NCBI GenBank assembly: GCA_947493215.1
Contig: CANLQE010000001.1
Coordinates: forward strand, 1,178,001 to 1,242,000
Reading direction: 5' to 3'
Length of the DNA: 64,000 bases
Origin: an uncultured Sphingomonadaceae bacterium
GTDB taxonomy: Bacteria; Pseudomonadota; Alphaproteobacteria; Sphingomonadales; Sphingomonadaceae
This document shows, one piece after another, positions 1 through 64,000 of this stretch (position 1 is the first letter of the stretch; the number at the start of each line of letters is the position of its first letter). The notes below the pieces were generated by a model that was given only the letters and a program-made list of their open reading frames with translations, was not told where the DNA came from and did no database searches. Position numbers and translations under genes: made by a program.

Positions 1-1
1 G

Positions 2-343
2 CTAAATGGAGATCAGCCGTATCGCATGGTGCTTCCGGCCGAGGGCGTTCCGACTGACGCTTTCTGGTCGCTCAGCATGTACGCGATCTCCCCTGACCAG
101 CGCTTGTTCTTTTATGAAAATGAGCTCAGTCGATTTGCCATAAATTCCCACAGCGACGGACTCATATTCCAACCCGATGGATCAATCACCCTCGCTTTTC
201 AACGCGAACGGCCAAGCGATCCCTCACTCGTTTGGATGCCGACACCCGTGGGAGCGTTTAAATGCGTCTTCCGCACCTACCTGCCCGATCGAGCAATCCG
301 CGAAGGTCGCTGGACACCTCCACCCATCCTCCCAAACGGGTGA
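2..343 (+). CDS. DUF1214 (DUF1254/DUF1214-type) protein, C-terminal part
   Basis: The reading frame is already open at base 2 (it reads LNGDQPYRM before the first ATG at 26), so this is the 3' end of a gene starting before the window. The visible residues carry the DUF1214 signature: FWSLSMYA, a central NRYAI-like segment (SRFAINS), a DGSITLAFQ strand, WMPTP, then a terminal lane ending in WTPPPILPNG. Proteins of this family are usually periplasmic or lipoprotein beta-sandwich proteins of unknown biochemical role. The stop at 341-343 lies only 7 bases before the left copy of the 52-bp direct repeat that bounds the following sigma-54 block, so the insertion appears to have landed directly behind this gene. 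Confidence 0.8.
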   Translation, partial: LNGDQPYRMVLPAEGVPTDAFWSLSMYAISPDQRLFFYENELSRFAINSHSDGLIFQPDGSITLAFQRERPSDPSLVWMPTPVGAFKCVFRTYLPDRAIREGRWTPPPILPNG

Positions 344-350
344 AATTTAT

Positions 351-402
351 TCCGAAATCGCACTCCAGTCTCAAATCGGCAAAAAAGTGTTTTCAAAGCG
401 AA
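351..402 (+). repeat. Left copy of 52-bp direct repeat
   Basis: This 52-base stretch matches 8062-8113 in the same orientation at 44 of 52 positions by hand alignment. The best part is a run of 21 identical bases containing CGGCAAAAAAGTGTTTTCAA. The two copies enclose the whole sigma-54 activator block. They could be boundary repeats of an insertion or two members of a dispersed repeat family; the window alone does not decide this. Confidence 0.7.
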
Positions 403-423
403 TGTCCACTTTTTCGCCTCAAG
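401..423. repeat. Degenerate half of the GTCCGCTTT hairpin element
   Basis: The string AATGTCCACTTTTTCGCC follows the left direct repeat. It matches the reverse complement of the better-preserved hairpin that follows the right direct repeat (8114-8142) with few mismatches. The second arm of the hairpin is not preserved here, so it counts as a decayed or partial copy. Confidence 0.45.
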
Positions 424-499
424 TTAAAGAAACGTCCTAGTGGCGAACTCTCTCGGGAATTTCGTTCCTGTTCTTATTGTCTCCAATGTTCTCAATGGC

Positions 500-2323
500 C
501 TAGGTTACTTTGATTGCATCCGGCGGCAACCGTTGCGCCTTGTGGCTGAGGAAAAACGCGTTTTTCTTTTGATCCAGGCCAACTACATCACCAATCCAAC
601 GGCCCTTGGACCGTCCTTTTCTGATGGTATAGGCTCGCCATTCAGCATCCGTGGGCCGCCTTTTGAACTCCCTGCGAAACCAGATGTAAGTGGATGCAAA
701 ATTGTCGGCGTTTCCAATTCCCGGATTAGGCATTTGTCCGGCCATTACCTGAGTGGCCAATATTGTCGCGGTTTTCGGTAACTGATTCCATGGCCGTCGC
801 TGCAATTTAATGTGGCGGATCAGCTGACCACGCGGCACATTTGGGTTTTTTGAATATGTGCCACCCAATCGCCGGAATGCACTCGAATGCATATGGGCTT
901 TGGCAGCGCGCCAGTTGCGCAAAACAGGTTGTAGCGTGGTGGAAAAAGCCCTGAGAAACTTGGTGAAGGTGGAGTAATGCCTGTGATAACTAATCGCATA
1001 CCGATTAACGACACATTGGATCACCGCGCGGTCCTCTGCAGTGTTACGGCCACCGGCTTCTCCCACAATCAGCCTTGCTGTCCACAGGCGATCATCCGGC
1101 GTGAAGCGATAGTTGCGAACAACGCGTCCACCCTGAAACAGAGGAATCGATCCCAATCCATGATTGGGCATGGGAATAGCTGGCGAATTGCGGGGTGTCG
1201 GCAATGGTATAGGCGCAGGCTTACTACGGCTGGTATTCAATCGCGCTAGCAAGGGTTTGACGATAGTATCCCTGATGTTCAGCCACTCATTCGCCAGAGT
1301 ATGGAAACCAGGCTCACCTTTGCGAAGCGCATCCCCCTTGCGGTCTGGATGACGACGAAAAAATATCATATTTGTAAGGCCTTTCTCTCGCCGATCTCCT
1401 GTCCGGATGGCATAGGTCAGCAACCATATCCGGTCATTGGATGCAATGGCAGAGGCGCCCTTCTTTATGAACTTCCAGGGATCATAGCGATTGAAGATAT
1501 TGGATGGCTTTTGATGACGCGGAGTAGCTAATTCGGTGGCACTGTTGGGCACAAATTCCCAGTGCCACGGTTCGTTTGGTAAAGGATGAAACCCAAATCT
1601 CTTTCCATTGCAAACAAGCCAACGAAAGGCAGCCGTTCGTCTTTGTGCTCTCGCATATTGGCGAGATGTGCCTCCACCCAGTTGGATATCGATTGCACGA
1701 CCGGTATGATGTTTACTGCGCCCAGGCGGCGCAACCCATTTTCTCGCACGCGCCACCGCTGTTCGTAGTGAATTGGCACTACAATTTGGCTCCACATTCA
1801 GTTGGCGTAACGCTTCGTGAAATGCATTGGACCAACTATCACTTCTCATTCTTTCCAAAGGAATTTTAGACACCCTGCTGCTTGCTCGACGCATGGCGTT
1901 ATCGAAACCATCAGGTGGATTGGGTTTGCAACCTAGCCTGCCAAATTCTCCCCGTAACCTATCATGCCATAGTCCTGCCTGCTTACTATATGTCCGAAAT
2001 CCGGAGATCAGCTTTAGATGTTGGCTGGGGATTTCTGCTGACTCCTCACGAGCTACCTGAATCAAGCGTACATAAGCAGCCAATGCATCCGTCCGCATTT
2101 TTTCTGGGCGACGAACGAACTTAAATTGCACGGGCACGTCGGTGAGCTCTCCTGCGGGAGGATATTCCTGTGGTGGGCGAATCTGAACAGCCTCGCATTG
2201 GCCACATATCACCCGATCTCTCTTAACCACACACCGCACCGGTGCTGATTCAGATTCCATATCCGGCATGGTGAGAAGGCCTGTTTCATCCATGCCTTCG
2301 TCTCTCAATTGATGTTCAAACAT
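500..2323 (-). CDS. M15 (VanY-type) peptidase fused to a SleB/transglycosylase-like domain
   Basis: 607-residue protein. Residues about 100-260 hold a complete zinc D,D-carboxypeptidase/M15 signature: SGFRTYSKQ (107-115), SKHHTGRAID (203-212, the HxxGxAxD metal motif) and EPWHWEF (251-257, the ExWH motif). A Pro-rich linker (about 365-392) leads to a second domain beginning near WTARLIVGEAGG (414-425) with VVNRYAI, which resembles the EAG...NR core of SleB-type cell-wall hydrolases. There is no signal peptide. The N-terminus is acidic with a few Cys. The start has a strong SD (GGAGG, 8 bases upstream). It is the last gene of the sigma-54 operon, 24 bases after the 516-residue gene. The M15 function is well supported; the second activity is inferred from weak similarity. 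Confidence 0.8.
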   Translation of the reverse strand: MFEHQLRDEGMDETGLLTMPDMESESAPVRCVVKRDRVICGQCEAVQIRPPQEYPPAGELTDVPVQFKFVRRPEKMRTDALAAYVRLIQVAREESAEIPSQHLKLISGFRTYSKQAGLWHDRLRGEFGRLGCKPNPPDGFDNAMRRASSRVSKIPLERMRSDSWSNAFHEALRQLNVEPNCSANSLRTAVARARKWVAPPGRSKHHTGRAIDIQLGGGTSRQYARAQRRTAAFRWLVCNGKRFGFHPLPNEPWHWEFVPNSATELATPRHQKPSNIFNRYDPWKFIKKGASAIASNDRIWLLTYAIRTGDRREKGLTNMIFFRRHPDRKGDALRKGEPGFHTLANEWLNIRDTIVKPLLARLNTSRSKPAPIPLPTPRNSPAIPMPNHGLGSIPLFQGGRVVRNYRFTPDDRLWTARLIVGEAGGRNTAEDRAVIQCVVNRYAISYHRHYSTFTKFLRAFSTTLQPVLRNWRAAKAHMHSSAFRRLGGTYSKNPNVPRGQLIRHIKLQRRPWNQLPKTATILATQVMAGQMPNPGIGNADNFASTYIWFRREFKRRPTDAEWRAYTIRKGRSKGRWIGDVVGLDQKKNAFFLSHKAQRLPPDAIKVT

Positions 2324-2347
2324 GATTTCAACCTCCAGATCTCGGGT

Positions 2348-3898
2348 CTATTCGGCAGGAATGCTGTGAGAGGGCTCCCAATATCGTGGCCAAGGCGCAT
2401 CCACTGGTGGCTTTTGGTTTCTGGCCAGAAATGCAGCCGGTGGCTTCATAAGATGCTCACGATCGGCTTTTTCCAGATCAACACCGCATACGATCTTGTA
2501 AGCGTCGACATAGGTTTGCATGGAGGTTCGCATTAATTGTAGAAACACCTCAACGAGTGCCACATTATCGCTCGCACCCATTTTGTCGAACGCCCTCGCG
2601 ATCACTAAGATAAGTTCGCTTTGCTCGGCTAGAATACGATAATTATCCGCCATTGTGCGTCGCCAGCCGTGGATTTCAGCGATTGCGTCGGCATTGAACA
2701 CATATCGGGCCACCCCATCCCGCAGACCAGGACGACCTTGCAACACTTGGTCCCAATCCCCTGCAGTTTCGCTATTTCCAATATCACCGCCCAGAACCTG
2801 CTTTAGATATTCGAATTGAGCCCGCAACTCGGGCGGACGAATGTCGCGCATATTCTGGTTTCCCTCGCGCAACACCAGAGCCAGAGACCGAAAGGCCGAG
2901 CTAGCCGCCAGATTATTGGGCAGCATCTCAAGATTGCGCTCTTCCTGATAATAGCGCATCGCTGCATGAAGCAACCCGTTGAGCGCCGCCGGAAAACGGT
3001 GACGAGGATCCGGTGTAGAGAATTTTCTGCCGCGAGCGGCGATGAAAAGGGGATAGCCATAGAGCGAGTAGTACATCTGCTGCCGTTCCTGGACAGCGGC
3101 CAGATCCCCTCTTTGCCAACTGGTTGTGAAAGTCGCAAGCACGCGCGCCAAAGCACTATCGCTTCTCGCATTCAAGGAAGGCCATTTTCGGGTTATCTGC
3201 GCGTTTGCATTCTCGATGCGAAAGGCCGCTCGCTCAACCGCCCACGAAATCCCGGCTTCATCCAGCCAATAAACGTAAATGAGTGAGCTGCAACCAAATG
3301 CCTCTTCACTTGATTCGCTTTTCTTTGAAGCTGCTACTTGCAGCCGCAATTTTTCCCATGCCATTTCCCAAGTTGCCTCTGAAACATTTGAACGATCCGC
3401 ACGGTGGCGATCGCCAGCTGAAGCCACACCAAGATTGCTCGTTACGAATTGCGTTGTGAGAATTTTACTCGCATCGCGAATGGCAGTCGCGGGTTCCCCA
3501 GTGTCAAGGACGTGCTCGCAAAAAGCCTGCACTTCGGGAGAATTCTTGTAGGCCGCTCGTTTCAAACATTGGTTGATCGCGGCTGTAAAATTTTGGTCTT
3601 CACTATTGCGATTCTTTTCCTTCGCCTTTTCGTCTGCAACCTTGTTTACGTCCCTCACAAACCCGGCAACTATGGTCTGCGGGACAGAACCGCTGCCGCG
3701 TTTTTCGACAACCGGGCCATTCTGATCAATTGTCACCGCAGAGCACATTTTGTCCGCATGGTTATAAAATTTCAAAATCGGGCTAGGTTCTCCGCGTCGC
3801 GCAGCCAGTGGCAGCTTGGACTTTTCAACACTCCAGAAGCGACGGCGTTGTTCCACATAATCGCCAACAAACTTGCGTATCTTTTCTTCAGCCAACAT
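2348..3898 (-). CDS. Uncharacterised 516-residue protein of the sigma-54 operon
   Basis: I do not recognise a family. The protein is soluble-looking, without a signal peptide or membrane segment, mixed charged and helix-rich, with an N-terminal basic/amphipathic stretch (MLAEEKIRKFVGDYVEQRRR). Several Trp/Tyr-rich patches occur, for example SSLIYVYWLDEAG and GDWDQVLQGRPG. The ATG is supported by an AAAGGAAA ribosome-binding site. It sits 33 bases after the metallopeptidase gene and 24 bases before the M15 gene, all on the minus strand, so co-transcription is very likely. Its role, perhaps structural, adaptor or substrate, cannot be read from the sequence. Confidence 0.75.
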   Translation of the reverse strand: MLAEEKIRKFVGDYVEQRRRFWSVEKSKLPLAARRGEPSPILKFYNHADKMCSAVTIDQNGPVVEKRGSGSVPQTIVAGFVRDVNKVADEKAKEKNRNSEDQNFTAAINQCLKRAAYKNSPEVQAFCEHVLDTGEPATAIRDASKILTTQFVTSNLGVASAGDRHRADRSNVSEATWEMAWEKLRLQVAASKKSESSEEAFGCSSLIYVYWLDEAGISWAVERAAFRIENANAQITRKWPSLNARSDSALARVLATFTTSWQRGDLAAVQERQQMYYSLYGYPLFIAARGRKFSTPDPRHRFPAALNGLLHAAMRYYQEERNLEMLPNNLAASSAFRSLALVLREGNQNMRDIRPPELRAQFEYLKQVLGGDIGNSETAGDWDQVLQGRPGLRDGVARYVFNADAIAEIHGWRRTMADNYRILAEQSELILVIARAFDKMGASDNVALVEVFLQLMRTSMQTYVDAYKIVCGVDLEKADREHLMKPPAAFLARNQKPPVDAPWPRYWEPSHSIPAE

Positions 3899-3931
3899 GG
3901 CGTTTTCCTTTCGATAGTTACCAAATCAGAA

Positions 3932-5254
3932 TCATCCTGATTTGCTGGTTTGAAACTCAATCTCTGCGATACGGCGGAGCCAGGCACTCGCCTTCTGGCG
4001 ATGCATCCGAGGGGACAAACGTCCGTCAATTCTGGCAAAACCAAGCATCGCATAAGCAACGAGCGGGTTTTCTCGCGCCAAGGCTTCGGTATTGGGCAAA
4101 GGACCGTTTTCTGCCGCACGAACGGCCCGGGCAATCCGTTTGCGAATAGTTCGCGTGGCGTCCATCACTGATCGTTGCCCGAGTCCGGAAAAAGGTTCTC
4201 TTGCCAGCGCGCGCGCGACCATCGGCGCTACTGCAGCGATGGCTTTTGTTCTCTGGCCGGCCATCGTCCGTAAGCCGTCTCCATAGGTTTGCCAAAATCT
4301 TTGCTCCAGTCGTTTGAGCAGGGGATGCGGAGCCACTTCCCGCGCGAAAGCCAACGCAAAGGGAACGCGAACGGCGCCCGGCGGATGTGGGTCACCCTCT
4401 CGGATCCGGAATAAAAGCGGCGGAGGCAGGCTAAGTACGCGCTGCAGTCCGTCCACAGCCGGCGCGCCGCCACTAAAGCAGATGCCGAAGACATCCGCGA
4501 CTAGTTCGCTGGTCCATGATTGCCAAAGAGCCGCAATACGAGGACTGACCCCGCGCGCTTTGATTGTGGTCCCAATCAGCTGGGCCGACGGTTCCAACAT
4601 GTTCAAATCCGCAGCGAGCTGATGACCTATTTCGTGATGCGCACTCGAAAGACGAGTGGGATTAGACTCACGACTAATTCGCACCAATGATGCCGCGAGG
4701 ACAACCTGACCGGGCAAAGTCGTTCGTGCCCGATTGATGGCACCACCCCGGGTTTGACTATCGGGGTAACTGAACACTGGAGGTGATTGATATCCCGGAA
4801 CTTCGACCGCAGAGGCCTGCGCCAAAAGGATATCGCACCCCGCCATTTCCATTCCCACTTGAGCATCGGACCGCGAAGCTATCGCGTCGAACAGCATGTC
4901 ATATGTTGTAAACAGAGAATCGGCTCGCATTTGCAGCAAGGTAACGCGAAGATTTACAAGCCCGGGCTTGGTTGCCCTGCCCGATCCGGTCTTGAGGCTC
5001 TTTAAAAGATCCAAAACGTCGCGTTGCAAACGGCTGTTAGATTGGCGCAATCCCGACTCTATTGACTGCAACGTCACTGGACGTATTGCAGCAGCTGCGA
5101 CCGAAGGCAGTGACGATGATGGCAGGCGAAGCTGCTGCAAGCGCGCCAACAATTCCTGCAATCGATCGGCCGACCAGTCCAACCCCAATCCCGCCATATG
5201 GTTTGCAAGGCGACGAGGTACCCGATCCATCTGCAAGGATAACATCTGGTTCAT
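3932..5254 (-). CDS. Putative HEXXH zinc metallopeptidase
   Basis: 440 residues. HHEIGHQ (HEIGH at 207-211) is a classical HEXXH zinc site. A downstream ELVADVFG (Glu250, Asp254) fits the third ligand of gluzincin-type peptidases, and DPHPP (288-292) with a following Arg resembles the late conserved block of several such families. No signal peptide or membrane segment is visible. The first 130 residues are helical (Leu/Arg/Gln-rich) and may bind a partner. The ATG lies only 3 bases after the stop of the acidic protein gene and has no clear SD, which suggests translational coupling. It may process the acidic protein or a cell-envelope target; that is inference. Confidence 0.75.
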   Translation of the reverse strand: MNQMLSLQMDRVPRRLANHMAGLGLDWSADRLQELLARLQQLRLPSSSLPSVAAAAIRPVTLQSIESGLRQSNSRLQRDVLDLLKSLKTGSGRATKPGLVNLRVTLLQMRADSLFTTYDMLFDAIASRSDAQVGMEMAGCDILLAQASAVEVPGYQSPPVFSYPDSQTRGGAINRARTTLPGQVVLAASLVRISRESNPTRLSSAHHEIGHQLAADLNMLEPSAQLIGTTIKARGVSPRIAALWQSWTSELVADVFGICFSGGAPAVDGLQRVLSLPPPLLFRIREGDPHPPGAVRVPFALAFAREVAPHPLLKRLEQRFWQTYGDGLRTMAGQRTKAIAAVAPMVARALAREPFSGLGQRSVMDATRTIRKRIARAVRAAENGPLPNTEALARENPLVAYAMLGFARIDGRLSPRMHRQKASAWLRRIAEIEFQTSKSG

Positions 5255-5257
5255 CGG

Positions 5258-6145
5258 CTATTGTGGACCCATGGCTAGCAAAGCAGGGCGAACACCAACC
5301 GGGATATTTTGACTAACGGCTCTCGACAAAGCGTCTGTGGCAACTTCAAAGTAATCACCCTCGGACTCCCCGACCATTTCCATTTCACCGGAAACTTGAT
5401 CCAGAGTTCGTACGATATTCTTTGCCAGTTCAAATTGCGCCTGTGCATAAGGAACGGATTCCATTTCGCGGCCCATCAACTGGCCCAGAATTCCCTTGCC
5501 AAATTTCGACTGCAGGATTGCTGCCAGCGGATTCCCACCCTGGCCCAGAAAATTCCGAAAACCACGTCCGGCGGAAAAACCACGCGAGCGGCGCCGGCGG
5601 CGGCGGCGACCTCGTCCACCGCCACCGCCAAGAGCAGAACCAAGAGCCTTGCCTGCAATACCGCCCACAGCGGTGCCCAGTCCCGGAATGAAGCTACCGA
5701 GACCGGCTCCAACAAGCGGTGCAGCACGCTTCAAAAAGGGCCGCGCAAATTTGACTAGTTTTTTGGCGCCTTTGAAGATCTTTCCGAGGAACTCTTCGGC
5801 CTCCTGCGGGGTTTGCAATGCCATCAAATCACTGGCCAGCGACTCAAGTTCGGCCTCTGTTAGACCTTGAGCCGCATATACCCCAGTAGAATTTGCTTCA
5901 TATTCATAGGCTTCAAATTCATTCTCAGCATCATCCGCGAAATCGAACTCATATTCGTCTTCATCAAACGGCATTTCATAAGCACCGGCGCCCCATTCCG
6001 CTTCAGCTTCTCCGGAAAACTCGTTCTCGTTCTGCTCAAATTCATTGCCTAACTCATATTCGCTTTCATATTCCGACATTTCGTTTGCCGAAGATTCCAT
6101 GCTCTCAAGAATGACTTCGTTGAGGGCGTTTCCGCTATGACGCAT
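5258..6145 (-). CDS. Acidic / glycine-zipper / poly-arginine protein, first gene of sigma-54 operon
   Basis: 295 residues with a striking three-part build. Residues 1-85 are rich in Glu, Tyr, Phe and Asn in short repeats (SEYESEYE, EDEYEFDF). Residues 97-121 form an amphipathic helix ending EEFLG. Residues 146-177 are a glycine zipper (VGAGLGSFIPGLGTAVGG and onward) long enough to enter a membrane, followed at 178-189 by a run of seven Arg. The C-terminal third has FELAKNIVRTL. There is no signal peptide. An AAGGAGA site lies 8 bases before the ATG, and the start is about 34 bases after the predicted sigma-54 transcription start. From memory, proteins of similar build occur scattered in many bacteria without assigned function. 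A pore-forming or membrane-associated role is inference. Confidence 0.8.
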   Translation of the reverse strand: MRHSGNALNEVILESMESSANEMSEYESEYELGNEFEQNENEFSGEAEAEWGAGAYEMPFDEDEYEFDFADDAENEFEAYEYEANSTGVYAAQGLTEAELESLASDLMALQTPQEAEEFLGKIFKGAKKLVKFARPFLKRAAPLVGAGLGSFIPGLGTAVGGIAGKALGSALGGGGGRGRRRRRRRSRGFSAGRGFRNFLGQGGNPLAAILQSKFGKGILGQLMGREMESVPYAQAQFELAKNIVRTLDQVSGEMEMVGESEGDYFEVATDALSRAVSQNIPVGVRPALLAMGPQ

Positions 6146-6188
6146 TTACCGTCTCCTTGTTCAAATGAAGTGACTGTGCTTTCACTTG

Positions 6189-6204
6189 AGCAAGGTGCGT
6201 GCCA
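6189..6204 (-). promoter_or_regulatory. Sigma-54 (-24/-12) promoter
   Basis: Read on the minus strand the sequence is TGGCACGCACCTTGCT, an exact match to the consensus TGGCACRNNNNTTGCW with correct spacing between GG and GC. Transcription would start near 6178 and reach the acidic-protein ATG at 6145. The gene immediately upstream encodes a sigma-54 activator. Confidence 0.93.
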
Positions 6205-6302
6205 TTGTCGGGAAATTGTGAGCAATCTCTATAAACCTTTGATAATAAGGATATCTAAAATAACGGTAGCTGAAGTACAGAATTTGATAACGCTGCAGAA
6301 AC

Positions 6303-6317
6303 TTGCAATATTTGCAA
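6303..6317. promoter_or_regulatory. Candidate upstream activator site (dyad TTGCAA-N3-TTGCAA)
   Basis: TTGCAATATTTGCAA is a near-perfect 15-bp palindrome about 100 bp upstream of the -24 element, the usual distance for an enhancer bound by a Fis-type helix-turn-helix of a sigma-54 activator. It lies just downstream of the activator gene's stop codon. Binding is inferred from position and symmetry only. Confidence 0.5.
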
Positions 6318-6323
6318 AAGGCT

Positions 6324-7682
6324 TCAGTGCCTACCTTGTGTCGGGGCAGAGCCATTTAACCGATTATAGACTGTCCGCTCGGATATACCCAACCTCCTCG
6401 CCGCTCGTCTGATAATGCGTGTTTTGCTTTCCGTCGGGTGGTTACGGCCAAGCTGCTCTATTTTCATCTGAACGGCGTGTTTTCCGCATGCAGAAATTAT
6501 TTCATCCAGCGGCAAGTTTTTTGCCACTAGGTTTGAGATAACTCCTTTCGGAACAGCGCTTTTTGCATCAAGTTTCTTCCCGGCAATCAGGCCCCGCGGC
6601 AAGTCAGGTACCCGAACTAGCCGCGGATCAATCATAGATGCAGCGGTGATCCGGGCCACCATTTCAAGTTGCCGGACATTTCCTGGGAAAGACGCTTCTA
6701 TCAAAATATCTTCAACTTCGGTATCGAGGGTGACTGCTTTATTGTGTACCAAGTATTTTTCCATGAGAGCCTTGAACAGTACCGGGATATCTTCTCGCCG
6801 CTCTTCCAGAGGCGGCAGTTCAATACGCAATCCATCCAACCTGAAATATAGGTCATCTCGAAAACTCGTTTCAACATGATCATCTCTAAGCGTCCTGTTT
6901 GTCGCCGAAACGATCCGGCATTGCACGTCAAACTGTCGGTCCGATCCGACCGGCCGAAATTGCATTTCCTGCAATACACCAAGCATCGCTGCTTGCAGGT
7001 CGGATGGCAAGTCGCCGATCTCATCCAACACGAGCGTTCCCTTTCCAGCACTGGCGATTGCTCCCAGGCGATCTTTTTCGGCGCCCGTAAATGCTCCGCG
7101 AACATGCCCAAAGAATTCGCTGGAAAAAAGCTCTCCACTGGAAGCTCCGCAATCAAAAATCCTGAACGGATAATCTGCGCGCCCTAAATCTACTTGGTGT
7201 AAACAACGGGCTACAAACATCTTACCGGAGCCCGTCGGTCCGGTTATCAAGACAGGGGTGTCGGCAAGTGATGCTGCGCGAGCAACCCTCTTGCGGATTT
7301 CTTTGGCTGCCCTGGAGCGGCCTACAAGGCCCAGTTCATGATCCAGATGGTCGGCAATCCTGCTAATCTTGAGGAGGCGTTCGATACAAGCTGAAATAAT
7401 ATCTTTACAAGAGTCTTGATCATCAAAAACGACCTCGCTTGCACCGCAACTCATCAGCCGACGCACTGCAAACCCTCCGAAACGACTTGACGAAAGAATC
7501 ACAACTACAGAATTTCCGGAACAACTACCCAAGCCAGAAATGGATTTTATCTCGTTTTCGAGCCCTTCAGCATCTACACAATCGACAATCAGGGGTGACA
7601 CCAAACTGGCTAACCAGTTTGGTGGTGTCTTTCCTACATAGATTATGGATATGCGTTCGCTGTCGGATTCGCCGGCCATCAC
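6324..7682 (-). CDS. Sigma-54-dependent transcriptional activator (bEBP) with degenerate receiver
   Basis: 452 residues. The AAA+ domain has Walker A GPTGSGK (148-154), the sigma-54-contacting GAFTGA loop (196-201) and Walker B LVLDEIGD (217-224). The C-terminus carries a Fis-type helix-turn-helix (about 425-445, RAARRLGISERTVYNRL). The N-terminal 110 residues look like a decayed response-regulator receiver: the late half (VVILSSS, CGASEVVFDDQD) is visible, but I find no phosphoacceptor Asp in the usual acidic context. It may be controlled by protein contact or abundance rather than phosphorylation. The start is GTG-ATG tandem (7682/7679) behind GGGAGAG. It lies directly upstream of the operon it presumably controls. 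Confidence 0.92.
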   Translation of the reverse strand: MMAGESDSERISIIYVGKTPPNWLASLVSPLIVDCVDAEGLENEIKSISGLGSCSGNSVVVILSSSRFGGFAVRRLMSCGASEVVFDDQDSCKDIISACIERLLKISRIADHLDHELGLVGRSRAAKEIRKRVARAASLADTPVLITGPTGSGKMFVARCLHQVDLGRADYPFRIFDCGASSGELFSSEFFGHVRGAFTGAEKDRLGAIASAGKGTLVLDEIGDLPSDLQAAMLGVLQEMQFRPVGSDRQFDVQCRIVSATNRTLRDDHVETSFRDDLYFRLDGLRIELPPLEERREDIPVLFKALMEKYLVHNKAVTLDTEVEDILIEASFPGNVRQLEMVARITAASMIDPRLVRVPDLPRGLIAGKKLDAKSAVPKGVISNLVAKNLPLDEIISACGKHAVQMKIEQLGRNHPTESKTRIIRRAARRLGISERTVYNRLNGSAPTQGRH

Positions 7683-8061
7683 TCTCTCCCAAAGAGCAAG
7701 CCCCTTTTACGTTGATAGCATCAAACTTCGAGTCGGCAAAAACGGCTTTGGTAATCAAGCAATTCGTTGATACCGAGGGAGCTCTTCTTTACCGCAAAAT
7801 TTGCGATTTGGAATCAAGCCTCCTACCGTCTCTACCCCCAATTTTCGCGAATTTTGGTTTTTGAGCTGCGGAAAACTCGAGCTAAAGCTTCTCGTTTGAA
7901 ACACGGGTACGAAAATATCCATGCCTAACCACGCATAATATTATTTTATATCAATAAGTTAAAATCGATTTCACGTAGTGTTTTCCTCCACCTTTTCCGA
8001 GGGTTAGTAGCACTCAAATCAGTGGTTCAACTGTTGAGAATGATTTAATAGAGACTTCGGG
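7683..8061. other. AT-rich intergenic stretch, no gene seen
   Basis: Lies upstream of the activator gene and before the right direct repeat. It is notably AT-rich around 7930-7970. No open frame with a credible start or composition is visible on either strand. It presumably holds the activator's own promoter, but I cannot place one with confidence. Confidence 0.5.
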
Positions 8062-8113
8062 TCCAAAATCATGGTCCGGTCTCAAACCGGCAAAAAAGTG
8101 TTTTCAAAACGAA
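8062..8113 (+). repeat. Right copy of 52-bp direct repeat
   Basis: Matches 351-402 at 44 of 52 positions in direct orientation, with an identical 21-base run including CGGCAAAAAAGTGTTTTCAA. It closes the sigma-54 block on its right side and is immediately followed by a hairpin element, as is the left copy. Confidence 0.7.
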
Positions 8114-8142
8114 CGGGCTTTTGGCGCAAAAGCGGACATTAG
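8114..8142. repeat. Hairpin element copy (GCTTTTGGCGCAAAAGCGGACATTAG type)
   Basis: The arms CTTTT and AAAAG around GGCGC form the core, extended by CGGACATTAG. It belongs to a family of short imperfect palindromes, best seen at 10923-10952, whose shared right arm is AAGCGGACATTAG. Confidence 0.6.
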
Positions 8143-8271
8143 AAACGCAAAACCTATTAACTGGGGCAAACCTCCAGTTCGAACAAGGCTAACCGTTCCG
8201 AGAAGGGTCGCATGGCTCGAACAGCGCAGGCGGCCTAGCACAAAATTCCCCGAAAACCTTGGGAGACTATA

Positions 8272-8439
8272 ATGATACGTGTGGCGGCCGCAGCCGCTAT
8301 GATGACACTTGCCTTGCCCATGCCAGCCTCGGCGCAACAAATGCCGGACATCAAAGCGCAGCATACGGCTTCCTTAGGCGAATCTCCCACTTTCACATCG
8401 GGCGTCGCATTTACCGACCTGCATTACGATACAGGGTAG
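8272..8439 (+). CDS. Short secreted ORF, probably a gene remnant
   Basis: 55 codons from an ATG with a fair SD (GGGAGA, 5 bases away). The first 21 residues are a convincing Sec signal peptide ending PASAQQ. The remaining 33 residues end abruptly in a TAG with no recognisable domain. Such a short mature part suggests a truncated or frameshifted secreted protein rather than a functional gene. It sits between two hairpin elements (8114-8142 and 8551-8584). Confidence 0.35.
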   Translation: MIRVAAAAAMMTLALPMPASAQQMPDIKAQHTASLGESPTFTSGVAFTDLHYDTG

Positions 8440-8550
8440 CAGCAGAGCGCTACAATCCATCTCGTTATGGTTACATCCTATCGCGGGAGAGCCAAGATTG
8501 CAGCATGGATACGAAAACACCTACATTTGCACCCGAGCAGTAATTTGCGG

Positions 8551-8584
8551 CTAGTGTCCGCCTAATCCCGAGAGCGGGCATTAG
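8551..8584. repeat. Hairpin element copy
   Basis: Begins CTAGTGTCCGCC and ends AGCGGGCATTAG, an imperfect inverted repeat with an AATCCCGA loop region. Same family as 10923-10952. It lies between the remnant secreted ORF and the ArsR promoter. Confidence 0.6.
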
Positions 8585-8646
8585 GCAGGGGTGCGAAACT
8601 GATTGATGCGGTCTAGGAAAGAAACATCCATTCCGTTGCGACGCAA

Positions 8647-8690
8647 TTGACAAGCTATGCATGTGCCTTTATGTCACCATATAGTGACAT
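8647..8690 (+). promoter_or_regulatory. ArsR promoter with overlapping palindromic operator
   Basis: A perfect -35 TTGACA lies at 8647-8652. At 17 bases distance comes a weak -10 (TATGTC) that overlaps the palindrome ATGTCACCATATAGTGACAT (8671-8690), which has perfect 7-bp arms around CATATA. The geometry is that of an autorepressor operator. Transcription would start near 8682, next to the GTG at 8684. Confidence 0.65.
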
Positions 8691-9025
8691 ATCAATATTC
8701 TCATGATGACTTGATCTGGAAAGCGCTCGGCGACAGGCGGCGACGGTTGATCGTTGAGGCGCTGGCAACGGGGCCCAAGCAAACCGGTGAGCTGGTCGAT
8801 CTGTTCCCCGATATCGGGCGCACCGGCGTCCTAAAACATATTGATATCCTAACCGAAGGAAAGATCGTCCATGTGCGCCGGGAAGGCCGTACACGCTGGA
8901 ATTATCTCAATCCGGAGCCCATCAAATCGGTCTGCAATAACTGGGTGGTCAAACATATTAATGGAATAAAATCATCCACTGCGAAACTGAAGCAAATCGC
9001 CGAACAGGAGACAAAAAATGAGTGA
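8684..9025 (+). CDS. ArsR/SmtB-family winged-helix repressor
   Basis: About 113 residues from GTG 8684. A longer frame from ATG 8657 exists, but that ATG lies inside the predicted promoter, so I prefer GTG 8684 (possibly leaderless). The protein has the ArsR pattern IWKALGDRRRRLIVEAL, a recognition helix around IGRTGVLKHIDIL, and the wing GKIVHVRREGRTRWNYLNPEPI. No Cys metal-site pair is seen in the recognition helix, so it is probably not a metal sensor. It overlaps the next gene by 8 bases, the widespread ArsR-SRPBCC pair in which the regulator controls the START-like protein. Confidence 0.88.
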   Translation: MTYQYSHDDLIWKALGDRRRRLIVEALATGPKQTGELVDLFPDIGRTGVLKHIDILTEGKIVHVRREGRTRWNYLNPEPIKSVCNNWVVKHINGIKSSTAKLKQIAEQETKNE

Positions 9026-9473
9026 CCTTACCGATGCAAATATCTTCAAATATCAATTTGAACTCCCAATCAAGCGTAGCGCTGCTGATATCTGGGCCAT
9101 AATGGTCGATGAAATTGATGCTTGGTGGATGAATGATTTTCGGGCGCTGGGGGAAGGCTCAAAAGTGACCTTGAACGCGGAAACCGGCGGTCAGTTGATC
9201 GAAAGGGCAGCCGATGGCAGCAGCCTGGAATGGTATCGAGTGCAGATGGTATCGCCCGGAAAATTGCTCTATCTGGTCGGCTACATCGCACCGGATTGGG
9301 GCGGGCCTACAACCTCCATGCTGAAGCTGGCGGTCGAAGATCGCGATAATGGCGGCGCGCTGCTTGTTTCCGATGCACTGCTGGGCAATGTTACCGAGGC
9401 GTCTGCAAAGAGCGCAGAGGGTGGCTGGAAAACTTTGTTTGGAGATGGGCTGAAAGGGTTCGCTGAAAACTAG
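9018..9473 (+). CDS. SRPBCC (AHSA1-like) ligand-binding domain protein
   Basis: 151 residues with the AHSA1/START-like pattern: an opening strand FELPIKRSAADIWAIMVDEIDAW, a central LIERAADGSSLEWYRVQMVSPGKLLYLVG, and a closing amphipathic helix GWKTLFGDGLKGFAEN. Such proteins bind hydrophobic ligands in a helix-grip fold. The ATG overlaps the end of the ArsR frame, so the two are translated together. The ligand is unknown. Confidence 0.85.
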   Translation: MSDLTDANIFKYQFELPIKRSAADIWAIMVDEIDAWWMNDFRALGEGSKVTLNAETGGQLIERAADGSSLEWYRVQMVSPGKLLYLVGYIAPDWGGPTTSMLKLAVEDRDNGGALLVSDALLGNVTEASAKSAEGGWKTLFGDGLKGFAEN

Positions 9474-9864
9474 AACTGATCTGCTCTCTGTTGAGGAGAG
9501 AAGGGGTGTTAATGCCTCATTTTGTGCGTCAAAGAGACATGTGGCAGCCAAATTTCAAGTTTTATGAAACTTCTTGATCCCATTTGGCTTTTGCGGTCGA
9601 ATATTGGCGCTGCGAAAAATGCTTCATCCCAACCACAGCGTACAAAGTATCCATCGTTTTTGATGGTTTCGCATGCTTCTTACATTGCAAGAGCCTCAAT
9701 TGAAACGCTCCGATAATCGAGAATGCAATGATATTTCCTTTGCGGTAAAGGGTTTCAGATATACCGACCAAATACGGTCTTGCCAAAATTGCATAACAGC
9801 ATTCGAATTTTGAATTGGCGGTGCGGTTCAATTCAATGCATTATCCGCAATCTCTGTAGAACAG
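9474..9864. other. Intergenic stretch without a supported gene
   Basis: Between the SRPBCC gene and the chimeric gene. Short open frames exist on both strands, but none has a credible start, composition or recognisable product. Nothing further is seen. Confidence 0.4.
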
Positions 9865-10839
9865 ATGATTGGGGGCTTCGTGAATATTGGTCAATTTGGG
9901 TTTTCCGCTTCCGGCATGTCCCTATTTTCAAGTTTATCTGTGGTTTTGGCGCCACCTGTATATGCATCTGAAAATCCACAAACTGCTGAAATGGTACCTT
10001 TGAATCCGGTCGCATTTGTCGAAATGCCGCGGCTGAAAAATCCGGCGCTGTCCGACGACGGCAACACCATGGTGGTGGTGCAATCGGCAGTCGATTGGGC
10101 AAAGAACAAACGCGTTGACGCTTACAATATAATCGATGTCGACACGGGGGACGTGCAAGTTCTCCCGCGCGATAAGACCGGGGATGATCGCCTTTCAAAA
10201 GTGCAATGGTCGCCCGACAATTCCGGTTTTATCACTTTGCTGAAACGCGAAGAGGATAAAAAGACTGCTGCCTATTTTTACGGTCTGGAGAACGAAGGCC
10301 TGACGAAGCTAATTGGCCATCCCGAGAATATCTCTGAAGTCAAATGGTATGCTGATGGCCGCACGGTGTACTTTCGCGCGCGTCGTGATGATCAGAAAAC
10401 AAAAGAAGATAAGCAACGTGAAATAGCGCCTTATGACGTGTCACCCCCGATCGAATTGTGGCGGTATCAGTTCGATAAGAAAACGTCACAGCCCGTGCTC
10501 ACTGGGTCGTTCAGCGTGCGAGGGTTTTCATTATCAGCAGATGATAGTCAGATCATTTACAGCCGCATACCAGAGGGTGCTGGGTCAGCTTTGAGCAAAA
10601 ACGTGCTCTTGTTGCTGGGGGATAAGGACAACGACCCCAATCACAAAAGTCTGCGTCGGACACCGGAAGCTATGCAGCAAGGTCAGCATCGATTTGCGCG
10701 GGGTCTTTCCTATCACGCAATCGGCAAGGAGCAGGCCGAACGCTATGCTGTGCGGTACGGCTGGACAGTGCAAGTTGCCTCAGGCGTGGCGCACTCCAAT
10801 GGCCTGATGGCCAAGGCGGCTGCCTCTATTGTAAACTAA
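9865..10839 (+). CDS. Chimera: S9-type beta-propeller N-part joined to alpha/beta-hydrolase C-terminal tail
   Basis: 324 residues. An N-terminal export signal is plausible from Met18 (9916), ending PPVYA. Residues about 50-235 resemble the start of an S9 prolyl oligopeptidase/TolB-like beta-propeller (LKNPALSDDGNTMVVV, KVQWSPDNSGF, VKWYADGRTVYFRAR). From about residue 242 the sequence changes to what I recognise as the last part of an unrelated alpha/beta-hydrolase family: VLLLLGDKDNDPNHKSLRRT, QGQHRFARG, YGWTVQVASGVAHSNGLM. The peptidase catalytic domain is missing, and the tail lacks its own nucleophile. The join is in frame, so a deletion fusing two genes is the simplest reading. It is probably non-functional as an enzyme. 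Confidence 0.7.
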   Translation: MIGGFVNIGQFGFSASGMSLFSSLSVVLAPPVYASENPQTAEMVPLNPVAFVEMPRLKNPALSDDGNTMVVVQSAVDWAKNKRVDAYNIIDVDTGDVQVLPRDKTGDDRLSKVQWSPDNSGFITLLKREEDKKTAAYFYGLENEGLTKLIGHPENISEVKWYADGRTVYFRARRDDQKTKEDKQREIAPYDVSPPIELWRYQFDKKTSQPVLTGSFSVRGFSLSADDSQIIYSRIPEGAGSALSKNVLLLLGDKDNDPNHKSLRRTPEAMQQGQHRFARGLSYHAIGKEQAERYAVRYGWTVQVASGVAHSNGLMAKAAASIVN

Positions 10840-10864
10840 GAAAAACCAGCTTCAGGACAGCGCA

Positions 10865-10884
10865 AAAGGGGCCATAAGCCCTTT
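10865..10884 (+). terminator. Hairpin after the chimeric gene
   Basis: AAAGGG(G)C and GCCCTTT form a 7-bp stem with one bulged G around a CATAA loop, 26 bases after the stop codon. There is only a short T-rich tail, so it is a weak intrinsic terminator. Confidence 0.4.
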
Positions 10885-10922
10885 CTAGGTTTGAAAGATT
10901 ATATTCCTCACCAAATTAGCCC

Positions 10923-10952
10923 AATGTCTGCTTTATCCCGAAAGCGGACATT
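10923..10952. repeat. Hairpin element, best-preserved copy
   Basis: AATGTCTGCTTT and AAAGCGGACATT pair at 11 of 12 positions around ATCCCG. This is the clearest member of the dispersed family in this window (others near 401, 8114, 8551, 23376 and 36014). All copies lie in the first 37 kb, in gaps between gene blocks. Confidence 0.7.
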
Positions 10953-11133
10953 AGCAATTTGATCAAAGTCGAGATTGGCAAGACCTGGGCTTCGCTTGTG
11001 ATCGATGACGCCGGTGACCCGAGGAATGGTCATGCAAGCCGCAAGCGAGAGAGGGGCGGCACGAGCATAGTTCGAAAAAGAGAGGCCATGTGCAAGGCTC
11101 CTGAATATTCAAATCAATATGGCCGTTATGCAG

Positions 11134-11526
11134 CTAGCGCAGATCATCTAGATCGGTGATAATCTCATATACAATTACCCCTCGCAAATAGGTTTTGCGG
11201 TACAGGATATCATTGCATTCGTAGAGCGTTCGATCTTCGGAATAGATCGTTTCGCAATTGTCCGGCAATACACCTACAAAAGCCGCCGCCGAATTCCGCT
11301 TGGGATGCGTATAGTACCGACCTAATCTGGGTAACCAGATCGGACTCCCCCGCAGGCGGTGATCGGGGTGGTAACCAGCAAGATATCTTGTTGAAACTCT
11401 CTCGATATCAATCCCTTGGCTGTTAATTGCAGATGTAGTGTCCTGACTATCAGTATCTTGAGCCACGATGACAGAAGACAGAGAGCCGATTGTCATGGCC
11501 AACATAACGAAGATTAGTTTTCTCAT
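11134..11526 (-). CDS. Small secreted protein, DUF6515/RcnB-like appearance
   Basis: 130 residues from ATG 11526, chosen because AGGGA lies 8 bases upstream and the protein then starts with a clean Sec signal (MRKLIFVMLAMTIGSLSSVIVAQD). The mature part is Tyr/Leu-rich with a pattern of VGVLPDNCETIY, RTLYECNDILYRKTYLRG and VIVYEI, reminiscent of small periplasmic proteins with repeated YY/LP motifs. That resemblance is weak. It contains two Cys that could form a disulfide. It is transcribed toward the convergent chimeric gene. Confidence 0.6.
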   Translation of the reverse strand: MRKLIFVMLAMTIGSLSSVIVAQDTDSQDTTSAINSQGIDIERVSTRYLAGYHPDHRLRGSPIWLPRLGRYYTHPKRNSAAAFVGVLPDNCETIYSEDRTLYECNDILYRKTYLRGVIVYEIITDLDDLR

Positions 11527-11607
11527 TGGATCGGTCCCTGTGCTCATTTCAATTTCCAACTTAAACTATGCAATTTATTGACTACTTACCCAAAATATTC
11601 GTGCTTG

Positions 11608-12825
11608 TCAGAGTGATAGGAAAAACTGGAGCAAGAACGAATTGGCTATATCGACAAAAAAGGCACCAACCAACGGAACGATGATGAAGGCCGTCGGTGA
11701 AGGCCCGTGTGATTTGGCGACAGCTGACATGTTAGCAATCGCGGTTGGTGTTGCCCCTAATCCGAAACCTGCAAAACCAGCGCTCAATACGGCTGCAAAA
11801 TAATTTCGGCCCATGACCGGGAACACCACAAAAAGAATGAACAAGACGGTGACAATCACTTGGGCAGCAAGCAATATGAACAATGGACCAGCCAAGTCCG
11901 CAACTTCCCAAAGCTGCATTCCCATCAGCGACATTGCGATGAACAAACCCAGTGAAAAATCCGATATGAGCGCCAAGGCGTTTGAGCCTGAGGGCCACGC
12001 AACTTTCTTGAAAAACATCGGAATGGTGTTTGTCATCAATATCGCGACCATCATACAGGATACGAACAACGGCAGTTTTAGACCAATTTCAACCAGAAAT
12101 TCATTGAGACCATAGCCAAAAATCATCGCGATATGGATGATCAGGATCGAGCCCATGATATTCAGATGGTTGATGCTGGTATGGTCTTCTTTGTCATATT
12201 CTATACCGACCAAAAGCTTGGAATCATCCGTACTCTCGAGCTTGTGCCGGGACATGAGAAAGCTGGCTATCGGGCCACCGATCAAGCTCGCGATGACCAG
12301 CCCAATGGTGGCAGCCGCAACGCCAATTTCAAGCGCGTTGGTTACGCCTTGGGTCTCGGCAATTGTTGGCGCCCAGGCAATGGCGGTGCCATGACCGCCA
12401 GCCAATGAAGCGGAACCGACCAGCAAGCCAACTCCGCCTGGCTGACCAATGGCAAGCGCGCTGAAAAAGCCTACGGTATCCTGAATAACCAGATAAGTGA
12501 GCGTTAGCCCTAACAGCAAAAGCAGCGGCTTCCCGCCCGCCAGAAGCTGAGCAAAGCGGGCGTTGATACCGATTGTCGTAAAAAAGTAGATCAGAAATAC
12601 GTCACGCGTGAACAGATCATATTCAACCTCCCAACCTCCAACCAGATAAAGAGCCAAAGCCGCGAGCGATGCGAAGATGCCGCCGGTTACAGGCTCCGGA
12701 ATATTATATTTTTGCAGGAAGCCGATGCGGGCTGTGATCTTGATACCGATGAATAGCACAATAATGCCGAGTGTCAGTGTTACGAAGCTGTCAAACTGGA
12801 TCATGCTGTCGGACAGATATTCCAT
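11608..12825 (-). CDS. gltS: Sodium/glutamate symporter
   Basis: 405 residues, about ten to twelve hydrophobic segments. The family hallmarks are GGHGTAIAWAPT after a Gly-rich re-entrant region (GLLVGSASLAGGHG), and the symmetrical late block AGFAGFGLGATPTAIANMSAV. It imports glutamate with Na+ across the inner membrane. The start lies only 8 bases after the stop of the outer-membrane factor gene, so it appears to be the last gene of the RND efflux operon, an unusual partner for an efflux pump. It could support osmotic balance or fuel supply; that is inference. Confidence 0.93.
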   Translation of the reverse strand: MEYLSDSMIQFDSFVTLTLGIIVLFIGIKITARIGFLQKYNIPEPVTGGIFASLAALALYLVGGWEVEYDLFTRDVFLIYFFTTIGINARFAQLLAGGKPLLLLLGLTLTYLVIQDTVGFFSALAIGQPGGVGLLVGSASLAGGHGTAIAWAPTIAETQGVTNALEIGVAAATIGLVIASLIGGPIASFLMSRHKLESTDDSKLLVGIEYDKEDHTSINHLNIMGSILIIHIAMIFGYGLNEFLVEIGLKLPLFVSCMMVAILMTNTIPMFFKKVAWPSGSNALALISDFSLGLFIAMSLMGMQLWEVADLAGPLFILLAAQVIVTVLFILFVVFPVMGRNYFAAVLSAGFAGFGLGATPTAIANMSAVAKSHGPSPTAFIIVPLVGAFFVDIANSFLLQFFLSL

Positions 12826-12833
12826 CGCTCGGT

Positions 12834-14267
12834 CTATTGCTCGACGTCGTCAATATTGACCGAAGCCTCGTTCCAGTCGCCGCCCAGGGCCAGACTGATT
12901 TCGACATATTGATTCAGCTGCGCCCGTTTCAGCGATAGCAAGCTGCTCTCTGCCCCAAATAAACGCTGCTGGATGGACAAGACGTCGATCAGATCAATCT
13001 CGCCTTCCTTATATTGTAACAACGAAAGCCGCAGCGCGTTGGATGTTTCTTTGGCTGCATTTTCCTGCGCCGCTCGTCGTTTGCGCAGAAAGACACCGCG
13101 ATCCAAAGCAGACTCGACCTCGGTAAAGGCATTGATAGCGGTATCGGCATAGGCCGCGACGGCCGCCTCTACATCGGCTTCGCTAATCTCGACTTGTGCG
13201 TCACGTCCACCGCCATCAAAAATCGGAGCAAGTAAATTGGAGGCCAAAGTCCAAACCACATTGGCAGGGTCGAGAAGATTGCCCAGTTCATTAGAGGCGC
13301 CACCTAAGTTCGTTGATAGCGATATGCTGGGCAGTTTGGCCGCTTCGGCTGACTTTCGGCTGTTGATTGCTGCAGCAATACCGCGTTCGGCTGCAATTAA
13401 ATCAGGGCGCCGTTGCAGCAGTTCCGACGGCAGGCCCGCTCCGGGTGGATTGGGGCTAAGGGGAAGCACTACAGGCGTTTTTAGATCGGCCCCGGGATAG
13501 CGACCAATCAATGCTTCTAACGACCGCAAAGCTTCGATCTTGCCATTTTTGGCGGCTTCCAGGGTATCGATAGACGAAGATAGATCGGCTTGGGCCAACG
13601 ACACATCATAAGCGGATGCAAAGCCATAGCGATACCGTAGACGCACGATCCTTACGATTTCGGTCAGCGCGGTGACGATATTTTGCGCAACCTCAATCTG
13701 CTCTTGCGATTCAATCACCACAAAATAGGATTGCGCGACCGCGCCCGCGAGCGAATATTGGGAGAAAATATATCCCGCTTCCGCAGATCGTGCGCTTTCG
13801 ACGGCCGCCTGTTCACCCGCTTCGATGCGGTTCCAGATATCGATTTCCCAATCAACCTGAACGCCAAGAGTGAACGACGTTGAACCTGCTCCATTTTCAA
13901 GGGGTTCGCGGCGCGTCACATTGCCCGACAGACCAGCATTTGGCAGCAACGGCGAACCGGCCTGTTTCGCCAAGGCCCATGATCTCCGGACATTGGCGGC
14001 GGCTGCGCGAAGGTTGCGGTTATTTTTTTGGGCCTCTTGCACCAGTTCCACCAGCAACGGATCGTTGAAATCGGCAATCCAACCAACATTGACATCACCG
14101 ATACGATCCCGCGCTGATGTCCAGCTTGGTGGGATAGGCGGCAGGCTTTCCGACGCTGCGGACGCGGTTTCACTTTGCGTGGCGGGTGATATGCTTGCAC
14201 AGCCCGAGAGCAATGCAGTGGTCGATATCAAAGTGGCAAGAAGGCGAGGCTTTGTCAGATAGCTCAT
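12834..14267 (-). CDS. Outer-membrane efflux lipoprotein, NodT/OprM family
   Basis: 477 residues with a lipoprotein signal (LLSGC, Cys22). The two repeated OEP domains are helical and periplasmic, with typical motifs NNRNLRAAAANVRRSWALAKQAGSPLLP, LEALIGRYP, LLQRRPDLIAAERGIAAA and the last helix GEIDLIDVLSIQQRLF. It forms the trimeric outer-membrane channel of a tripartite pump. ATG overlaps the RND pump's TGA by 4 bases (ATGA), showing tight coupling. Confidence 0.93.
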   Translation of the reverse strand: MSYLTKPRLLATLISTTALLSGCASISPATQSETASAASESLPPIPPSWTSARDRIGDVNVGWIADFNDPLLVELVQEAQKNNRNLRAAAANVRRSWALAKQAGSPLLPNAGLSGNVTRREPLENGAGSTSFTLGVQVDWEIDIWNRIEAGEQAAVESARSAEAGYIFSQYSLAGAVAQSYFVVIESQEQIEVAQNIVTALTEIVRIVRLRYRYGFASAYDVSLAQADLSSSIDTLEAAKNGKIEALRSLEALIGRYPGADLKTPVVLPLSPNPPGAGLPSELLQRRPDLIAAERGIAAAINSRKSAEAAKLPSISLSTNLGGASNELGNLLDPANVVWTLASNLLAPIFDGGGRDAQVEISEADVEAAVAAYADTAINAFTEVESALDRGVFLRKRRAAQENAAKETSNALRLSLLQYKEGEIDLIDVLSIQQRLFGAESSLLSLKRAQLNQYVEISLALGGDWNEASVNIDDVEQ

Positions 14268-17200
14268 GCTTCGGCTCCCTCGCTTTCACGCTCTGCAATC
14301 TCATCCGGCGCAATCCGGAAGAACATCACATAGAGAACTGGGATAATCACCAAGGTCAGCACCGTGGCAAAGGTCAGACCAAAGACCAGAACAACCGCCA
14401 TGGATTTGAAAAAGGCATCGAGGAAAAGAGGGATGACGCCCAAGACCGTGGTCAGTGATCCCATCATGACGGGGCGCACACGGCTTGCGGCGGAGTCCAG
14501 CACCGCATCATAACGGGGTTTACCCTCTCTGATTTCCAAATCCATTTGATCAACCAAAACGATGGCATTTTTAATGAGCAGGCCGGAGAGCGACAGCAGA
14601 CCGAGAATAGCCATAAATTCCATAGCCGTGCCCGTTACCAGCAATCCGAATACGACGCCGATAAGAGACAGGGGAACCACCAGCCAGATGATCAAGGGCT
14701 GTTTGAGGGCGTTGAACAATACAACGACGACAAGCACCATCGCCAAGAAGCCAAGCGGCAAAGTACTGGCAAGACTTGAATTGGCCTCGCTACTGTCGCC
14801 AATTTCACCGTTCCATTTAAGCGAATAACCCTCCGGCAGCGCGATATCTTCAATATCAGGTTGGACTCGCGCGAGAAGGTCCGCCGCCAGTTCGCCGGGC
14901 AAAGGATCTGATTGCGCATTAATTGTCCAGACCCGGTCGACGCGGCGCAATTTGGCATTTTGCCATTTGGTTTCAAACTCATCGACCACTTCCAGAATCG
15001 GCACCGATTTGCCGGACTTTGGACTGGTGATCTGGATACCGCGCATACTGGTTGCATCAAGCCGCTCACGCTCTGGTGCGCGGGCAATGATCGGTACAAG
15101 CTGATCATCCTCACGATAGACACCGACATTCCGTCCAGAGAAATTTGTGCGCAGTGCATTGGCGAGATCTTCACGTGATACGCCAAGTCGCCTACCGCTG
15201 TCCGCATCATAAGTCGGTTCAATGACGCTAACTGGTTGCCGCCAGTCATCCTTGATTGAGATAGCGCCACCATCGGCGGCCATGACCGCCTTGGCTTTAT
15301 TGGCTAGTTCTCTAAGCACCACCGGATCAGGTCCCGAAAATTCGGCCTCAATTTTTGAGCCGCCGCCCGGCCCCAATTGGAACTGCCAGACTTTGGCTTG
15401 TGCGTCGGGATAATTGGCGTCGATATGCTTTTGCAACTGCGGAAGCAGTCCCTTGATCACATCATAATCATCGGTTTTAATCAGGAATTGCCCATAAGCT
15501 GAACTGGGCGATTCCGGCCCATAGACCAGCATGTATCGCAAGGTGCCCATGCCGACCAATGACTGGACATCCTTGATGCCCTCTTGCTTCATCAGAAATT
15601 TTTCGAGCCGTTTTACTTTGGCATCGGTCTCCGTAATGTCGGTGCCTTCAGGCAGGTTAAAATCTACAACAATCTGCGGACTGGTAGAAGGCGGAAAAAA
15701 GCCGGGCGTGACATAGCTGAACCCGAATACCGACAGCACGAACAATGCCACCACTGTGATCAAGGCGAGTTTCGACTTCGTCAAAACTTTCCGCATGAAA
15801 TTCTTGTAGGCCACAAAAAACGGATGCTCTGGTTTTTCTTCGATCGGCTCATCGCTTGGTTCAGCGAAAAGGATATCGGCAAAAAGCGGCACGGCGGTGA
15901 TCGCAAATATCCAGCTGTACAGCAGGGACACCATCACGACCCAGAATAGGTCGCCAGTAAATTCGGCGGTGGATCCCGGGGCAAATCCAATTGGTGCAAA
16001 GGCAATAATCCCAACCAATGTGCCACCGAGTAACGGCCATTTGGTGCGCTTCACAATCTCCTTGGCGATATCGAGCTTTTTTCGGCCCTGCTGGGTACCG
16101 ACCAATATGCCTTCGGTGACAACAATCGCATTATCGACCAACATGCCCAGTGCGATGATCAGTGCGCCTAGAGATATCCGGTGCATCGGAATATTGATCA
16201 AATACATGGTCGCCAAAGTTGCCGCAATTGTGAGCACGAGAACGGAACCGATAACGACTGCTGATCGTAGCCCCATGAAGAAGAAAAGCGTGACCAAAAC
16301 AATGAGGAGTGCGGCGAGTACATTTAACGCGAAATCGGCAACCGCCGTTTCGACAATTTTGCCCTGATGATAATATTCATGAATCTCGACACCAATAGGA
16401 CGCAAGCTCTTGGTTTCTTCCAGCTTGGCATCAATTGCTGCCCCCATTTTGGCAACATTCGCTCCGGAAATATTGGAGATGCCAATGGCGATGGCGGGCT
16501 TCCCGTTATAGCGGACAATGAAGCTGGTCGGGTCCTGATAGTCGCGGGTGACTGTTGCGATATCTCGCAGCGTTACAATCGTCCCGGAAGAGGCGGTGGA
16601 AATGACCAGATTGCCAATCGCTTCGACGGAATCAATCTGACCGGTAGGCTGGAATTTCAATCGGCGGTTACCAAGCTTTATATCGCCTGCGGGCGTGACC
16701 GAATTTTGTTGCGCCAAGTCGCCATATATTTGATCAACGGACAGGCCCAAGGCATTGGCGCGTTCGCGGGAAATTTCAACATAGATTGCTTCTTGCTGCA
16801 TCCCCAATGGTTGCACCTTGGCGACGTCATCAACGGAAAGCAGATCGGTACGCAGTGACCGGATATATTTATACAGCTCAGCAGACGTGTAACCGTCGCC
16901 TGTCACCAGATAATAGAGCCCGTAAACATCTCCAAAATCATCATTGACCACTGAAGTTTCGACACCGGGTGGAAGCCGTGACTGGGCATCGTTGACCTTG
17001 TTTCGTAGCTTGGTCCAGATCAACTGAAGGTCAGCCTTTTCCGGTGAAAATTTGTATAGAATATCAACGCTGATTTCGGAACGCCCGGCAGACGAAACCG
17101 ATCTGATTTCTTCCACTTCCTGAAGTTGTTGAATGGAACTTTCGAGTGCTTCGGTCACTTCGTTGGCGACCTCTTCAGGCGTTGCCCCTGGATAAGTGGT

Positions 17201-17344
17201 GACCACCTGCGCGGTCCGGATCGTGAATTCCGGATCTTCGAAGCGCGCAATATTTTGAAAGCTATACCAACCGCCAACCAAGGCAAGCGCAATGACAATG
17301 AAACAAATCAGCCGGTTTTTAATCGAAAACTCTGCAAGATCCAT
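14264..17344 (-). CDS. RND-family efflux pump, inner-membrane subunit (AcrB/HAE1-like)
   Basis: 1026 residues, the usual RND length. It opens with one membrane helix (NRLICFIVIALALVGGWYSF), has two large periplasmic loops and two sets of membrane helices. Conserved segments include the TM4 region GMLVDNAIVVTEGI, where the proton-relay Asp sits, and GLLIKNAIVLVDQMD in the second half. Substrates are likely hydrophobic drugs or detergents but are not readable. Its start lies 12 bases after the adaptor gene; its end overlaps the outer-membrane factor gene. Confidence 0.95.
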   Translation of the reverse strand: MDLAEFSIKNRLICFIVIALALVGGWYSFQNIARFEDPEFTIRTAQVVTTYPGATPEEVANEVTEALESSIQQLQEVEEIRSVSSAGRSEISVDILYKFSPEKADLQLIWTKLRNKVNDAQSRLPPGVETSVVNDDFGDVYGLYYLVTGDGYTSAELYKYIRSLRTDLLSVDDVAKVQPLGMQQEAIYVEISRERANALGLSVDQIYGDLAQQNSVTPAGDIKLGNRRLKFQPTGQIDSVEAIGNLVISTASSGTIVTLRDIATVTRDYQDPTSFIVRYNGKPAIAIGISNISGANVAKMGAAIDAKLEETKSLRPIGVEIHEYYHQGKIVETAVADFALNVLAALLIVLVTLFFFMGLRSAVVIGSVLVLTIAATLATMYLINIPMHRISLGALIIALGMLVDNAIVVTEGILVGTQQGRKKLDIAKEIVKRTKWPLLGGTLVGIIAFAPIGFAPGSTAEFTGDLFWVVMVSLLYSWIFAITAVPLFADILFAEPSDEPIEEKPEHPFFVAYKNFMRKVLTKSKLALITVVALFVLSVFGFSYVTPGFFPPSTSPQIVVDFNLPEGTDITETDAKVKRLEKFLMKQEGIKDVQSLVGMGTLRYMLVYGPESPSSAYGQFLIKTDDYDVIKGLLPQLQKHIDANYPDAQAKVWQFQLGPGGGSKIEAEFSGPDPVVLRELANKAKAVMAADGGAISIKDDWRQPVSVIEPTYDADSGRRLGVSREDLANALRTNFSGRNVGVYREDDQLVPIIARAPERERLDATSMRGIQITSPKSGKSVPILEVVDEFETKWQNAKLRRVDRVWTINAQSDPLPGELAADLLARVQPDIEDIALPEGYSLKWNGEIGDSSEANSSLASTLPLGFLAMVLVVVVLFNALKQPLIIWLVVPLSLIGVVFGLLVTGTAMEFMAILGLLSLSGLLIKNAIVLVDQMDLEIREGKPRYDAVLDSAASRVRPVMMGSLTTVLGVIPLFLDAFFKSMAVVLVFGLTFATVLTLVIIPVLYVMFFRIAPDEIAERESEGAEA

Positions 17345-17356
17345 GATGCGCGCCGC

Positions 17357-18421
17357 TTACGGCTTATAGGGACGAATTTTCATCCCCTCTTGCAGATAGG
17401 CAGCGCCAGCAGCGACAATTGTCTCGCCGGCCTTCAAGCCGCTTCTCACTGCGATCTCTTCGCCGACATCCTTATCCACCAATATTTTGCGCTTTTTAAC
17501 CTTCATCGTTTTCTTGTCGACAACCCAGACAAATCGATCCTTGCCATTGGCTTGGATGGAACCGAGCGGCACCGATATTTGCGTTGCGCCTTCCCCTTCA
17601 ACCAGAGATCTGCTGCCAAAGACCGTGCCGGTCATGCCGGGCAATACAGTCATATTCGGCGGCGGCGTGAAGGAAAATTTGACCTTGAACGTCTGTGATT
17701 GGGTATCAGCCTGGGTTGTTGCTGATCGAAACGTGCCGGGGATTTTGAGATCTGGGGCGGAGTTCAGGACTACATATTCCTCCGTAACGTCCTGTGGATC
17801 ATTGCCCAAAGCAGCTACGACGCTGGCAGGCACACTAACCACAGCTTCGACCCTGCCGATCGATTGCAGTGTTACTACTTCCGCTTGGGCCTGAATATTC
17901 TCATACCGTGTCGCATGTTTTACAGCTACCACGCCAGAGAACGGAGCTCGCAGCACGGTGTCGCTCAGATCTTTCTGGGCACTGTCCAAGCTGGCCCGCG
18001 CAACATCCCGTTGGGCACGCCGTTGTTCGACAACAATTCTTGCAATGGCGTCTTCTTCCAAAAGCCGAGCGGCGCTTTGATATTCAGATTGCGCCGTCGC
18101 ATATTGCGCGCGAGCCGAATTGACCGCATTTTGATAGCGGCGTTGATCGAGGCGACCGATGACAGCCCCTTTGCGAACAGGCTGGCCTTCAAGCACTGGT
18201 AAACTTTCAAGCAGGCCGCCGACTTGGAACGTGAGCGTAGATGATGAACCTGCCTCGATTATGGCAGGGAAACTTGCATCAAACCGATCCGCAGAAGCTT
18301 TGACGACATGCAGCTGTGCCGGGCGCACAATTTCAGCTTCTTCAACGTCACCGCCGGAACAGGATGCAAGTAATAGACAAACTGCGATGCCCGAGGCAAT
18401 AGTGCCAAGCGATCGATTCAT
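17357..18421 (-). CDS. RND periplasmic adaptor (membrane fusion) lipoprotein
   Basis: 354 residues from ATG 18421; the frame extends to a TTG at 18451, but the ATG gives a clean lipoprotein signal (AVCLLLASC). It shows the adaptor layout: a lipoyl half-motif with EGQPVRKGAVIGRLD, an alpha hairpin (about 90-150, RYQNAVNSARAQYATAQSEYQSAARLLEE), the second half-motif RAPFSGVVAVKHATRYENI, and a beta-barrel and membrane-proximal domain ending GLKAGETIVAAG. It bridges the RND pump to the NodT channel. First gene of the pump genes proper. Confidence 0.93.
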   Translation of the reverse strand: MNRSLGTIASGIAVCLLLASCSGGDVEEAEIVRPAQLHVVKASADRFDASFPAIIEAGSSSTLTFQVGGLLESLPVLEGQPVRKGAVIGRLDQRRYQNAVNSARAQYATAQSEYQSAARLLEEDAIARIVVEQRRAQRDVARASLDSAQKDLSDTVLRAPFSGVVAVKHATRYENIQAQAEVVTLQSIGRVEAVVSVPASVVAALGNDPQDVTEEYVVLNSAPDLKIPGTFRSATTQADTQSQTFKVKFSFTPPPNMTVLPGMTGTVFGSRSLVEGEGATQISVPLGSIQANGKDRFVWVVDKKTMKVKKRKILVDKDVGEEIAVRSGLKAGETIVAAGAAYLQEGMKIRPYKP

Positions 18422-18487
18422 AATTCCAACCAAAATGCTAGTCCTTCCCAAGCATTAGTTCGACAGATGGTAACGAGGCCAGCCGCT

Positions 18488-18826
18488 TTAGCGGTCCATC
18501 TTTTCCAGCAATAGATCATGCACTTTTGTGTCGGGTTTCTCGACACATTCCGTCATCGTCAAGACAATCGCCACTTGAACGGCTTCAGGTGATATTACTG
18601 AGCTGCCTTTTTGTGCGATAGAATAACCGTATAGCAATGTCATTACGGAAGCCCGGTCATCTTCGTTCAATGTGACGACATCCCAACAGCTGACCTCTTT
18701 CAAGTCCACTGGAGTGGCGGGTGCCAGACCTTCATCTTGAGCCACTGCGGACGTGCTCATCAAAGCAGTCGAAACCAGACCGAGAATGGCCGATTTAGCG
18801 AATAGTTTGTTTGTAAAATAGGTCAT
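18488..18826 (-). CDS. Periplasmic HdeA-like protein
   Basis: 112 residues from ATG 18826, supported by GGAGG 6 bases upstream. A signal peptide ends STSAVAQ. The mature part has the HdeA/HdeB-type pattern SCWDVVTLNEDDRASVMTLL, GYSIAQKG and a second Cys in TMTECVEKP, so one disulfide is expected. Proteins of this fold act as periplasmic stress chaperones in enterics; the role here is inferred. The start overlaps the preceding gene's stop by one base (TAATG). Confidence 0.75.
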   Translation of the reverse strand: MTYFTNKLFAKSAILGLVSTALMSTSAVAQDEGLAPATPVDLKEVSCWDVVTLNEDDRASVMTLLYGYSIAQKGSSVISPEAVQVAIVLTMTECVEKPDTKVHDLLLEKMDR

Positions 18827-19203
18827 TAATATCCTCCGCGCATGCATGCGTCTAATTCAAGTCGATAATTACGGGCAGCCCGGTTCTGTTTTTTCTTGGC
18901 ATTGCCGCGCTTGATGGCGCCAACCAGCGCTCCAATCGCTGCGCCGCGCCGGACATTACGTTTCCGTTTTTTCTTGTTCTTTTCAAAGATCAAACCGCCG
19001 ATACCAGAGGTCACAGCGCCTTTGGCAGCTCCTTCCAATGCACCACCGGGAAGGTAACGATCGGGTACGCGCCCGTTATATCCTGAAAATTCGGAAGCCC
19101 GCTGCTGGCAATATCTATAGCGATCCTGTGCCGCAACCGGTTGTATGCCGGTAAGCATCAGTGCCGGCACCAGTGCAATTCCTAAATATCGATAACGCTT
19201 CAT
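18826..19203 (-). CDS. Small envelope protein with glycine-zipper segment
   Basis: 125 residues from ATG 19203 behind AGGGGA. A signal peptide ends IQPVAAQD. The mature part contains GGALEGAAKGAVTSGIGGLIF, a basic KKKRKRN stretch, then GAAIGALVGAIKRG, i.e. a glycine-zipper flanked by many Lys/Arg, and two Cys near the ends. Such proteins associate with the outer membrane or periplasm; function is unknown. It overlaps the HdeA-like gene and is probably co-transcribed with it. Confidence 0.75.
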   Translation of the reverse strand: MKRYRYLGIALVPALMLTGIQPVAAQDRYRYCQQRASEFSGYNGRVPDRYLPGGALEGAAKGAVTSGIGGLIFEKNKKKRKRNVRRGAAIGALVGAIKRGNAKKKQNRAARNYRLELDACMRGGY

Positions 19204-19288
19204 GTTATCCCCTTTCGATTTGAACTTAGAATGCAATTTTCTTGTTCGTCGAGTCGATTGCGACGAATAGGACTATCATAACAAGTAG

Positions 19289-19930
19289 TTACTTACCATG
19301 CGCCCGATCGACCGCTTTTCGAATACCTTTTGCCCATTCTTTGAAAGACTGTTCCGCATCCGCCCAGGTCGACCATGGCTTTTTATTCATCAGCCTTTGT
19401 CCTTGCGCGCGGTTGACCACCACAGCATCGATACGGTTCTTGGCCGACTGTCGGAAAACCCCTTCAACGGTCACTTCACCAACACTCAATGAAAATGGCA
19501 GAACAACGTTTGATACATTCAAGGCCGCTGAAGGCGCTTTCAGATTAGCAATCGTCATGCTGATCCGCATGGTTTTCTTGCCAGGTTTTTTGACGACATT
19601 ATAATCTGAAGAAATTAATTCAGCGATCAACTCAGCGCGAAATTTACGCTGCATCTTCCGCACCTGTTCCTTGTCGAGCCCTTTGATACTGCCATCCCGA
19701 TAACTGACCCGTACCGGATCAATGATGAAGCTGTCATAATTGCCAAGATTGGGCGCACCGGTCCGCGTATAGACCAAAGTTGGCTCGGCACTTCGGTCCT
19801 GAGTCAATCCGCGCAAGCTGACCGATGGATTATAATTTTGAACGGATTTAGTGGCAGTTCCGCAGGCAGCCAAACTGACGGTGAGGAACGAAATGGCCAA
19901 GCCTTTGCAAATCTTTTTGTAGGACAACAT
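19289..19930 (-). CDS. DUF3313-type lipoprotein
   Basis: 213 residues with lipobox LAACG (Cys23). The body has the pattern LVYTRTGAPNLGNYDSFIIDPVRV, followed by RKFRAELIAELISSDYNVV and a long beta-rich part, as in DUF3313 lipoproteins, a group with no known biochemical role. The last 40 residues are basic and end WAKGIRKAVDRAHGK. It is first in the minus-strand series running toward the RND pump genes, 86 bases from the next start; whether they share a transcript is uncertain. Confidence 0.75.
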   Translation of the reverse strand: MLSYKKICKGLAISFLTVSLAACGTATKSVQNYNPSVSLRGLTQDRSAEPTLVYTRTGAPNLGNYDSFIIDPVRVSYRDGSIKGLDKEQVRKMQRKFRAELIAELISSDYNVVKKPGKKTMRISMTIANLKAPSAALNVSNVVLPFSLSVGEVTVEGVFRQSAKNRIDAVVVNRAQGQRLMNKKPWSTWADAEQSFKEWAKGIRKAVDRAHGK

Positions 19931-20103
19931 TTCAATCCTTTATATTTATATCTTCGGCATATGGCGTTTTCGATAGATTTCTATACGGCAACACGCACAT
20001 GTTGAGGCTTATTACGCCACCTTAGCGGCATATTTTCGGATCAATAATATTACGACTTCACGATGATGGGAAGTTCCCACTAGCACCACAATTGGGTTTT
20101 TAC

Positions 20104-20123
20104 TGTCCTGTAGGTTTAGGACA
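20104..20123. promoter_or_regulatory. lux-box-like 20-bp dyad
   Basis: TGTCCTGTAGGTTTAGGACA has perfect 6-bp arms (TGTCCT/AGGACA) and the 20-bp length of a lux box, with CCTGTAGG as in the canonical element. It lies 158 bases upstream of a LuxR-type regulator and 174 bases upstream (minus strand) of the DUF3313 gene, so either or both could be targets. Confidence 0.45.
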
Positions 20124-20280
20124 AAATTTTGGAACCATGCTTGGCGATGGCTAAATGCCGTGCTTGTCCATGTTTCGTTTTGTAAATAAGGTAAGTATTA
20201 CGCATCGGCAATTGGTTTATATTTTGCGACCAATGGATAATCTATTATAAATGCAGGGAAAACTTGTTTAGGCAAAGCTG

Positions 20281-21042
20281 ATGCATTCCACGCAATATCT
20301 TCCTGCAAAGTCGGCTGCCGAGCTTATGGCATCCTTTCACGCATGCTTGCAGCGATGCCAGTCTTTCGGCGGCCTCAATATTTTGTGTCTGCGTTATGCG
20401 AGGCGGTTTCACCTGAAGGCCGTGGCCTATCATCATCTGCCGCAATTGGGGTCTTCGGACGGCGTAGGAGTGAATGTCATCTCCGTTGGCTTTCCCAAAG
20501 AGTTGGTAGACCGGTTTGAGTCACAAAATTTAATTGGGGTCGACCCGTCTATCCGGCAGGTTATGTCTGGAACAAGGGCCTATTGGTGGCGGGAATTGGA
20601 ATATGCTTCACCCCCAAGCGCCAAAGAAATGGAATATCTCGAGGCCGCCTCCGCTGTTGTCGATGAAGGGTTGATGCTTCCGGTATTCGGACCCAACGGT
20701 CGAAACGGCTATGTATCTCTTGGCTTTGGCAAAACCAGACCGGAGATGGATGATACCGATATCGCTCTGCTGCAGAGCTGCTGTCAATTTGCCCATCTGC
20801 AATATTGCGCGCTCTTGCAGGCCAAACTGCCCCGCCCAGTAAAATTATCACCAAGAGAGAAAGAGGTTTTATCCTGGGTCGCACAGGGGAAAAGCAATGG
20901 TGTCGCTGCCGAGATACTGGATATCGCAGAAAGCACCGTGATAACCCATCTGGAACGATCTTACCGAAAGCTGGGTGTTGATAACCGCGTTACAGCGGCA
21001 CTGCGCGCTCTATCCTTAGGGGAATTTCGCTACTTACCTTGA
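20281..21042 (+). CDS. LuxR-type regulator with autoinducer-binding-like domain (LuxR solo)
   Basis: 253 residues. The N-terminal about 170 residues resemble the autoinducer-binding fold: FPKELVDRFESQNLIGVDPSIR holds the conserved Asp-Pro pair, followed by YWWRE and GLMLPVFGPNGRNGYVSLG. The C-terminal domain is a GerE-type helix-turn-helix: LSPREKEVLSWVAQGKS, AAEILDIAESTVITHLERSYRKLGV. No luxI-type synthase is present anywhere in the window, so it is a solo here. The gap upstream (19931-20280) holds the lux-box-like dyad but no gene. Confidence 0.88.
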   Translation: MHSTQYLPAKSAAELMASFHACLQRCQSFGGLNILCLRYARRFHLKAVAYHHLPQLGSSDGVGVNVISVGFPKELVDRFESQNLIGVDPSIRQVMSGTRAYWWRELEYASPPSAKEMEYLEAASAVVDEGLMLPVFGPNGRNGYVSLGFGKTRPEMDDTDIALLQSCCQFAHLQYCALLQAKLPRPVKLSPREKEVLSWVAQGKSNGVAAEILDIAESTVITHLERSYRKLGVDNRVTAALRALSLGEFRYLP

Positions 21043-21224
21043 GCGCTAAAGTGGGCTTCAAATATCAATGACATTCATACAGGCGGCGATTTTTTGAGAA
21101 AACCGACTGCCTGCCCCCTACTGTCGGATGGCAAAGCACCACAGTCGCGCCGGATCGATTATGCGGATAGCTTGCCTGATTTGAATTTCTCCGGCAACAG
21201 TCAGAAAAATATGTTTAGGGGCTT

Positions 21225-21656
21225 ATGTTCACACAACTGTTAATTGGATCGGCATTGATATGCCTGACGGTTGCCATCGCAGCCGGCTTTGTTGGCGCTG
21301 CGACTATTGGGCTGACACATGCCGGGAAATGGCTAGTTTCCGGTCGTAAAATACTAAAACTCATGGTTTCGCTGACCGCGATGGTTCTTTGGATGCTTGT
21401 TGCGCTTAGTATCGCAGTGTGGCTCTGGGCAGGCCTGTTTTTACTTTTGGGTCAGTTCAATAATTTAGAGACGTCGCTCTATTTTTCGGTCGTTTCGTTC
21501 ACAACTTTGGGGTTTGGTGACATCGTGATCGGAACAGAATGGCGGCTATTGTCAGGGCTTATGGCCGCAAACGGCCTGATCTTGTTTAGTCTTACAACAG
21601 CATTTTTGATCGAGTTTATCATTAGATTGAGAGCCGCTCAGGAAAATGCGCATTAG
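21225..21656 (+). CDS. Two-TM potassium-channel-like protein
   Basis: 143 residues with two strong membrane segments flanking a pore loop. The selectivity filter reads TTLGFGD (about residue 99-105), the canonical TxGxGD variant. A preceding extra hydrophobic N-terminus gives three helices in all. No RCK or cyclic-nucleotide domain follows, so it would be a minimal K+ leak channel in the inner membrane. It is followed after 12 bases by the DUF4403 gene, so the pair may be co-transcribed. Confidence 0.85.
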   Translation: MFTQLLIGSALICLTVAIAAGFVGAATIGLTHAGKWLVSGRKILKLMVSLTAMVLWMLVALSIAVWLWAGLFLLLGQFNNLETSLYFSVVSFTTLGFGDIVIGTEWRLLSGLMAANGLILFSLTTAFLIEFIIRLRAAQENAH

Positions 21657-21668
21657 GTTCGATTTGGT

Positions 21669-23261
21669 TTGCCAGGACAGAGACTAGCTATGCCCAATCT
21701 CTCAAGTCGAAAGATCAAGATCGGCCTCGGCTGTTTTGGTGTAGTCCTGATAATGATCATTCTTGCAATTGGGGCCTTTTTATCTGGATTGGACGAACCG
21801 CTATCTGCGCCTGAGCCGACGAAAATCAAAACGGAAGTGCGTCTGGAAGATCAGACATCAACCATCTTTATCCCTGTCAGTGGCAGCTTACAGATTTTCG
21901 AAGACGCCTTAAACAAGGACGTGCCTTGGCAGTTGGCAAGCATAAATGAGCCGCAAAAAATATGCCTCAAAACAAAATCAAAGCTGATTCCCGATATATC
22001 ATGCCGCCTGGTCGGCAAAGTGGAACGCGGACGCATTCGCCTTACCGGTTCGGGTCAGCATCTTAAAATTTCCATTCCCGTCAGTACACGCATTCAAGCG
22101 CAGAATATCGGCGGCATTGTGAAACGCGAAACGGCGACCGGTTCAGTAGTCGTAACAATGCGTGCCAAGCTATCATTGAGCCAAAATTGGCAACCGTCCG
22201 CAAAGGTCGATGTTGATTATGACTGGGGCACAAAGATCGGCATTGATTTTCTGGACCGACGGATTGAGTTTTCATCGCGTGTTGATCCCGAGATTAGAAA
22301 AGTTGCAGCGCAGATCGAGAGGCGTTTGCCGCAACTTATTCGAAACCTAAATGCGCGGAAAAAGGCGCAAGCCATTTGGGAAGAAGGCTTCACATCGGCT
22401 CGCGCCAAGTCCGATCCGGAAATCTGGGTACGCTTTACGCCGCAGCAAATTGGGTTTGCCGGATATACAGTTCGTGGCCGGCGTCTGGTCGTCAATCTTG
22501 CCGCACGCGCGCAAACGGAAACGATTTTTGGCAGTCGGCCAAAGGATCCCGACGTGACGCCGCTCCCCAACCTCATGAAGTCGCTGCCGCCCGAGGGAAT
22601 CCGGGTCCATGTTCCTTTCCACATCCCCTATTCTGTGTTCCAAAAATCAATTGAAAAAGCATTGCAGCTTGGAGAATTTCAAACTGTAAAAATGGAAGAC
22701 GGAACGCAGGTTCAGGCCCGTTTTAACGATGTTGAGGTTTTTGGTGCTGACGGCGGCAAGATTGCCATAGGGATAGGCCTTACCATCGAGGAACCCATAA
22801 ACTGGCTTGGTGATGTCGAAGGCAAAATCTGGATATTGGCAAGGCCACGACTAGACCTTGCTAACAAGATTATTGGAATTTCCAATCTGTCTGTGCTCAG
22901 TCGTACCAATAGCCGGTTGTTCAACAAACTGGTTGGGGCGGTCAGCAAAGATGAAATCGACAGAGAGTTTATCAGCAAGATAAGTTACGATTTTTCAAAT
23001 AACTATGATGATGGCCTGCAAAAAGCCGACGAATGGCTAAAGGCAGAACCGCTTGAAGGGTTCGTATTCCAAGGCCGCCTTATCAGTGCTGATCTGGAGC
23101 GCTTGCATATCATGCCCGAAGGATTGATCGTTCAAGCGCGCGCCGTGGGGGATGGAAGAATGTATTATGCCCCAGGAGAGGCCGCATCGTTGGTCGCAAA
23201 GAGACGCCAGCGCCGCATTGAAAGAGAACGGACCAAAGTCAGAGATATGGGAAAGAAGTAG
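21669..23261 (+). CDS. DUF4403 family membrane-anchored protein
   Basis: 530 residues (or 523 from Met8 at 21690). One N-terminal transmembrane helix (IGLGCFGVVLIMIILAIGAFL) anchors a large periplasmic beta-rich part. Typical DUF4403 features are repeated lipid-transfer-like barrels: STIFIPVSGSLQIFEDALN, SIPVSTRIQAQNIGG, a middle VDYDWGTKIGIDFLDRRIEFSS and VPFHIPYSVFQKSIEKAL. The C-terminus is strongly basic (RRQRRIERERTK). It may bridge or move lipids in the envelope; the family is not functionally defined. Confidence 0.85.
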   Translation: MPGQRLAMPNLSSRKIKIGLGCFGVVLIMIILAIGAFLSGLDEPLSAPEPTKIKTEVRLEDQTSTIFIPVSGSLQIFEDALNKDVPWQLASINEPQKICLKTKSKLIPDISCRLVGKVERGRIRLTGSGQHLKISIPVSTRIQAQNIGGIVKRETATGSVVVTMRAKLSLSQNWQPSAKVDVDYDWGTKIGIDFLDRRIEFSSRVDPEIRKVAAQIERRLPQLIRNLNARKKAQAIWEEGFTSARAKSDPEIWVRFTPQQIGFAGYTVRGRRLVVNLAARAQTETIFGSRPKDPDVTPLPNLMKSLPPEGIRVHVPFHIPYSVFQKSIEKALQLGEFQTVKMEDGTQVQARFNDVEVFGADGGKIAIGIGLTIEEPINWLGDVEGKIWILARPRLDLANKIIGISNLSVLSRTNSRLFNKLVGAVSKDEIDREFISKISYDFSNNYDDGLQKADEWLKAEPLEGFVFQGRLISADLERLHIMPEGLIVQARAVGDGRMYYAPGEAASLVAKRRQRRIERERTKVRDMGKK

Positions 23262-23642
23262 TGGTGACGGTTGCAGTCACTGGCGAACCTATCTCTACGC
23301 CGAAATTCCCTACAGCCGATAACAGAGAATTAATTCGAGAAAACAGGGATCGATATTGTCGCAGAAGGGAAGCCACTAGCGTCCGCTATGGGCGCAGAAG
23401 CAGACATTAGGATATCGTGTGCTGTCACTGTAATCTGGGAAGAAGGGAACCATCCGCATTCAATGCGATTTGCATCAGTTGCAAATAGGAAGCTCTGGCA
23501 GCAACTTAATCTAATGACAAAGCGAGTGGCAACCACCTCAGAAGAGATCACAGCGATTATAGATGATGTCGCCCGCGAAAGGGCGGCTGGGGGACCAATC
23601 ACTCATCCCAATACTTGTCCAAAGGGGACAGTCCCCCAAATG
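23262..23642. other. Intergenic stretch with hairpin element and GGGGAC/GTCCCC dyad
   Basis: Between the convergent DUF4403 and TonB-receptor genes. It contains a hairpin element (23376-23410) and, just after the receptor's stop, the short palindrome GGGGACAGTCCCC (23624-23636), also able to pair with an upstream GGGGGAC near 23590. A 94-codon frame overlaps these repeats and is not credible as a gene. Confidence 0.5.
23376..23410. repeat. Hairpin element copy
   Basis: Begins CTAGCGTCCGCTATGGG and ends GAAGCAGACATTAG; arms pair at about 9 of 14 positions. It lies just outside the left end of the aromatic-degradation block, mirrored by the copy at 36014-36046 at its right end. Confidence 0.55.
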
Positions 23643-26024
23643 TCAGAAGCGGAAGCCGACCCGCATCACTAGCTCGCGCGGTTCATTGGGGGCAATGAAA
23701 GTGCTCGGTCCAGCCTGCAATCCCCATGCAAGGACATGTTCTTCTGTCAGATTCCGGCCTAGTAGCGAAATCGTGAGGTTTTCCGTTGGACTGGTAAAGG
23801 TCACGCCCGCATTGATGGTCGCATAATTGTCCTGTCGCAGGACATCGACATATTCGAGTTCAACGAAATAATCGCTGGAGACGCTCACATCAGCGCGCGC
23901 CGAGAAGTCCCATCCACCCAGTAAGTCGGGCTGTTCGAATTGGACATAGGCCGCGCCTTTCCATTCGGGAGCAAAGATCAGGGGGAGACCGGCATAGTTG
24001 CAAAGGTTGGTGTTGGTTGCAGGATCCAGTTCCAAAGTGCCACCAATGGAAGGACAGTCTTCAGAGGCTCCAGGGAAGTCGTCATATGTGGCGTCGGTAT
24101 ATGCGATGTTGCCGCCAATCGACCAGTTCGGCGAGAGCTCCAAATTGGCATCGAACTCAACACCCCAGCTGGTCGCTTCAGCGGCATTCTGGACCTGGAA
24201 CGAATTGGTGAACTGCCCCGGCAAGGCACGCGCGACCTGTAGATCCTCGACCATCATGTAAAAGACCGACAAATTGGTCTGTAATGCGCCGCCCAGAAGT
24301 GTTGCTTTCACCCCATATTCGAAAGCTGTGTTGAGTTCGCTGTCGAACTCACCGATTTCAAACTGGCCCATCGCGTTTTGCTCGGGCCGGTCGGCAAAGC
24401 CACCAGTTTTGTGACCCTGCGCAACTGATAGGAACATCATGAGGTCCGGATCGGGTTCCCAACGCAATGTAAGCGAGGGTGTGAAACGATCTTCGTTGCG
24501 ACTAACGTCGGCCAGAAAATCATTCGCGACCTGGCCTGCTGTGGCTCGCTCAGCCACAGGATCGGCACCATAGGCTCCTTCGCGACGGAAGAAGGAGAAG
24601 TCTTTTTCTTCATACGACCAGCGACCGCCGAATATGGCCGACCATTCGTCGCTGAACCGCCAGCGTAGTTGACCAAATAGTGCGAAGGTCTCTGTTTGCT
24701 GTGTCCAGTCTTCGATCAGGGACCGAACCGGGCCGCCGCCAAAGAATGTGGCAACATCGGTGTCATCGAATTGCAGTCGAGTGACATCGCTGGTTTCGAA
24801 ATATGCGCCAGTGATGAAGTCGAAGCTTTCGAACTCTTCGGATGTTAGCCGTAGTTCCTGAGTAAAGCCTTCATATTCCTCGTCACGTGTGGCGCGCAGT
24901 CCGCCGCCAGCGACGCCGCCTTCCAAGGCGACAAACTGGTGGAAATAGCTAACTGACTGAAATGCGCTGACCGAAGTTAGCGTGCCGAAACCTTCTAGTT
25001 CGTGATTAATTTCCAACGTGACATTATAAGTATCTTGATCGCGATTGGGGCAGAATGTTTCTCCCTGAATCACCGCTGTACAGTCATAGTCACTCTTCCA
25101 GTCCCGGTCGAAGGAGAAATCCGGAGAGAAGCGCTGGAAGAAGCTTTCGGGAACCGGCTGTCCGGCCAAGGGACCGCCAGGAAAAATGGCGCTGGTTACT
25201 TCGGACGGCGTCTGTCCGTCTTCGGTAAATGTATAGAACTCACCCTTAAGATCGACAGTGGTGAATGCGCCTAGGTCCCATTTTAGCTTGCCGCGAATGG
25301 CAAAGTCATCACGCGTACCGCCATCCGGTCCGGGCAGTCGGTTTTCGATATAGCCGTCACGTTCACGATAGGTAAGCGCCAGGCGACCTGCGAGAGTATC
25401 GGCAAGCGGACCGGAAATGAATGCCTCTCCACCATATGTGCCGCCAACGGTGCTGTAATCGCTGATATAGAAATCGGCGCCAGCTTCGAATGTATTGGTC
25501 GGATCCTGCGTGTTGATGATGACGGCACCGGCAATCGTGTTTTTGCCGAAAAGAGTGCCTTGGGGACCGCGCAGCACTTCCACATTCCCGACATCAAACA
25601 GCGGATGAAGATTAATCGCCGCGCGCCCGATATAAACCTCATCGACAAAGCGTCCGACTGATTGCTCGACAGAGTGTGTCGTCCCCGACCCAATGCCACG
25701 AACGTAAAGATTAGGCAGGATGCTGGCGTCGGAGAACTCGAAATTGGGTATATAGAGTGACACATCGGCGATATCGATGGCGCCCGTTGCCCGCAGCTCT
25801 TCGGCTCCGAACGATGCAACCGAAACGGGCACATCCTGAATGCTTTCGGCACGCCGCGTCGCGGTGACAACGATCTCGCTGCTCGACGCTGTTGCTTCTT
25901 CCGCTACATCGCTTGCCTCCCCGTTAGTCGCGGTCTGCGCGTTAGCATCTGCGACATATAGTGGCGTAATTGCGAGCAGCATGGCGGTGCCTGTAAACAG
26001 GCCCGCTTTGAATGTATGGGTCAT
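23643..26024 (-). CDS. TonB-dependent outer-membrane receptor
   Basis: 793 residues. A signal peptide (ending DANAQ) is followed by a TonB-box-like EIVVTATRR and a plug domain (SIQDVPVSVASFGAEELRATGAIDIADV). The plug includes VEVLRGPQGTLFGKNTIAGAVIINT, typical of sphingomonad receptors. A 22-strand-type barrel ends in RELVMRVGFRF, with a terminal aromatic residue for barrel assembly. An AAGGAGAG site precedes the ATG. It is divergent from the LysR regulator of the aromatic cluster, with a regulator-type site between them. It may therefore import an aromatic substrate rather than a siderophore; that is inference from context. Confidence 0.93.
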   Translation of the reverse strand: MTHTFKAGLFTGTAMLLAITPLYVADANAQTATNGEASDVAEEATASSSEIVVTATRRAESIQDVPVSVASFGAEELRATGAIDIADVSLYIPNFEFSDASILPNLYVRGIGSGTTHSVEQSVGRFVDEVYIGRAAINLHPLFDVGNVEVLRGPQGTLFGKNTIAGAVIINTQDPTNTFEAGADFYISDYSTVGGTYGGEAFISGPLADTLAGRLALTYRERDGYIENRLPGPDGGTRDDFAIRGKLKWDLGAFTTVDLKGEFYTFTEDGQTPSEVTSAIFPGGPLAGQPVPESFFQRFSPDFSFDRDWKSDYDCTAVIQGETFCPNRDQDTYNVTLEINHELEGFGTLTSVSAFQSVSYFHQFVALEGGVAGGGLRATRDEEYEGFTQELRLTSEEFESFDFITGAYFETSDVTRLQFDDTDVATFFGGGPVRSLIEDWTQQTETFALFGQLRWRFSDEWSAIFGGRWSYEEKDFSFFRREGAYGADPVAERATAGQVANDFLADVSRNEDRFTPSLTLRWEPDPDLMMFLSVAQGHKTGGFADRPEQNAMGQFEIGEFDSELNTAFEYGVKATLLGGALQTNLSVFYMMVEDLQVARALPGQFTNSFQVQNAAEATSWGVEFDANLELSPNWSIGGNIAYTDATYDDFPGASEDCPSIGGTLELDPATNTNLCNYAGLPLIFAPEWKGAAYVQFEQPDLLGGWDFSARADVSVSSDYFVELEYVDVLRQDNYATINAGVTFTSPTENLTISLLGRNLTEEHVLAWGLQAGPSTFIAPNEPRELVMRVGFRF

Positions 26025-26341
26025 CTCACTCTCCTTGTATTAGTCACCGTATCTGTTGAATCTGATGCATTTAGTGCGCTCACAGGTCGGCCTGCTTGCG
26101 ATGTTTCTAGGCTTGCGATTAAGCTGCCTTCATCCTGCGTGTAGTCGCGCAATTTCCTATGAAAATGGGCCTTCACAACTTCATTTGCCATTGGGCCAGG
26201 TAGTCTGGAGGGCATTGAATTCTGGGTGATGCCCGAAGTACGAAGATGACCGACATCTCTCCCTATCAAATTCAGGGCAGTTATCGATTCTGTCAGGCTC
26301 GCGCCTATGACATGCACATCCATTTCAACCGAATTCGCCAT
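26021..26341 (-). CDS. Small protein with degenerate flavoprotein-like N-terminus
   Basis: 106 residues from ATG 26341, chosen because AAGGGGAGG lies just upstream. The beginning, VEMDVHVIGASLTESITALNL, looks like the FAD-binding strand-turn-helix of flavoprotein hydroxylases, but the GxGxxG turn is GASLTE. The rest has no recognisable fold. It may be the decayed stump of a hydroxylase or a coupled leader gene: its TGA overlaps the receptor's ATG (ATGA), and the receptor's SD is inside it. Certainty is low. Confidence 0.4.
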   Translation of the reverse strand: MANSVEMDVHVIGASLTESITALNLIGRDVGHLRTSGITQNSMPSRLPGPMANEVVKAHFHRKLRDYTQDEGSLIASLETSQAGRPVSALNASDSTDTVTNTRRVR

Positions 26342-26385
26342 GCGCCTCCCCTTCTCGTGTCGTTTCGACATCTAATATCAGGACT

Positions 26386-26571
26386 ATGATCGACGCGGGT
26401 CATGCCAACAAATACCTTCGCGATGTTCAATCAATACTGATATTGCATCGCTTCAATGCTGTGAATTTGTCATGGGATGGATGGATTAGCGCTCTGGCAA
26501 TTCTATTTTTCTTTCCTGCAATAGTGCCGGTCATTGGCATAATTGGCCGAATAAATAGGAGAAAAGATTAG
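26386..26571 (+). CDS. Possible small membrane protein (doubtful)
   Basis: 61 residues with a C-terminal hydrophobic segment (ISALAILFFFPAIVPVIGIIG) and basic end INRRKD, a plausible single-span topology. Only a weak AGGA precedes the ATG at 3 bases. No family is recognised. It could equally be chance within the control region. Confidence 0.2.
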   Translation: MIDAGHANKYLRDVQSILILHRFNAVNLSWDGWISALAILFFFPAIVPVIGIIGRINRRKD

Positions 26572-26642
26572 GTATACGCGAGCAGCATTGCTTGGAATCT
26601 GCTTACCTTACACGCAGCTCCTGACCTTAATTCTCGAAAGCG

Positions 26643-26657
26643 ATACCAAAAGCGTAT
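26643..26657. promoter_or_regulatory. CatM/BenM-type site, copy 1 (receptor/LysR gap)
   Basis: ATACCAAAAGCGTAT, extended to CGATAC/GTATCG arms. This is the ATAC-N7-GTAT consensus of CatM/BenM LysR regulators, which also fits the general T-N11-A rule. It lies 215 bases before the LysR start and about 300 bases before the minus-strand small gene. Confidence 0.65.
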
Positions 26658-26871
26658 CGAACTATGTGGTAGCTATGGCCTTGCTTCCTTCACCATTGCG
26701 AGTGGGGTCTAGGAAAACCTTAAGATAGGCTGCCTTCAAACTGTTCAAGCTGAAAATGAAGATGAGCGGAGTGGCAGTTTGTCGATTTGGATTAACTTGC
26801 TATCACCTTCTAAGTCGAAGAGAGAAGTTGGATTGCAGGTCTTAGAAAAAGCCAGATTGAGGTTACAAGCG

Positions 26872-27750
26872 ATGGATTTAAGACAAATTCGGTATTTCAT
26901 AGCTGTTGCCGAGGAAAGCAATTTTGGCCTCGCTGCTCGCAGGCTCAATATCTCTCAGCCACCTATCACGCGACAAATTCGAAAACTGGAAGAAGAATTG
27001 GGCGTCACTTTGTTGAAACGGACTAGCAAGGGAGCAGAACTGACTCCCCCAGGGGTAGTGTTTCTGGAGGACGTTCGCCGCGTGATGGCGCAAACAACCC
27101 GTGCCGCAGAAAGGGTTAAGGCAGCACAAAAAGGTGAAATCGGCCGACTTGAAATCGGTTATTTCGGATCGGTTATTTACAGTGCCGTGCCCCAACTGCT
27201 GATGAAGTTCCGTGAAAGCAATCCAGACGTCGAAGTGGGATTGCATCGTTTATCAAAAAAGGAGCAAGTATATGCTTTGAAAATCGGCCAGATCCACATT
27301 GGCTTTGGCCGATACTACCAGAAGGAACCAGGTTATGCGGTTGAATCCGTTGTCCCGGAAACACTCGCGGTGGCGGTCCCGATTTCGCACGGAAAAAATC
27401 TGAAAACGGGAACAAGTTTCGACCTGTTCAAAAATTTCCCAGTGATACTCTTCCCCAAATCGGGCCGGCCCAATTTTGCGGATGAGATCATCAAGATTCT
27501 GAAAGAAAAGGGTATTGAACCTGCAATTGCTGCAGAAACAGAGGATGTACGCTCTGCTTTGACCTTGGCATCGCTCGCAGTTGGGGCTACTGTGGTTCCA
27601 GCGACAGTTGCGGAATTGAATTGGCCTGGCATAAAATTCTTCCCACTGGAGCCAGTTCAAAACAATTGCGAGGTATGTTGCTTGTATCGCCGATCAGATA
27701 CATCACCGTTGCTGCGATCTTTGCTATCCACGATACGTTCAAATAGCTGA
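26872..27750 (+). CDS. LysR-type regulator of the CatM/BenM/ClcR group
   Basis: 292 residues from ATG 26872 (the frame runs 31 codons further upstream, but MDLRQIRYFIAVAEE is the standard family start). The winged helix-turn-helix covers residues 1-65 (FGLAARRLNISQPPITRQIRKLEEELG), followed by the two-lobed inducer domain with IGYFGSVIYSAVPQLL and VGATVVPATVAEL. This group senses muconate or chloromuconate. It stands next to the hydroxylase gene, and perfect ATAC-N7-GTAT sites lie at its own promoter, before the hydroxylase and in the cycloisomerase/dioxygenase gap. Confidence 0.92.
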   Translation: MDLRQIRYFIAVAEESNFGLAARRLNISQPPITRQIRKLEEELGVTLLKRTSKGAELTPPGVVFLEDVRRVMAQTTRAAERVKAAQKGEIGRLEIGYFGSVIYSAVPQLLMKFRESNPDVEVGLHRLSKKEQVYALKIGQIHIGFGRYYQKEPGYAVESVVPETLAVAVPISHGKNLKTGTSFDLFKNFPVILFPKSGRPNFADEIIKILKEKGIEPAIAAETEDVRSALTLASLAVGATVVPATVAELNWPGIKFFPLEPVQNNCEVCCLYRRSDTSPLLRSLLSTIRSNS

Positions 27751-27765
27751 TCACGCATTGTCGTT

Positions 27766-27780
27766 ATACCATTTCCGTAT
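27766..27780. promoter_or_regulatory. CatM/BenM-type site, copy 2 (before hydroxylase)
   Basis: ATACCATTTCCGTAT, a perfect ATAC-N7-GTAT dyad centred about 117 bases before the hydroxylase ATG at 27890 and just after the LysR stop. Confidence 0.75.
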
Positions 27781-27889
27781 GACGAGAAGGTTGCGATAGT
27801 ATTTTTAACATCAACCACAGATAGCTATTCCCTACGAAAGTTGAATTGCTCGGTAGCGAGCAAAATAGCAGCTTTTGTGGGAGTGGAAA

Positions 27890-29653
27890 ATGAGCGAATC
27901 TTTGCCAATAGTCGAAACTGATGTGTTGGTCGTGGGAACCGGACCTGCTGGTTCTGCCGCGGCGCTGGGTTTGTCTCGCAATGACGTGAAATCAGTTATT
28001 ATCAACAAATTTGGTTGGACCGCTCGTACACCTCGTGCGCACATAACCAATCCACGAACAATGGAAGTGCTCCATGATCTAAAGGTATATGAAGAGGCAT
28101 TGAAGCACGCAATTCCCAACGACTTCATGGGGGATAACACCTTCTGTACCAGCTTGGCGGGCATTGAAGTCGGTCGCATTAGAACATGGGGCACCTGTCC
28201 TGATCGAGCGCATAATTACGCCATTGCGAGTCCAGAGGTCAATTGCGATATAACCCAGAATTACATGGAAAATGTTTTACTAGGCGCGGCGGCAAGTGCC
28301 GGTAGCCAAGTTCAATTTCACACTGAGTTGCTGGATTATTCGCAAGATGACGATGGCGTCACAGCGACATTAAGGAACAATCTTACAAATCAAGAGTATC
28401 TCGTCCGTTGCAAATATCTGATTGGCGCTGACGGCGCAAATTCACGCGTGGCCGAAATTGCTGATCTTCCGCTTGAAGGTGTGCAAGGCAAAGAAGGCTC
28501 AATGAATATCGTATTTGATGCTGATCTCTCTCGCTTTGTCGATCACCGCCCGAGCGTATTATATTGGATCATGCAGGATGGTTCGGATGTTGGCGGATTG
28601 GGCATGGGCGTTGTGCGCATGGTGCGCCCTTGGAACCGTTGGCTTGCTATTTGGGGATATGATCTCGCGGCCGGACGACCTGAAGTAGACGAGGCCAAGG
28701 CTGTTGCAGTTGTACATAATCTTATTGGCGATGATACGGTTCCCGTTTCAATAGATTCAATTTCATTTTGGACGGTGAATGAAGTTTATGCCACCCAGCT
28801 GAGTTCGGACAGGGTATTTTGCATGGGCGATGCCGTCCATCGCCATCCACCAACCAAAGGTTTGGGGTCCAACACATCCATTCAGGACGCCTTTAATCTG
28901 GCGTGGAAATTGGCCTTGGTATTGAAGGGGCGTGCGGATTCAAAACTGTTGGAAAGCTATTCTGAGGAACGTGCGCCGGTTGCGAAGCAAATTGTCACGG
29001 GTGCCAATCGCAGCATAAACAAGTTTTTTGGCGTCATGGGCGCGCTTGGGTTGGACAAGGCCGAAACCCCGGACCAGATGCGTGACGTGCTGCTGTCGAT
29101 CGGAGATCAAACGCCTGAAGGCAAAGAAAAAAGAGCTGCTCTTGATGCGGCAGTTTATGACACCCGGGATGTTTTTGATAATCCAGGTATCGAACTTCAG
29201 CATCGTTATGTGTCAGATGCCGTATTCGTGGAAGACGGCGACAAAGACCCTGGTTATGTTGGTGATCCCGAAGTTTTTGTCGAACAAACCACTTATCCCG
29301 GCGCCCGCCTGCCACATGTATGGGTCGCCGTTGACAAGGTGCGAACCTCCGTTCTTTACCTGTGCGGCGAAACCAAATTTACGTTGTTGACCGGGATATC
29401 GGGATCGGGCTGGAAAAAGGAAGTCCAGACGATCAAGGAAGTGCTGGGTGTGGAGATCAACCTTATCACAATCGGTGCGCTTCAAGAGGTCGAAGACCCT
29501 TATGGTGAATGGTCGAGAGTACGTGAAATTGATGAAAGCGGCGCCGTGTTGGTTCGCCCAGATCAGCATGTCGCTTGGCGCGCAAAGGAATGGGATGCTT
29601 CAAGCGAAGATAGGCTGCTGCATGCGATGCGTAAAATTCTTTGCAAAGATTGA
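27890..29653 (+). CDS. FAD-dependent phenol/chlorophenol hydroxylase (TfdB-like)
   Basis: 587 residues from ATG 27890 (GGGAG upstream), matching the length of 2,4-dichlorophenol 6-monooxygenase. The FAD site GTGPAGSAAALGLSR is near the start, the middle motif GADGANSRV is present, and the late FAD-binding block GDAVHRHPPTKGLGSNTSIQDAF closely follows TfdB. A thioredoxin-like C-terminal domain is expected after residue 420. It would use NADPH and O2 to hydroxylate a (halo)phenol to a (halo)catechol, feeding the ring-cleavage dioxygenase encoded 1.6 kb downstream. The exact substrate is not determined. Confidence 0.9.
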   Translation: MSESLPIVETDVLVVGTGPAGSAAALGLSRNDVKSVIINKFGWTARTPRAHITNPRTMEVLHDLKVYEEALKHAIPNDFMGDNTFCTSLAGIEVGRIRTWGTCPDRAHNYAIASPEVNCDITQNYMENVLLGAAASAGSQVQFHTELLDYSQDDDGVTATLRNNLTNQEYLVRCKYLIGADGANSRVAEIADLPLEGVQGKEGSMNIVFDADLSRFVDHRPSVLYWIMQDGSDVGGLGMGVVRMVRPWNRWLAIWGYDLAAGRPEVDEAKAVAVVHNLIGDDTVPVSIDSISFWTVNEVYATQLSSDRVFCMGDAVHRHPPTKGLGSNTSIQDAFNLAWKLALVLKGRADSKLLESYSEERAPVAKQIVTGANRSINKFFGVMGALGLDKAETPDQMRDVLLSIGDQTPEGKEKRAALDAAVYDTRDVFDNPGIELQHRYVSDAVFVEDGDKDPGYVGDPEVFVEQTTYPGARLPHVWVAVDKVRTSVLYLCGETKFTLLTGISGSGWKKEVQTIKEVLGVEINLITIGALQEVEDPYGEWSRVREIDESGAVLVRPDQHVAWRAKEWDASSEDRLLHAMRKILCKD

Positions 29654-29787
29654 TCGGAAAGTCGCGGCGGAATGCTGCCTGAGATATCAAGTCACTTGTT
29701 TTTGGTCCAGATGGTTCAGCAATGAACACCCGTAGGCTTGTAGACCATCATTCTGAAGAGCACGCTGTTTAAGAACATCGGATGTTT

Positions 29788-29836
29788 GCCGAAAGGAAGA
29801 CGCTCTCTTGGTCGAAAGCAACGGCGACCTTTCGGC
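29788..29836. terminator. Long inverted repeat between convergent genes
   Basis: GCCGAAAGG (29788-29796) and CCTTTCGGC (29828-29836) are perfect 9-bp arms separated by 31 bases in the gap between the convergent hydroxylase and cycloisomerase genes. It may act as a bidirectional terminator, though no clear T-run follows. Confidence 0.35.
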
Positions 29837-29856
29837 GGGATCAGATGTCTGTCAGA

Positions 29857-31008
29857 TTAAGCACTGATCGAGTGCATGATTGTACTGCGATCCCTGCGAT
29901 AGTGAGCCAATTTGTCCTCGTCGATATCAACGCCGATACCATGTCCTTCGGGCAGCTGTAACGCATTATCCCGATAGACCATGGGCTGTTGCGCCAAATC
30001 ATCAGCAATAAGGTTCGGTCCGCATAGCTCGCCTCCAAAAGGCAGGCTTTCCAGCGTAGAGGCAAATTGCATATTTGCGGCTGTGCCGATCGAACTTTCA
30101 AGAAACGTACCCATATAAAGAGATATGCCGCTTGCTGTGGCGATGTTTGCAACCTTCTGCGCAGCCAGAATACCGCCATGTTTCATAATTTTAATCGAAA
30201 CCAGGTCCGCCGCATGGATCTGACCACAGAGTAACATTTGATCGAGTGTTCTAACGCCTTCATCCACCATGATTGCGCAGCTTGATTGTGATGTCAGCCG
30301 TGACATACCGCTAAGCGATTCGCGTGGCAGAGGCTGTTCCACAATCTCGATTCCGACGTCACTTAACTGGTATATGGCCTTTTTTGCTGTGACTTCATCC
30401 CAGCTTTCATTGGGATCAACGCGCACTTTGCACCGTCCCGCAAGTGCGCGTGCAATTTCGGATGCGCGGGCGATATCGGCTTCGGGATCGAGCGCTCCCA
30501 TCTTCAGCTTGAAGCGATTGTGCCAGCCTTTTTCCAGCATCCGTTCTGCCTCGGCGACCTCGTCTGCGACTTCACCAGTTGCCAAGGGCCATGCGCAAGG
30601 CAATGAATCTCGTATTTTTCCGCCTAACAGAACATGAAGGGGGCATTCAGAAATACGCCCCTGCAAATCCAGAAGCGCCATTTCCAATCCGGCTTTGGCA
30701 AAGCTGTTGCCAAAGACGACCTTGTCCATCCTATTCAATATTGCATTTAACAAGAACGGGTCTTGATTCAGCATCGTTGGAGTCAAATAGCTATCGATCA
30801 TAAATTTGATCGTCTCAACGGATTCGCCGCCCCACCAGGGACCCGCAGGGGTAACGGCTTCCCCAATCCCCGTGATACCGTCTTTGTTAGTGGTGCGGAT
30901 CAAAACAATGCTCTGCGTACGACTGTCTTTCACAGCGAAGCGCTGAAGCCTCGCCAATGGGAGGTCGACGATAATCGTCTCGACGCTATCGATTTCATGC
31001 CGCGTCAT
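29857..31008 (-). CDS. Muconate / chloromuconate cycloisomerase (enolase superfamily)
   Basis: 383 residues from ATG 31008 (GGGA about 9 bases upstream); a longer frame to 31089 lacks support. The barrel carries the superfamily catalytic set: KLKMG (KxK base), metal ligands in VDPNES, IVEQPL and MVDEGV, and the second catalytic Lys in SIKIMKHGG. It lactonises cis,cis-muconate or chloromuconate to a (diene)lactone. It is transcribed opposite to the dioxygenase, and the shared promoter gap holds an ATAC-N7-GTAT site. Whether it prefers chlorinated substrate cannot be read with certainty, although the following genes suggest so. Confidence 0.92.
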   Translation of the reverse strand: MTRHEIDSVETIIVDLPLARLQRFAVKDSRTQSIVLIRTTNKDGITGIGEAVTPAGPWWGGESVETIKFMIDSYLTPTMLNQDPFLLNAILNRMDKVVFGNSFAKAGLEMALLDLQGRISECPLHVLLGGKIRDSLPCAWPLATGEVADEVAEAERMLEKGWHNRFKLKMGALDPEADIARASEIARALAGRCKVRVDPNESWDEVTAKKAIYQLSDVGIEIVEQPLPRESLSGMSRLTSQSSCAIMVDEGVRTLDQMLLCGQIHAADLVSIKIMKHGGILAAQKVANIATASGISLYMGTFLESSIGTAANMQFASTLESLPFGGELCGPNLIADDLAQQPMVYRDNALQLPEGHGIGVDIDEDKLAHYRRDRSTIMHSISA

Positions 31009-31094
31009 AGTTGCATTCCCGTTTCTGTATTTAACATAGTGACAGTTTGGGGCCAGAAAGGAGTTTAGTGAAATACCGTCACAGCCCATTCAAG

Positions 31095-31109
31095 ATACGG
31101 AAGCGGTAT
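31095..31109. promoter_or_regulatory. CatM/BenM-type site, copy 3 (divergent promoter)
   Basis: ATACGGAAGCGGTAT is a perfect ATAC-N7-GTAT dyad lying 87 bases upstream of the cycloisomerase start and 173 bases upstream of the dioxygenase start, as in known catechol/chlorocatechol operons with divergent control. Confidence 0.75.
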
Positions 31110-31281
31110 TGCCTTGGTTTGCGAGATTTCTGACCCAGGTAGAAATTGTTCCTTGTGCAGCAAGGATCGATACAAAAAACCTATCAAAGGTCGACCATGA
31201 AGGTATTGGGAAGTTTGCCGGAACGCTTTATCCTAAGTCGTGAAATTTGATCTGGTAAATCAACATTTAGGAGAGGTGACT

Positions 31282-32049
31282 ATGGCTAACTCGCGGACCA
31301 ATGACGTTGTGATGGCAGTTGTGGAAGGCATAAGAGGCGCCTTGCTGGACAAGGCCGTCACCTTTCCGGAGTATCGCGCTGCAATCCAGCATATCATGAA
31401 AACATCAGAGGCGGGAGAATTGCCATTGATGATCGATGTGTTTTTCAACACCACCATTGTTCAAGCCATTAACAATCAGGGTTCGGCCTCCCCTTCAGAT
31501 CTGGAGGGGCCCTATTTTATCGAAGATGTGCCATTGACCGAGGGCACGGTCCTCAGAATGGATGGCGATGATTGCGAGCCTTTATTGGTAGCAGGCACGG
31601 TGGCAGGCCCTGATGGAGCGCCGCTGAGCAACGCGACCGTGTATATTTGGTCGTCGACGCCCGATGGGAAATATAGCGGATTTCATCCTGGTGTTCCGGA
31701 TCACGCATATCGGGCTAAGCTGATGACCGACGAAAATGGTGCCTTCCGCGTCGAAACATCTACACCCGTGCCATACCAAATTCCAAATCAGGGGCCCACC
31801 GGTGAGCTGCTGGAAGCAATTGGGCGGCATACCTGGCGCCCGGCGCATGTGCATTTCAAAGTTCGGGCCGAAGGTTGCGAGGAGCTGACTACTCAAGCTT
31901 ATTTTGAAGAGGGCGAATATGTGCATGACGATTGCTGTGAGGGCATCGTTTCGGATGAACTCATCTTCAAGCGCGAGGTCGAAGACGGCAAGCGCGTTGT
32001 ACGCGTCAATTTCAAGCTGGATGCTGCCAGGGCACTACAAGCCGCATAA
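31282..32049 (+). CDS. Intradiol (chloro)catechol 1,2-dioxygenase
   Basis: 255 residues from ATG 31282, supported by AGGAGAGG. This short form matches chlorocatechol 1,2-dioxygenases (about 250-260) better than catechol 1,2-dioxygenases (about 310). The iron(III) ligands are visible as Tyr in PDGKYSGFH and DHAYRAK and His in PAHVHFK. An N-terminal helical dimer domain precedes LEGPYFIEDVPL. It opens the catechol ring between the hydroxyls to give (chloro)muconate. First gene of a seven-gene plus-strand operon with overlapping or closely spaced starts. Confidence 0.92.
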   Translation: MANSRTNDVVMAVVEGIRGALLDKAVTFPEYRAAIQHIMKTSEAGELPLMIDVFFNTTIVQAINNQGSASPSDLEGPYFIEDVPLTEGTVLRMDGDDCEPLLVAGTVAGPDGAPLSNATVYIWSSTPDGKYSGFHPGVPDHAYRAKLMTDENGAFRVETSTPVPYQIPNQGPTGELLEAIGRHTWRPAHVHFKVRAEGCEELTTQAYFEEGEYVHDDCCEGIVSDELIFKREVEDGKRVVRVNFKLDAARALQAA

Positions 32050-32067
32050 CAGACGGGGAGTAACATA

Positions 32068-32781
32068 ATGTGTCACAGCAAGCCGATAGCGGCATTTCCA
32101 GATCCAACTGAAGGGGAGGCAATTACAGGAGCCATTCAAGCCTACAGATATGGACCAAAGGCGGCCGCAAATCGGATTGCAATTATTCCAGACATTTACG
32201 GCTATAAAGGCTTTTACCAAGGGTTGGCCCGATATTATGAAGAGAAAGAGGCAAGTGTCTATTTGGTCGACCCTTTCCACGGATTAGGTGATCTGAAAGA
32301 GGAGACGCGAGAAGAGGCCTTTGCCCGCCGCGGCAAGGTTAAAGACAAAAGCTTTCTGGATGACTTTGAAGCCTTTTGCTCCGCGCAGGAAGTGACCGGA
32401 GTGCTGGGCTTTTGTCTTGGTGGGTTATACGTGTTTGAACTGGCAAGGCGGGGCATGAATGCTAGCCTTGTAGGTCTCTATGGCTTTCCTCAGGGGCTGC
32501 CAAATCAAGATGTCCTGCCTACGCCATTTGACTATCTAGACGAGGTTGAAAAGCGTCACGTGATGTTGATGGGGGCAACTGACGAGTCGGTTGGACAAGA
32601 GAATATCCTTCGATTGTCCAACATTGCGGGTCATAATATCAACATCGTTTTGACCGTATATGACGGCGTAGGTCACAACTTTTTGCCCATGTTGGACAGC
32701 AAAGATCCGACCGAATTTGCGGTTGCGCAGGATGCTCTGAGCCGATGCGATAGAGAATTACTTGCTCCTCAGGAGAGGTGA
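32068..32781 (+). CDS. Dienelactone hydrolase
   Basis: 237 residues of the DLH alpha/beta-hydrolase family with the characteristic Cys nucleophile in GFCLGG, an Asp in MGATDESV and His in GVGHNFLP, i.e. a Cys-Asp-His triad. It opens dienelactone to maleylacetate. The early IPDIYG motif carries the oxyanion region. It lies 18 bases after the dioxygenase gene and one base before the reductase ATG, so the three are translated as a unit. Confidence 0.92.
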   Translation: MCHSKPIAAFPDPTEGEAITGAIQAYRYGPKAAANRIAIIPDIYGYKGFYQGLARYYEEKEASVYLVDPFHGLGDLKEETREEAFARRGKVKDKSFLDDFEAFCSAQEVTGVLGFCLGGLYVFELARRGMNASLVGLYGFPQGLPNQDVLPTPFDYLDEVEKRHVMLMGATDESVGQENILRLSNIAGHNINIVLTVYDGVGHNFLPMLDSKDPTEFAVAQDALSRCDRELLAPQER

Positions 32782-32782
32782 T

Positions 32783-33844
32783 ATGGACAAATTTGTCTAT
32801 ACAGGACTTTCGGCTCGGGTGATTTTCGGTCGTGGTACCGCTTCAGCTTTGTTGGATGAAGTTCGTGCTCTTGGATTGAAACGCCCTCTGGTGTTGACAA
32901 CACCTCAGCAAGCTCAACAGGGCGAAGAGCTGGTATCGCAACTGGGAGCCAACTCTGCCGGGATTTTTACCGGTGCGACCATGCACACGCCTGTCACAGT
33001 GACGGAAGAGGCGCTCGCGGTATATAACGGAAATAATGCCGATGGTGTTGTGGCTATTGGCGGCGGCTCGACCATTGGCCTGGGCAAAGCCATTGCACTG
33101 AGAACCGATTGCCCGCAAATCGTATTGCCGACCACTTATGCCGGATCAGAAATGACGCCGATCATCGGACAAACGGAAAATGGCATAAAGACAACGCAAA
33201 GAACACTCGACTTATTGCCAGAAACGGTGATTTATGACGTCAATTATACAATGACCTTGCCTGCGACAATGAGTGTCACCAGCGGTATGAATGCGATCGC
33301 ACATGCAGTGGAAGCCATGTATGCCGGTGACGTTAACCCGGTCCTAAGCCTCATGGCTGAAGAGGGAATGAAAGCACTGGTTGAAGCGCTCCCGATAATT
33401 TCGCGGGCTCCAGATGACCCGAAGGCGCGGGAAAGAGCTGCCTATGGTGCTTGGCTTTGCGCGATTTGCCTTGGGTCGGGAGGCATTGCGTTTCACCACA
33501 AACTTTGTCACGTGCTGGGCGGCAGCTTTGATCTACCGCACGCTGAAACCCACACAATTATTCTCCCACATGCAATCGCTTTCAACGCTCCGTCGATCAA
33601 AGAACCGCTGGCCATTATGAAAAGGGCCGTGGGGTCAGATGATGTAGCCGGAACGCTGTATGATATTGCAAAAGAGGGCGGTGCTCCCATGAGCTTGGCT
33701 GAGTTGGGAATGGGCGAAGAAGCTATTTCCCGCGCAGCAGATATTGCGATGCAAAAGCCTTATCCAAATCCAAGAAAGCTGGAGCGCGATGCCATTGAGG
33801 CGACAATCCGCGCCGCATGGGAGGGCGCTCGTCCTACGTCATGA
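32783..33844 (+). CDS. Maleylacetate reductase (iron-alcohol dehydrogenase family)
   Basis: 353 residues from ATG 32783 behind AGGAGAGG inside the end of the previous gene. The dinucleotide site GGGSTIGLGKAIA and the region LPTTYAGSEMTPI are those of maleylacetate reductases. The His-rich metal region reads FHHKLCHVLGGSFDLPHAETH. It reduces maleylacetate to 3-oxoadipate with NAD(P)H. Its TGA overlaps the next ATG (ATGA). Confidence 0.93.
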   Translation: MDKFVYTGLSARVIFGRGTASALLDEVRALGLKRPLVLTTPQQAQQGEELVSQLGANSAGIFTGATMHTPVTVTEEALAVYNGNNADGVVAIGGGSTIGLGKAIALRTDCPQIVLPTTYAGSEMTPIIGQTENGIKTTQRTLDLLPETVIYDVNYTMTLPATMSVTSGMNAIAHAVEAMYAGDVNPVLSLMAEEGMKALVEALPIISRAPDDPKARERAAYGAWLCAICLGSGGIAFHHKLCHVLGGSFDLPHAETHTIILPHAIAFNAPSIKEPLAIMKRAVGSDDVAGTLYDIAKEGGAPMSLAELGMGEEAISRAADIAMQKPYPNPRKLERDAIEATIRAAWEGARPTS

Positions 33845-34137
33845 GCAAACCAGACGCATTCCCCTCTGAACCAACGGCCCTGCCGAAAAATTTTCGAGAC
33901 GCGTGGATGCTTCGAGCAACCGTCATTCGCGCCATCAAAGTGGCTGCGGTTGTCGGCACGCTGCTTACGGCGATTAATCAGGGGGATGTGATCCTGATGG
34001 GAGAGAGTCTGTCGATTTGGAAAGTTGGATTGACCTATCTCGTTCCCTACTCGGTATCGTCCTACTCTTCGGCAATGTTTATCGTCGATCTATCGAGGAG
34101 CATCAATGGAATACCAGATAGCGAGGTCGCATCATGA
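33841..34137 (+). CDS. NrtS-like small membrane protein
   Basis: 98 residues with two membrane spans. MLRATVIRAIKVAAVVGTLLTAINQGD and WKVGLTYLVPYSVSSYSSA match my memory of NrtS, a small nitrate/nitrite transport protein. Its place inside the maleylacetate operon, coupled by ATGA overlaps on both sides, is odd. An anion-handling role for a nitro- or chloro-aromatic pathway is a possible reading, not an established one. Confidence 0.6.
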   Translation: MSKPDAFPSEPTALPKNFRDAWMLRATVIRAIKVAAVVGTLLTAINQGDVILMGESLSIWKVGLTYLVPYSVSSYSSAMFIVDLSRSINGIPDSEVAS

Positions 34138-34655
34138 ACCGGATGACACCCGGATCAAAGGCACCTAATTTTGACGCTCAATTGCAAGATGGTTCCACCT
34201 GGTCTTTGGAAAACCAGCGACCCAAGCACTTTACTATGCTGGTGATATTCAGGCATGGAAATTGTGGCGTCTGCCAACAGTATTTGAAACAACTTGATGG
34301 ACTTATAGGACAGTTTTCCAATGCAGGTGTCGAGGTCCTAGCGGCTTCTGTGGACAATGCTGACGCTGTCGGAAAAATGATCAAGCGCCTCTCTCTGATG
34401 AATCTTAGATTTGCCTGTGATGTGCCATTGGATATGGCGCAGCAGTGGGGATTATTTGTTTCTGCAAAGCGAAAAGAAGCTGAGCCCGACCAGTTTTTTG
34501 AACCCGCCCTGTTTCTAATCGATCCGTCTGGAGTGCTCTATTATGCATCGATCCAGTCCATGCCCTTTGGCCGGTCATCTCCATCGGAAATATTGCAATG
34601 GATTCCCAAATTAATTGATAATGCCATCCCGGCACGCGGTGAGGTTAAAGTCTAA
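34134..34655 (+). CDS. Redoxin (AhpC/TSA-like) protein
   Basis: 173 residues with a thioredoxin fold: PGSKAPNFDAQLQDGSTWSLE, then the active-site region FRHGNCGVCQQYLKQL with a CxxC pair, and FLIDPSGVLYYASI. It would be a thiol peroxidase or disulfide protein that may protect against H2O2 leaked by the FAD hydroxylase; the link is inferred from position. It overlaps its left neighbour by 4 bases and its right neighbour by one. Confidence 0.75.
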   Translation: MNRMTPGSKAPNFDAQLQDGSTWSLENQRPKHFTMLVIFRHGNCGVCQQYLKQLDGLIGQFSNAGVEVLAASVDNADAVGKMIKRLSLMNLRFACDVPLDMAQQWGLFVSAKRKEAEPDQFFEPALFLIDPSGVLYYASIQSMPFGRSSPSEILQWIPKLIDNAIPARGEVKV

Positions 34656-35362
34656 TGGTTCAAAAAATTTATGACAGCCCGGAAGCAGCGCTTGATGGTA
34701 TCGTTAAGGATGGCGATTTGATCATGTGCGGCGGCTTTGGTCTTTGTGGCATGCCGGAAAGCTTAATCTACGCGCTTCAATCCACGGGCGTCAAAGACCT
34801 GACTGCGGTTTCTAATAATGCAGGTGTTGACGGCATCGGATTGGGCCGATTGCTCGAAACAGGTCAGATCAAGAAAATGATCTCGTCTTATGTTGGTAAC
34901 AACAAGATATTCGCCGAACTATATCTGTCGGGTGCCATTGAGCTGGAATTTAATCCGCAAGGCACGATGTCAGAACGCATCCGTGCAGGCGGTGCGGGCA
35001 TACCCGGGTTTTATACAAAAACCGGTGTCGGGACACAGATTGCAGAAGGCAAGAAGCATGAAATATTTGATGGAGAAACCTATATTCTTGAGCGCGGAAT
35101 ACGCGCGGACGTTTCCTTGATCCGCGCCGAAGTTGCCGATGAAGAAGGAAATCTTCTTTATCGAAAGACGGCGCGCAATTTCAATCCGATGATGGCGACC
35201 GCCGGAAAAATAACAATTGTCGAAGTGGAACAGATTGTTCCTGCGGGAGAAATTAACCCCGATGCGGTTCATACACCGGGGATCTTCGTGCAGCGTATTG
35301 TAAAATCCACGCATCCCAAACAAATTGAATTTATTACCAATCGCGATCGGGAGACTGGCTAA
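34655..35362 (+). CDS. CoA-transferase subunit A (3-oxoadipate or 3-oxoacid type)
   Basis: 235 residues. It has the glycine-rich CoA loop ([13 protein letters not shown]), [13 protein letters not shown] and [14 protein letters not shown]. Its details ([26 protein letters not shown]) resemble succinyl-CoA:3-oxoacid transferase (ScoA) more than PcaI. In this operon 3-oxoadipate, made by the reductase, is the probable substrate. Overlaps the redoxin and subunit B genes by one base each. Confidence 0.88.
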
Positions 35363-36003
35363 TGGCTTGGTCTCGTGATGAAATGGCCATGCAGGCGGCC
35401 AAAGAACTGAAGGATGGTTTTTATGTGAATCTTGGTATTGGTATTCCGACTTTGGTCGCAAATCATATCCCCGACGACGTAAATGTAATTCTGCAATCCG
35501 AAAATGGGATGTTGGCTATGGGTGCCTTTCCCTATCCGGGGGAAGAAGATCCCGATCTCATAAATGCAGGCAAGCAAACGGTTACGGAACTTGCGCAAAC
35601 TTCATATTTTTCATCTGCTGACAGTTTTGGGATGATCCGCGGAGGTCATATCAATCTTGCAATATTGGGCGCGATGGAAGTTGCTGAAAACGGAGATTTA
35701 GCCAACTGGATGGTTCCGGGAAAAATGGTGAAAGGCATGGGTGGCGCAATGGACCTCGTCGCCGGGGTGCAGCGCGTTGTGGTCGTGATGGATCATGTTG
35801 GAAAGACTGGTGATCCAAAAATTCTTAATCGTTGTACATTGCCGCTCACCGGGCAAAAGGTCGTCGACAGAATCATAACGGATTTGGGCATCTTTGACAT
35901 TACGCAAGGACGAGTCAGGGCAGTCTCTTTGGCTCCAGAAATATCTCAGGCAGAAGTTATCGAGAAAACCGGTGCTGAAATCGACTTTGATGGCATGATT
36001 TGA
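35362..36003 (+). CDS. CoA-transferase subunit B
   Basis: 213 residues, the partner of subunit A. The catalytic Glu sits in [12 protein letters not shown], and [14 protein letters not shown] and [14 protein letters not shown] follow the family pattern. Together the subunits would activate 3-oxoadipate to 3-oxoadipyl-CoA. The thiolase needed for the last step to succinyl-CoA and acetyl-CoA is not in the window and must be encoded elsewhere. Confidence 0.9.
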
Positions 36004-36013
36004 AGGACCCACG

Positions 36014-36046
36014 CTAGTTTCCGCTTTCGGGATGAAGCGGACGCTA
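36014..36046. repeat. Hairpin element copy
   Basis: TAGTTTCCGCTT and AAGCGGACGCTA pair at 10 of 12 positions around TCGGGATG, 11 bases after the stop of the last aromatic gene. It mirrors the copy at 23376-23410 at the other end of the block. Confidence 0.6.
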
Positions 36047-36153
36047 CTCAATTGTTCGCGACTGAAAGGTGGCTTCACCCGAATTGCCACATATCTAGTT
36101 AAGAGTTCCAAATGATGCAGCGGATCTGTCGCTGCCCTCATCTTGGAGTAGGC

Positions 36154-37380
36154 TCATATAAGAGATTGAAAACTTTCGGTGTCTTCTAGATATCGAGCCC
36201 ACCATTGCATCATTTCTCGTCTGGGTCCGATATACTCCGCGGCGTTGTATGCACTCCTGACATCATTGGCAGAAATATGAGCCAACTGCATTTCTATCCA
36301 GTCGGTATCAAATCGTCTCCGGCCACTTTCATCAATTTGTTCATTCAGTATGGTCGACGCTAGACCTCTGAAGCCGTGAACTGTTGCTTCCCCTTTGAAT
36401 CCCAAATCATAGAGGCGGTAAAGCATACAGTTTTCACTAATCGGCTTGGCGGGGTTTCGCTTTTGCGGAAACATCCATGGACTGTTTTCGGCATCTGATA
36501 ACTCCTCAATTTGCTCGAGAAGGGTCTCGGCCTGGGTCGGCAGGGGAACGATATGATCTCGTTGCGCCTTCATACGTTTAGCTGGAATACGCCAAAGGAG
36601 CTTGCTTGTTCCTCGGCCTTCAATCTCAGAGGCAATGAAGAAACGGGCCTCGGTCGTTCGAACCATAGTCAAAATCGTCCAACGCAATGCGAGTTTTGTT
36701 ACCGGGTCGCCGGGCTGACTTTGTAATTTTTCATAAAATTCTCCCAACCTTTCCCGCGGGAGCTGATTTTGATGCTTGACGCGCGGCTTTGCCTTCATTG
36801 CATCTTTGACATCCGGAATGGGGTTGGTTTCTGCTTGTCCTGTAACGATGGCATATTTGAAAATTCTGGAGGTGTATCCCATCACCTTGCGACCAATTTC
36901 AAGTGCACCACGTTGTTCGAGGCGTTCGATTAGGTGCAATATGTGTGCGTGTTCGATCTCAGATATTGGAACATTGCCAAATACTTCAAATGGATCCTGT
37001 TCCAATCTTCGCAAAACCCAGTGCTGATGCTCTGATTTCCAGCGTTCCGCCATTTTTGAAAGCCACTCACGGCCAACAGATTCGAAGCTGTCCGCAGCAT
37101 CTGCTCGCTTGATCGTAGAGCGGTTCAATTTGGACGGATCTTCACCGGATCTTAGAATGGCTTTTTGCTCTTCACGCCAACGACGCGCCTCGGCCAGTTT
37201 GATTTCTGGATAGCGACCATATCGTTTCTTCTTCTGTTTGCCTCCGTGGCGGTAAGCCAGATACCACGTTTTTGTTCCGGATTTGCGAACTTCGATATAC
37301 AGCCCTCCGCCGTCTGACAGCTTCCGATACGGTGCAGAAGGGGATTTGGCGTTTCTGATTGTATAATCCGTAAGAGCCAT
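36154..37380 (-). CDS. Tyrosine-family site-specific integrase (P4/DUF4102 type)
   Basis: 408 residues from ATG 37380. The N-terminal arm-binding domain (LTDYTIRNAKSPSAPYRKLSD, GLYIEV) is DUF4102-like. The catalytic domain keeps the Arg in LTMVRTTEARF, the HGFRG block, LAH and the nucleophile Tyr in AYNAAEYIG, so it looks active. It lies 159 bases from the 3' end of tRNA-Glu, the usual layout of an island integrated in a tRNA gene. The island would extend to lower coordinates. Confidence 0.92.
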   Translation of the reverse strand: MALTDYTIRNAKSPSAPYRKLSDGGGLYIEVRKSGTKTWYLAYRHGGKQKKKRYGRYPEIKLAEARRWREEQKAILRSGEDPSKLNRSTIKRADAADSFESVGREWLSKMAERWKSEHQHWVLRRLEQDPFEVFGNVPISEIEHAHILHLIERLEQRGALEIGRKVMGYTSRIFKYAIVTGQAETNPIPDVKDAMKAKPRVKHQNQLPRERLGEFYEKLQSQPGDPVTKLALRWTILTMVRTTEARFFIASEIEGRGTSKLLWRIPAKRMKAQRDHIVPLPTQAETLLEQIEELSDAENSPWMFPQKRNPAKPISENCMLYRLYDLGFKGEATVHGFRGLASTILNEQIDESGRRRFDTDWIEMQLAHISANDVRSAYNAAEYIGPRREMMQWWARYLEDTESFQSLI

Positions 37381-37538
37381 CATGTTTCCCGATTCAGAAC
37401 GGAAAGAGCCAACAAAAAGCCAACATTAATGTCAAGCTGCAATGAGATGCTATGAGAACTGTTGAGACTCTAAGTTCACGGAATTCAAGGGATTTCTAGC
37501 ACCAGCGAGAATTCATGAGATCACTTGAGACAGAGTGA

Positions 37539-37613
37539 TGGTGACCCCTACGGGAATCGAACCCGTGTTTCAGCCGTGAAAGGGCCGCGTCCTAACCGCT
37601 AGACGAAGGGGCC
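37539..37613 (-). tRNA. tRNA-Glu (UUC)
   Basis: Minus-strand cloverleaf of 75 bases with encoded CCA. The acceptor is GGCCCCT against AGGGGTC, the anticodon loop CTTTCAC gives TTC, and the T-loop reads GGTTCGATTCC. Its 3' end faces the integrase gene and is the likely attachment site. Confidence 0.95.
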
Positions 37614-37746
37614 ATACCGATGCACAAAGGCATCATTGGTCAGCGAGATTGGGCGATTAGGGCTATCGTGCGCTTTGGTCAACCCCTTTTGGGCGGTTTG
37701 CGGGGATATTATCGGATATTTCTTGCACACGATTGAACACGCAACA

Positions 37747-39513
37747 TTATTCGACCCAAGCGGCGTCTTCCAGATGGATTTCAGCGGCGGGACGGCTGCC
37801 CCAATCGTCGATTTTGGCGCGGCCTGCTATCCATAATTTGCGATTCTTTGGGGCGTGGAGCAGGGCTTGTCCCAAATCGCTTTCGGCGGCGCGAAAGGCG
37901 ATGGTTTTGATGGAACCGCCATCGTCTCCGGCGACGATCATCCGGACATGGTCTTTGCCGACAATATCGCATTTGATGATCCGTACCGGCCCAGCAGCAA
38001 TACGCGGCGCTGGCCAGCCCATGCCATAGGGACCTGCGCCATCCATAGCTTCAACAAACAGCGGGTTGACCCCTTTGGGAGATAATACCGCGTCCAGCAG
38101 TAATGCCTTTCCTGCCTGCGCTGTACCAATAGTGTCCGCCAACCGATCATTCAGAAATTCGCTGAACGCGTCAATTTTGGACGCATCGATAGTGACGCCA
38201 GCCGCCATGGCATGACCGCCACCAGCGATTAGCAGGCCCTGATCTTTAGCCGCGATTATCGCGGCGCCCAGGTCTACACCGGAAATGGAGCGTCCTGATC
38301 CTTTGCCAATGCCGTCGTCATCCTCGGCAATGATGATTGCGGGACGACCCAGTTTTTCTTTGATGCGCCCAGCGACAATACCGATGACGCCGGGGTGCCA
38401 TCCTTTGGCTGATAAAACCGCGACCGCTTGATTCTGCTGAGAAGAGCACATGGCCTCGGCTTCTTCGAGCACGTGGGCTTCGATGGCGCGGCGTTCCTCG
38501 TTAAAGTGATTCAGCTCTGCCGATATTTTTTCCGCCTCTTCTGGGTCTTGTGTGATCAGCAAACGAACACCCAGATCGGATTTACCGACCCGTCCACCCG
38601 CATTGATCCGTGGTCCCAAAGCAAAGCCGAGATCGGAACAAATCGGCGCGCGTTTCAGTCGGCTGGCGTCAATTAGGGCAGCGAGGCCGGTATTTTTGCG
38701 GCCTGCCAGTATTTTGAGTCCTTGGGCTACAAAAGCCCGGTTAAGCCCTCGTAACTGGGCAACATCAGCGACGGTACCCAGCGCGACAATGTCCAATAGT
38801 TCTAGTAATTTGGGTTCCGTGCGGTCTTTAAAAAAACCTTTGCCGCGCAAATTGCGAACAAGCGCCGCCGATAACAAAAAGGCCACTCCAACAGCAGCCA
38901 AGTGCCCGTGTTCTGCCCCGGCATCGCTTTCATCAAGACGATTGGGATTGACCATGGCGCTGGCCTTGGGCAGCTCGGCAGCGCATTTGTGGTGATCGAC
39001 GACAATCACTTCCACGCCTGCGGCATGGGCCATCTCAAGAGCTTCAAAGGCCATCGCACCGCAATCCACGGTGACGACCAGATCAGAGCCTTGCTGGCCC
39101 AGTTTGACCAACGCCTCTCCGGATGGTCCATAGCCTTCCATCAGGCGGTCAGGGATGTAGTAGCCAGCCTCCAGACCAAGGTCGCGAAGCACGCGGATGA
39201 GCAGCGCCGCACTGGTCGCGCCATCGACATCATAATCCCCGAAGACGGTAACCTGATCGCCTTTGAGAACGGCCTGCGCCAATCGCTCGGCCGCCTTATC
39301 CATATCCTGGAAAACTGAGGGATCGGGCATGAAGCTTCTGATCGTCGGGTCCTTGTTTATATCCAGCGTTTCGCGAGTGGCACCACGCGCCAGCAATAGC
39401 TGGGTGACGAGATCATCGGGCTGAAAACCGGGGTCGCGCGCGTCGGCACTGGTGCTGCGCCATTGCCACGTCTGGCCGGACAGTGATTTTGTAACATTGA
39501 GAACTGCATTCAT
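37747..39513 (-). CDS. recJ: Single-stranded-DNA exonuclease RecJ
   Basis: 588 residues from ATG 39513 (a TTG at 39549 would add 12). The DHH-family motifs are intact: FGDYDVDGATSAALL, VVTVDCG and VVDHHKC, followed by LDIVALGTVADV and the late GGGHAMAAGVTI of the DHHA1 domain. It degrades ssDNA 5' to 3' in recombination and repair. Standard length, in the conserved neighbourhood with glpX and hom. Beyond the tRNA, this is the first core gene. Confidence 0.95.
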   Translation of the reverse strand: MNAVLNVTKSLSGQTWQWRSTSADARDPGFQPDDLVTQLLLARGATRETLDINKDPTIRSFMPDPSVFQDMDKAAERLAQAVLKGDQVTVFGDYDVDGATSAALLIRVLRDLGLEAGYYIPDRLMEGYGPSGEALVKLGQQGSDLVVTVDCGAMAFEALEMAHAAGVEVIVVDHHKCAAELPKASAMVNPNRLDESDAGAEHGHLAAVGVAFLLSAALVRNLRGKGFFKDRTEPKLLELLDIVALGTVADVAQLRGLNRAFVAQGLKILAGRKNTGLAALIDASRLKRAPICSDLGFALGPRINAGGRVGKSDLGVRLLITQDPEEAEKISAELNHFNEERRAIEAHVLEEAEAMCSSQQNQAVAVLSAKGWHPGVIGIVAGRIKEKLGRPAIIIAEDDDGIGKGSGRSISGVDLGAAIIAAKDQGLLIAGGGHAMAAGVTIDASKIDAFSEFLNDRLADTIGTAQAGKALLLDAVLSPKGVNPLFVEAMDGAGPYGMGWPAPRIAAGPVRIIKCDIVGKDHVRMIVAGDDGGSIKTIAFRAAESDLGQALLHAPKNRKLWIAGRAKIDDWGSRPAAEIHLEDAAWVE

Positions 39514-39578
39514 ATCGGCAGCTATGCGCGAACCATGGTCCGCTGACAAATGCTTTGATCGCTGTTAGGGCTGGCCCC

Positions 39579-40070
39579 ATGAAAAACCTGCTCATTGTCT
39601 ATCACAGCTATACCGGCGGTACTCAGCAAATGGCAGAAGCTGCTGCTAATGCAGCGCGCGAAGAGCAAGATACCAAGACCCGATTGCTGCGCGCTGAAGA
39701 TTGCGAGCCTGCCGATATGCTGTACGCAGACGGCTATATTTTTGCTACGCCAGAAAATCTGGCGGCAATTGCGGGGGTGATGAAGGCGTTTTTTGATCGT
39801 TGTTATTATCCGCTGTTGGGTCAGATTGAAGGTCGTCCCTATGCGGCGATGATTTGTGCGGGTTCGGATGGAGAAAATGCGCGCAAACAGCTGGAGCGGA
39901 TTGCGACCGGGTGGCGGCTTAAAAAGGTGATGGATACGCCGATTATCTGCACCGATGCGCAAACCGAAGAGGCGATATTGGCGCCTAAGACGATTGGCGA
40001 GGCAGGCAAGGCGCAATGCGTTGAAATCGGAGCTACGCTGGCCGCCGGTCTCGCTATGGGCGTTTTTTGA
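39579..40070 (+). CDS. Flavodoxin/NADPH-quinone-type flavoprotein
   Basis: 163 residues from ATG 39579. The beginning LLIVYHSYTGGTQQMAEAAANAA is a classic flavodoxin FMN-phosphate loop, and YIFATPENLAAIAGVMKAFFDRCYY is the second FMN contact. It is a cytosolic FMN protein with unknown partner. Its 3' end overlaps the convergent glycosylase-like gene by 17 bases. Confidence 0.82.
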   Translation: MKNLLIVYHSYTGGTQQMAEAAANAAREEQDTKTRLLRAEDCEPADMLYADGYIFATPENLAAIAGVMKAFFDRCYYPLLGQIEGRPYAAMICAGSDGENARKQLERIATGWRLKKVMDTPIICTDAQTEEAILAPKTIGEAGKAQCVEIGATLAAGLAMGVF

Positions 40071-40653
40071 TCAATTGCGCGACACGCTTTTGGAGCACTG
40101 GGATCACATCGGCCTCAAACCACGGATTAGCCTTGAACCACCGGATATTGCGCGGACTGGGATGAGGCAAGGGCATTGCGTCCGGCCAAAATTCTTCCCA
40201 CCGCTCGACCGTTCCCGTCAGCGTTTTGGATTTGGCATCGCCGAGATGCCAGTCGAGCGCATATTGGCCGAGGATCAAGGTCAGTTCGATATGCGGCAAC
40301 CGATCCAGCAAGGGCCTGCGCCATTGCGGTGCACATTCGGCGCGGGGCGGTAGGTCACCGCCTTTACCGGTTCCGGGGAAACAAAATCCCATCGGAATGA
40401 TCGCGAAGAGCGCGGGATCGTAAAATTGATCTTCGGTTACGGCAAGCCATGTGCGCAGCCGTTTTCCACTTTGATCATCAAAGGGGCGACCTTTTTCATG
40501 GGTCTTGCTGCCGGGCGCCTGTCCGGCAATCAGGATTTTGGAAGTCGTCCCGGCTTGCAGCAAGGGAGCGGGCCCTAGCGGTAGTTTCTCGCAAATCGTG
40601 CAAGCGCGGACGTCTTTGAGCAATATATCAAGATTGCCTGCACCCTGAGCCAT
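40054..40653 (-). CDS. Uracil-DNA glycosylase family protein
   Basis: 199 residues of the COG1573-type UDG superfamily. Motif 1 is GQAPGSKTHEKGRPFDD and the C-terminal motif PHPSPRN is followed by NPWFE. The Cys set (CTIC near residue 17, MGFCFPG, AECAP) could bind an Fe-S cluster. Enzymatic specificity is not established for this subfamily. One base from the DUF900 gene, so probably co-transcribed with it. Confidence 0.88.
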   Translation of the reverse strand: MAQGAGNLDILLKDVRACTICEKLPLGPAPLLQAGTTSKILIAGQAPGSKTHEKGRPFDDQSGKRLRTWLAVTEDQFYDPALFAIIPMGFCFPGTGKGGDLPPRAECAPQWRRPLLDRLPHIELTLILGQYALDWHLGDAKSKTLTGTVERWEEFWPDAMPLPHPSPRNIRWFKANPWFEADVIPVLQKRVAQLIKKRP

Positions 40654-41901
40654 TTAATCGGAATCGCGGCGACAGATTGCCAGATGGTCCGGCTCTTCAT
40701 CTTTTGGCGGCGCCGCGAGTGCGAATACATAGGATAAATGGGTCGGTTCGCGCCCTTTCATGGCTCCGCGCTCACCGTTCACAACGGCGGCAAAATCCTT
40801 GCAAGCGACGGCGCTGCGCAGATAGTCGCCATGGCCAACGCGTCCCATGCTGACGGCGGTGGTGTCGACTATCGTAAAGCCGCTTTTTTCTGGCGGCGTG
40901 TCATATCGCGACTTGGCGGCATAGCAGCGTTCGGGCAGGCCTTTTGCTTTTAGATCTGCCGCTTTGAAGGGATCGAAACATCGCGGATGCCCCAATCGGG
41001 GATAGCCGTGTACGTCGTCGGAAAGGGACAAGGCACTGTCTTTCGCAGAAGCATAGACAGTGATCCGCCGGTCATTATTGACGCGCCGGGCGGACAATAT
41101 TTCCTCGGCAATATCGCGCTCGAAATCCTGACGGTCAATGTCGGGGGAGGCGAGGATGATGTTGGAAATGACACTGGAATCGCTATTGGGCGTGGTGCGG
41201 TCAACAAATTCGACCGCCGGAAGTACCAGCCGAGCGCCTAACGAATGGGAGACCAGCACGATTTCCTTTGTCCAGCTTTGTTGCGCCAACTTGGTCAAGA
41301 ATTTGCGAAAATTACGCTCGTCCCAATACATATTGGTCTCATCAACCGCATATTTCAGCAACTGACCTTGGGAGGGCCAGCTATATTGAACGACGGGGCC
41401 TGTAAAACCGGTCAGTCGCGCGATTTGGGCGGCATCGCGAGAGCTGGTAAAAAACGTTTCCCGGTAGCCATGGACATAAAGCAAGACGCGGCCTTCGCGG
41501 TTCCCCATAGTCTTGGACAGATCTTCCCACCATTGTATTTCGTTGGATATAGCGAGCGGGATACGGCGGCTGCCCACCTTGCCTTTTTCATTCAGCACGT
41601 CTTGCGGGGCGCCAAAGCGGCCGAAGCGCACTTTATCCGCGCGATGGTTGAGTAATTTTACGTCGCTACTGCGGCAATCGGGCAACCGGCTGGTGACGAC
41701 AAAAAATGGCTTCTCAGCGCTATCTTCGCCATTACTGACGGTTTCGCTGGCGGGTGGGTCACAGCGTTTATCGGCGACATAATCGGCGTGCCGAATATCG
41801 CCATAGTCAACGGGTGAAATACAGGCGGCAGCCAATAGTGGAAGGCCCAATATCAGCGGCTTGAAATGAACTGCCAATCGTTTGAGATCGCCGCCGACCA
41901 T
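40654..41901 (-). CDS. DUF900 alpha/beta-hydrolase lipoprotein
   Basis: 415 residues. A lipoprotein signal (LLAAAC, Cys27) precedes a DUF900-type alpha/beta-hydrolase: LLYVHGYRETFFTSSRDAAQIA gives the oxyanion region, VLVSHSLGARLVLPA the Ser nucleophile elbow, and GHGDYL a late His. The pattern VQYSWPSQGQLLKYAVDE is typical of the family. It probably acts as a lipase or esterase on the envelope; the substrate is unknown. Adjacent to glpX with a 3-base gap. Confidence 0.85.
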   Translation of the reverse strand: MVGGDLKRLAVHFKPLILGLPLLAAACISPVDYGDIRHADYVADKRCDPPASETVSNGEDSAEKPFFVVTSRLPDCRSSDVKLLNHRADKVRFGRFGAPQDVLNEKGKVGSRRIPLAISNEIQWWEDLSKTMGNREGRVLLYVHGYRETFFTSSRDAAQIARLTGFTGPVVQYSWPSQGQLLKYAVDETNMYWDERNFRKFLTKLAQQSWTKEIVLVSHSLGARLVLPAVEFVDRTTPNSDSSVISNIILASPDIDRQDFERDIAEEILSARRVNNDRRITVYASAKDSALSLSDDVHGYPRLGHPRCFDPFKAADLKAKGLPERCYAAKSRYDTPPEKSGFTIVDTTAVSMGRVGHGDYLRSAVACKDFAAVVNGERGAMKGREPTHLSYVFALAAPPKDEEPDHLAICRRDSD

Positions 41902-41904
41902 GGG

Positions 41905-42876
41905 TCAGGCGCGGTGCTCGCTTTTGACCCAACGTACGGTGCCGGAAGAGGCGCGCATCACGACGCTTTCGGTTGTCATGACGCCGCTGCGCAGTTTCTT
42001 GACGCCTTCTAAAAGCGAACCATCGGTCACACCAGTTGCGGCAAAAATAACGTCGCCCTTGGCGAGTTCTTTCAGATCATAGACCTTGTCGAGATCTTCA
42101 ATGCCCCATTTGTGCGCGCGTTTGCGTTCGTCATCGTTGCGAAAGGTCAACCGGCCTTTAAACTGTCCGCCGACACAGCGTAGAGCGGCTGCAGCCAACA
42201 CGCCTTCTGGCGCACCGCCGCTGCCCATATACATATCAACGGTTGTTTCTTCGTCGGTCGTCGCGATCACGCCAGCTACATCACCGTCCGGAATGAGCAT
42301 GATGCCGCAACCGATTCCGCGCAGCTCGGAAATAATTTTTTCATGGCGCGGACGATCAAGAACGCAGACGATGATGTCAGCAGGTTCAACGCCTTTTTCC
42401 TTGGCAACGGCTGTGACATTTTCGGTTACAGATTTGTCGAGGTCGATAATATTGTCCGAATAGCCGGGACCAACGGCGAGCTTGTCCATATAAACATCCG
42501 GCGCATTGAGCAGGTTGCCTTTTTCCGCAATGGCCAGAACAGCAAGGGCATTGGCGCCTGCTTTGGCTGTAATCGTTGTGCCTTCCAGTGGGTCCAGCGC
42601 AATATCAATCTCTGGCGATTCGCCGGCGCAGCCATGCCCGACTTTTTCGCCAATAAACAACATGGGTGCTTCGTCGCGTTCACCTTCACCGATAACCACG
42701 GTTCCGCAGATATCCAGCTGATTCAATGCCGCGCGCATCGCTTCCACTGCCGCTGCATCGGCTGCTTTTTCATCACCGCGACCAATTAATTTCGCTGCGG
42801 AAACGGCGGCTGCCTCGGTCACACGCACCATTTCGAGTACCAGGACGCGTTCGAGGATATCACTTGATTTCGGCAT
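41905..42876 (-). CDS. glpX: Class II fructose-1,6-bisphosphatase
   Basis: 323 residues. GlpX signatures are GTVVIGEGERDEAPML, DIALDPLEGTT (the Mg2+ Asp/Glu set) and GSGGAPEGVLAAAALRC. It dephosphorylates fructose-1,6-bisphosphate in gluconeogenesis. The gene sits between hom and recJ, a conserved alphaproteobacterial arrangement here interrupted by a small plus-strand secreted gene and others. Confidence 0.95.
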   Translation of the reverse strand: MPKSSDILERVLVLEMVRVTEAAAVSAAKLIGRGDEKAADAAAVEAMRAALNQLDICGTVVIGEGERDEAPMLFIGEKVGHGCAGESPEIDIALDPLEGTTITAKAGANALAVLAIAEKGNLLNAPDVYMDKLAVGPGYSDNIIDLDKSVTENVTAVAKEKGVEPADIIVCVLDRPRHEKIISELRGIGCGIMLIPDGDVAGVIATTDEETTVDMYMGSGGAPEGVLAAAALRCVGGQFKGRLTFRNDDERKRAHKWGIEDLDKVYDLKELAKGDVIFAATGVTDGSLLEGVKKLRSGVMTTESVVMRASSGTVRWVKSEHRA

Positions 42877-42933
42877 TTGAATGTCTCATCCTTCTGTAAG
42901 GGGCAGATTTTGAACTCTCGATAGGGGAGCCCT

Positions 42934-43428
42934 ATGATAATGTCGAGAAGCCTTGTAATCTTGTCTTTAATCCTAGCACCCGGCGCGGTTATTGAGGCCG
43001 CCCATGCTCAAATAGAGACGGATGACCGTACTCTTGAATTGATCGAAAAGGCGCACCGGCTGGTCGCGGTGGACGCCGATGGTTGTTTGAAAAATACCGA
43101 CCCTGATGAAATTGTGGTTTGCGCATCCTTTGATGCCAATCGTGAATATCGCTTGCCGTTTCCAGAATTAATCGCACGCGAACAGCGGATCAGGGAGCCA
43201 ATCCCGACGGGCAATGCGGAATATGTCAACACCAGGCGCTGCTATGTTGATGCGAGTGAACGCAAATGTTTCAAGGGATTGTCGATGTTAAGCGTTTCCT
43301 TTGGCGGAGCAGGGGGAGGCGTTGGCGGACCAGCAGGAGAGCTGTGGCGGGTTATTACGCCGACAGTACCGGATGAAGATTATGTCAAACAGGTGCAGAT
43401 TAAGGCGAACAAGCCGGAACAAAAATAA
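42934..43428 (+). CDS. Uncharacterised secreted protein
   Basis: 164 residues from ATG 42934 (GGGGAG upstream). A signal peptide ends IEAAHAQ. The mature part has repeated Cys in a pattern ADGCLKN, EIVVCASF, TRRCYVDASERKCF and a Gly-rich stretch (GGAGGGVGGPAG), compatible with two disulfides. I do not recognise a family. It lies divergently between glpX and hom, convergent with hom by a 5-base gap. Confidence 0.72.
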   Translation: MIMSRSLVILSLILAPGAVIEAAHAQIETDDRTLELIEKAHRLVAVDADGCLKNTDPDEIVVCASFDANREYRLPFPELIAREQRIREPIPTGNAEYVNTRRCYVDASERKCFKGLSMLSVSFGGAGGGVGGPAGELWRVITPTVPDEDYVKQVQIKANKPEQK

Positions 43429-43433
43429 CGGCT

Positions 43434-44732
43434 TTAGTCTTCGTCACTCAACAGATGCATAACCACCGGCGCGCCCTGCAGACTGCTTGAGTTTGATAGT
43501 TTTTCAAGGCTCTCAATAACATCGCGTTCCAAGCTTTGATGTGTCACCATGGAAATTAATACCGAGCCTTCGTCGGTTTTTTCGGTCTGGATCAGGCTTT
43601 CGATCGATACTTTGGCATCGCGCATTGCGGCAGTTATCTCTGCTAACACCCCGGGTTTGTCGGCCACTACGAAGCGGATGTAGCTTTTCCCGGTACGATT
43701 ACCACTTTCCGCTCGTTCGCTCTGGGCCATTTGGTCCACCGGCATTGCGAAAACCGTGCCGCTTTCCCCCCGCGCAATGTCGATCAGGTCTGCCACAACC
43801 GCAGAAGCCGTCGGGCCATCACCGGCACCGGCGCCCTGAAACATAAGTCGTCCCGAAAAATTGCCTTCGGCAACCACGGCATTTGTCGACCCTTCAATAT
43901 GGGCGAGCGGGTGATTTTCGGGCACAAGATAGGGATTGACCCGCTGGAATAGTTTGCCGCCATCGATGCGCGCCATGCCGAGCAGGCGAATGCGATAGCC
44001 CAAGGCTTTGGCCTGCCCAATATCAGCCGCCATGATGCTGCGAATTCCGGCCACCTCAACGCCTTCAAAATCGACCGCCGTGCCGAAGGATAAGGCCGCG
44101 AGAATTGCCAGCTTGTGAGCAGCATCGACACCGTCAATATCAAAGCTGGGATCGGCTTCGGCATAGCCCAGGTCCTGAGCGTCCTTCAAAACCGCATTGA
44201 AATCGCTGCCATGCTTTTCCATCGTCGCGAGGATATAATTGCAAGTTCCGTTCAGGATCCCATAAACACGTTCGATCCGATTGGCCGACGCGCCATCACG
44301 CAATCCTTTAATAACCGGAATCCCGCCAGCGACCGCGGCTTCATATTTTAGGGCAACGCCTTTGTCTTCGGCTATAGTGGCAAGCTCCATCCCGTGATGG
44401 GCGATCATCGCTTTGTTGGCCGTGACAAAAGTTTTTCCATGGCTCAAGCTGTTGCGAGCCAGTTCAAGAGACGGACCATCAGAGCCGCCAATCATTTCAA
44501 CGACGCAATCAACCTCTGGATCGGTAGCAAAGTCGTTCATATCATCGACCCATTTATAGGGACTCAGGTCAATACCACGATCGCGATTCCGGTCACGCGC
44601 AGAAACGGCAACGACGGAGATCGGCCGTCCAGCACGCTGCGCGATCATTGCTCCATTTTCATTGATCAGGCGAATTACGCCGGAACCAACGGTGCCAAGG
44701 CCAGCCAAAGCGATGCGGAGAGGTGTTGTCAT
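43434..44732 (-). CDS. hom: Homoserine dehydrogenase
   Basis: 432 residues: an N-terminal Rossmann domain (IALAGLGTVGSGVIRLINE), the catalytic domain (GILNGTCNYILATM, DPSFDIDGVDAAHKLAILAAL) and a C-terminal ACT domain (VADKPGVLAEITAAMRDAKVSIESLI) for allosteric feedback, probably by threonine. It reduces aspartate semialdehyde to homoserine for threonine and methionine synthesis. No riboswitch-like structure is obvious in the 137 bases upstream. Confidence 0.95.
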   Translation of the reverse strand: MTTPLRIALAGLGTVGSGVIRLINENGAMIAQRAGRPISVVAVSARDRNRDRGIDLSPYKWVDDMNDFATDPEVDCVVEMIGGSDGPSLELARNSLSHGKTFVTANKAMIAHHGMELATIAEDKGVALKYEAAVAGGIPVIKGLRDGASANRIERVYGILNGTCNYILATMEKHGSDFNAVLKDAQDLGYAEADPSFDIDGVDAAHKLAILAALSFGTAVDFEGVEVAGIRSIMAADIGQAKALGYRIRLLGMARIDGGKLFQRVNPYLVPENHPLAHIEGSTNAVVAEGNFSGRLMFQGAGAGDGPTASAVVADLIDIARGESGTVFAMPVDQMAQSERAESGNRTGKSYIRFVVADKPGVLAEITAAMRDAKVSIESLIQTEKTDEGSVLISMVTHQSLERDVIESLEKLSNSSSLQGAPVVMHLLSDED

Positions 44733-44869
44733 GATGGAAGCCTTGAATACGAGCTAATGGGCCAGATGATTTGAAATATGCGCCCGTTTAATAGCGCCGC
44801 AGCACCATATTGCCAGCCTGTATATTAGTAAGCCGTTTTACGCAGTACCCACATTGGTTTTCTACCTTA

Positions 44870-45721
44870 CTATAAGGTCCGATATTCCGGTGGCCGGGAT
44901 CGAGGGCAATTTCCCAAATCTTGTACGACTAGATTATAGTCCCGGCGCGCCTGATTAGCATTGGCGGCAGAATCGCCTGTCAGGGACTCCTCCGGCAGTG
45001 ATTTTGGCAGGAAGCAAGCCAATCGATACCATAGTAAGGAGTTCCGCACCGGCGCCCGCGCGGCTTCATCTACAATTTCGCTGAGCGATACGGCCCAGAC
45101 CTTTTTCTGGCCTTCGCGACTCAATATCGTGATGGAAACAGGGTCATTCGTGACAGTTTCCAAGAAAATTTGCGTTTCTCCCTCGCCGATAATGGTGCCG
45201 GGAACATGAAAAGCGCTGCCGATGCGCGCTATGGCCGGTGCCGCGTTGCGCGCAACAATCTCGCGCACAATCTTGCGAATCCGCTGATCTCTGGCTGCTG
45301 TCCAAGCGATCTGTGCATCGCGGGCGGCAAGCTGCACACTACCATTAGTCGCGGCAAGGTTGCGCGCGAAAATGATGAACGACTTTTTCTTGATCTTTGG
45401 CGCGCGTCCGCGCTCGTCAACCGGTAGATCGATTACGTAGCGAATCGTCTCTGGTATTCCGCCTTGTCCGCGAATCAGCGCATTGGTTGAGGCCACAATA
45501 TAATATCTTTTGGTCCCTGCCGGAGCATCTGGGGCCCGTTCTGGATCAACTTTGATCGCTTCTTTAACCGTAATATGGGCAATGATTGGCGCATTGACAC
45601 TCAAGTCCGCCAAATCGGCATATTGTAATGGATCAGCGGCCACGCTGGATTGAGAAAAGGCAGGAAAAACTCCTGTTAACGTCCAGAATAGAGCTATGGT
45701 CGCGATCAGAGTCTTATGCAT
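44870..45721 (-). CDS. Uncharacterised exported protein
   Basis: 283 residues with a signal peptide (MHKTLIATIALFWTLTGVFPAFSQ). The mature part is mixed alpha/beta with ADLSVNAPIIAHITVKEAIKV, KKKSFIIFARN and a basic region IRKIVREIV, and a late Cys pair around YRLACFLPK and LGNCPRS. I do not recognise a family; similar proteins occur in sphingomonads as far as I recall. Divergent from tonB. Confidence 0.7.
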   Translation of the reverse strand: MHKTLIATIALFWTLTGVFPAFSQSSVAADPLQYADLADLSVNAPIIAHITVKEAIKVDPERAPDAPAGTKRYYIVASTNALIRGQGGIPETIRYVIDLPVDERGRAPKIKKKSFIIFARNLAATNGSVQLAARDAQIAWTAARDQRIRKIVREIVARNAAPAIARIGSAFHVPGTIIGEGETQIFLETVTNDPVSITILSREGQKKVWAVSLSEIVDEAARAPVRNSLLWYRLACFLPKSLPEESLTGDSAANANQARRDYNLVVQDLGNCPRSRPPEYRTL

Positions 45722-45984
45722 GATGTTCCTGTAAAGTTCCGCTTTGAGAGGGTTGATAGATAAGCCTTATAGTGCGTTTTTGACAGCTTAATCTATGCTG
45801 AACTAACAAAGCGATTGCCTGACTCCATCTACCGCGTTAAAACATTTTTAAGACGGCTTTCACCGCAACGAAAAGCTGTTATGCGGAATCAAGGGATCAC
45901 TGTGGGCTACTTTCCATTGGTGTTTACCATCTACCTTTTGCGAGGTTGTGATTCCTGAGGGAAGAAAAGGAGTTATGTTTCTGA

Positions 45985-46644
45985 ATGGCTTATGCTGACC
46001 AACAACAAATGAGTTCGAGCAAGATAGTATCTATTATTCTTGTCGTCCTTATTCACGCGCTGTTTGGATATGCTTTGGTGACCGGACTGGCTTATAGTGC
46101 CGTTAAGAAAGTGGCATCAGAGCTGGATATGATCGATATCCAAGAAGAAGAACCGCCCGAAGAGATTGAGGAGCCACCACCGCCGCCGCCGGATCAGCCT
46201 ATTGAGCCGCCGCCAGTGGTAACGCCTCCACCGATCGTGACGCCGCCATCGGCGCCCCGGCCGGTTATATCGACACAGCCAGTAGCGCCTCCAGTGGTAG
46301 CGCCCGTGGTTGCTGCACCACCACCACCACCGCCACCGCCGCCACCGCAGCGGGCGAATCCGGAGCCACGTGGCAATCCTGGTAACTGGGCTAATGCTAA
46401 CGACTATCCTTCACGGGCTCTGCGTGAGGAGCGCGAAGGCACGACTAGCTTCCGGGTTACGGTTGGCGCAAATGGCCGTGTTGCAGATTGCCAGATTACA
46501 GGGTCAAGTGGCCACTCTGATTTGGACGCCGCGACTTGCAAGAACATCAAGCGTCGCGCGCGGTTCCGTCCGGCGCTCGATAGTGCTGGTAACAAGGTTG
46601 CCGGAACATGGTCTAGTCGTGTCCGTTGGCAGATACCGAAATAA
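45985..46644 (+). CDS. tonB: TonB energy transducer
   Basis: 219 residues: an N-terminal membrane anchor (IILVVLIHALFGYALVTGL), a Pro/Glu-rich periplasmic spacer with poly-Pro runs (about 45-130) and the C-terminal TonB fold (YPSRALREEREGTTSFRVTV, ITGSSGHSDLDAATCKNIKRRARFRPA). It passes proton-motive force to outer-membrane receptors such as the one at 23643-26024. First gene of tonB-exbB-exbD-exbD. Confidence 0.93.
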   Translation: MAYADQQQMSSSKIVSIILVVLIHALFGYALVTGLAYSAVKKVASELDMIDIQEEEPPEEIEEPPPPPPDQPIEPPPVVTPPPIVTPPSAPRPVISTQPVAPPVVAPVVAAPPPPPPPPPPQRANPEPRGNPGNWANANDYPSRALREEREGTTSFRVTVGANGRVADCQITGSSGHSDLDAATCKNIKRRARFRPALDSAGNKVAGTWSSRVRWQIPK

Positions 46645-46730
46645 TATGAACCGTGGTGGGACACGTTATTTATGGGTTCTGCTGCAAAAATTGTTTTTGA
46701 ATTCTAATCTATCCTTGAGGGGAATATATA

Positions 46731-47501
46731 ATGTTTATTGAAATTTTAGCGGCTGCTGGATCAACAGCTCCGAAGAACGCATTCGGTTTTTGGGAAGCAA
46801 TGGAACAGGGCGGTGTCATCGCTTGGACCGTACTTGCCATTCTTGCCATTATGTCCGTTTCTTCCTTCTACATCCTGTTTTCCAAATTGTTCGAACAGAA
46901 CAAGGTTATGAAACAGGGCCAAGCCGCTCGCGCTTCTTTCTGGAAAGCAAATAGCTTGAAAGAAGGCGCTGCCAAGTTGGACAAAAATAGTGCTTATCGT
47001 CAGATTGTCGACGATGGCATCAAGGCTGAAGACGATCACGCCCGTTTGACAGATCCTGTGGAAGCCCATGATTGGATGCACAATTCGCTGCATCGTTCAC
47101 AGGCATTGATTAACTCCAAATTGGCGACTGGCCTCCCATGGCTTGCAACGGTTGGTGCAACGTCACCATTTATCGGTCTGTTCGGTACGGTTATCGGTAT
47201 TTATCGCGCGCTGATCAAAATTGGTATTGCTGGTCAGGCATCTATTGATGCTGTTGCTGGTCCAGTTGGTGAAGCTTTGATCATGACCGCACTGGGTCTT
47301 GGTGTGGCTGTTCCTGCCGTTCTTGCCTATAACTGGCTGCAAGGTCGTAACAAGCGCATCGCAGAAGATCTTAGCGATTTTGCCAACGATGTTCTCGGTT
47401 ATATTTCATCCGACGGTGCTGTGAAGCCATCTCCTGCCAAAGGCGGCATGCAGGCGAAACCTGCAACCGCCGCTGCAGCGAAGCCAGCTGTAAAGAAATA
47501 A
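46731..47501 (+). CDS. exbB: ExbB/MotA/TolQ-type proton channel
   Basis: 256 residues with three membrane helices. WTVLAILAIMSVSSFYILFSKLF is the first, LPWLATVGATSPFIGLFGTVIGIYRAL the hallmark second, and GEALIMTALGLGVAVPAVLAYNWL the third. GAGGGG-type SD (GAGGGG) 9 bases before the ATG. The C-terminus is Ala/Lys-rich. Forms the ring with ExbD that energises TonB. Confidence 0.93.
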   Translation: MFIEILAAAGSTAPKNAFGFWEAMEQGGVIAWTVLAILAIMSVSSFYILFSKLFEQNKVMKQGQAARASFWKANSLKEGAAKLDKNSAYRQIVDDGIKAEDDHARLTDPVEAHDWMHNSLHRSQALINSKLATGLPWLATVGATSPFIGLFGTVIGIYRALIKIGIAGQASIDAVAGPVGEALIMTALGLGVAVPAVLAYNWLQGRNKRIAEDLSDFANDVLGYISSDGAVKPSPAKGGMQAKPATAAAAKPAVKK

Positions 47502-47631
47502 GGTGCTAGCCAGGCCGTTTGCTCTAGGAAATTAATTTCTCTGCAAACGGCTTTGGCGGCCCCTCATTTTCGGAAAGTGCAGGTTTTTCCTGCCATTTCG
47601 ATAAAGCATATTTTTGAGAGGATAGAATCTT

Positions 47632-48153
47632 ATGGCGATGAATGTTGGGGACGGCGGCGGAGTAGAAACTCCTCTATCGGACATTAACACGACCCCGCTC
47701 GTGGACGTCATGCTGGTTTTGCTGATCATTTTCTTGATCGCTGTTCCAGTGGTGATCCAGACAGTGGAGCTAGAACTGCCGGTTCTACCGTTTGAAGTGA
47801 CGACAACCAAACCGGAAAATGTTTTGCTGGCGGTCACGACGACCGACTCAGCAGGGCGCGATCCCGGCGACCCCGATTTTTCGGGCGCTAACCCAGGCGG
47901 CAATTGTCGGATTTATTGGAACACGACACCGATCGATTCTAATGAATTGGTACAAAGAGCTGTGACCCAGTTGGAAAACCAGATTGAAGCTTTTGGCGGC
48001 GTGGAGAATATGACACCAGAAGATATGCCTGAAGTGCATATCCGTGGTGACATCAACACCCCATACCGGTGCATTGGCGGCGCAATATTTGCCATGCAAC
48101 GTGCGGGTTTTGCCAAGGTCGGGTTCTTGTCTACACCGATTGCAGTTGAATAG
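47632..48153 (+). CDS. exbD: ExbD-type biopolymer transport protein, first copy
   Basis: 173 residues. The cytosolic lead LSDINTTPLVDVMLVLLIIFLIAVPV holds the conserved Asp of the ExbD helix. The periplasmic domain carries an unusual Cys-containing insert (GGNCRIYWNTTPID) and a second Cys in PYRCIGGAIFAMQRAGFAKVGF. Partner of ExbB. Confidence 0.92.
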   Translation: MAMNVGDGGGVETPLSDINTTPLVDVMLVLLIIFLIAVPVVIQTVELELPVLPFEVTTTKPENVLLAVTTTDSAGRDPGDPDFSGANPGGNCRIYWNTTPIDSNELVQRAVTQLENQIEAFGGVENMTPEDMPEVHIRGDINTPYRCIGGAIFAMQRAGFAKVGFLSTPIAVE

Positions 48154-48196
48154 CCTGATACGGCATCAAGTTTAGAGTATTTAAGGAGACGCACTA

Positions 48197-48649
48197 ATGG
48201 CTATGAGCGGCGGCAGCGATGATGGCACCCCGATGATGGAAATGAACACGACGCCGTTGATCGACGTCCTGCTCGTTCTCCTCATCATGTTCATTATTAC
48301 AATTCCGGTCCAGACCCATGCGGTTAAACTGGACCTGCCTGTGGATGATCCGAATCCACCACCACCACCACCAATTGAACCTGACAAAAACCGTCTGGGC
48401 ATCACACCGACAAACCAGATATTGTGGAACGATGTTCCTGTGACTTTGAATCAGGTAAAAACCTATTTGGCACAGACCAAGTCTATGGTTCCAGAGCCTG
48501 AACTGCAGTTCCAACCGGATGCTGTCAGTGCTTATCTGACCGTTGACCGTGTCTTGGCCGAGATCAAGGATAGCGGCGTCACCAAATTCGGTTTTGTTGG
48601 TAATGAGCAATATGCCAGCTTTGGTAAGGCAGCCCGTTTGCCAAACTAA
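48197..48649 (+). CDS. exbD: ExbD-type biopolymer transport protein, second copy
   Basis: 150 residues, AAGGAGA before the ATG. MEMNTTPLIDVLLVLLIMFIITIPV is the membrane helix with the key Asp, followed by a short poly-Pro segment and the periplasmic domain ending AKFGF-type VTKFGFVGNEQYASF. A second ExbD next to the first is common in sphingomonads and may give hetero-oligomers. Confidence 0.92.
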   Translation: MAMSGGSDDGTPMMEMNTTPLIDVLLVLLIMFIITIPVQTHAVKLDLPVDDPNPPPPPPIEPDKNRLGITPTNQILWNDVPVTLNQVKTYLAQTKSMVPEPELQFQPDAVSAYLTVDRVLAEIKDSGVTKFGFVGNEQYASFGKAARLPN

Positions 48650-48668
48650 AACGAGCTAAAATATTTTT

Positions 48669-48700
48669 GAAAGGGCGGTGGAGCGATCCATCGCCCTTTC
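48669..48700 (+). terminator. Rho-independent terminator of the tonB operon
   Basis: A perfect 14-bp stem (one G-T pair), GAAAGGGCGGTGGA pairing with TCCATCGCCCTTTC, around a GCGA tetraloop, followed by TGTTTAT. It lies 20 bases after the second exbD stop. Confidence 0.9.
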
Positions 48701-48967
48701 TGTTTATATCGTGCGCAATATTACGTTCCGGACGCTCCGCCAGCCTGCTATTCCCCAGCGCGGGAGACGTGCGTACTTGTGACGCCGTTGAGCCTAGATA
48801 TCACCCGGTCAAAACAGTTGGGAGCAGCCAGGCATTGGCCTGCCGGTTCTGTCTCTCTCCACATGGAACGACGATCTGCATGCCCGCCGACATAAGGCCC
48901 TGCTAGGCCTTATGTGCACAAAAAGCCGTACATTGCAGGATAGAGCCCGCTTAGCAGCTATACAGCG
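48701..48967. other. Gap with one perfect 10-bp hairpin
   Basis: Contains ACATAAGGCC and GGCCTTATGT around CTGCTA (48890-48915), a perfect stem in front of the convergent ABC transporter's 3' end; no T-run follows on the minus strand. No gene is seen in the rest. Confidence 0.5.
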
Positions 48968-50797
48968 TTAGATCGCGACTTTTGCTTGGGATTTTTCGCC
49001 GCCATTAAACTGCAACTCAGCTAGCTTAGCGTAGAGACCGCTCTGGGTGATAAGACTGTCATGATCGCCTTGTTCGACAATCTTTCCATCATCCATCACG
49101 ATGATCCGGTCTGCCGATCGGATGGTCGCTAAACGGTGGGCGATGACAATGGTTGTGCGGTCGCGCATCAGCCGGTCCAGCGCATCCTGCACCAGCTTTT
49201 CACTCTCCGCATCCAGCGCTGAGGTTGCTTCGTCGAGCAGCAAGATCGGTGTCTGCCGCAGCAAAGCCCTCGCAATCGCGACACGCTGGCGTTGGCCCCC
49301 GGACAAGCGGGTGCCTGCTTCGCCCATGAAGCTATCGAGCCCCTCGGGCAGATCGCGCAGGAATTTCTCCGCATTGGCCGCGCGCGCCGCCGCCCAAATC
49401 TCTTCGTCCGTCGCTTCCCATTTTCCGTAACGCAAATTGTCTCGAGCAGAGGCGGCGAACAACACGGTATCTTGCGGCACCAGCGCCATGCGTTCCCTGA
49501 TGTCGGCGGGATCGGCAGAGGGCAGGGCAACGCCGTCAATCCGGACGCTACCGCTTTGCGGATCATAAAAGCGCTGCGCGAGTTGGAACAGCGTGGATTT
49601 GCCCGCGCCGGAAGGGCCAACAACCGCGACAGTTTCGCCCGGTGATACTTTCAGTGAGAAATTCTTGAGCGCCGCCGTTTCCAAACGCGTGGGATAGGCA
49701 AAGCTCACATTATCAAATGAAATCTGCCCTCGCGGCGGTTCCGGCAGCGCGATAGGCGCGGCTGGTGCGGCAATGCCAGGCTCTTCGGACAGCAATTCTG
49801 CCAAACGCCCGGCAGCACCTGCCGCGCGTAGGAGATCACCATAAACCTCGGTGAGAGCGCCGAAGGAACCCGCCACCAAGCCGCCGGTCAGAACGAACGC
49901 GGCTATCGTACCACCGGAAATGCTGCCATCAGCTACCCCGATCGCACCGCGCCACATCAACAATGTAATGCCGGTAAATACCAATGCGATGACTACGGCG
50001 GTTAAAGCGGCACGCAGCCTGATCCGCCGTTTGGCCGTGTCAAAGGTGGTTTCGACGGCGCCGCCGAATCTTTCCTGCTCGCGGGTTTCCTGACCAAAGG
50101 CCTGGACAATTTTCATTGCGCCCAATGTTTCCGATACCATGGCACCGACATCGGCAACCCGGTCCTGACTGAACCGCGAGACATTGCTGAGTTTGCGGCC
50201 AATGAAAACAATTGGCAAAATGACGATAGGAATACCGAGCAACAGTCCCGCCGTTAGGGCCGGGGCCAGCGTGAACAGAAAAATAATACCGCCGATACCG
50301 ATAATGATATTGCGCAAGGCAACTGATACAGTGGTGCCAACGGTTTGTTCGATAACGGCGGTATCGGATGTCATTCGCGATGCAATTTCCGATGGACGGT
50401 TTTCTTCAAAAAACCCAGGAGCAAGGCGCAGCAAATTGCGCTGAACGGCGAGTCTGATATCGGCCACGACCCGTTCGCCAAGCCAGCTGACAAAATAGAA
50501 ACGCAGCGCTGTGGCAACGGCCAATATGGCAACAATCACCAACAGGATCTGGAAATAAGGCGCAATATCGGTGCCGCCGGACGCAAAACCCTCGTCAACA
50601 ATCGACTTGAAACCCCATGGAATAGCCAATGTTGCCATGGCGGCGACAAATAACGAAACTGCCGCAAAGGCTATCTGCCGCGGGTAACAAATGGCGCGAT
50701 CCCAAACCATCCGCAAATTGCCTATTTTCTTGGTTGCCGGTTTTTCTGTCTCTGACGGTTCCTTTTCAGGGGCATTGTCATTGGTATTTTTACTCAT
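48968..50797 (-). CDS. ABC exporter of the MsbA/Atm1 type (TM + ATPase)
   Basis: 609 residues from ATG 50797 (AGGGGC upstream); the longer frame starting at 50872 lacks support. Six membrane helices are followed by the nucleotide-binding domain with Walker A GPSGAGKST, signature LSGGQRQRVAIARALL and Walker B ILLLDEATSALD. A half-transporter that works as a homodimer; lipid or peptide export is likely, the substrate is not certain. Confidence 0.92.
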   Translation of the reverse strand: MSKNTNDNAPEKEPSETEKPATKKIGNLRMVWDRAICYPRQIAFAAVSLFVAAMATLAIPWGFKSIVDEGFASGGTDIAPYFQILLVIVAILAVATALRFYFVSWLGERVVADIRLAVQRNLLRLAPGFFEENRPSEIASRMTSDTAVIEQTVGTTVSVALRNIIIGIGGIIFLFTLAPALTAGLLLGIPIVILPIVFIGRKLSNVSRFSQDRVADVGAMVSETLGAMKIVQAFGQETREQERFGGAVETTFDTAKRRIRLRAALTAVVIALVFTGITLLMWRGAIGVADGSISGGTIAAFVLTGGLVAGSFGALTEVYGDLLRAAGAAGRLAELLSEEPGIAAPAAPIALPEPPRGQISFDNVSFAYPTRLETAALKNFSLKVSPGETVAVVGPSGAGKSTLFQLAQRFYDPQSGSVRIDGVALPSADPADIRERMALVPQDTVLFAASARDNLRYGKWEATDEEIWAAARAANAEKFLRDLPEGLDSFMGEAGTRLSGGQRQRVAIARALLRQTPILLLDEATSALDAESEKLVQDALDRLMRDRTTIVIAHRLATIRSADRIIVMDDGKIVEQGDHDSLITQSGLYAKLAELQFNGGEKSQAKVAI

Positions 50798-51106
50798 AAG
50801 CAAAGCCCCTAGCAGCCCGATCTTTGGGCCACAATCCTGTTGGCGGTCGGAAGTGGAAGGGAAGTCTTCCACGTTATCGACCAGTATTTACTAGATAGGG
50901 TTTAATCGTCCGATGCCAAGCACCAGTCAGGCTGAACGACCCAAATGGGGATCATTGCCTGTGTTTACCCAACTGACTGGTCCAACACACTGGCAAAGCG
51001 GCGTGATATTGCCTAAGAAACCAACATAATATAGCGGTTTTCGGCTGTATGATTCGCTCTGAACGTTGGATAAGGCGAGGGGCATATTGGGTTAAGGGAA
51101 TATAGC

Positions 51107-51655
51107 GTGAACCAGATCGCATCCAAAGGCCAATTGCGTATGTCACTGTTGCGCTGGGCCTTGTTCATCGTTCCGGTGATCGTCGTGCTCGGTTTTATAT
51201 CGGGACAGGTCGCAGGATCAGGCGAAGAAAACCGCTGGTTTCAAGCGCTAGTGAAACCCGAGGCACAGCCGCCTGGCTGGATGTTCGGTGTCGCTTGGAC
51301 GATCCTCTATATTATGATGGGCATTGCACTGGCGATGATATTGCATGCGCGCGGCGCCCCGTTGCGCGGTGTCGCCATCATATTGTTTCTAGCACAATAT
51401 GCGCTCAACCTGTTCTGGTCACCGTTATTTTTCGGCATGCATCAGATATCTGCCGCCTTTTGGTTGCTCATCACGATTTTCGCGCTGGCTTTTGTCACAA
51501 CCTTGGTGTTTGGACGGATACGAAAAGCCGCTGCCTGGTTGATGGTTCCTTATCTGGCATGGCTCTGTTTCGCCGGGATATTGAACAAGCAGATTGTTGA
51601 CCTTAATCCCGGTGCTGAAACTCTTGTCGTACCGGCGGCCAGTACCCAGATATAA
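51107..51655 (+). CDS. tspO: TspO/MBR family protein
   Basis: 182 residues from a GTG start with AAGGGA 8 bases upstream. Five membrane helices and the motifs NRWFQALVKPEAQPPGWMFGVAWTIL-style opening, QYALNLFWSPLFFGMHQI and VPYLAWLCFAGILN-type helix are TspO hallmarks. Binds porphyrins or cholesterol-like ligands; in alphaproteobacteria it modulates tetrapyrrole regulation. Confidence 0.92.
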   Translation: MNQIASKGQLRMSLLRWALFIVPVIVVLGFISGQVAGSGEENRWFQALVKPEAQPPGWMFGVAWTILYIMMGIALAMILHARGAPLRGVAIILFLAQYALNLFWSPLFFGMHQISAAFWLLITIFALAFVTTLVFGRIRKAAAWLMVPYLAWLCFAGILNKQIVDLNPGAETLVVPAASTQI

Positions 51656-51712
51656 TATATACCCAGATATAAATAGATTTCCAAAGCCTCACCCCCAGAC
51701 GGAGTAATTGAC

Positions 51713-52087
51713 ATGCAAAGCCAGAACAGATTTTTCGATGACCTCTCCAAAGTCCTGAACGGGCTGGCTGGGACAGTTGCTGGCGTTGGCCGTGAAGCCG
51801 AAGCGGGCGCGCGGGAGCGGGCCAAGGAATGGTTCGGCGGCATGGATTTTGTATCCCGTGAGGAATTTGAAGCGGTCAAGGAAATGGCATCCAAGGCCCG
51901 TACAGAGGCCGATGCACTGAAAAAACGTCTTGATACATTGGAGAAAGCCGGCACCGCAAAGCCAGCGGCACGCGCCGCAACGCGCAAGGCGCCAGCCAAA
52001 GCAGCGGCGAAAAAACCGGCCGCTCGCAAGCCGGCGACCCGCAAGCCTGCGGCAAAGAAAACCACACCGCCAAAGTCTGCGAGCTAG
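51713..52087 (+). CDS. ubiK: UbiK/BMFP accessory factor
   Basis: 124 residues. N-terminal part NRFFDDLSKVLNGLAGTVAG and FVSREEFEAVKEMASKARTEADAL-type coiled coil are the UbiK/YqiC (BMFP) pattern, with a coiled coil about 45-85. The tail is a Lys/Ala/Pro-rich low-complexity segment (PAKAAAKKPAARK). It assists ubiquinone synthesis under aerobic growth in relatives. Confidence 0.85.
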   Translation: MQSQNRFFDDLSKVLNGLAGTVAGVGREAEAGARERAKEWFGGMDFVSREEFEAVKEMASKARTEADALKKRLDTLEKAGTAKPAARAATRKAPAKAAAKKPAARKPATRKPAAKKTTPPKSAS

Positions 52088-52257
52088 TTTTCGTCCCATA
52101 GCAGGGCGACTATTTCGCGGCAGACTAGCCTGATCGATTATCCACAGTCTTCCCACAAACAATATGGGTGAAGACATAGCCCCGCCTTGCCCTGCATGAT
52201 GGGCTGGGCCACTAAGACTTGTGATGCAGGGGCAAATGCAAATGATGTGGAACCGTA

Positions 52258-52764
52258 ATGCTTGACGATATGTGGTCCGAGCTTGATCAGGAAGAGGCGC
52301 CGCCAGTTGATATGCTGATCGCTTTTTTTGAAGCGCGCGGCTGGGCGGTCAATCACGTCAGCGAAGAAGAGATTTCGGTCGAAATTAAAGGCAACTGGAC
52401 CAGTTATCAGTTGCGGGCGATCTGGCGCAATGAGGACCATGTCCTGCAATTGCTGCTATTGCCTGAAATGCGCGTTCCTGATGAGAAAAAGATCGCGATT
52501 TATGAGACGCTAGGGCTGATTAATGAGCAGCTATGGCTGGGTCATTTTGATCTCTGGTCGACTAACAACATATTGCTGTTTCGCCATGCGATCATGCTGG
52601 GCGGCAGCGGGATGCTTGGACTCGACCAGGCCCAGACGATTGTCGACATGGCAATTGATGAATGGGAGCGTTTTTATCCCGTGTTCCAGTTTGTCTTGTG
52701 GAGCGACAAAAGCCCGCAGGACGCCATCGAACATGCGATGATAGATACGCAGGGTGAGGCATAA
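52258..52764 (+). CDS. YbjN domain-containing protein
   Basis: 168 residues with the YbjN fold: MLIAFFEARGWAVNHVSEEEISVEIKG, EDHVLQLLLLPEMRVP, LINEQLWLGHFDLWSTNNILLFRHAIML. Family of unclear role, often next to proC in alphaproteobacteria, as here (12-base gap), so it is probably co-transcribed with proC. Confidence 0.88.
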   Translation: MLDDMWSELDQEEAPPVDMLIAFFEARGWAVNHVSEEEISVEIKGNWTSYQLRAIWRNEDHVLQLLLLPEMRVPDEKKIAIYETLGLINEQLWLGHFDLWSTNNILLFRHAIMLGGSGMLGLDQAQTIVDMAIDEWERFYPVFQFVLWSDKSPQDAIEHAMIDTQGEA

Positions 52765-52775
52765 GTGAGGGCGAT

Positions 52776-53588
52776 ATGATCGCAGAGGGCTTTGACAATA
52801 TCTGGTTTATCGGCTGCGGCAATATGGGCGGGGCAATACTGCAGGCGTGGCTAGACCAAGGCTTGGATGCCAATAAAGTCACTGTCATTAAACCAAACGC
52901 GTCACCGCTTCCCGGCGGATTGCAATCAACGCCCGATTACCCCAACGGCTCCGCGCCTGATTTGGTGATGCTGGCGATGAAGCCCTATCAACTGGATGAC
53001 GTCGCGACAAAGCTCGCGCCCATGGTTCGAGAGAATAGCCATATTGTTTCGATTTTGGCCGGGACCGAGATTGATATTTTACGACAGGCTTTCCCCAGCG
53101 CGGGCAAGATTATCCGATTAATGCCGAATATGGCGGTTACCGTGGCCAAGTCGCCGATGCTGCTGATTAGCGAAACGGATGATCCGCATCTGAAGGACCA
53201 AATGAGCCAGCTATTCTCTTCGCTGGGACCACCCGAATGGCTCGACAATGAAGATCAAATGCACATTGCAACGGCCTTGTCAGGCTCTGGCCCGGCCTTT
53301 GTGTTTCGGGTCATTGATGCATTAGCCGTTTCCGCAGAAGGACTGGGCATGGATAAGGACCAAGCTGCGCGTCTAGCGCTGGCGATGGTTGACGGCGCAG
53401 CCACGCTGGCGGCCGGTTCGGACGTCAATCCCGGCGCGCTAGCCAATCAGGTGGCCAGCCCCAATGGTGTCACCCGTAAAGGGCTTGATGTGCTGGATGC
53501 AGACGGACGAGCCAATGCTTTGTTCCATGATGTGTTGAAAGCAGCGATGGAGCGCAACCGCGAAATGGCGGAAGAAGCCAAGGCGTAA
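52776..53588 (+). CDS. proC: Pyrroline-5-carboxylate reductase
   Basis: 270 residues, normal length. The NADPH Rossmann motif is IWFIGCGNMGGAILQAWL, the active-site block is GSGPAFVFRVIDAL and the late NPGALANQVASPNGVT is characteristic of ProC. Last step of proline synthesis. Confidence 0.95.
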   Translation: MIAEGFDNIWFIGCGNMGGAILQAWLDQGLDANKVTVIKPNASPLPGGLQSTPDYPNGSAPDLVMLAMKPYQLDDVATKLAPMVRENSHIVSILAGTEIDILRQAFPSAGKIIRLMPNMAVTVAKSPMLLISETDDPHLKDQMSQLFSSLGPPEWLDNEDQMHIATALSGSGPAFVFRVIDALAVSAEGLGMDKDQAARLALAMVDGAATLAAGSDVNPGALANQVASPNGVTRKGLDVLDADGRANALFHDVLKAAMERNREMAEEAKA

Positions 53589-53648
53589 GCAACAACGCTT
53601 CCTTGGTGTGCAGCTAGGGATATTCAGGGTGTTCCCGGATGCCCCGTC

Positions 53649-54161
53649 TCAGCTCTTGTCCTTGCGCAGATCAAACACCATTTGGCGATCACTTTCCGGC
53701 ACCAAACCCTCCAGCACATGCCAGAAACCGGATACCGATTCCTGTCCGGCGGTTACATAAGCGGCGGACAGTCGTTCCCGCAATTGCGCAAATAATTCGG
53801 CTTCCAAAGCGGCGCCATTGTCGGTCAGCCGCAGCAATTTTTGACGGCGGTCTAGCGCGCCGGTTTTGGTCACGACCAGATCGCGATCATGCAGTTCTTT
53901 CAGAACCCGGCCCAAGGATTGTTTGGTAATCGCCAGCAATCGCAGCAATTCCCCAACCGTCAAATCCGGTTGACGGGCAATGAAATAAAGCGCCCGGTGA
54001 TGCGCGCGGCCAAGACCTTGTTTGGCAAGCTCCTGATCAATCGCGTTGGTCAGGCGAGTGTAGCCGAAATAAAGCAGCTCCACACCGCGTCGGATTTCGT
54101 CTTCACGCAGGAAAAGTGGCGAAGCGCCGGGAGAAGTAGCAGGACGAGATATGTCAGTCAT
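53649..54161 (-). CDS. MarR-family regulator
   Basis: 170 residues from ATG 54161; a frame extending to 54380 runs into the divergent ilvE gene and is not credible. The winged helix shows LGRAHHRALYFIARQPDLTVG, LLAITKQSLGRVLKEL and the wing DRDLVVTKTGALDRRQKLLRLT. Divergent from ilvE with 91 bases between, so it may control that promoter; no clear dyad was confirmed. Confidence 0.88.
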   Translation of the reverse strand: MTDISRPATSPGASPLFLREDEIRRGVELLYFGYTRLTNAIDQELAKQGLGRAHHRALYFIARQPDLTVGELLRLLAITKQSLGRVLKELHDRDLVVTKTGALDRRQKLLRLTDNGAALEAELFAQLRERLSAAYVTAGQESVSGFWHVLEGLVPESDRQMVFDLRKDKS

Positions 54162-54252
54162 GTTGACGTATCTTGACATGCTGCTTAGGTGATTGCAAGA
54201 TAAACTGATTACGCTTCCGATCCTCCCATTAGTCCGGCGAAAGTGACGAGAT

Positions 54253-55350
54253 ATGGCACATGACGATAGTCTGGAAATCCTTGTTGAACGGAATCCCAAG
54301 CCGGTGACCGATGCCGACCGGGTGAAGCTGTTGGAAGACCCCGGTTTTGGCAATTTGTTCACCGACCATATGGCGGTCATCCGCTATACCGAAGGGCAGG
54401 GATGGCATGATGCGAAGATAACCGCGCGCGCGCCGATCCCGATGGACCCTGCGTCCTCTGTGCTGCATTATGCGCAGGAAATATTTGAAGGCATGAAAGC
54501 TTACCGGCTGGCTGATGGTACAACCGCTTTGTTCCGGCCGGATCAGAATGCCCAGCGGTTTCAAGCGTCCGCGCAGCGCATGGCGATGCCGGAATTGCCA
54601 GAAGATCTTTTCCTAAAGTCGGTTGAAGCGCTGGTCGATATTGATCGCGACTGGTTTCCGTCGGCCGAAGGCGGATCGCTTTATCTGCGCCCGTTCATGT
54701 TCGCCAGTGAAGTGTTTCTTGGCGTTCGTCCGGCCAAAGAATATCTCTATATGGTGATCGCCTCTCCTGCCGGTGCCTATTTCAAAGCTGGCGCATCGGC
54801 GATCACGATTTGGGTGTCGCAGGATTATAGTCGGGCCGCTCCCGGCGGCACAGGCGCTGCCAAATGCGGTGGTAATTATGCCGCGAGCCTCGTCGCTCAA
54901 GCCGAAGCGATTGCGCAAAATTGCGATCAGGTTGTGTTTCTTGATGCCGCCGAACAGCGCTGGGTTGAGGAACTGGGCGGGATGAACCTGTTTTTCGTGA
55001 TGGATGATGGCCGGCTTATCACGCCGCCACTGACCGGAACGATTTTACCGGGAATCACGCGGGAATCGATCATGATTTTGGCCCGGGAAGAGGGACTGGA
55101 AGTCAGCGAAGAAGCTTATTCCATCGATCAATGGCGCGAAGACGCGGCGAGCGGGAAATTGAGGGAAACCTTCGCTTGTGGAACCGCGGCGGTTGTAACG
55201 GCGGTGGGAACTGTCCGGTCCGAAAGCGGAGATTTTACCATTGGCAGTGGCGGCCCAGGGCAGTTAACGGAAAAACTGCGTATGCGTCTTGTCGATATTC
55301 AACGTGGCCTTGCCGAAGACCAGCATGGCTGGGTGAAACGCCTGTTCTGA
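54253..55350 (+). CDS. ilvE: Branched-chain amino-acid aminotransferase
   Basis: 365 residues. PLP-fold type IV aminotransferase signatures are HYAQEIFEGMKAYRL, FMFASEVFLGVRPAKEYLY, the Lys in GAAKCGGNYAASL and QRWVEELGGMNLFFV. Transfers amino groups in leucine, isoleucine and valine metabolism. Followed by tRNA-Gln after 93 bases. Confidence 0.95.
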   Translation: MAHDDSLEILVERNPKPVTDADRVKLLEDPGFGNLFTDHMAVIRYTEGQGWHDAKITARAPIPMDPASSVLHYAQEIFEGMKAYRLADGTTALFRPDQNAQRFQASAQRMAMPELPEDLFLKSVEALVDIDRDWFPSAEGGSLYLRPFMFASEVFLGVRPAKEYLYMVIASPAGAYFKAGASAITIWVSQDYSRAAPGGTGAAKCGGNYAASLVAQAEAIAQNCDQVVFLDAAEQRWVEELGGMNLFFVMDDGRLITPPLTGTILPGITRESIMILAREEGLEVSEEAYSIDQWREDAASGKLRETFACGTAAVVTAVGTVRSESGDFTIGSGGPGQLTEKLRMRLVDIQRGLAEDQHGWVKRLF

Positions 55351-55443
55351 ATAATGTTCGAAAAATAAGCTGTAACTGGCTCTTGCCCCATCGAGGTAAG
55401 TTGGATATTAGGCCCCTTCGCTGACGAATGAAGCAGCCTATAT

Positions 55444-55518
55444 TGGGGTGTCGCCAAGTGGTAAGGCAGCGGCTTTTGATGCCGCCATGCGCAGGTTCGA
55501 ATCCTGCCACCCCAACCA
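55444..55518 (+). tRNA. tRNA-Gln (UUG)
   Basis: 75 bases with encoded CCA. TGGGGTG pairs with CACCCCA, the anticodon loop TTTTGAT gives TTG, and the T-loop is GGTTCGAATCC. Confidence 0.95.
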
Positions 55519-55581
55519 ATTCCAGAACCTAATGTAACATCCCAACACTGATTGCAGAAATCTCGTTTGCTTGATGGAGCG

Positions 55582-55602
55582 CGGTCAAAATGGTTTTGAC
55601 CG
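55582..55602. repeat. Perfect 9-bp-arm palindrome
   Basis: CGGTCAAAA and TTTTGACCG around TGG, 64 bases after tRNA-Gln. It may be an operator or a tRNA transcript terminator (part of the right arm is T-rich). Confidence 0.45.
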
Positions 55603-55735
55603 GCTTCTGCGAAGGCACTGACCACGCTTACAAAACAACCAAGTAAAACGAATCACTAACGCTTATTCAGCACCATAAAATAACGCCGAGAGCGTCGGAC
55701 CTTGCCTTGGTGACAGGAATATTGGTGGCCGAATT

Positions 55736-55815
55736 GGTAAAATGGGTAAGATTCATGTAAAGCTATGTAAATTACATGCCGTGGCTCTGGTAAAGTCGGT
55801 AAATATAGCGGTAAA
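55736..55815 (+). promoter_or_regulatory. Phased GTAA direct repeats upstream of the response regulator
   Basis: GTAA occurs at 55737, 55746, 55757, 55767, 55790, 55799 and 55811, mostly 9-12 bases apart. Such helical-turn-spaced direct repeats are the usual binding pattern of OmpR-class regulators, one of which is encoded 71 bases downstream. Autoregulation is inferred. The rest of the 55519-55885 gap holds only the palindrome at 55582. Confidence 0.55.
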
Positions 55816-55885
55816 CATGATCCGGGTTGGGAATTTACATAAAGCGAAAGCAAGGGGACATTGCTTTCGTTACCGGGGAGCTTTT

Positions 55886-56581
55886 ATGCGTATAGCCATT
55901 GCTGACGATGACAAGGAAGTCGTAGAATTCTTAGGAAGAATAGTCGAAGGGCAAGGTCATGTCTTTGTGAGCTACGCGGACGGCAATGCTCTGACGAATG
56001 CATTGTTACGGGACACTTTTGATTTAGTGATCTTGGATTGGAATATGCCCGGCAAAACCGGCATCCAAATTCTGGAATGGATGGATGGCGCAGTTGACGA
56101 ACGTCCGCCGGTGATGATGATGACCAGCCGAACCGCAAAGCAGGATATCAGCGATGCTTTGAACGCTGGCGCTGACGATTATATCACCAAACCAGAAGAT
56201 CCAAATGTGATTGGCGCTAGAATTAACGCGATGCTTCGGCGTAGCGCCGGCTCAACCGCGATGGAATCAACGGCCCAATATGGCGAATATATACTTGACC
56301 GGATCGAACAAAAAGTTCGGCATAAGGAAAGCGAAGTATCGCTGACGGCAAAAGAGTTTGAATTGACAGATTTGATGTTCCGCAATCGTGACCGGACCTT
56401 GTCGCGCCGTTACATCATGGAAACAGTTTGGCGGACAAATGCACATCTGGCGACCCGTACGCTCGACATGCATGTCTCCCGGGTACGATCGAAATTGTCA
56501 CTTACGCCTGAGAACGGGTTTCGGATTTTCACCGTTTTCGGCTATGGCTATAGACTGGAGACCTTAAGCAACGGGATATGA
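55886..56581 (+). CDS. OmpR-class response regulator
   Basis: 231 residues from ATG 55886 (GGGGAG just upstream); the longer frame from 55742 would translate the GTAA-repeat region and is rejected. Receiver: IAIADDDKEVVEFL, phosphoacceptor Asp in LVILDWNMPG, Thr in MMMTSRT, Lys in YITKPED. DNA-binding winged helix ends FGYGYRLETL. The gene overlaps the FecR/LysM gene by 4 bases. Confidence 0.92.
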   Translation: MRIAIADDDKEVVEFLGRIVEGQGHVFVSYADGNALTNALLRDTFDLVILDWNMPGKTGIQILEWMDGAVDERPPVMMMTSRTAKQDISDALNAGADDYITKPEDPNVIGARINAMLRRSAGSTAMESTAQYGEYILDRIEQKVRHKESEVSLTAKEFELTDLMFRNRDRTLSRRYIMETVWRTNAHLATRTLDMHVSRVRSKLSLTPENGFRIFTVFGYGYRLETLSNGI

Positions 56582-57951
56582 GCATGAGCTTTTTGACAAG
56601 TAAGCGTGAATATTTCGATTGCTTGCGAATTGCATCCTGCCTCTTAATGGCGCCAGCTATTCTCTCATCAGTATCCGCGCAGGCCCAATCCTTTGCGGAT
56701 AATGCGCGGGTGGAATATGTTTTTAAACGCGGCGATACGCTTATCGACCTCGCAAATAAATATATGCGCAAGCGGTCTGACTATGTGGCGGTGCAGCGGC
56801 TTAATCGGATCGCAAATCCGCGCTTCATTCCCGTCGGTAAAACCGTCTCGATCCCGTTTCGTTTACTGAAATACCGCAAGAGTGAGGCCAGCTTGAGCGC
56901 GTTTCGAGGAAATGTTTCCATAGTCCGCGGCGGTCAGACGATAAAGCCGGCGAGAGGTCTGGATATTGCCGAAGGTAGCCGGCTGGCAACGGCGGCAGGC
57001 AGCTTTCTGACATTGCAACTTGAGGATGGTTCGCGCATTTCAATGCCATCTAACAGCAAAATGCGCCTTACCCGATTGCGGCATATATTATTGACAGACA
57101 GCGTGGACTACGAGCTGGCGGTTGATAACGGTCGGGTGCGGTCGAAAATCACACCATTTGATAAGAAGTATGACCGCTATCGTGTCCGGACGCCGGTTGC
57201 TGTGTCCGCGGTGAGGGGTACGGATTACCGCACCCGCGTTGATGAGGCGACCGGGACGGCCTATTCGGAAACGGTCGAGGGTGCGGTGGATGTTGCTGCT
57301 GGCGACAGCTTTGAAGGCGCGGAAATCGTGTCGGTTCCTGCCGGTAAAGGGGCAGCGGCCACAGTCACCGGAGACTTGGCAACAGCAGATTTGCTGACGC
57401 CCCCCGAACTGATCGATCCGGCGAAGGTGCAATCGGAAGAAGAACTGAACTTTACCATTGCGCCGCAAGCAGCGGCTTCCGCCCATCGGGTGCTGTTGTC
57501 GTCCGACGCTGGCTTTGTAGATATTGTCGCCGAGCAATTGGGCGATGGACCGACAATCAGCTTGCCGGGCATTGAAGACGGTCGCTATTTTGCCAAAGCC
57601 ACCGCCATTGGACAGGACGGTTTTGAAGGCATGCCAGCGACTTATTCGTTCAAGCGTCAATTGAGCACCCTAAGCGGTAGCGCTGGCAAAGGTGACTTTG
57701 GTTATCGTTTCAAATGGGTTGGTACCGGTAAGGGGAAGCGAGTTTATCGCTTTCAACTTCTACTGGATGATAAAAACGCGATCCCCGTTATCGATGAAGC
57801 GGGACTGACGAATGACGTCATTACTTTGTCGGATCTTCCCGACGGTGAGTATTTCTGGCGGGTTGGTGTCACCCAATATTCGTCCGATCCGGAAGATAAA
57901 GACGTGTTTCAAAAATGGACCGATTTTGAAAAATTGACGGTGGTCGGTTAG
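56578..57951 (+). CDS. Exported LysM-FecR domain protein
   Basis: 457 residues with a signal peptide (ending SAQAQ). A LysM-like unit (about 45-95, YVFKRGDTLIDLANKYMRK) is followed by a FecR domain (about 110-260, VRGGQTIKPARGLDIAEGSRLATAAGS, VRTPVAVSAVRGTDYRTRV) and fibronectin-like repeats ending SDLPDGEYFWRVGV. Likely a periplasmic sensor partner of the kinase encoded next; 4-base overlap with the regulator gene. Confidence 0.88.
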   Translation: MSMSFLTSKREYFDCLRIASCLLMAPAILSSVSAQAQSFADNARVEYVFKRGDTLIDLANKYMRKRSDYVAVQRLNRIANPRFIPVGKTVSIPFRLLKYRKSEASLSAFRGNVSIVRGGQTIKPARGLDIAEGSRLATAAGSFLTLQLEDGSRISMPSNSKMRLTRLRHILLTDSVDYELAVDNGRVRSKITPFDKKYDRYRVRTPVAVSAVRGTDYRTRVDEATGTAYSETVEGAVDVAAGDSFEGAEIVSVPAGKGAAATVTGDLATADLLTPPELIDPAKVQSEEELNFTIAPQAAASAHRVLLSSDAGFVDIVAEQLGDGPTISLPGIEDGRYFAKATAIGQDGFEGMPATYSFKRQLSTLSGSAGKGDFGYRFKWVGTGKGKRVYRFQLLLDDKNAIPVIDEAGLTNDVITLSDLPDGEYFWRVGVTQYSSDPEDKDVFQKWTDFEKLTVVG

Positions 57952-58003
57952 AGGCTTAATCGCCCGGACCGAACTGCACCGTTGTTTGGAGAGTTAACTG
58001 TCA

Positions 58004-60289
58004 ATGAAACTGCGCCGTCGCCTGGGAATTGAATGGGCCGGTGTCGCGCTGGTGGCGTCGTTGATTGTGACCGCTCTGATCTATTGGAACAGTCTGTCGA
58101 GCTTCGACAATCTTCTTTATGATCGCTTGTCGGAATATGACCGGCCAGAAGCATCCGAAGAGATACTGATTATCGCGGTTGATGAAGATAGCCTAGCGGC
58201 CTTTGGAAAATGGCCTTGGCCCCGGGATCGTCACGCCGATTTGCTGAACATATTAGCCGAAGCGGAACCCAAAGCGCTTGCCTTTGATATATTGCTTAGT
58301 GAACCGGGCAGTGCAGGAGAGGATCTAGCTCTGGTAGAGGCCGCATCAAAAAGTGAAAATCTTTTTCTGCCGCTTCATTTTGTCTTTCCCGGAAGTAATG
58401 GCGCGGAATTTGATATCAAGGAACCGATTGCGCCACTTAAACAAGCGGTCAGTGGCATTGGCCACGTCAATCTGCTCTTTGATCGCGATGGCGTGGTGCG
58501 GCGAACTGCGCTTTGCTTCGGTGGAATCACTGATCTTGCCGACAGTGAGGAGACGATCTGGCCGCACTTAATGGAGCAAATCTATCGCAGCGTGAACGGC
58601 GTAAATTCAGCCGCTTACGACCGCTTAGAAAATTGTCAGCAGGCGTTGCTTATGCCCTATGCGATGCGCGGCGCTTATTCTCAAATATCCTATGCCGCAG
58701 TAGTAAATGGCGAGATTCCCACCGCTTTTCTGAAAGATAAGATCATATTGGTGGGCGCGACGGCGCAGGGTTTGGGTGATCAGCACCCTGTACCACTTGG
58801 CGATGGTGGGACCATGGCCGGAGTTGAAATTATGGCCAATATGCTGGGCGACACCATGGCCGATAATTTTATCACGCCTGTTTCAATAGGGACTCAAATC
58901 ATATTATCATTGATCCCGACCTGGATATTGCTGATCGGTTTTTGGCGCTGGCGTCCGCGGACGACGATTTTTTTCTCGGTCGCATTGATCATGGTCATAT
59001 TGGTGGCTAGCGCGGCGCTGCTGTCCTTCCAAATATGGTTTGCGCCGGGTGCCGCGCTTGTTGGCTTGGCGCTGGTTTATCCGGTTTGGGGGTGGCGACG
59101 TTTACAGGCAACCAGTGATTTCATGGATGATGAACTCAAAAACTATCGATTGGAAACTCCTGATATTCCAGTGCTGGAAACGTCTCTAGGGCCGGTTGAT
59201 TTGGTGACCGAGCAGGCCGAAGAGCTAGCCCATGCGATCAAGCATGTCCGTGATTTACGGCGATTTATTTCCGATGCGTTGACCAATTTGCCGGACCCTA
59301 TGTTTATCACGGGCCTCGATGGCAAAGTGAAATTCGTGAATAAGTTGGCGCAAACCGGCTTTGAAGATGGCGCTCAGGATCTGGCGCTCGACGATATGCT
59401 CGCGCGCTTTGTCGCGCCTGAAGATTTGGATGATGTAAAGAATTACCTGGCGCTCGACCAAAAATTGCGGGAACATGATTACATCGATTTCACCTCCCTA
59501 AATGATCAAATATTCGCGATGCGTCGGACAAGAGTATTGTCCGATGCCGGTGAGTTGCGGGGGCATATCCATTATCTCGCCGACATTACCGCCGTTGCCA
59601 ATGCAGCGCAGGAACGCGAAGAAGTGCTGCAGCTTTTGTCGCATGACATGCGATCACCGCAGGCAGCGATATTGGCTCTGCTCGATGGTCAGGAAACAAC
59701 GGACAGCAATAAACGTATCGAAAGTCACGCCCGCCGTACCTTAGCACTGGCCGATAATTTTGTTGGCTTGGCGCGGATTAAATCCAGTGAGTTTTCCGGC
59801 GAGGATATCTTGCTGTCTGATTTGGTGATTGAGGCCAATGACAGCCTTTGGCCACTCGCAAAACAGCGGGGCATCAAAGCGACGGTTGATGATCAATCGG
59901 ATGGGGCTTTCGTTGTCGGTGAGCCATCTAGTCTTTACCGCTCCTTCGCTAATCTGATCGATAATGCTATAAAATATAGTCCTGATAATAGTCAGTTGAC
60001 CATTGTTCTCCGAAATATCAGTTTGGATCAGCAGCCTTTTGTGGCTGTTTCAATCACCGATGAAGGGCAGGGTATCGCAGAAGACATGCTCGGCAATTTG
60101 TTTGACCGGTTCGTTAGCAACGACGCGGAATCAAAAGGGACCGTCAAAGGTGCTGGACTAGGGCTCAATTTCGTAGCGGCGGTTGTTGAACGCCACGGCG
60201 GGACTATCCGGGTGGAAAATATACGAGAAGGCGGAGCGCGGTTTACAATATTATTGCCGCTGGCGCCCGAGCCGGAGGAAGTCGCCTGA
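58004..60289 (+). CDS. CHASE2-domain sensor histidine kinase
   Basis: 761 residues: one N-terminal helix, an extracellular CHASE2 domain (about 35-300, LLYDRLSEYDRPEASEEILIIAVDEDSLAAFG), three membrane helices (about 300-365), a PAS-like segment (about 420-530) and the kinase core. The H-box is LSHDMRSPQAAIL, the N-box FANLIDNAIKYSP, and the G-boxes TDEGQGIAEDM and GAGLGLNFVAAV. It is 52 bases after the FecR gene. Together the three genes form an envelope-sensing two-component unit. Confidence 0.92.
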   Translation: MKLRRRLGIEWAGVALVASLIVTALIYWNSLSSFDNLLYDRLSEYDRPEASEEILIIAVDEDSLAAFGKWPWPRDRHADLLNILAEAEPKALAFDILLSEPGSAGEDLALVEAASKSENLFLPLHFVFPGSNGAEFDIKEPIAPLKQAVSGIGHVNLLFDRDGVVRRTALCFGGITDLADSEETIWPHLMEQIYRSVNGVNSAAYDRLENCQQALLMPYAMRGAYSQISYAAVVNGEIPTAFLKDKIILVGATAQGLGDQHPVPLGDGGTMAGVEIMANMLGDTMADNFITPVSIGTQIILSLIPTWILLIGFWRWRPRTTIFFSVALIMVILVASAALLSFQIWFAPGAALVGLALVYPVWGWRRLQATSDFMDDELKNYRLETPDIPVLETSLGPVDLVTEQAEELAHAIKHVRDLRRFISDALTNLPDPMFITGLDGKVKFVNKLAQTGFEDGAQDLALDDMLARFVAPEDLDDVKNYLALDQKLREHDYIDFTSLNDQIFAMRRTRVLSDAGELRGHIHYLADITAVANAAQEREEVLQLLSHDMRSPQAAILALLDGQETTDSNKRIESHARRTLALADNFVGLARIKSSEFSGEDILLSDLVIEANDSLWPLAKQRGIKATVDDQSDGAFVVGEPSSLYRSFANLIDNAIKYSPDNSQLTIVLRNISLDQQPFVAVSITDEGQGIAEDMLGNLFDRFVSNDAESKGTVKGAGLGLNFVAAVVERHGGTIRVENIREGGARFTILLPLAPEPEEVA

Positions 60290-60297
60290 TCAGATCG

Positions 60298-60858
60298 CTA
60301 TTCGATACCGTTACGGGTGCGGGATGTGGTTTTGGTCGTTTGGTCCGAATTTCCAAGATCGGATAGAGCTGCATCAATCAGATGGGGTAAAGATTGCTCT
60401 ATCGAACCCTTGCAATGATATTCCGCTGCGGTGCCGGAATAGATGGTGGATCCATCGGATGCGCTGACCATGTTAATTGTCAGGCGATGTTCCACATCGT
60501 CGCAGGATTGCAGAGGTTTTCGTTCTTTTTGTTCGGCAATCGTGCTGACTTCGCTATTTTCCCCTGTTGTCACTGCGATGGATGCGGGCCGGCCCGCTAG
60601 GGCGATATGAACCAATATTAGTGCGTCAGTTGCCGCAGTAAAATTGTTGACGGCCAAAGCGTCAGCCACCATCTTGCGAGCCATCATGTAGGTTTCGCTG
60701 TTTTGCTCGGGTTTGGCCGTGAAGCTATATTGTTTCTGTGCAGGCAAAGTCGAGACCGCTTGGGTTTGAATCCGGGTCTCTATGGGGCCGCCGCAACTGG
60801 TAGTTAAGGCGGCTATTGGTATCATCAAGGTGACAAGGCGGCGCATAGTAGTCCTCAT
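60298..60858 (-). CDS. Uncharacterised lipoprotein
   Basis: 186 residues. Lipobox LTTSC (Cys22). The mature part shows TRIQTQAVSTLPAQKQYSF, ARKMVADALAVNNF and DVEHRLTINMVSASDGSTIY, similar to DUF4136-like lipoproteins but too weak to assign. Convergent with the CHASE2 kinase gene. Confidence 0.7.
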   Translation of the reverse strand: MRTTMRRLVTLMIPIAALTTSCGGPIETRIQTQAVSTLPAQKQYSFTAKPEQNSETYMMARKMVADALAVNNFTAATDALILVHIALAGRPASIAVTTGENSEVSTIAEQKERKPLQSCDDVEHRLTINMVSASDGSTIYSGTAAEYHCKGSIEQSLPHLIDAALSDLGNSDQTTKTTSRTRNGIE

Positions 60859-60946
60859 GCTCGTTAGTGACCGATAGAATCAATAAGGCGATAAGCTTGA
60901 AATGTCACGATAATTGGTCTCGAGTGCAGCAATATGCTGCACCAAT

Positions 60947-61180
60947 TTAGTATCTTATCGCAAAATAGATCACATAAAACCACGACAGAAAGCCGTGAAA
61001 AATTGCCCACAGGATTGACTCATTCGTCGTAAAACTAATCGCTATGGCAAGGGCACTACCAAAGCCTACACCCTTGCTAACAATTTCTTTTCGAACATAG
61101 GTGGCACCTCTGCTCATCGGTGATTCTCCTGCCGCATAATCTTCTGGCCGCATTCGTTCGGGTTTGATCTTTTCCGCCAT
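60947..61180 (-). CDS. Small two-span membrane protein
   Basis: 77 residues: a charged N-terminus then VGFGSALAIAISFTTNESILWAIFHGFLSWFYVIYFAIRY-like hydrophobic stretch of about two spans. Starts 3 bases after the DAHP synthase stop and is probably co-transcribed with it. No family is recognised. Confidence 0.65.
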   Translation of the reverse strand: MAEKIKPERMRPEDYAAGESPMSRGATYVRKEIVSKGVGFGSALAIAISFTTNESILWAIFHGFLSWFYVIYFAIRY

Positions 61181-61183
61181 TGC

Positions 61184-62557
61184 TTAAGCCGCCTCGCGGG
61201 CACGTTCAGAAAGCTCCTGATTGAGCATCTCTGCGAGCAAAAACGCGAGTTCGAGCGATTGCGCGGCGTTTAACCGCGGATCGCAGTGCGTGTGATACCG
61301 ATCGCCGAGCGCTGCGTCGGTAATCGCGACCGCGCCACCAGTACATTCGGTGACATTCTGACCCGTCATTTCGCAATGGATACCACCAGCAAAAGTACCT
61401 TCTGCACGGTGCACAGCAAAGAAGCCGCGAACCTCGGCAAGAATGCGCTCAAACGGGCGCGTTTTATAGCCGCTATCGGCTTTGATAACATTGCCGTGCA
61501 TCGGGTCGCAGGACCAGATAACCGGATGGCCTTCTTTTTTGACGGCGCGAACCAATGGAGCAAGGCCGTTTTCTACTTTGTCATGGCCAAAGCGAGAGAT
61601 CAGCGTGATCCGGCCCGCTTCACGGCCCGGGTTAAGCGTGTCGAGCATTTTCAGCAAGTCATCGGGTTTCAGCGATGGTCCGCATTTCATGCCAATTGGG
61701 TTGCCGATACCGCGCAAAAACTCGACATGGGCAGAGCCTTCAAAGCGGGTCCGGTCACCAATCCACAGAAAGTGGGCGCTGGTGTCATACCATTCGCCGG
61801 TCAGGCTATCCTGCCGGGTCAATGCTTCTTCATAAGGCAGCAATAAGGCTTCATGGCTGGTGTAGAAAGACGTCGCCTTCAGCTGGGGCACGGTGTCGGG
61901 GTTGATCCCGCACGCTTCCATGAATGCCAAAGCTTCACCGATCCGGTCGGCCATTTCTTCGAACTTCTTGGCCCACGGGCTGCGGCTCATGAAATCATGG
62001 GTCCAGCCATGCACCTGTTGCAAATTGGCATAGCCGCCGGTTGAAAACGCGCGCAACAGATTGAGCGTCGCTGCAGCCTGATTATAGGCGCGGACCATGC
62101 GATCGGGATCGGGCTGACGACGGCCTGCTTCAAATTCGATGCCATTGATAATATCGCCGCGATAGCTTGGCATTTCGACGCCATCTTGCGTTTCTGTTGG
62201 GGCAGAACGTGGTTTGGCAAATTGCCCGGCCATGCGGCCTAGCTTCACTATCGGCATTTTCGATGCATAAGTGAGCACGACGGCCATTTGCAAGATGACC
62301 CGGAACGTGTCGCGGATATTATTGGGATGAAATTCAGCAAAGCTTTCGGCACAATCGCCGCCTTGCAACAGGAACCCGTTGCCCTTTGACACCTGCGCCA
62401 GATCTTCTTTCAGGCTGCGCGCTTCGCCAGCAAAGACCAGCGGGGGATAGGTGCTCAGCAGCTGTTCTGTGTCTGCAAGCTTTGCAGCATCGGGATAGTC
62501 GGGCATTTGCAGCCCTTCAAAATTTCTCCAACCGTTCGGCGTCCAATTTGTCGCCAT
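61184..62557 (-). CDS. aroG: Class II DAHP synthase
   Basis: 457 residues, the plant/class II type. Motifs are [33 protein letters not shown], and the late [18 protein letters not shown] with the metal ligands His and Glu. First step of the shikimate pathway (PEP plus erythrose-4-phosphate). The gene symbol follows common usage. Confidence 0.94.
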
Positions 62558-62678
62558 GAGCGCACTCCAATATCTTTCACTTAAAATCGGGTGGCTTTAG
62601 GCTCGTTTCAAGGGCAATGGCAAGCAAAAGCACGCTTTGGTTGCGCCCGAAACTAACACAGCCGTTTCCGCCAGGGTT

Positions 62679-64000
62679 TTAGCCGCCCGGTTTCTCTTTC
62701 CATGTACCAGCATTGCGATATTCTGGCTTAATCTGGCTCACATCGGGCAATTTCTGACCGGCAAAGGCTTTCTCGCCGCCTTTTTTTATCGCTTCCTTGC
62801 TGTAGCTGGGTGCCTGATAGGTTTTGGGCGCGCTAGTGCTGATCGATGGGGTTGGCAAACTGTGCCGGCGTGCATTGTCGGCTGCTATGGCTGCTGCTTT
62901 TTCGGATTTTGCGGCATCTTCCTGCGCTTTGCGTCGCCCTGCTTCATAGGCTTTTTCCAGCGTGATCGGGTCAAGCGATTTGGCTGCAGCAGCATTATAT
63001 TTGCGTGGTTTCGGCGCGGGTAAAGGTTCGCCACCGCGATAATTTTGGCTGAATGCGCTGGCTTTGCCGGCGCTGCCTTTCCAGCTGTAAAAGCGGTGCG
63101 CGCCGATAGTGCCAAGAAATCTTAGGCTTGGCGCCCAATAGGGGTAAATCTCGGTTGTGTGATAATGGGTCGCTGTTCCAACCGGCGATGCGATCTTCCC
63201 AGAAAGTGCGAGGGCTGCGACCTTCTTCGCACGATTCCAATGAAATTTGGATGGTGTGCGGCGCAGTGACCCGTCGCAAGTGTAGGAAAACTGGCATCCG
63301 GTGCTGCGTTCGCTACCTTGGAAAATCACTCCGCAAACGGTAGCTGGATAGCTAGGATGGCGCACGCGGTTTAACACCACCTGGGCAACAGCGCGCTGGC
63401 CGGCATCGGGTTCTAGTCCAGCTTCATAATATATCGCGGAGGTCAGGCATTGCAGCGCGCGGCTGTTGTCGATCAGCGAGGCCCGGAAGGCGACGGGGCG
63501 GATCAAATGCGCTGAGGCTGTTTGATCGCGGCTGGCGGCGCCTCCACTGCTGGTCAAAAGGTCGCTAATCTCGTCGTCACCGGGTTCGGCGAGAGGATCA
63601 ATGGCGAGGTCTCCGTAATTTTGTGGAATCGCATAACCGGGATCGATAAAATAAAAGGCGGATCCAGCGAAATTTTCCTCCGGCCGTTCGACCGACTGGA
63701 GACTTGGGTCGCTGGGGTTATATTGCTGCGCATCGAGGCTTGCTTTCGGCATCGTGGCAGGGACCATGATCAGGCTAAAGACCAACAGCCCTAGCAATAT
63801 CCGTTCACGAATATTGAGCATCAGCCAGTGCGGTATCTGCCAAGCCGCTGTCGGTTTGATTGTCGACTGGGCGGTGTTTGTAACCGTGACAGGACGTTCC
63901 GGCTCGGGTTTCGGCTCCGTTGGGGCAGGCTTTGTCGCTGTTTCTGCAGACGGCGAAAACACATATCCTGCCGGTCCCGCGAGAGCTGAATTGCTGCCTC
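62679..64000 (-). CDS. SleB-type cell-wall hydrolase (5' end cut by the window)
   Basis: The frame stays open to the window edge; the GTG at 63962 is only one possible start, so the 5' end may lie outside. Visible: a hydrophobic segment (RILLGLLVFSLIMVPATM-like) and a SleB/hydrolase_2 domain with CLTSAIYYEAGLEPDAGQ and VVLNRVRHPSYP, ending in a repetitive Ala/Lys/Gln-rich C-terminus. Acts on peptidoglycan in the periplasm. Confidence 0.85.
   Translation of the reverse strand, partial: GSNSALAGPAGYVFSPSAETATKPAPTEPKPEPERPVTVTNTAQSTIKPTAAWQIPHWLMLNIRERILLGLLVFSLIMVPATMPKASLDAQQYNPSDPSLQSVERPEENFAGSAFYFIDPGYAIPQNYGDLAIDPLAEPGDDEISDLLTSSGGAASRDQTASAHLIRPVAFRASLIDNSRALQCLTSAIYYEAGLEPDAGQRAVAQVVLNRVRHPSYPATVCGVIFQGSERSTGCQFSYTCDGSLRRTPSKFHWNRAKKVAALALSGKIASPVGTATHYHTTEIYPYWAPSLRFLGTIGAHRFYSWKGSAGKASAFSQNYRGGEPLPAPKPRKYNAAAAKSLDPITLEKAYEAGRRKAQEDAAKSEKAAAIAADNARRHSLPTPSISTSAPKTYQAPSYSKEAIKKGGEKAFAGQKLPDVSQIKPEYRNAGTWKEKPGG

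Follow-up and report, generated by a model that had tools for sequence, protein, structure and literature searches.

The stretch of DNA analysed here, 64,000 nucleotides long and referred to below as the window, carries on its minus strand five genes in the order sigma-54 activator (7682-6324), glycine-zipper-like protein, 440-aa HEIGH protein, 516-aa protein and 607-aa VanY-domain protein (Table 1). According to the ORF listing, the zipper gene starts with an ATG at 6145 on the minus strand; an earlier note on this DNA had named no strand for 5258-6145 and is corrected in this respect. That note had placed a metallopeptidase gene 3 bases further on, and the peptidase-like ORF (3932-5254) indeed starts 3 bases past the stop codon. 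Elsewhere in the window, the ORF list read by eye contains an apparent efflux/transport operon (11608-17344) with ORFs like an RND pump, an outer-membrane factor and a sodium/glutamate-type symporter.

Table 1. Features of the gene cluster, with positions in the window
Feature	Positions	Strand	Evidence
Variable-slot enzyme, 607 aa: VanY-type D-Ala-D-Ala carboxypeptidase domain and a C-terminal part without identity	500..2323	-	PF02557, E=7.7e-19
Protein C, 516 aa	2348..3898	-	Grouped homologues in 70/88 loci
Metallopeptidase-like protein, 440 aa	3932..5254	-	HExxH and ExxxD invariant in 28/28; no Pfam family; model pLDDT 87
E250..D254 (ExxxD), presumed third zinc ligand	4493..4507	-	Invariant in 28/28 aligned relatives
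HEIGH (HExxH), residues 207-211	4622..4636	-	Invariant in 28/28 aligned relatives
Acidic/cationic/glycine-zipper-like protein, 295 aa	5258..6145	-	ORF; family profile E=2.2e-11
C-terminal helices, residues 233-291	5273..5449	-	pLDDT 84-92 at 231-280, 72 at 281-290
Seven consecutive Arg, residues 180-186	5588..5608	-	Sequence; peculiar to the window protein
Glycine-rich zipper-like stretch, residues 146-177	5615..5710	-	Sequence; profile alignment with relatives; pLDDT <50 at 152-184
Conserved helical hairpin, residues 97-125	5771..5857	-	pLDDT 90-94 (101-120), 74 (121-130)
Acidic-aromatic N-terminal tract, residues 1-85	5891..6145	-	Net charge -28; motif common to relatives and many cluster enzymes
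Sigma-54 -24/-12 type promoter TGGCACGCACCTTGCT	6189..6204	-	43 bases before the ATG; exact match to TGGCACGNNNNTTGCW
Sigma-54 activator, putative regulator of the zipper operon	6324..7682	-	PF00158, E=1.2e-51; grouped homologues in 46/88 loci

Counting the residues of the zipper protein bore out the earlier description of its first 85 residues as dominated by Glu with Tyr and Phe, since this tract holds 24 Glu, 5 Asp, 6 Phe, 6 Tyr (hence 12 Tyr/Phe) and 1 Trp, with a net charge of -28. Residues 146-177 (GAGLGSFIPGLGTAVGGIAGKALGSALGGGGG), previously called a glycine zipper, do form a glycine-rich, zipper-like stretch, but the spacing is only weakly non-random, because the maximum of four overlapping G...[GAS]...[GAS] repeats per 40 residues was equalled by 14/200 whole-protein shuffles that kept the composition. 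The seven Arg said to follow directly are present at 180-186, with R178-G179 between them and the end of the zipper stretch at 177, so that the description was nearly exact. A run of at least five Arg occurs in 1/59 non-overlapping window ORFs of at least 100 aa, a run of at least four in 0/66 delimited relatives, and the longest run among 163 profile-matching ORFs is five, in one of them; the seven-Arg run is thus not conserved and is peculiar to the window protein. The best 20-residue hydropathy mean is 1.47 in the window protein, with a median of 1.07 and a maximum of 1.50 in 66 relatives, and by this measure the hydrophobicity of the zipper proteins is modest and low for a transmembrane helix.

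Relatives were collected by a peptidase-alignment scan of GTDB contigs, which gave 246 relatives, of which the best 80 loci were kept. A member of the zipper family lies directly upstream of the peptidase and on the same strand in all 75 of these 80 loci with room for it, the remaining five being contig edges with no upstream sequence, and the opposite strand of the best 80 loci gave no profile match to the family. This association is not built into the sampling, because the peptidase rather than the acidic protein served to choose the loci; the family profile received no sequence from 22 of the 75. A first regular expression had missed the family in 21/84 loci with upstream sequence, two of them plasmid loci. 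Within 3 kb upstream, the 75 loci hold one copy (26 loci), two copies (46) or three (3). Another 36 profile-matching ORFs lie downstream, in 35 loci, and at least 17 of them exceed 360 aa and would so be fusions, read-throughs or enzymes. As a separate observation, the downstream matching ORFs often carry CxCxxC near the start, e.g. MHRPNCNCPKCQ (L027 14400-15089, L038 15686-16378, L047 15175-15948); counted at any position, the motif occurs in 24/36, possibly as a metal site or disulphide.

The profile was built from 76 relatives of 190-260 aa and matches the window protein at E=2.2e-11; among 400 shuffles (200 whole-protein and 200 preserving the composition of each segment), the best reached 0.096. 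The same profile gave 3.1e-73 for the protein of genome G002, and 1.5e-6 and 5e-5 for distant cousins in G190 and G444. Clustering of similar proteins, a check proposed in the earlier note, has yielded a family; judged by sequence, the window protein belongs to this nameless group, whose members begin with an acidic-aromatic tail, continue with a helical hairpin and a glycine-rich segment of basic charge, and finish in helices. For charge measurements, 66 of the 76 members, chosen on length and motif, could be segmented by script. The N-terminal part is negative in 66/66, the Gly/Ala core positive in 66/66 and the last 40 residues positive in 65/66. The acidic, hydrophobic and basic layout that had been read from the window protein is thus a family trait of these delimited members, but the window protein itself departs from its relatives at the end, where the last 40 residues carry a net charge of -4. 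It is also long, at 295 aa against 207-248 aa in the 66 measured relatives, which had been preselected at 190-260 aa.

Without preselection on length or motif, a strongly acidic-aromatic 40-residue window was found in 109/127 upstream copies and at least three zipper-type repeats per 40 residues in 104/127. For the copy nearest the peptidase, in the loci with room among the best 80 of 246, the figures are 75/75 and 70/75. Homologues lacking the zipper, which had been named beforehand as evidence against the original proposal, do exist: by this measure they account for 23/127 upstream copies. Most of these are second copies whose neighbour does carry a zipper, but L085 and L092 lack the repeats in every upstream copy. 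Copies without the acidic tract or the zipper are mostly second copies in loci of the Massilia/Duganella/Janthinobacterium type. In four instances (L031 8544-9140, L037 8677-9207, L047 8820-9212 and L073 8500-9168) an extra upstream copy has lost both the acidic tract and the zipper and kept the helical end; such extra copies of Massilia/Duganella/Janthinobacterium type may be either partners of a different kind or decaying copies.

E115, F119 and G121 are invariant in an alignment of 57 sequences. The window zipper stretch aligns in the profile with the LPvvGsalGGlfGGplGakiGs stretch of the relatives, the profile alignment and MAFFT disagreeing on the register. A C-terminal GxWxRxGxxI motif is present in 68/76 acidic proteins and absent from the window protein. 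In the 22 loci with two full-length copies (10 of them from Nitrosomonas or close kin), 44/44 members are nearer to copies holding the same position in other loci than to the adjacent one, and in a tree the two positions separate on either side of a single branch, whose support is modest (74/85). Many clusters thus hold two old and distinct paralogues; the window cluster has a single copy. A second subfamily was seen in L009/L015 (G190) and L011 (G444), consisting of an acidic zipper protein, an extra gene, a peptidase relative, two further large proteins and a short HTH gene, judged by eye to be of LuxR type; its acidic protein ends in a different basic, helical-looking C-terminus.

An AlphaFold model of the zipper protein built with the 57 sequences is all helix or coil with no strand, at a mean pLDDT of only 63.9. 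Its confident parts are residues 101-120 (90-94) and 231-280 (84-92), with lower values at 121-130 (74) and 281-290 (72) and pLDDT <50 at 152-184 and 188-218. The model had no PDB match at E≤0.001 in a fold search. An ordinary soluble fold, which the earlier note had said would tell against it, was not modelled for the zipper region, where confidence is so low (pLDDT <50 at 152-184) that the model proves little.

The combination of HExxH with a downstream ExxxD is the gluzincin pattern, and it was found in the 440-aa protein and in 28/28 of its relatives. Foldseek with the peptidase model gave no match at E≤0.001. The zinc metalloprotease Zmp1 (3zuk) stands at rank 20 of the VIA results (Z 6.5, rmsd 4.5, 177 residues, model residues 133-364), and the rows above it mostly match the N-terminal helical bundle of the model; the likeness to Zmp1 is suggestive at most. 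Some longer relatives of protein C match beta-sandwich models (carboxypeptidase-regulatory 7/28, SpaA 5/28), and a profile search of solved structures gave no match for either the peptidase or protein C. A distant peptidase homologue was also seen at 8569-9990 of L019 (3240-12962, a Bradyrhizobium quebecense plasmid), among genes for an S8/S53 peptidase, a patatin, a DUF2252 protein, a phospholipase D-like protein and two CHAT-domain proteins. The scripts detected no acidic zipper protein in this plasmid locus, which is perhaps another conflict-type cluster with the same peptidase.

Neighbouring genes were grouped over 88 clustered loci, namely the best 80 of 246, four plasmid loci, the window and three genome loci. 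The groups that recur comprise the peptidase (73 loci), protein C (70) and the acidic proteins joined with some enzymes (67), followed by the sigma-54 activator (46), a PLP aminotransferase-like gene (44) and an amidohydrolase (32); since many contigs break off within the cluster, these counts are minimum values. The position occupied in the window by the VanY-type enzyme is variable, and 49 proteins of this slot were picked from 106 downstream ORFs, partly by clustering with the acidic group, near-copies and spurious-looking ORFs being excluded. Their Pfam matches are PG_binding_1 (27), Amidase_2 (6), PG_binding_3 (6), Peptidase_M74 (4), Trypsin_2 (4), Trypsin (3), VanY (2), OmpA (2) and GIY-YIG (2), with one each of GH25, glucosaminidase, DUF2272, M15_4 and M35. 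Two further observations concern this slot. In L087 (14433-15293, Niastella) a 286-aa protein with a CNCPSC N-terminus has no Pfam match at E≤0.1, and its end is, as we take it, nuclease-like in look; and trypsin-like-looking ORFs forming one cluster (group 16) in L026 (16570-17958), L071 (14118-15245) and L099 (13875-14720) might serve as a processing enzyme of another kind.

When hydropathy was assessed from the earliest start codon available, a signal-like N-terminus was found in 0/49 slot proteins, 1/73 peptidases, 0/74 C proteins and 0/84 acidic proteins, the test being blunted for the slot proteins by uncurated ORF starts, some of which lie too far upstream. The window VanY-type enzyme likewise has no signal-like N-terminus by hydropathy. 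At least two Glu/Asp-aromatic-Glu/Asp motifs occur in the first 80 residues of 74/76 acidic proteins, 21/49 slot enzymes and 4/281 other cluster proteins, and a basic Arg/Lys/Pro-rich 40-residue stretch in 28/49 slot proteins against 13/298 other cluster or neighbouring proteins; the motif and linker counts of the enzymes are inflated, because the 49 were picked partly by similarity to the acidic group. The VanY-type enzyme of the window has a motif count of 0 and no Arg/Pro linker. The recurrence of the acidic-aromatic motif on cluster enzymes suggests that it acts as a tag common to several proteins, beyond any role within one molecule.

The -24/-12 consensus of sigma-54 promoters, TGGCACGNNNNTTGCW, has a single exact match in the 64 kb, upstream of the zipper gene, where 0.05 were expected from shuffles. 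With one mismatch allowed it is still the sole match; 1.11 are expected in that test, and the weight of the promoter therefore lies in its exactness and its being in the right place. Sites reaching at least 10 of 12 positions within 300 bases upstream were found in 29/56 relatives against 33/1680 random control windows, the other 27/56 relatives having no such site. The motif is exact, an activator gene adjoins it and RpoN is encoded in the genome of the window; the zipper gene is very likely the promoter-proximal gene of an accessory operon switched by sigma-54, and we infer that the neighbouring activator acts on its promoter.

The cluster is patchily distributed. Within the genus it was found only in the window's own genome among 32, and in a phylum sample in 4/398 genomes, the window's own counted. 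A search of 196 genomes of the order gave the same gene pair in one other (G002) and a more distant version in G190; the peptidase was found in 3/196, again counting the window's own. One candidate from the three order matches that include the window's own genome, a short ORF of G094 (L003) which we take to be lipoprotein-like, was rejected as unrelated. Phage records searched with one peptidase relative gave no match, and the genus, phylum, order and phage results together indicate a patchy accessory cluster. By tblastn, the window peptidase matched five plasmid records and three acidic proteins matched none, perhaps because low-complexity filtering hides them. Comparison of the flanks within the genus did not resolve the insertion site. 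The best-scoring relative among the best 80 of 246, from Variovorax (L020), has a peptidase 41% identical to that of the window and retains the C-terminal GxWxRxGxxI; its five genes follow the order of the window cluster, from the activator through the acidic protein, the peptidase and C to the enzyme. By record labels, the gene pair occurs in Proteobacteria, Acidobacteria, Nitrospira, Bacteroidetes, Planctomycetes, Verrucomicrobia, myxobacteria and others, with many metagenome bins.

Searches of Pfam and NCBIfam at E≤1 gave no match for the zipper protein, the 440-aa protein or the 516-aa protein, PADLOC matched 0/9 proteins at E≤0.1, and a profile search of solved structures with the zipper family returned only designed helical proteins at E≥0.1. 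Weak matches of the 57 family members to Gly-zipper_Omp (6/57, best 0.0072), to scattered C19orf12, type-A lantibiotic, HlyE and SseD models and to PHROGs including phage tape-measure proteins (21/57, best 1.4e-5) were set aside, as we interpret them as reflecting Gly/Ala composition. DUF4157/eCIS-type and Nif11-type proteins were also considered and dropped for want of a match, and no published description of the zipper-peptidase cluster was found in the literature searched.

Several known systems resemble parts of the cluster. Phage holin-endolysin cassettes place wall hydrolases without recognisable signal peptides beside a membrane-active protein, and here, too, slot proteins that include wall hydrolases (0/49 signal-like; VanY in the window) accompany a putative membrane-active protein; the cluster differs in having no strongly hydrophobic helix, a sigma-54 promoter motif, extra conserved genes and no match in phage records (one peptidase relative). 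In bacterial gasdermins a pore protein is held off until a neighbouring protease cuts. The likeness lies in a putative pore protein beside a gene that is protease-like by its motif (75/75 loci with room), the difference in the beta-barrel pores described in the accessible parts of the gasdermin literature against helix or coil in the low-confidence model of the window protein. TelE and EsxX are further glycine-zipper precedents, as far as the portions of their descriptions at hand extend. The Cdz system of Caulobacter crescentus comprises, in the available part of its description, CdzC (86 aa), CdzD (84 aa), the type I exporter CdzAB and the immunity protein CdzI (PMC5380434). Two different glycine-zipper proteins, a patchy distribution and a proposed membrane attack are common ground with that account (PMC5380434). 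The window family differs in being accompanied by a peptidase-like gene and wall hydrolases, with no exporter or immunity protein recognised by eye among the 60 largest neighbour groups of the 88 loci or found in the five window proteins scanned, and the window protein, at 295 aa, is not a small zipper toxin of about 5-10 kDa of which a system has one to three. In Tde1, a T6SS DNase effector of Agrobacterium, a GxxxG zipper permeabilises the target membrane for passage of the enzyme, according to the part of the source available (PMC10240207). Zipper and enzyme there form one T6SS-delivered protein, whereas they are separate genes in the window cluster, and no T6SS genes were recognised among the recurrent neighbours of the 88 loci. 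Polymorphic toxins, in the section of the account at hand, share with the cluster constant neighbours and a variable enzyme, including peptidoglycan-binding modules (PMC3482391). Some of the variable enzymes here have an N-terminal motif in common, but among the proteins scanned none gave a curated match to a known delivery domain, and no immunity gene, such as a recurrent small neighbour, was recognised in the clustered ORFs of at least 100 aa of the 88 loci. The cluster is filed under none of the Cdz, Tde1, TelE or EsxX families; its parts resemble known principles, with a genuine possibility of its being an independent system.

Both the slot contents and the missing recognisable export signals speak for an envelope attack, either from inside (lysis) or delivered outside. 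The reading that we prefer, as a tentative possibility well short of probable, is a sigma-54-switched envelope-attack or lysis cassette with the acidic tract as a holding or docking tag and the zipper as the membrane-active part. The acidic-aromatic tail would keep the basic, membrane-seeking glycine-rich segment soluble and would gather the wall-degrading enzymes of the cluster, many of which have this motif too, with an Arg/Pro-rich linker behind it. Once the operon is induced, the complex would be processed by the HExxH peptidase encoded next door, the zipper segments, often of two different paralogues, would then assemble in a membrane, and the assembled zippers would let the enzymes reach peptidoglycan. 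Either the producer would lyse, in a programmed way and with release, or a neighbouring cell would. That the zipper enters a membrane, that the peptidase cuts, that the enzymes dock and which cell is the target are points that we infer. Against such a cassette stand the modest hydrophobicity, a zipper spacing near that expected from composition, the 5/75 nearest copies without zipper repeats, the poor fit of the PLP enzyme (44/88 loci) and amidohydrolase (32/88) to a simple lysis cassette, and the window itself, whose enzyme has neither motif nor linker and whose zipper protein lacks GxWxRxGxxI; 27/56 relatives have no sigma-54 site reaching 10 of 12, and no conserved cleavage site was identified in the zipper family.

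The electrostatic holding proposed in the earlier note fits the charge layout of the family, and its intramolecular form is the alternative closest to it: the acidic N-terminal part would be a propeptide neutralising the basic zipper part, and its removal by the peptidase would free a pore-forming or membrane-disrupting fragment in the manner of a gasdermin and its protease. The conserved acidic/basic layout, the peptidase gene directly downstream of a family member in 75/75 loci with room (best 80 of 246) and the intact HExxH and ExxxD in 28/28 all speak for it. We nevertheless consider it unlikely, if a serious competitor, given that the same acidic-aromatic motif occurs on cluster enzymes, that the acidic tract runs into a confidently modelled hairpin with no conserved cut site identified, that the peptidase activity is a prediction from motifs, and that neither the Arg run nor, in 5/75 nearest copies, the zipper repeats are conserved. 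The presence of the motif on the enzymes makes an intermolecular role at least as likely as electrostatic self-holding. Complementary charge tracts on different proteins of one cluster would also suit a cytoplasmic condensate or scaffold, in which acidic-aromatic tracts and Arg/Pro-rich linkers phase-separate and store the enzymes while the glycine-rich part serves for oligomerisation and never enters a membrane; low hydrophobicity, the lack of signal-like N-termini and a zipper spacing that some members dispense with agree with this. It is distinctly unlikely, as more than half of the sampled enzymes have peptidoglycan-binding domains and several are wall hydrolases, with a substrate outside the cytoplasm.

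A contact-dependent bacteriocin like Cdz, with the zipper proteins, usually two, exported to form surface aggregates on the producer that kill on contact, would account for the side-by-side persistence of two paralogue lineages in 22 loci, the glycine zippers of most members and the patchy distribution (1/32 in the genus; 4/398 in the phylum, own genome counted). It is very doubtful in view of protein size (295 aa, relatives 207-248 aa, against 84-86 aa for CdzD/CdzC in the available part of PMC5380434), of the single copy in the window, and of the 60 largest neighbour groups of the 88 loci (ORFs of at least 100 aa), among which no type I exporter or immunity gene was recognised by eye. Quite improbable, too, is a pathway without toxicity, serving envelope remodelling or small molecules, with the proteins as carriers or substrates matured by the peptidase, the PLP enzyme and the amidohydrolase. 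The PLP aminotransferase-like gene in 44/88 loci and the amidohydrolase in 32/88 (Pfam of one example each) are what it would explain, but the window cluster has neither, neither was seen by eye in the Variovorax locus L020, and the variable slot varies like an effector set.

The envelope-attack or lysis cassette may, in its fullest form, be a novel system in which one acidic-aromatic tag code would be shared by membrane-active zipper proteins and a swappable set of wall hydrolases, proteases and nucleases that carry Arg/Pro linkers, assembly through complementary charges would stand in for a classical secretion signal, the metallopeptidase would release the complex and sigma-54 would control it; this is somewhat unlikely. 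If true, it would offer a testable explanation of the way in which wall hydrolases lacking export signals might get out of a Gram-negative cell, and would give soil and ammonia-oxidising bacteria an additional weapon or lysis programme under sigma-54 control. What is at hand is a tightly linked gene pair, spread broadly across phyla, with no matching curated family model and no published description found in the literature searched. Even if the proposed mechanism is wrong, three conserved protein families without a name gain a defined operon, a promoter motif and partners.
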